Positions 1 to 10,520 of a stretch of DNA of 10,520 bases are shown in pieces. The stretch spans positions 1-10,520 of the forward strand of contig JAOUGR010000042.1 of the NCBI GenBank assembly GCA_029857655.1. Direction: 5' to 3'. Numbering within the stretch: position 1 is the stretch's first letter; each line of letters opens with the position of its first letter. This stretch comes from Gammaproteobacteria bacterium (GTDB lineage Bacteria > Pseudomonadota > Gammaproteobacteria > Steroidobacterales > Steroidobacteraceae). A program made the position numbers and the translations under genes. The notes beneath the pieces are model-generated. The model was not told the DNA's origin. It did not search any database and worked only from the letters and a program-made list of their open reading frames with translations.

Positions 1-1288
1 CGTAGCCGCGGCGATTGAGGAAGATGAGCACCTGGCCGGACGCAGCGAGGTGTCGCTCGATTGCCGCCAGCGCCGGCTGCGAAAGGCCGTCGCGCGCCGC
101 GTGCTGGCGCAGGTCGATGACCGCTAAACGCGGCTTGCCCGCGCGGCCGGTGCGCTCCGGCAGCGCGAGTTTCGTGTAACGGCCCGCTGTCGCATTGGCA
201 AGGCTCTCCAGAGATGGTGTCGCCGAACCGAGCACCACCGGCACGCCCGCGCGCGAGGCGCGGACGATTGCGAGGTCGCGCGCCGAATAGCGGAAGCCAT
301 CCTGCTGCTTGTAGGAGGAATCGTGCTCCTCGTCGACGACGACCAGGCCGAGTGACGGCATGGGCGTGAAGATTGCCGAACGCGTGCCGATCACGACGGG
401 CGCGGCGCCTGCCGCCGCGGCGCGCCAGGCCGCAAAACGCGCGCCATCCGCCATCGAGGAATGCAGTGCCACGACCGGAACGCTCAGCCGCTCCTGGAAG
501 CGAGCAACCAGTTGCGGTGTCAGTGCGATCTCGGGCACCAGGACGAGTGCCCCGCGCCCCGCGGCCAGCACGCGCTCGATCAGCTTCATGTAGACCTCGG
601 TCTTGCCGCTGCCGGTGACGCCATACAGGAGCCATGCGCCATAACTGTCGATGGCAGCACCGATAGCATCGCAGGCCGCGGACTGATCGGCTGTCAGCAC
701 CGGTCCGGCGCGCCCGGGTCCCGCGCGCGGCGCCGGTTCCGGTCTTTCCAGCGATTCAAGCCAGCCGCGTGCGGCGAGTGCCTTGAGCGCATCGCGGAGG
801 CGGGCTTGCGAGATCGCTTCCATCGTCGCGTCGCCGTAGCCGATCAGCTCGATCAGTTGCTGCTGCCGGCGGCCGAGGCGCGGTGTCGTCGTCAGCGCTT
901 CCCGTCCGCGCCCGGATAACCGCCATGCGAGCTCGCGGCGTTCCGCGCTGCCGCCCTCGCGCAGTGCAACCGGAATAGCGGCGAACAGCACTTCGCCGAG
1001 CGGATGGTGGTAGTAATCTGCGGCCCAGACGAGGAGCGCGAGAGTGACGGGATCCCACAGGGGTTCCGGGTCGATGATTTCGAGCGCGCGCTTCAGGCGT
1101 GAAGCAGGCAGTTCGCTTTGGCTGGCAATGGAGGCGATGACGCCGACGGCGCGCCGCTTCCCGAGCGGGACGCGCACGCGCTGGCCTGGGGCCGCGGATG
1201 CACCTCTACCCGCCGGCGGAAAGTAGTCGAATTTCCTGCGCAGCGGCGTATCGAGGACGACTTGCAGGATGGGGCTGTCAGTGCTCAA
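1..1288 (-). CDS. priA: Primosomal protein N' (replication restart helicase PriA), 3' end outside window
   Basis: PriA is the 3'-5' DNA helicase that recognises stalled forks and loads the primosome for replication restart. The 429 codons present start with the typical N-terminal segment PILQVVLDTPLRRKFDYFPP, followed by a YYHHPLGEV segment. Walker A VTGSGKT has its Lys at about residue 229. The Walker B box is DEEH (319-322), just after GTRSAIFTP, and a GSATPSLES motif follows. The visible part ends at FLNRRGY, right where the zinc-binding cysteines should begin, so the zinc domain and the second helicase lobe lie outside. No ATG precedes the conserved N-terminus. I chose TTG at 1288 because it sits a few residues ahead of PILQVV and the frame upstream carries nothing conserved. 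No clear Shine-Dalgarno sequence precedes it. The gene is transcribed divergently from the sigma factor cluster. Family identity is certain; the exact start is not. Confidence 0.96.
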   Translation of the reverse strand, partial: MSTDSPILQVVLDTPLRRKFDYFPPAGRGASAAPGQRVRVPLGKRRAVGVIASIASQSELPASRLKRALEIIDPEPLWDPVTLALLVWAADYYHHPLGEVLFAAIPVALREGGSAERRELAWRLSGRGREALTTTPRLGRRQQQLIELIGYGDATMEAISQARLRDALKALAARGWLESLERPEPAPRAGPGRAGPVLTADQSAACDAIGAAIDSYGAWLLYGVTGSGKTEVYMKLIERVLAAGRGALVLVPEIALTPQLVARFQERLSVPVVALHSSMADGARFAAWRAAAAGAAPVVIGTRSAIFTPMPSLGLVVVDEEHDSSYKQQDGFRYSARDLAIVRASRAGVPVVLGSATPSLESLANATAGRYTKLALPERTGRAGKPRLAVIDLRQHAARDGLSQPALAAIERHLAASGQVLIFLNRRGY

Positions 1289-1303
1289 AAATGTGTTTAT
1301 TAT
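1275..1303 (+). promoter_or_regulatory. Candidate sigma70-type promoter for the sigma factor cluster
   Basis: CTGTCA at 1275-1280 (4 of 6 to the -35 consensus), a 17-nt spacer and TATTAT at 1298-1303 (5 of 6 to the -10) lie in the only AT-rich stretch between priA and the sigma gene. The -35 falls inside the first codons of priA. Transcription would begin near 1310, giving a leader of about 170 nt before the preferred sigma factor start. The same AT-rich segment (1291-1313) is the only obvious place for the priA promoter on the other strand. This is pattern recognition by eye only. Confidence 0.35.
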
Positions 1304-1479
1304 CAATAAGATGTGTGGATACGGCGGCGGACGTCAACGTTCCGGCGCAGCGCACGTTATATCACCGTGGCGCCGATTCCATTCGAGCGATGCGCGTGCG
1401 GGAGGAGCCGGTGATCGGCTCTGCTACGCTTTCCTGGCCGATGCCGCTGATCGGCGGGCGTGAGGCGCGGGAGACGGCA

Positions 1480-2019
1480 GTGGACCAGGAGCGTGCACTC
1501 GAGCGATTCCTGGCCGGCGTCGAGAAACGCGCCTTCCGGATCGCGAAGCTCTCGCTCCGCGACCACGACGATGCGCTCGATGTCGTGCAGGACGCGATGA
1601 TCAGCCTGGCCCGGAATTATTCGGGACACCCGGAAGAGCAATGGCGGCCATTGTTCTACCGGATTTTGCGCAACCGGATCACCGACTACCAGCGCCGCCG
1701 CCGCGTGCGGCGGGGCGTGATCGCCTGGTGGCCCGGCACTGCACAGGATGACGGGCCGCCGGACCCCGTGGAGTCGGCGCCGGATCCATCGGGCACGCCC
1801 GATGAGAAGCTCGAGGGCGAGCAGTTGCTCGAGCGCATCGGCCAGGTACTGGCGGCCTTGAGCGGCCGCCAGCGCGAGGCATTCATGCTGCGTAACTTCG
1901 AGGGTCTCGATGTGGCGCAGACGGCGATCGCGATGGGCTGCTCGGAAGGCAGCGTGAAGACGCATTACTTCCGCGCAGTGCAGGCGCTGCAACAGGAAAT
2001 CGGGGAATGGCAGACATGA
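1480..2019 (+). CDS. RNA polymerase sigma factor (sigma-70 family, ECF-like)
   Basis: A two-domain sigma factor of 179 aa from the preferred start. Region 2 spans about residues 15-78: the helix with DDALDVVQDAM is followed by a WRPLFYRILRNRITDYQRRR segment typical of core-binding and -10 recognition. A Pro/Asp-rich linker then leads to region 4 at about 120-179, with LSGRQREAFMLRNFEGL and a helix-turn-helix ending in GSVKTHYFRAV. Three in-frame starts are possible: ATG 1390, GTG 1411 (GGAGG 5 nt upstream) and GTG 1480 (GGGAG about 6 nt upstream). I prefer 1480 because homologues, as I recall them, begin near DQxRALERFLAGVE; 1411 is a real alternative and would add 23 residues. The stop overlaps the next start by 4 nt (ATGA), as in many sigma/anti-sigma pairs. 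Which promoters it reads cannot be told from sequence. Confidence 0.9.
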   Translation: MDQERALERFLAGVEKRAFRIAKLSLRDHDDALDVVQDAMISLARNYSGHPEEQWRPLFYRILRNRITDYQRRRRVRRGVIAWWPGTAQDDGPPDPVESAPDPSGTPDEKLEGEQLLERIGQVLAALSGRQREAFMLRNFEGLDVAQTAIAMGCSEGSVKTHYFRAVQALQQEIGEWQT

Positions 2020-2381
2020 AAGAACGTACGCAGAACATTGAACGGAAGAGCCGCGAAGCATTCGAGGAAAGTGTCGCCGCGCTCGATGGCGCGACCCGGT
2101 CGCGTCTCGCGCGTGCCCGCGAGCTGGCGCTCACCGAGGCAAGGCGCCGCTACCGCCCTTCTTTTTCGACCTGGGTGCCGATCGGCGCCGCGGCGGCTGC
2201 GGCGGTGATGGCCATTGCGCTGTGGAGCGGCAGTCATGTGGGGCCGCAGGCGGCGGAGCCGGCGCTGGTCGCGCTCGAGGAATTCGACATCATGGCCGCG
2301 GGCGATGATCTGGACATGATGGACGAGGACCCCGCGTTCTATGCCTGGGCGGTGGAAGAAACCGCCGATGGCGTGGGTTGA
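2016..2381 (+). CDS. Single-pass membrane protein, putative anti-sigma partner
   Basis: A 121-aa protein with a charged N-terminal segment (about 1-47, rich in Arg, Glu and Ala), one predicted transmembrane helix at about 53-71 (WVPIGAAAAAAVMAIALW) and a short acidic tail with DDLDMMDEDPAFYAWA. That layout, a cytoplasmic helical region before a single membrane span placed directly after a sigma factor gene, is what one expects of an anti-sigma factor or DUF3619-like protein. I see no ZAS zinc motif, so assignment to a named anti-sigma family is not supported. Start: ATG 2016 shares ATGA with the sigma factor stop and has GGGGA 9 nt upstream. An upstream ATG at 2007 is possible but less well spaced. 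Translational coupling with the sigma gene is likely. The function is inferred from context. Confidence 0.8.
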   Translation: MKERTQNIERKSREAFEESVAALDGATRSRLARARELALTEARRRYRPSFSTWVPIGAAAAAAVMAIALWSGSHVGPQAAEPALVALEEFDIMAAGDDLDMMDEDPAFYAWAVEETADGVG

Positions 2382-2383
2382 GG

Positions 2384-2599
2384 ATGAGTCGCCGCGCCTG
2401 GATTGCCGCGGGACTCCTCGCGCTGCCGGCCGCGGCGGCCGAGCCGCCGCCGGACCCGGAATTCCTGGAGTTTCTGGCGGAGACGGCGGACGAGGACCAG
2501 CAATTCGCCGAGTACGTGGAGTCACGCAAATTTGAAAGCGAGCTGCGAAAGGTCGAGGAAGAGCGCGCGGCTGGCAAGGGTGAGGACCATGAACCGTAA
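2384..2599 (+). CDS. Small exported protein of unknown function (71 aa)
   Basis: A signal peptide of about 19 residues (MSRRAWIAAGLLALPAAAA) is followed by a short mature part rich in Glu and Asp (PDPEFLEFLAETADEDQQFAEYVES) and a charged helical tail. I do not recognise a family. ATG 2384 lies 2 nt after the upstream stop, and a TTG at 2378 in the same frame is an alternative. The 3' end overlaps the DUF3106 gene by 11 nt. The gene therefore sits inside the sigma cluster and was probably kept for its product rather than being a chance frame. The mature region is periplasmic by prediction, and its acidic nature contrasts with the very basic DUF3106 product next door, so an interaction is conceivable but unproven. 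Confidence 0.75.
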   Translation: MSRRAWIAAGLLALPAAAAEPPPDPEFLEFLAETADEDQQFAEYVESRKFESELRKVEEERAAGKGEDHEP

Positions 2600-3098
2600 G
2601 CTGATCTGGATACTTGCTGTCTGGTTTGCATTCGCAGCGCCTTCCGTGGCGGCTGCGGAGCAGGAGCCGGGGGGCGGTGTTGCCTGGGAATCGCTGACCG
2701 ACGCACAGCAGGAGCTGCTCGCAGGCCAGAAGGGGCAGTGGAACTCGCTTCCGCCCGGGCGCCAGGAGGCCATGGCCGTCGGCTCGGAGCGCTGGCTCTC
2801 CATGAACCCCGAGCAGCAGGCGAAAGCCCGCGAGCGCTGGAGCAAGTGGAAGAAAATGACGCCGGAGCAGCGCGCTCACCTGCGCGAGCGGTGGCAGCGG
2901 TTCCACGAACTGACGCCGGCGGAAAAGGAAGCCCTGCGCGAAAGATACCGGCGCTTCCAGTCGCTGTCGGACCGGCAGCGCGAGGCATTGCGGGAGCGCT
3001 GGAGGCAGATGACCCCCGAGCAGCGGCAGCGCGCGATCGACAGGCGAACACCGCAGCGACGTCCGGCGCCTGTGCCGACGAACCGGCCTCCGCGCTGA
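2589..3098 (+). CDS. Exported DUF3106-domain protein with 18-residue helical repeats
   Basis: A 169-aa product. A Sec signal peptide (about 1-23, IWILAVWFAFAAPSVAAA) is followed by tandem 18-residue units from about residue 32 to 155. Each unit carries a version of L/M-T-P-E-Q-R-x-x-L-R-E-R-W. This is the pattern of the DUF3106 family, which in many beta- and gammaproteobacteria follows a sigma factor and a small membrane protein. The C-terminal tail is Arg/Pro-rich and very basic. Start ATG 2589 overlaps the upstream gene and has AAGGG 8 nt before it (2576-2580). The function of the family is unknown to me; a periplasmic stress or envelope role is an inference from the neighbouring sigma factor. 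Confidence 0.9.
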   Translation: MNRKLIWILAVWFAFAAPSVAAAEQEPGGGVAWESLTDAQQELLAGQKGQWNSLPPGRQEAMAVGSERWLSMNPEQQAKARERWSKWKKMTPEQRAHLRERWQRFHELTPAEKEALRERYRRFQSLSDRQREALRERWRQMTPEQRQRAIDRRTPQRRPAPVPTNRPPR

Positions 3099-3123
3099 CC
3101 AAGACCGGCTCGCACTCGACGCC

Positions 3124-3166
3124 CCCGCGTGGGAGGATATTGGCAGCCAACATCTAAAAACGCGGG
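3124..3166. promoter_or_regulatory. Concentric dyad symmetry upstream of the PspC gene
   Basis: Three nested pairs of arms share one centre at A3145. TTGGC/GCCAA directly flanks the centre (3140-3144, 3146-3150). GAT/ATC lies outside it (3136-3138, 3152-3154). CCCGCGT/ACGCGGG lies further out (3124-3130, 3160-3166), with equal 9-nt gaps to the inner arms. It occupies the 75-nt gap between the DUF3106 and PspC genes. It could be an operator for a dimeric regulator or an RNA hairpin. There is no U-run, so it does not look like an intrinsic terminator. Confidence 0.4.
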
Positions 3167-3173
3167 TGCCGTG

Positions 3174-3368
3174 ATGTCCAACGCAAAACTGAAGCGCTCG
3201 AACGACCGGATGATCGCCGGTGTCTGCGGCGGCATCGCCGAATGGCTGGGCTGGAAGGCGGACCGGGTCCGTGTGGCCTACGTGATCGTGTCCATTCTGA
3301 GCGCGGCGTTTCCGGGAATCATCGCGTACCTGCTGTTATGGCTGCTGATGCCTGATGCCGACGAATGA
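3174..3368 (+). CDS. Stand-alone PspC-domain membrane protein (64 aa)
   Basis: The whole protein is one PspC domain. A basic start (KLKRSNDRMIAGVCGGIAEW, residues 5-24) holds the hallmark AGVCGGIAEWLG. A hydrophobic stretch at about 34-59 (VAYVIVSILSAAFPGIIAYL onward) forms one or two inner-membrane segments, and an acidic end PDADE follows. In enterobacteria, PspC acts with PspB to sense envelope damage and relieve PspA inhibition of PspF. Here no pspA, pspB or pspF is nearby, so the role may differ. Start: ATG 3174 fits the family's N-terminus; GTG 3129 and GTG 3171 in the same frame are less likely. The Shine-Dalgarno sequence is weak. The stop overlaps the next start by 4 nt (ATGA), so the two genes are probably translated together. 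Confidence 0.92.
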   Translation: MSNAKLKRSNDRMIAGVCGGIAEWLGWKADRVRVAYVIVSILSAAFPGIIAYLLLWLLMPDADE

Positions 3369-4225
3369 ACCGGCGGGTCATCGAACTCTACGACGAGTAC
3401 ACGCACGGCAGGCTCGACCGCCGCAGTTTCCTCGTCAGGCTTGCGTGCCTGGCGGGGAGCGCCGCTGCTGCTGCAGCGCTGCTGCCGTTCCTGGAGAACC
3501 GCTATGCACAGGCCGCAACCATCGCGCCGGACAATCCGAAGCTGAAGACCGGGCGCGGCCGATTCGATACGCCGGACGGCGCGGTCACTTACTACATCGC
3601 ACGGCCCTCTTCGCGGCTGAAGAAGCGGCCGGCGGTCGTCGTGATCCACGAAAACCGCGGTCTGAACGCGCACATCGAAGACATCACGCGCCGGCTCGCG
3701 CTCGCAGGTTTCCTCGCCATCGCGCCCGATGCGCTGTCGGCGTCGGGGGGCACACCCGCCGACGAGGATGAGGCACGAAAGCGGATCGGCGCGCTAGATT
3801 CGGAGGCGACGCTCCGGCGCTATGTCGCCGCAATCAGGCACGCGGCAGATCATGAGCGCAGCACCGGCAAGGTAGGTTGCGTCGGCTTCTGCTGGGGCGG
3901 CAGCATGGCGGGGCGATTGGCGGCGAATTCCCCGGATCTCGCGGCTGCGGTCGTCTTCTACGGCATGCCGCCTGTGGCCGATGAAGCTCTGCGCATCCAG
4001 GTACCGCTGCTCCTGAACTACGCCGGGCTCGACAAGCGCATCGATGATGCGGTGCCCGCCTTCGAAGCGACGCTGAAATCCGCCGGCGTGCGCTATGAGC
4101 TCTACATGTACCCCAATGTCGACCACGCTTTTCACAACGATACGAACGCGGCGCGCTTCAACGCCGCCGCCGCGGTGCTCGCCTGGAAGCGCACCGTCGA
4201 GTTCCTGACGCGCGAACTCCGCTGA
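3365..4225 (+). CDS. Dienelactone hydrolase family protein (YghX-like) with Tat-type signal
   Basis: A 286-aa alpha/beta hydrolase. After a short N-terminal segment (VIELYDEYTHGRLDRRSFL) comes a twin-arginine-like signal (RR at 19-20, then SFL and a hydrophobic run to about 43), suggesting folded export. The HENRG motif (95-99), nucleophile elbow GFCWGG with Cys176, acid Asp223 in AGLDKRID and base His254 in DHAFHND make a complete Cys-Asp-His triad. The layout, including the N-terminal DYY-type helix and the AWKRT near the end, matches the Escherichia coli YghX-type branch of the family as I remember it. The natural substrate is not known; classical members open dienelactones, but this branch has not been tied to that pathway. 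Translation is probably coupled to the PspC gene. The gene converges on pntB. Confidence 0.93.
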   Translation: MNRRVIELYDEYTHGRLDRRSFLVRLACLAGSAAAAAALLPFLENRYAQAATIAPDNPKLKTGRGRFDTPDGAVTYYIARPSSRLKKRPAVVVIHENRGLNAHIEDITRRLALAGFLAIAPDALSASGGTPADEDEARKRIGALDSEATLRRYVAAIRHAADHERSTGKVGCVGFCWGGSMAGRLAANSPDLAAAVVFYGMPPVADEALRIQVPLLLNYAGLDKRIDDAVPAFEATLKSAGVRYELYMYPNVDHAFHNDTNAARFNAAAAVLAWKRTVEFLTRELR

Positions 4226-4240
4226 CGGTTGATTGCAGAT

Positions 4241-4264
4241 CCCGGCCCGCGCTTCTCGGCCGGG
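4241..4264 (+). terminator. GC-rich hairpin after the hydrolase gene, possible terminator
   Basis: CCCGGCC (4241-4247) and GGCCGGG (4258-4264) form a perfect 7-bp stem with a 10-nt loop, starting 15 nt after the hydrolase stop. No T-run follows, so it is not a textbook intrinsic terminator. The right arm is also the outer part of the left arm of the repeat that starts here, so the two structures would compete. Confidence 0.3.
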
Positions 4265-4323
4265 CGGGGCTCCCTCGCTCGTTCAGTCCGAACTTATTCA
4301 GTCGCTCGGGACCCCGCCCGTCC
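4258..4323 (+). repeat. Structured intergenic repeat, copy A
   Basis: The copy folds as GG, a mismatch, CGGGCGGGG (4261-4269), one unpaired C (4270), then TCCC (4271-4274). These arms are closed by GGGA (4308-4311), CCCCGCCCG (4312-4320), a mismatch and CC. The 33-nt loop (4275-4307) begins TCGCTCG, holds TTATTC at 4294-4299 and ends TCGCTC. Copy B on the opposite strand shares the loop, the bulged C and the 4-bp inner stem while its stem bases differ. It lies between convergent genes and has no coding potential I would defend. Confidence 0.75.
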
Positions 4324-4346
4324 AATTCGCGCGGGCGCGGCGCAGC

Positions 4347-4410
4347 GGTCGGCCGGGTGGCGAGCGAGCGAATAAAGATCGGCTGAGCGAGCGAGCCAGC
4401 CCGGCTGACC
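4347..4410 (-). repeat. Structured intergenic repeat, copy B (inverted)
   Basis: Read on the minus strand it folds as GGTC, a mismatch, GCCGGG, one unpaired C (opposite G4399), TGGC, a 33-nt loop, GCCA, CCCGGC, a mismatch, GACC. The loop (4362-4394) again starts TCGCTCG, holds TTATTC and ends TCGCTC. Against copy A it matches at 24 of 33 positions without gaps, or 28 of 34 columns with two single-base gaps. The inner stem TGGC/GCCA replaces TCCC/GGGA of copy A with pairing kept. The 23 nt between the copies are GC-rich and I see nothing else in them. Confidence 0.75.
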
Positions 4411-4455
4411 ATGGCGCGCCGTGCCAGCCCGGCCCCAGCGCGCGGCAACAGCGTC

Positions 4456-5877
4456 CTAGCCGACGGCCTTGATCGCGTGAATCAACTCGGCGGCGACTTT
4501 CTGGGCGTCACCGTAGACCATGCGCGTATTGTCGAGGAAGAAGAGGTGATTCTCGATGCCCGAGAATCCCGCGCCCTGGCCGCGCTTGATCACCAGCACA
4601 TTCTTGGCCTTGTCGGCATTCAGGATCGGCATGCCGTAGATGGGACTGCTCTTGTCGGTGCGCGCAACCGGGTTCACGACGTCGTTCGCGCCGATCACGA
4701 GCGCCACGTCCGCGGTGTCGAATTCTGCATTGATTTCGTCGAGGTCCGCGATCAGGTCGTAGGGCACGCCGGCCTCGGCCAGCAACACGTTCATGTGGCC
4801 CGGCATGCGCCCGGCGACCGGGTGGATCGCGAAGCGCACCATGACGCCCCTGTCAATCAGCAGCTGGCACAGCTCCCAGACCTTGTGCTGCGCCTGCGCA
4901 ACCGCCATGCCGTAGCCCGGTATCACGAGGACTTTCTGCGCAAACGCCATCATGACGCCGGCGTCGGAGGCCTCGATCGGCTTCAACGCGCCGGTCACGC
5001 CTTCGGCAGCGACCACCGGGCCTTCGCCGAAGCCCGAGAACAGCACGTTGCCGAGCGAGCGGTTCATCGCCTTCGCCATCAGCTGCGTCAGCAGCGTGCC
5101 GGCGGATCCGACCACGATGCCCGCGATGATCATCGCGGCGTTCTCTAGCACGAAGCCCTCGAATGCGACCGCGAGCCCGGTGAAGGCGTTGTACAGCGAG
5201 ATCACGACCGGCATGTCGGCGCCGCCGATCGGCAGTGTCATGGTGATGCCCAGGAGCAGCGCGAGCGCGAAGAACAGCACGACCGTCTGCATCGTGGGAT
5301 GGCCGGCGACGACCAGCGACGCGCCGATCGCGAGGGTCGCAGCGACGATCAGCAGGTTCACGACCTGCTGGCCCTTGAAGCGGAAGCTGCGCTTGATGAG
5401 GCCCTGCAGCTTGCCGAAAGCGATCAGCGATCCCGAGAAGCTGACCGCGCCGATGAATGCACCCGCGGCTGCCAGTGCGGTGACCACGGGCCCGTGCGCG
5501 GCGACCGATTCCGGCTGCGCTGCGGCCATGCGTAACAGTTCCACCGCCGCAATCGCCGCCGCCGCGCCGCCGCCCATGCCGTTGTAGAGCGCGATCATCT
5601 GCGGCATGTCGGTCATCGCAACGATGCGTCCCGACCACCAGGCCAGCCCGCCGCCGATCGCGATAGCCGCCAGCATCAGCGGGAAGTTCCCCATGCCGGG
5701 ATAGAGGAAGCTCATCACCGTGCCGATCAGCATGCCGACGCCCGCGACGACGATGCCGCGCCGCGCCGTGACCGGCGAACTCATGGCCTTCAGGCCCATG
5801 ATGAAAAGGAAGGCGACCAGCAGGTAGCTGGCGTCTATTAGGAGCGTCGCGACATTGTCCGGTAGAAGGCCCTGCAT
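4456..5877 (-). CDS. pntB: Proton-translocating NAD(P)+ transhydrogenase, beta subunit
   Basis: This 473-aa subunit carries most of the membrane part (domain II) and the NADP(H)-binding domain III. With PntAA and PntAB it couples proton re-entry to hydride transfer from NADH to NADP+, supplying NADPH. Residues 1 to about 280 hold a series of hydrophobic helices with the conserved YNGMGG (about 98-103) and LYNAFTGLA segments. Domain III shows GYGMAVAQAQ (321-330), HPVAGRMPGHMNVLLAEA, GANDVVNP (396-403) and KRGQGAGFSGIEN (431-443), all typical of the NADP site. The length is normal. The upstream pntAB stop overlaps the start region (GTGATG). I prefer ATG 5877, with AGGAG 8 nt upstream; GTG 5880 would add one residue. 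It is the last gene of the operon, facing the structured repeats. Confidence 0.97.
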   Translation of the reverse strand: MQGLLPDNVATLLIDASYLLVAFLFIMGLKAMSSPVTARRGIVVAGVGMLIGTVMSFLYPGMGNFPLMLAAIAIGGGLAWWSGRIVAMTDMPQMIALYNGMGGGAAAAIAAVELLRMAAAQPESVAAHGPVVTALAAAGAFIGAVSFSGSLIAFGKLQGLIKRSFRFKGQQVVNLLIVAATLAIGASLVVAGHPTMQTVVLFFALALLLGITMTLPIGGADMPVVISLYNAFTGLAVAFEGFVLENAAMIIAGIVVGSAGTLLTQLMAKAMNRSLGNVLFSGFGEGPVVAAEGVTGALKPIEASDAGVMMAFAQKVLVIPGYGMAVAQAQHKVWELCQLLIDRGVMVRFAIHPVAGRMPGHMNVLLAEAGVPYDLIADLDEINAEFDTADVALVIGANDVVNPVARTDKSSPIYGMPILNADKAKNVLVIKRGQGAGFSGIENHLFFLDNTRMVYGDAQKVAAELIHAIKAVG

Positions 5878-6182
5878 CACGCAGACTCCTTCGGCTTGTT
5901 CTTCTGCCCGCTGGACCGGAACATCTCGAGCATGCGTTCGGTCACCACATAGCCGCCGACTGCATTGCCGGCGCCCAGCATCACGCCGACGAAGCCGATG
6001 ATCTGCTCGAGCAGGGTATCGGCGCGGCCGAGCGCGACCATCGCGCCGACCAGCACGATGCCATGCACGAAGTTCGAGCCAGACATCAGCGGCGTGTGCA
6101 GGATCACCGGGACGCGCGCGATGACCTCATAGCCGGCAAACGCCGCCAGCATCACGATATAAAGTGCGATCACGCCTTCCAT
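5877..6182 (-). CDS. pntAB: Proton-translocating NAD(P)+ transhydrogenase, alpha subunit part 2 (membrane)
   Basis: A 101-aa membrane protein corresponding to the C-terminal membrane segment of enterobacterial PntA, encoded separately here. Hydrophobic helices lie at about 3-20, 33-50 and 60-80. The SGSNFVHGIVLVGAM stretch and the GAGNAVGGYVVTERML motif near the C-terminus are conserved in this subunit. The Lys-rich tail faces the cytoplasm by inference. ATG 6182 overlaps the TAA of pntAA by one base (TAATG), and its own stop overlaps the pntB start, so the three genes are translationally linked. The split alpha subunit is the arrangement known from Rhodospirillum rubrum and many other proteobacteria. 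Confidence 0.96.
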   Translation of the reverse strand: MEGVIALYIVMLAAFAGYEVIARVPVILHTPLMSGSNFVHGIVLVGAMVALGRADTLLEQIIGFVGVMLGAGNAVGGYVVTERMLEMFRSSGQKNKPKESA

Positions 6183-7309
6183 TACGCGGTCTCCACGGTC
6201 TTGCGGGTGGGTTCGTGGCGGATGCTGCCGTCGTGTGTGACGCAGGAGGCCGCGAACACTTCGTCATCCCAGTCGATGGTCAGGACGCCGGCGGCCAGCG
6301 CCGGCTTGATGAAGTTCAGCAGGTTGCGCGCATACATCTCGCTGGCATGGAATGCGACCGAGGCGGGCAGGTTGACCGGCCCGATGATGCGAACGCCGCC
6401 GTGATCCACGGTTTCGCCGGCGCGGGTGAGTTCACAATTGCCGCCATTCTCGGCCAGCAGGTCCACTATCACAGCACCCGACTTCATGCGTTCGACGGCG
6501 GCGCGGCTAATGATGCGTGGTGCCTGTCTGCCGGGGACACCGGCGGTCGTAATCACGCAGTCCGCCGCCGCGATGCGTGCGTCGAGCACCTCCTGCTGCT
6601 TCTGCTTTTCCTCGGCAGTCAGTTCGCGCGCGTAGCCGCCCGCGGCTTCTGCGGTGACGCCGGTCTCGACGAATTTGGCGCCCAGCGACTTGATCTGCTC
6701 GCGAGTCGCGCTCCTGACGTCATAGGCCTCGACGACCGCGCCGAGCCGGCGCGCAGTCGCTATGGCCTGCAGGCCGGCGACGCCGGCGCCGATCACCAGT
6801 ACCGTCGCCGGGCGGATCGTGCCCGCAGCCGTCGTCAGCATCGGGAAGAACTTGTCGAGCGCCGCGGCGCCGATGAGCACGGCCTTGTATCCGGCGACGG
6901 CCGCCTGCGAGGACAGGGCGTCCATGGACTGGGCGCGCGATATGCGTGGCACCAGCTCCATTGCGAAGCTTGTTATGCGGCGGTCGCGCAGCGCGCGGAC
7001 CAGCGGTACCTGCGCATGGGGAGCGAGGAAACCGATCAGCGTGGAACCGGTCTTGAGGCGAGCGGCGAGCGCGGGACCCAGCGGCTGGACCGCCAGCACC
7101 AGGTCAGCCGACTCCAGGACGGCATCCGCCGAATCAGCGAACGAGACATCCTTGTAAAGATGGTCCGGAAACCGGGCGCTGGCCCCTGCGCCGCGCTCGA
7201 TCAGGAGTCGCGCCCCCAGGGCGGCCAACCGGGTCGCGACCTCGGGCACCACGGCCACGCGGTTTTCGCCTGGCACGGTTTCCTTCAGCACGCCAATCGT
7301 GACTGGCAT
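6182..7309 (-). CDS. pntAA: NAD(P)+ transhydrogenase, alpha subunit part 1 (soluble, NAD-binding)
   Basis: This 375-aa protein is domain I of transhydrogenase, the peripheral NAD(H)-binding subunit, related to alanine dehydrogenase. It begins MPVTIGVLKETVPGENRVAV, typical of the family. It carries the RAQSMDALSSQA motif (125-136), the nucleotide-binding loop GAGVAGLQ (174-181) and an acidic residue ending the second strand (YDVRS, Asp197). The mobile-loop region and the TTAGVPGRQAP segment (254-264) follow. The frame is open upstream to 7441, but the conserved start plus GGAGG six nt before ATG 7309 settles it. First gene of pntAA-pntAB-pntB and divergent from the HNH gene; the operon promoter must lie in 7310-7428. 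I could not pick out a convincing -35/-10 pair on this strand. Confidence 0.97.
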   Translation of the reverse strand: MPVTIGVLKETVPGENRVAVVPEVATRLAALGARLLIERGAGASARFPDHLYKDVSFADSADAVLESADLVLAVQPLGPALAARLKTGSTLIGFLAPHAQVPLVRALRDRRITSFAMELVPRISRAQSMDALSSQAAVAGYKAVLIGAAALDKFFPMLTTAAGTIRPATVLVIGAGVAGLQAIATARRLGAVVEAYDVRSATREQIKSLGAKFVETGVTAEAAGGYARELTAEEKQKQQEVLDARIAAADCVITTAGVPGRQAPRIISRAAVERMKSGAVIVDLLAENGGNCELTRAGETVDHGGVRIIGPVNLPASVAFHASEMYARNLLNFIKPALAAGVLTIDWDDEVFAASCVTHDGSIRHEPTRKTVETA

Positions 7310-7360
7310 CAAGTTCCTCCCTGGCTTGCTTGGCCGCACGGTCGGTTGGATCGCGGCGCG

Positions 7361-7388
7361 TTGAAAAATATCACAATTCCCGTATTGT
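7361..7388 (+). promoter_or_regulatory. Candidate promoter for the HNH-led cluster, with a small inverted repeat
   Basis: TTGAAA (7361-7366, 5 of 6) and TATTGT (7383-7388, 4 of 6) with a 16-nt spacer lie in the AT-rich part of the divergent pntAA/HNH gap. Transcription would begin near 7395. ACAAT (7373-7377) and ATTGT (7384-7388) are inverted with 6 nt between and overlap the -10, so a repressor site is possible. Found by eye; weak on its own. Confidence 0.33.
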
Positions 7389-7428
7389 TTGCGGTTTCGG
7401 TTACCGTAGTCGTCTTGTGAACCCAAGA

Positions 7429-8076
7429 ATGCACCAATCAAAGCCGCCGGCCACGTCGGCGGAACAGGAACTGGCGATCCGGCTGTCGCAGCAGGTGCTG
7501 CGCACGGACGCCTCCGGCATGCCGCTGGAATGGATCGACTACAAGGAAGCGGTCCGTCTTTATTGCCTCGGCCAGGTGGCCTATGCCTTCGGCAGCCGGC
7601 TGTACGAGTTGCATGGCGGCACCAATGCGAAGAGCGGCCGCCAGACCGTCATCGAGGTGAACTCGATGATGGCGACGCAGGGCAGTTCCGGCAACCCCGG
7701 CAGCCTGCGCGGTGACTACGTTCCTCCGCTGAACAACGAAACCCTGTTCCGGCGCGATGCGCACCTTTGCATGTACTGCGGCGGCCGTTTTACGTCGCAG
7801 CAGCTCTCGCGCGATCATGTGCGGCCCTTCTGCCAGGGCGGCAGGGACGCCTGGAACAACGTGGTCGCAGCCTGCCGGCGCTGCAACAACGCCAAGGCCT
7901 CGCGCACGCCGGAACAGGCCGGCATGCAGCTCCTCGCCGTGCCGTTCACGCCGACCTATGCGGAATACATCTACCTGAAGGGCCGGCGCGTGCTGGCCGA
8001 CCAGATGGAATACCTGCTCGCCCATTTCCCGCGCACCAGCCCGCTGCACGCCCGCATCCAGCGCTTCCGGCAGTGA
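7429..8076 (+). CDS. HNH endonuclease family protein
   Basis: A 215-aa protein with a zinc-type HNH domain at about 107-165. CxxC (Cys114, Cys117) is followed by SRDHV with Asp129-His130, then WNNVVAACRRCN with Asn143/144 and the second cysteine pair Cys149/Cys152. The N-terminal 80 residues (about 33-80: WIDYKEAVRLYCLGQVAY through VIEVNSM) and the C-terminal tail with AVPFTPTYAEYIYLKGRR are the accessory parts seen in a widespread proteobacterial subfamily, as I recall it. Activity is presumably metal-dependent cleavage of DNA; the target is unknown. ATG 7429 is preferred. GTG 7417 in frame is possible, and the frame is open to 7330 but overlaps the pntAA leader. Shine-Dalgarno is weak. Its stop overlaps the exonuclease start by 4 nt (GTGA). 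Confidence 0.9.
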   Translation: MHQSKPPATSAEQELAIRLSQQVLRTDASGMPLEWIDYKEAVRLYCLGQVAYAFGSRLYELHGGTNAKSGRQTVIEVNSMMATQGSSGNPGSLRGDYVPPLNNETLFRRDAHLCMYCGGRFTSQQLSRDHVRPFCQGGRDAWNNVVAACRRCNNAKASRTPEQAGMQLLAVPFTPTYAEYIYLKGRRVLADQMEYLLAHFPRTSPLHARIQRFRQ

Positions 8077-8978
8077 GCGCGAAAGCGCGCGAGCCGGTCT
8101 ACCTCGTCGACGCGAGTTTCTTCGTGTTCCGTGCCTACTACTCGGTGGGTCTGGAGATGACCGGTATCGACGGCGAACCCGTCAACGCCCTGTACGGCTT
8201 TAGCCGCTTCCTCGGCGATCTGCTCGAACAGGCCAAGCCCGTGCACATAGCGGTTGCCTTCGACGAAAGCCTGGCTAGTTCCTTCCGCAACGAGATCTAT
8301 CCGGCCTACAAGGCCAACCGCGAACCGGCGCCGCCCGAGCTGAAACGGCAGTTCGCCTGGTGCCGCCAACTGTGCAGGCATTTCGGCATCGCCGAGTTTG
8401 GAAGCCCGACCCACGAGGCCGACGACATCATCGGCACAATCGCCGCCCGTTTCCGCAAGCGCGGCCACCGCGCCGTGCTCGTGACCCGCGACAAAGACCT
8501 GGCGCAGCTGATACACGCGGGCGACGCCTATTGGGACTGGGCTGCCGAACGCCGCCTCGAATATGACGACATCGAGGGGCATTTCGGCGTGCGTCCCGAA
8601 CGCATGGCGGACTTCCTCGCGCTGGCGGGCGATTCGGTGGACAACATTCCGGGCATTCCGGGTGTCGGCCCGAAGACCGCAGCAGCGCTGCTGCGCGAAT
8701 TTGCATCACTCGAGGAAATTTATGATGGGCTCGAACGCGTGGCCTCACTCCCGATCCGCGGCGCCAGCAAACTCGCCGCAAGACTGACCACGCACCGCGA
8801 CGCGGCGTACCTGGCCAGGCGCCTGACGACCATCGCCTGCGACATGCCGATGGAAGTGACGGCCGAGCAGTTGCGCCGCCGCAAGCCCGATCTTGCCGCG
8901 CTCGAGGTCTTCTACGATCGCGCAAAATTCGGTGCGATGCTGCGAAAGCAGGCGCAGCGCATCGCCGATCGCGCATGA
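8073..8978 (+). CDS. Stand-alone PolA-type 5'-3' exonuclease / flap endonuclease
   Basis: A 301-aa protein equivalent to the N-terminal nuclease domain of DNA polymerase I without the polymerase. The metal-binding acids of the FEN family are all visible: Asp13 (YLVDAS), Asp64 (AFDES), Glu115, Asp117 and Asp118 (HEADD), Asp140 and Asp142 (TRDKD), Asp187 and Asp190 (GDSVDN). The helix-3-turn-helix DNA-binding motif is IPGIPGVGPKTAAALL (about 192-207). The FRNEIYPAYKANR segment is the arch-region signature. Compared with E. coli Xni/ExoIX (about 250 aa) it is longer and keeps the Glu/Asp cluster, so I give no symbol. The role is removal of RNA primers or 5' flaps in replication and repair. GTG 8073 overlaps the HNH stop; the stop overlaps the next start by 4 nt (ATGA). 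Confidence 0.93.
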   Translation: MSAKAREPVYLVDASFFVFRAYYSVGLEMTGIDGEPVNALYGFSRFLGDLLEQAKPVHIAVAFDESLASSFRNEIYPAYKANREPAPPELKRQFAWCRQLCRHFGIAEFGSPTHEADDIIGTIAARFRKRGHRAVLVTRDKDLAQLIHAGDAYWDWAAERRLEYDDIEGHFGVRPERMADFLALAGDSVDNIPGIPGVGPKTAAALLREFASLEEIYDGLERVASLPIRGASKLAARLTTHRDAAYLARRLTTIACDMPMEVTAEQLRRRKPDLAALEVFYDRAKFGAMLRKQAQRIADRA

Positions 8979-9856
8979 GCGGGGAGCTTGCCGCCGCGAT
9001 GGCGGCGGCGCTCGGACGCAAGTTCGCCGCGGCGCCCGAAGCGACGGTGCGGGGCGGCAGCATCAATGATTGTTTCCGCTGGCAAACCGATCGCGGGCCG
9101 GTATTCGTCAAGCATGCGCCGCTTGCGCGCCTTGCAATGTTCGAGGCGGAAGCCGACGGCCTCGCGCGGCTGCGGGAGGCGGGCGCGCTGCGCGTGCCCG
9201 AGACCCTTGCGCTCGGTCACTCGGATAGCGAAGCGTTCCTGGCGCTCGAATGGCTGGACATCGTCGAGCCAGATGCCGGAGCGGAAGAGAGATTCGGCGA
9301 AGCGCTTGCCTGGCAGCACAGGGTTGTGGGCGCGGGCCATGGCCTCGCTCGAGACAATTACGTCGGCGCCACGCTCCAGGGCAATGCCGCGACGGAAGAC
9401 TGGGTGAAATTCTGGCGCGAACGGCGCCTGCAACCCCAGCTCGAACTCGCTGCAGCCAATGGTCATACGGGACGATTGCAGGATCGCGGCCGCCGCCTTG
9501 CCGAAGCGATGGACGTGTTCTTCGCGAGCTATCGGCCGGTAGCATCGCTGCTGCACGGCGACCTGTGGGCCGGCAACCGGGGCGCGCTCCGCGACGGCAC
9601 GCCGGTCGTGTTCGACCCGGCGGTCTATTACGGCGACCGCGAGGCGGACCTCGCAATGACGGCCTTGTTCGGGAGTTTCGGCCCAAGGTTCTATTCAGCC
9701 TACGCAGCGACCTGGCCGATGGACCAGGCCGCGGGCACGCGTCGCGCGCTGTACAACCTCTATCATGTGTTGAATCACCTGAACCTTTTCGGCGGCGGCT
9801 ATCGCGCACAGGCCGAAGGCATGATCGACCAGTTGCTGGCAGCCGCCGGGCATTGA
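8975..9856 (+). CDS. Fructosamine kinase family protein (FN3K/YniA-like)
   Basis: A 293-aa kinase of the aminoglycoside-phosphotransferase-like fold. Fructosamine-3-kinases phosphorylate ketoamine adducts on proteins or amines so that they fall apart, reversing glycation. Visible motifs are VFVKHAP (Lys46, ATP-binding) and MFEAEADGL (Glu57/59). RDNYVG near residue 126 is the family signature. The catalytic loop is HGDLWAGN (194-201, Asp196 and Asn201), followed by VFDPAVYYGDREADLAM (212-228, with the metal-binding Asp214). The length is usual for the family. ATG 8975 overlaps the exonuclease stop by 4 nt, so the two genes are translated together. Its pairing with two nucleases is not an obvious functional match; a shared role in damage repair is speculation. 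Confidence 0.93.
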   Translation: MSGELAAAMAAALGRKFAAAPEATVRGGSINDCFRWQTDRGPVFVKHAPLARLAMFEAEADGLARLREAGALRVPETLALGHSDSEAFLALEWLDIVEPDAGAEERFGEALAWQHRVVGAGHGLARDNYVGATLQGNAATEDWVKFWRERRLQPQLELAAANGHTGRLQDRGRRLAEAMDVFFASYRPVASLLHGDLWAGNRGALRDGTPVVFDPAVYYGDREADLAMTALFGSFGPRFYSAYAATWPMDQAAGTRRALYNLYHVLNHLNLFGGGYRAQAEGMIDQLLAAAGH

Positions 9857-9880
9857 GCGGAAGCCAGCCGGGGAGGAAAC

Positions 9881-10520
9881 TTGGAACTGAAGCTCATTCC
9901 ACTGTCGGGCCATGTGGAATATCCGCCCGACGAGATGCTGGCGCGTGCGCGCGATTTTTCCGACGCGCTGCAACGACGGCGCACGGTGCGTGATTTCTCC
10001 GACCGGCCCGTGACGCGCCAACTGATAGAACACTGCCTGCGCGCCGCCGGCACAGCGCCATCGGGGGCGAACCAGCAACCCTGGCATTTCGTCGCGGTGT
10101 CGGATCCGGATATCAAGAAGCGTATTCGCGAGGCGGCGGAAGCTGAGGAGCGCGAGTTCTATGCGCACCGCGCGCCGCCCGAATGGCTGGAAGTCCTGCG
10201 CCCGCTCGGCACGGATGAGAACAAGCCGTTCCTGGAGGCAGCGCCCTGGCTGATCGCGGTGTTCATCCGACGCTTTGAGCGCCTGGCCGACGGAAAGAAG
10301 CGCAAGCACTACTACACGGACGAATCCGTCGGTCTTGCGACAGGCCTGCTGCTGGCCGCCATCCACCACGCGGGACTCGTCTCGCTGACGCACACTCCGA
10401 GCCCGATGAAATTCCTCAACACGATTCTAGGGCGCCCTGCCGACGTCGAACGGCCGTTCCTGCTGCTGGTTGTCGGCTATCCGGCGAAGGGCGCAATGGT
10501 TCCGGACATCCAGCGAAAGC
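9881..10520 (+). CDS. Nitroreductase family protein (iodotyrosine-deiodinase/BluB-like branch), 3' end outside window
   Basis: 213 codons of an FMN-dependent oxidoreductase. [13 protein letters not shown] (32-44) is the FMN-phosphate-binding start of the fold. [12 protein letters not shown] (59-70) is the isoalloxazine-binding segment. [19 protein letters not shown] (148-166) and [12 protein letters not shown] (169-180) are typical of the branch that includes iodotyrosine deiodinase and BluB. The substrate is not predictable from sequence. The start is TTG 9881, backed by a strong GGAGG 4 nt upstream (9872-9876). The first in-frame ATG (codon 19) would leave only 13 residues before the FMN motif and has no comparable ribosome site. 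It follows the kinase gene by 24 nt, probably in the same transcript. The sequence stops in the C-terminal region ([17 protein letters not shown]), so only the last part is missing. Confidence 0.92.

What the first reader, a model, noticed from the sequence alone, without database searches (positions are those of the whole stretch)
4258..4410. Paired inverted hairpin repeats with conserved loop, conserved bulge and compensating stem changes
Seen directly: two 64-66 nt elements in opposite orientation between convergent genes. Each has a stem with one unpaired C at the same place, exactly 4 bp between that bulge and the loop, and a 33-nt loop. The loops match at 24 of 33 positions ungapped (28 of 34 columns with two one-base gaps), sharing both TCGCTC ends and a central TTATTC. 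The stems differ in sequence yet stay paired (TCCC/GGGA against TGGC/GCCA; CGGGCGGGG against GCCGGG). Conserved loop plus compensating stem changes suggests selection on a folded RNA or single-stranded DNA. Known comparisons are BIME pairs of REP elements mobilised by TnpA-REP, and folded recombination sites with extrahelical bases such as attC. I recognise no exact match to either. Alternatively it could act as a two-way transcription terminator.
Basis: partly seen in the sequence, partly recalled or inferred. Interest (0 to 1): 0.72.

Follow-up and report, generated by a model that had tools for sequence, protein, structure and literature searches.

The report
REP-like hairpin repeat family
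The two hairpins are one copy of a family of short repeated hairpins scattered through the genomes of one genus of uncultured bacteria, mostly just after genes and once inside the gene for DNA polymerase I; they behave like the known REP repeats but lack the REP signature, so what spreads them is an open question.

Summary
The two elements belong to a family of 143 hairpins in all 7 held genomes of the window's genus (3, 6, 32, 45, 14, 31, 12). R1 also matches 3 copies in 1 of 210 other genomes of the family and none of 368 others in a class-wide sample (strict filters). Shared features: a variable but paired stem; one extrahelical base on the 3' arm of the GAGCGA strand (94 hairpins against 4 on the 5' arm); a GAGCGA/GAGCGA neck whose tandem G.A pairs swap with Watson-Crick pairs. 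Of 43 close pairs, 42 have one inverted polarity. Units sit after genes: 44 convergent, 41 tandem, 3 divergent, 4 in a gene, 8 at edges. Orthologous sites differ in presence and orientation; polA carries one in frame in four species. It works like a REP/BIME/REPIN, but is not a GTAG/CGTC REP, attC site or intrinsic terminator by the tests made. No enzyme was found; Y1 transposase genes are unlinked. Compensating stem changes need not mean selection on RNA, since template switching between arms gives the same pattern; the strand-specific neck and bulge are better evidence that a folded strand is recognised.

The parts
4258..4323 (-). hairpin 1; the strand that reads GAGCGA is the minus strand
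   Evidence: folds; model R1 match 4261-4321 minus, 75.1 bits
4270..4270 (-). extrahelical base of hairpin 1, on the 3' arm of the GAGCGA strand, 4 bp from the core
   Evidence: fold; one-sided bulge in the family
4275..4307 (-). core of hairpin 1: neck halves GAGCGA at 4302-4307 and 4275-4280 and terminal loop between
4324..4346 (.). spacer between the two hairpins (26 nt between model ends; family median 60, range 19-150)
4347..4410 (+). hairpin 2; the strand that reads GAGCGA is the plus strand
   Evidence: folds; model R1 match 4348-4408 plus, 77.7 bits
4362..4394 (+). core of hairpin 2: neck halves GAGCGAGCGA at 4362-4371 and 4385-4394 and terminal loop between
4399..4399 (+). extrahelical base of hairpin 2, on the 3' arm of the GAGCGA strand, 4 bp from the core
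   Evidence: fold
3365..4225 (+). flanking gene, hydrolase (YghX/dienelactone-hydrolase type); its stop is 35 nt from the unit
   Evidence: NF041440 284 bits, below its cut-off of 460; distance
4456..5880 (-). flanking gene, NAD(P) transhydrogenase beta subunit; its stop is 47 nt from the unit
   Evidence: NF006974 388 bits, below its cut-off of 689; orthologues

Best explanation
The pair is one unit of a dispersed palindromic repeat family, all but confined to one genus as far as searched, that works like REP/BIME/REPIN elements: non-autonomous, spread in trans, tolerated mainly just after stop codons, often as an inverted pair. Shown: copy number, fixed pair polarity, conserved neck and one-sided bulge, 3'-end location, presence/absence and orientation differences at orthologous sites, in-frame copies in polA. 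Inferred: whatever spreads it reads one folded strand (most likely single-stranded DNA exposed in replication) through the GAGCGA neck and the extrahelical base on the 3' arm; arm complementarity is kept partly by template switching. Not known: the enzyme, and whether RNA or DNA is read.
For: 143 distinct hairpins in 7 of 7 genomes of the genus. 42 of 43 close pairs have the 5' ends of the GAGCGA strands facing each other. Tandem G.A in the neck is kept or replaced by two Watson-Crick pairs: outer 107 kept, 20 replaced, 9 broken of 136 ungapped rows; inner 102, 34, 5 of 141; shuffling gives 37.7 and 28.9 broken. Bulge on the 3' arm in 94 against 4 of 145; without the model, 53 against 4 of 76. 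44 convergent against 3 divergent units of 100, stops a median 32 nt away. Whole pair units repeated within a genome, e.g. 251 nt at 90% between L015 and L089. Window site: pair in G003, single hairpin in G005, none between the same two genes in G004. polA in-frame copies in four species, one in the opposite orientation. No strand preference of single hairpins between tandem genes (12 against 10), which speaks against a purely mRNA-strand function.
Against: No enzyme and no autonomous copy identified; no exact insertion junction or target duplication was worked out. 17 groups covering 49 of 100 units are shared between species, so many copies are old and recent movement is not shown directly. 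Presence/absence at the window site could also be deletion in G004. The polA copy of G006 folds no better than shuffles as single-stranded DNA (z -0.94, 34 of 200). Covariance alignment A4 is fitted to its structure.
Confidence: 0.6

Rival explanations
1. A host RNA element at gene 3' ends: the transcribed hairpin protects or sets mRNA 3' ends, or tunes operon genes, and is kept by selection at each site.
For: Units cluster after stop codons (median 32 nt, n 129) with 44 convergent against 3 divergent; 49 of 100 units lie at sites shared between species; pairing kept through changes.
Against: No preference for the GAGCGA strand to be the mRNA strand (12 against 10); orthologous hairpins with like stems are flipped in 12 and kept in 8 comparisons; the polA copy is in either orientation; no Rfam match.
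Confidence: 0.14
2. A true RAYT-mobilised REP family whose GTAG tag has decayed; the Y1 transposases of the genus moved it.
For: Y1_Tnp genes found in G002, G003, G004, G005 (32, 45, 14, 31 hairpins) and not in G000, G001, G006 (3, 6, 12 hairpins).
Against: G000, G001 and G006 are 75-88% complete, so absence is unsure; the best R1 match in the loci around the six genes is 18.3 bits, E 0.077 (the loci reach up to about 1.5 kb each side, L138 less); Y1_Tnp also occurs in 16 of 52 relatives outside the genus, where R1 finds the repeat in 1 of 52, a genome without Y1_Tnp; 0 of 141 hairpins have GTAG within 12 nt of the 5' foot.
Confidence: 0.1
3. Old relic palindromes, no longer mobile, kept paired and flipped only by replication template switching.
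For: Template switching equalises arms and inverts spacers (PMC8604942, passages; PMC8794818, start of abstract in the listing); shared sites and flips.
Against: It does not explain copies repeated within a genome, the fixed pair polarity, or the neck and bulge conserved on one strand: the bulge lies on the 3' arm of the GAGCGA strand whichever way the hairpin faces.
Confidence: 0.1
4. A bidirectional intrinsic transcription terminator.
For: Strong G+C hairpins between convergent genes in the window and in 44 of 100 units.
Against: 0 of 284 hairpin ends have 5 or more T in any 8-nt window within 20 nt; the only terminator-like site near the window pair is elsewhere; units lie within runs of same-strand genes that look like operons.
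Confidence: 0.03
5. An integron attC-like recombination site.
For: Folded site with an extrahelical base; integron integrase above cut-off in 2 of 7 genomes of the genus.
Against: 0 of 145 hairpins with an R-box pair; hairpins occur as unlinked inverted units, not cassette arrays; the 141-nt repeats beside the G003 integrase begin TCTAAC and end GTTAGA and are not matched by R1 beyond 12.7 bits. Told against me: my attC pattern reported no site in L238, so calling these repeats attC is a reading by eye.
Confidence: 0.01

Closest known systems
REP / BIME / REPIN elements (GTAG- and CGTC-tagged palindromes, PMC3733652; REPINs, PMC3116915; passages read)
   Same: Dispersed short palindromes, often inverted pairs with spacers of tens of nt, predominantly between convergent and unidirectional genes, occasionally in frame in genes including DNA polymerase I.
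   Different: No GTAG or CGTC foot; stem free and loop end conserved; tandem-G.A neck; loop longer than the 2-20 bp and 4-5 bp listed for those kinds; no linked RAYT.
Rickettsia palindromic elements (RPE)
   Same: In-frame palindromic insertions in protein genes (PMC3733652 passages).
   Different: RPE-4 and RPE-6 end in CGTC; here only polA is hit among the units found, and no CGTC end.
Folded single-strand recognition sites: IS200/IS605 ends, TnpA-REP sites, integron attC
   Same: A hairpin in which an unpaired base and loop mark one strand (PMC8266576 passages, for IS608, ISDra2 and REP; attC extrahelical bases recalled).
   Different: No adjacent Y1 or integrase gene, no attC boxes, tandem-G.A neck.

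Membership tests
GTAG REP | GTAG at the 5' foot of the palindrome | tested here: not met
   0 of 141 hairpins have GTAG within 12 nt of the 5' foot (GTGG 5)
CGTC REP / RPE-4, RPE-6 | CGTC at one end | tested here: not met
   CGTC in 3 of 141 at the 5' foot and 4 of 141 at the 3' foot
GTAG REP | RAYT gene flanked by its own repeats | tested here: not met
   Y1_Tnp in 4 of 7 genomes, none beside a family hairpin (best 18.3 bits)
REPIN / BIME (organisation) | inverted pairs of the repeat with a spacer, over-represented | tested here: met
   43 pairs among 100 units, 42 in one inverted polarity, spacer median 60 nt
REP-like (location) | mostly extragenic, downstream of genes | tested here: met
   4 of 100 units in a gene (all polA), 44 convergent, 41 tandem, 3 divergent, 8 at contig edges; gene calls by my own codon-usage script
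REP-like (mobility) | spread by a transposase in trans | not testable with these tools
   no enzyme known; repeats within a genome and presence/absence are indirect
attC | R-box pair RYYYAAC ... GTTRRRY | tested here: not met
   0 of 145 hairpins with 30 nt added on each side
intrinsic terminator | T-run after the hairpin | tested here: not met
   0 of 284 ends
Rfam families | score above a gathering threshold | tested here: not met
   0 matches in the window, in 10 loci and in 4 integrase loci

The most novel reading that the evidence does not exclude
A third kind of REP-like element, tagged neither GTAG nor CGTC, in which the stem is free and the recognition signal is a tandem-G.A neck plus a one-sided extrahelical base and terminal loop, moved as folded single-stranded DNA by an enzyme that is not a RAYT; independently of the two known kinds it too has ended up inside DNA polymerase I.
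Probability: 0.4. Interest if true: 0.72.

Novelty: new variant of a known kind. Interest (0 to 1): 0.56.

Why it matters
If right, dispersed bacterial palindromes also arise outside the GTAG/RAYT system, with the signal at the loop end of the hairpin rather than at its foot. The family's only in-gene copies among 100 units are in DNA polymerase I, a gene also reported to carry GTAG/CGTC repeats in other bacteria, where the authors doubted chance (PMC3733652, passages). An unrelated repeat in the same gene makes the question why such repeats end up in repair polymerases testable with an independent case.

Tried and rejected
Exact loop pattern in the own genome: besides the window's two elements, 4 matches that do not resemble the loop. 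BLAST of the element in 59 relatives showed the genus family; 58 of 59 genomes 'match' at E <= 10, most outside the genus being short G+C-rich pieces. Rfam at E up to 10: 6 matches, all far below their thresholds. GTDB pattern scan: 34 stretches, 29 of them in records of the genus by title and contig length; of the other 5, L140 has a true pair, L148, L151 and L167 score at most 18.6 bits and L163 nothing. Viral contigs (same pattern), plasmids and phages (one pair unit, L031:1490-1690): no match. A first gene finder trained on all long frames gave shadow genes and 17 'inside' units; a second, trained on identified genes, replaced it. Concerted evolution of loops within a genome was tested and is not clear: core identity 0.739 same genome, 0.735 same site in another genome, 0.674 neither. 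Literature: search listings only for (Steroidobacter with palindromic and hairpin: 0 papers); passages read in PMC3733652, PMC8266576, PMC3116915, PMC12306157 and PMC8604942; nothing more. I claim no more than that these searches did not show this family.

Limits: the pairwise orientation counts (54 comparisons: stem identity >= 0.75, 12 flipped and 8 kept; below, 14 and 20) are not independent events, and two of them use the weaker-strand match of the near-perfect palindrome L108; using its better strand swaps one of each and leaves 12 and 8. Alignment A4 leans towards its structure; A3 and the model-free bulge count are the cleaner controls. The background gene pairs come from the neighbourhood of the units and are biased against convergent pairs. 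Two both-strand duplicate matches were dropped for the 143 hairpins but not. Searches over more than 40 genomes used strict filters that lose weak matches and scored 14-92 candidates per genome, so copy numbers and absences are lower bounds.

Full report
What was seen. The window is one contig of an 88%-complete genome in 507 contigs. Two hairpins in opposite orientation lie between a hydrolase gene and the transhydrogenase beta gene, which converge. The strand reading GAGCGA folds better for both elements, because the loop ends GAGCGA...GAGCGA can pair through G-C pairs flanked by tandem G.A pairs. Folded together, the two elements pair with each other.

It is a family. BLAST in 59 relatives found related DNA at E 2e-4 or better in all six other genomes of the genus. 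A covariance model R1 from 17 copies aligned by sequence alone gave 141 matches at E <= 0.01 in 8 of 59 genomes. Re-search of the 96 loci gave 148 matches; after dropping 2 both-strand duplicates and 3 matches in G029, 143 distinct hairpins remain in the genus: 3, 6, 32, 45, 14, 31 and 12 in G000 to G006. In the taxonomic family 8 of 217 genomes match (the 7 of the genus and G029, whose three copies share an identical 85-nt stretch); in a class-wide sample only the window's genome does (1 of 369). One more record, JAABQT, titled Betaproteobacteria, has a pair at a locus 79.7% identical to G003 over 2.3 kb, so its title is doubtful.

Anatomy. On the sequence-only alignment 14 of 23 pairs change on both sides; covariation is 0.398 against 0.138 shuffled and at most 0.119 when slid; on the large alignment 0.579 against 0.163 (the number of pairs changed on both sides, 22, is reached by 12 of 500 shuffles, the other measures by none). 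The neck: tandem G.A is replaced by two Watson-Crick pairs in 20 (outer) and 34 (inner) rows and broken in 9 and 5, where shuffling gives 37.7 and 28.9, so the G.A pairs behave as real pairs. The extrahelical base lies on the 3' arm of the GAGCGA strand in 94 hairpins and on the 5' arm in 4 of 145, with 38 uninterrupted stems; found by regular expression without the model, 53 against 4 of 76. In 86 of the 94 it is 3-7 bp from the core; the window's 4 bp is the commonest. Several terminal loops exist, among them GTAAGTTCCGGCG and ATAAAGATCGGCT. In G002 and G003 many pairs join two different hairpin types.

Arrangement and place. There are 100 units, 57 single and 43 pairs; 42 pairs have the 5' ends of the GAGCGA strands facing each other, one is tandem, none is the reverse. 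With a codon-usage gene finder trained on identified genes, 44 units are convergent, 41 tandem, 3 divergent, 4 in a gene and 8 at contig edges; stop codons lie a median 32 nt away. Single hairpins between tandem genes show no strand preference (12 against 10). Units lie between murC and murG and between ftsW and murD in G003 (genes named by my reading) and between imuB and dnaE2 in four genomes (ImuA, LexA and error-prone polymerase matched, imuB named by my reading and unmatched there).

Movement. At the window's site G003 has a pair between the same two genes, G005 one hairpin beside the transhydrogenase gene, G004 none between the same genes, and G001 and G006 none in the 420 nt printed after the gene, with other neighbours. 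Grouping by flanking proteins gives 17 groups of shared sites that cover 49 of 100 units, some by one flank only. Where homologous stems are clear, orientation is flipped in 12 comparisons and kept in 8 (not independent). In polA the element is read in frame, about residues 291-312, between the 5' nuclease part and the rest of the enzyme, in G001, G005 and G006 in one orientation and in G003 in the other. G002's polA linker lacks it, polA was not found in G000 and G004, and the 19 aligned genes of other genera show no counterpart. The bulge lies on the 3' arm of the GAGCGA strand in G003 as in G006 (by eye), so the hairpin as a whole is turned. Whole units are repeated within genomes, for example 251 nt at 90% in G002.

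Reading. All this fits a REP/BIME/REPIN-like, non-autonomous repeat. It fails the GTAG and CGTC tests and has no linked Y1 gene; Y1 genes occur in 4 of 7 genomes of the genus and 16 of 52 others. Stem compensation alone cannot prove selection on RNA: template switching between inverted-repeat arms equalises arms and inverts spacers (PMC8604942, passages). What template switching does not explain is the neck and bulge conserved on one strand; that is why I favour recognition of one folded strand. Sequence alone cannot tell single-stranded DNA from RNA recognition; the flips and the lack of strand preference favour DNA. Against it stands the polA copy of G006, whose DNA fold is no better than shuffles (z -0.94). 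The enzyme is the missing piece. PMC3733652 reports GTAG/CGTC repeats in DNA polymerase I and other repair genes of other bacteria and doubts chance (passages); here an unrelated repeat has its only in-gene copies, among the units found, in polA.

Noticed in passing
L107, L057, L091, L121 (G003, G004, G006, G005): Units of the family sit between imuB and dnaE2, in an SOS-type translesion-polymerase gene run, in four genomes; with polA this makes two repair-polymerase loci.
   Followed up: partly
L238:480-1960 and G003:C116:1906-2847; G002:C121, G002:C103: Integron integrase genes above the family cut-off in G002 (two) and G003 (one), with two 141-nt attC-looking repeats 608 nt apart beside the G003 gene; fragments in G001 and G005.
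   Followed up: partly
L140 (JAABQT010000075.1): A record titled Betaproteobacteria is 79.7% identical over 2.3 kb to a genome of this genus and carries a hairpin pair at the same locus; the title is probably wrong.
   Followed up: partly
L051, L059, L067 (G029): Three hairpins in another genus share an identical 85-nt stretch; two of them lie at contig ends, as recent repeats do.
   Followed up: partly
L108:1801-1868: A near-perfect palindrome copy whose neck is all Watson-Crick, so that the model matches both strands; the same site in G004 and G005 has hairpins with other loops.
   Followed up: no
window 2403-3098 plus strand: Open frame with a signal-like start followed by repeated LSDRQREALRERWRQMTPEQR-type segments, next to a sigma-factor-like frame at 1198-2019 (named by eye).
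   Followed up: no
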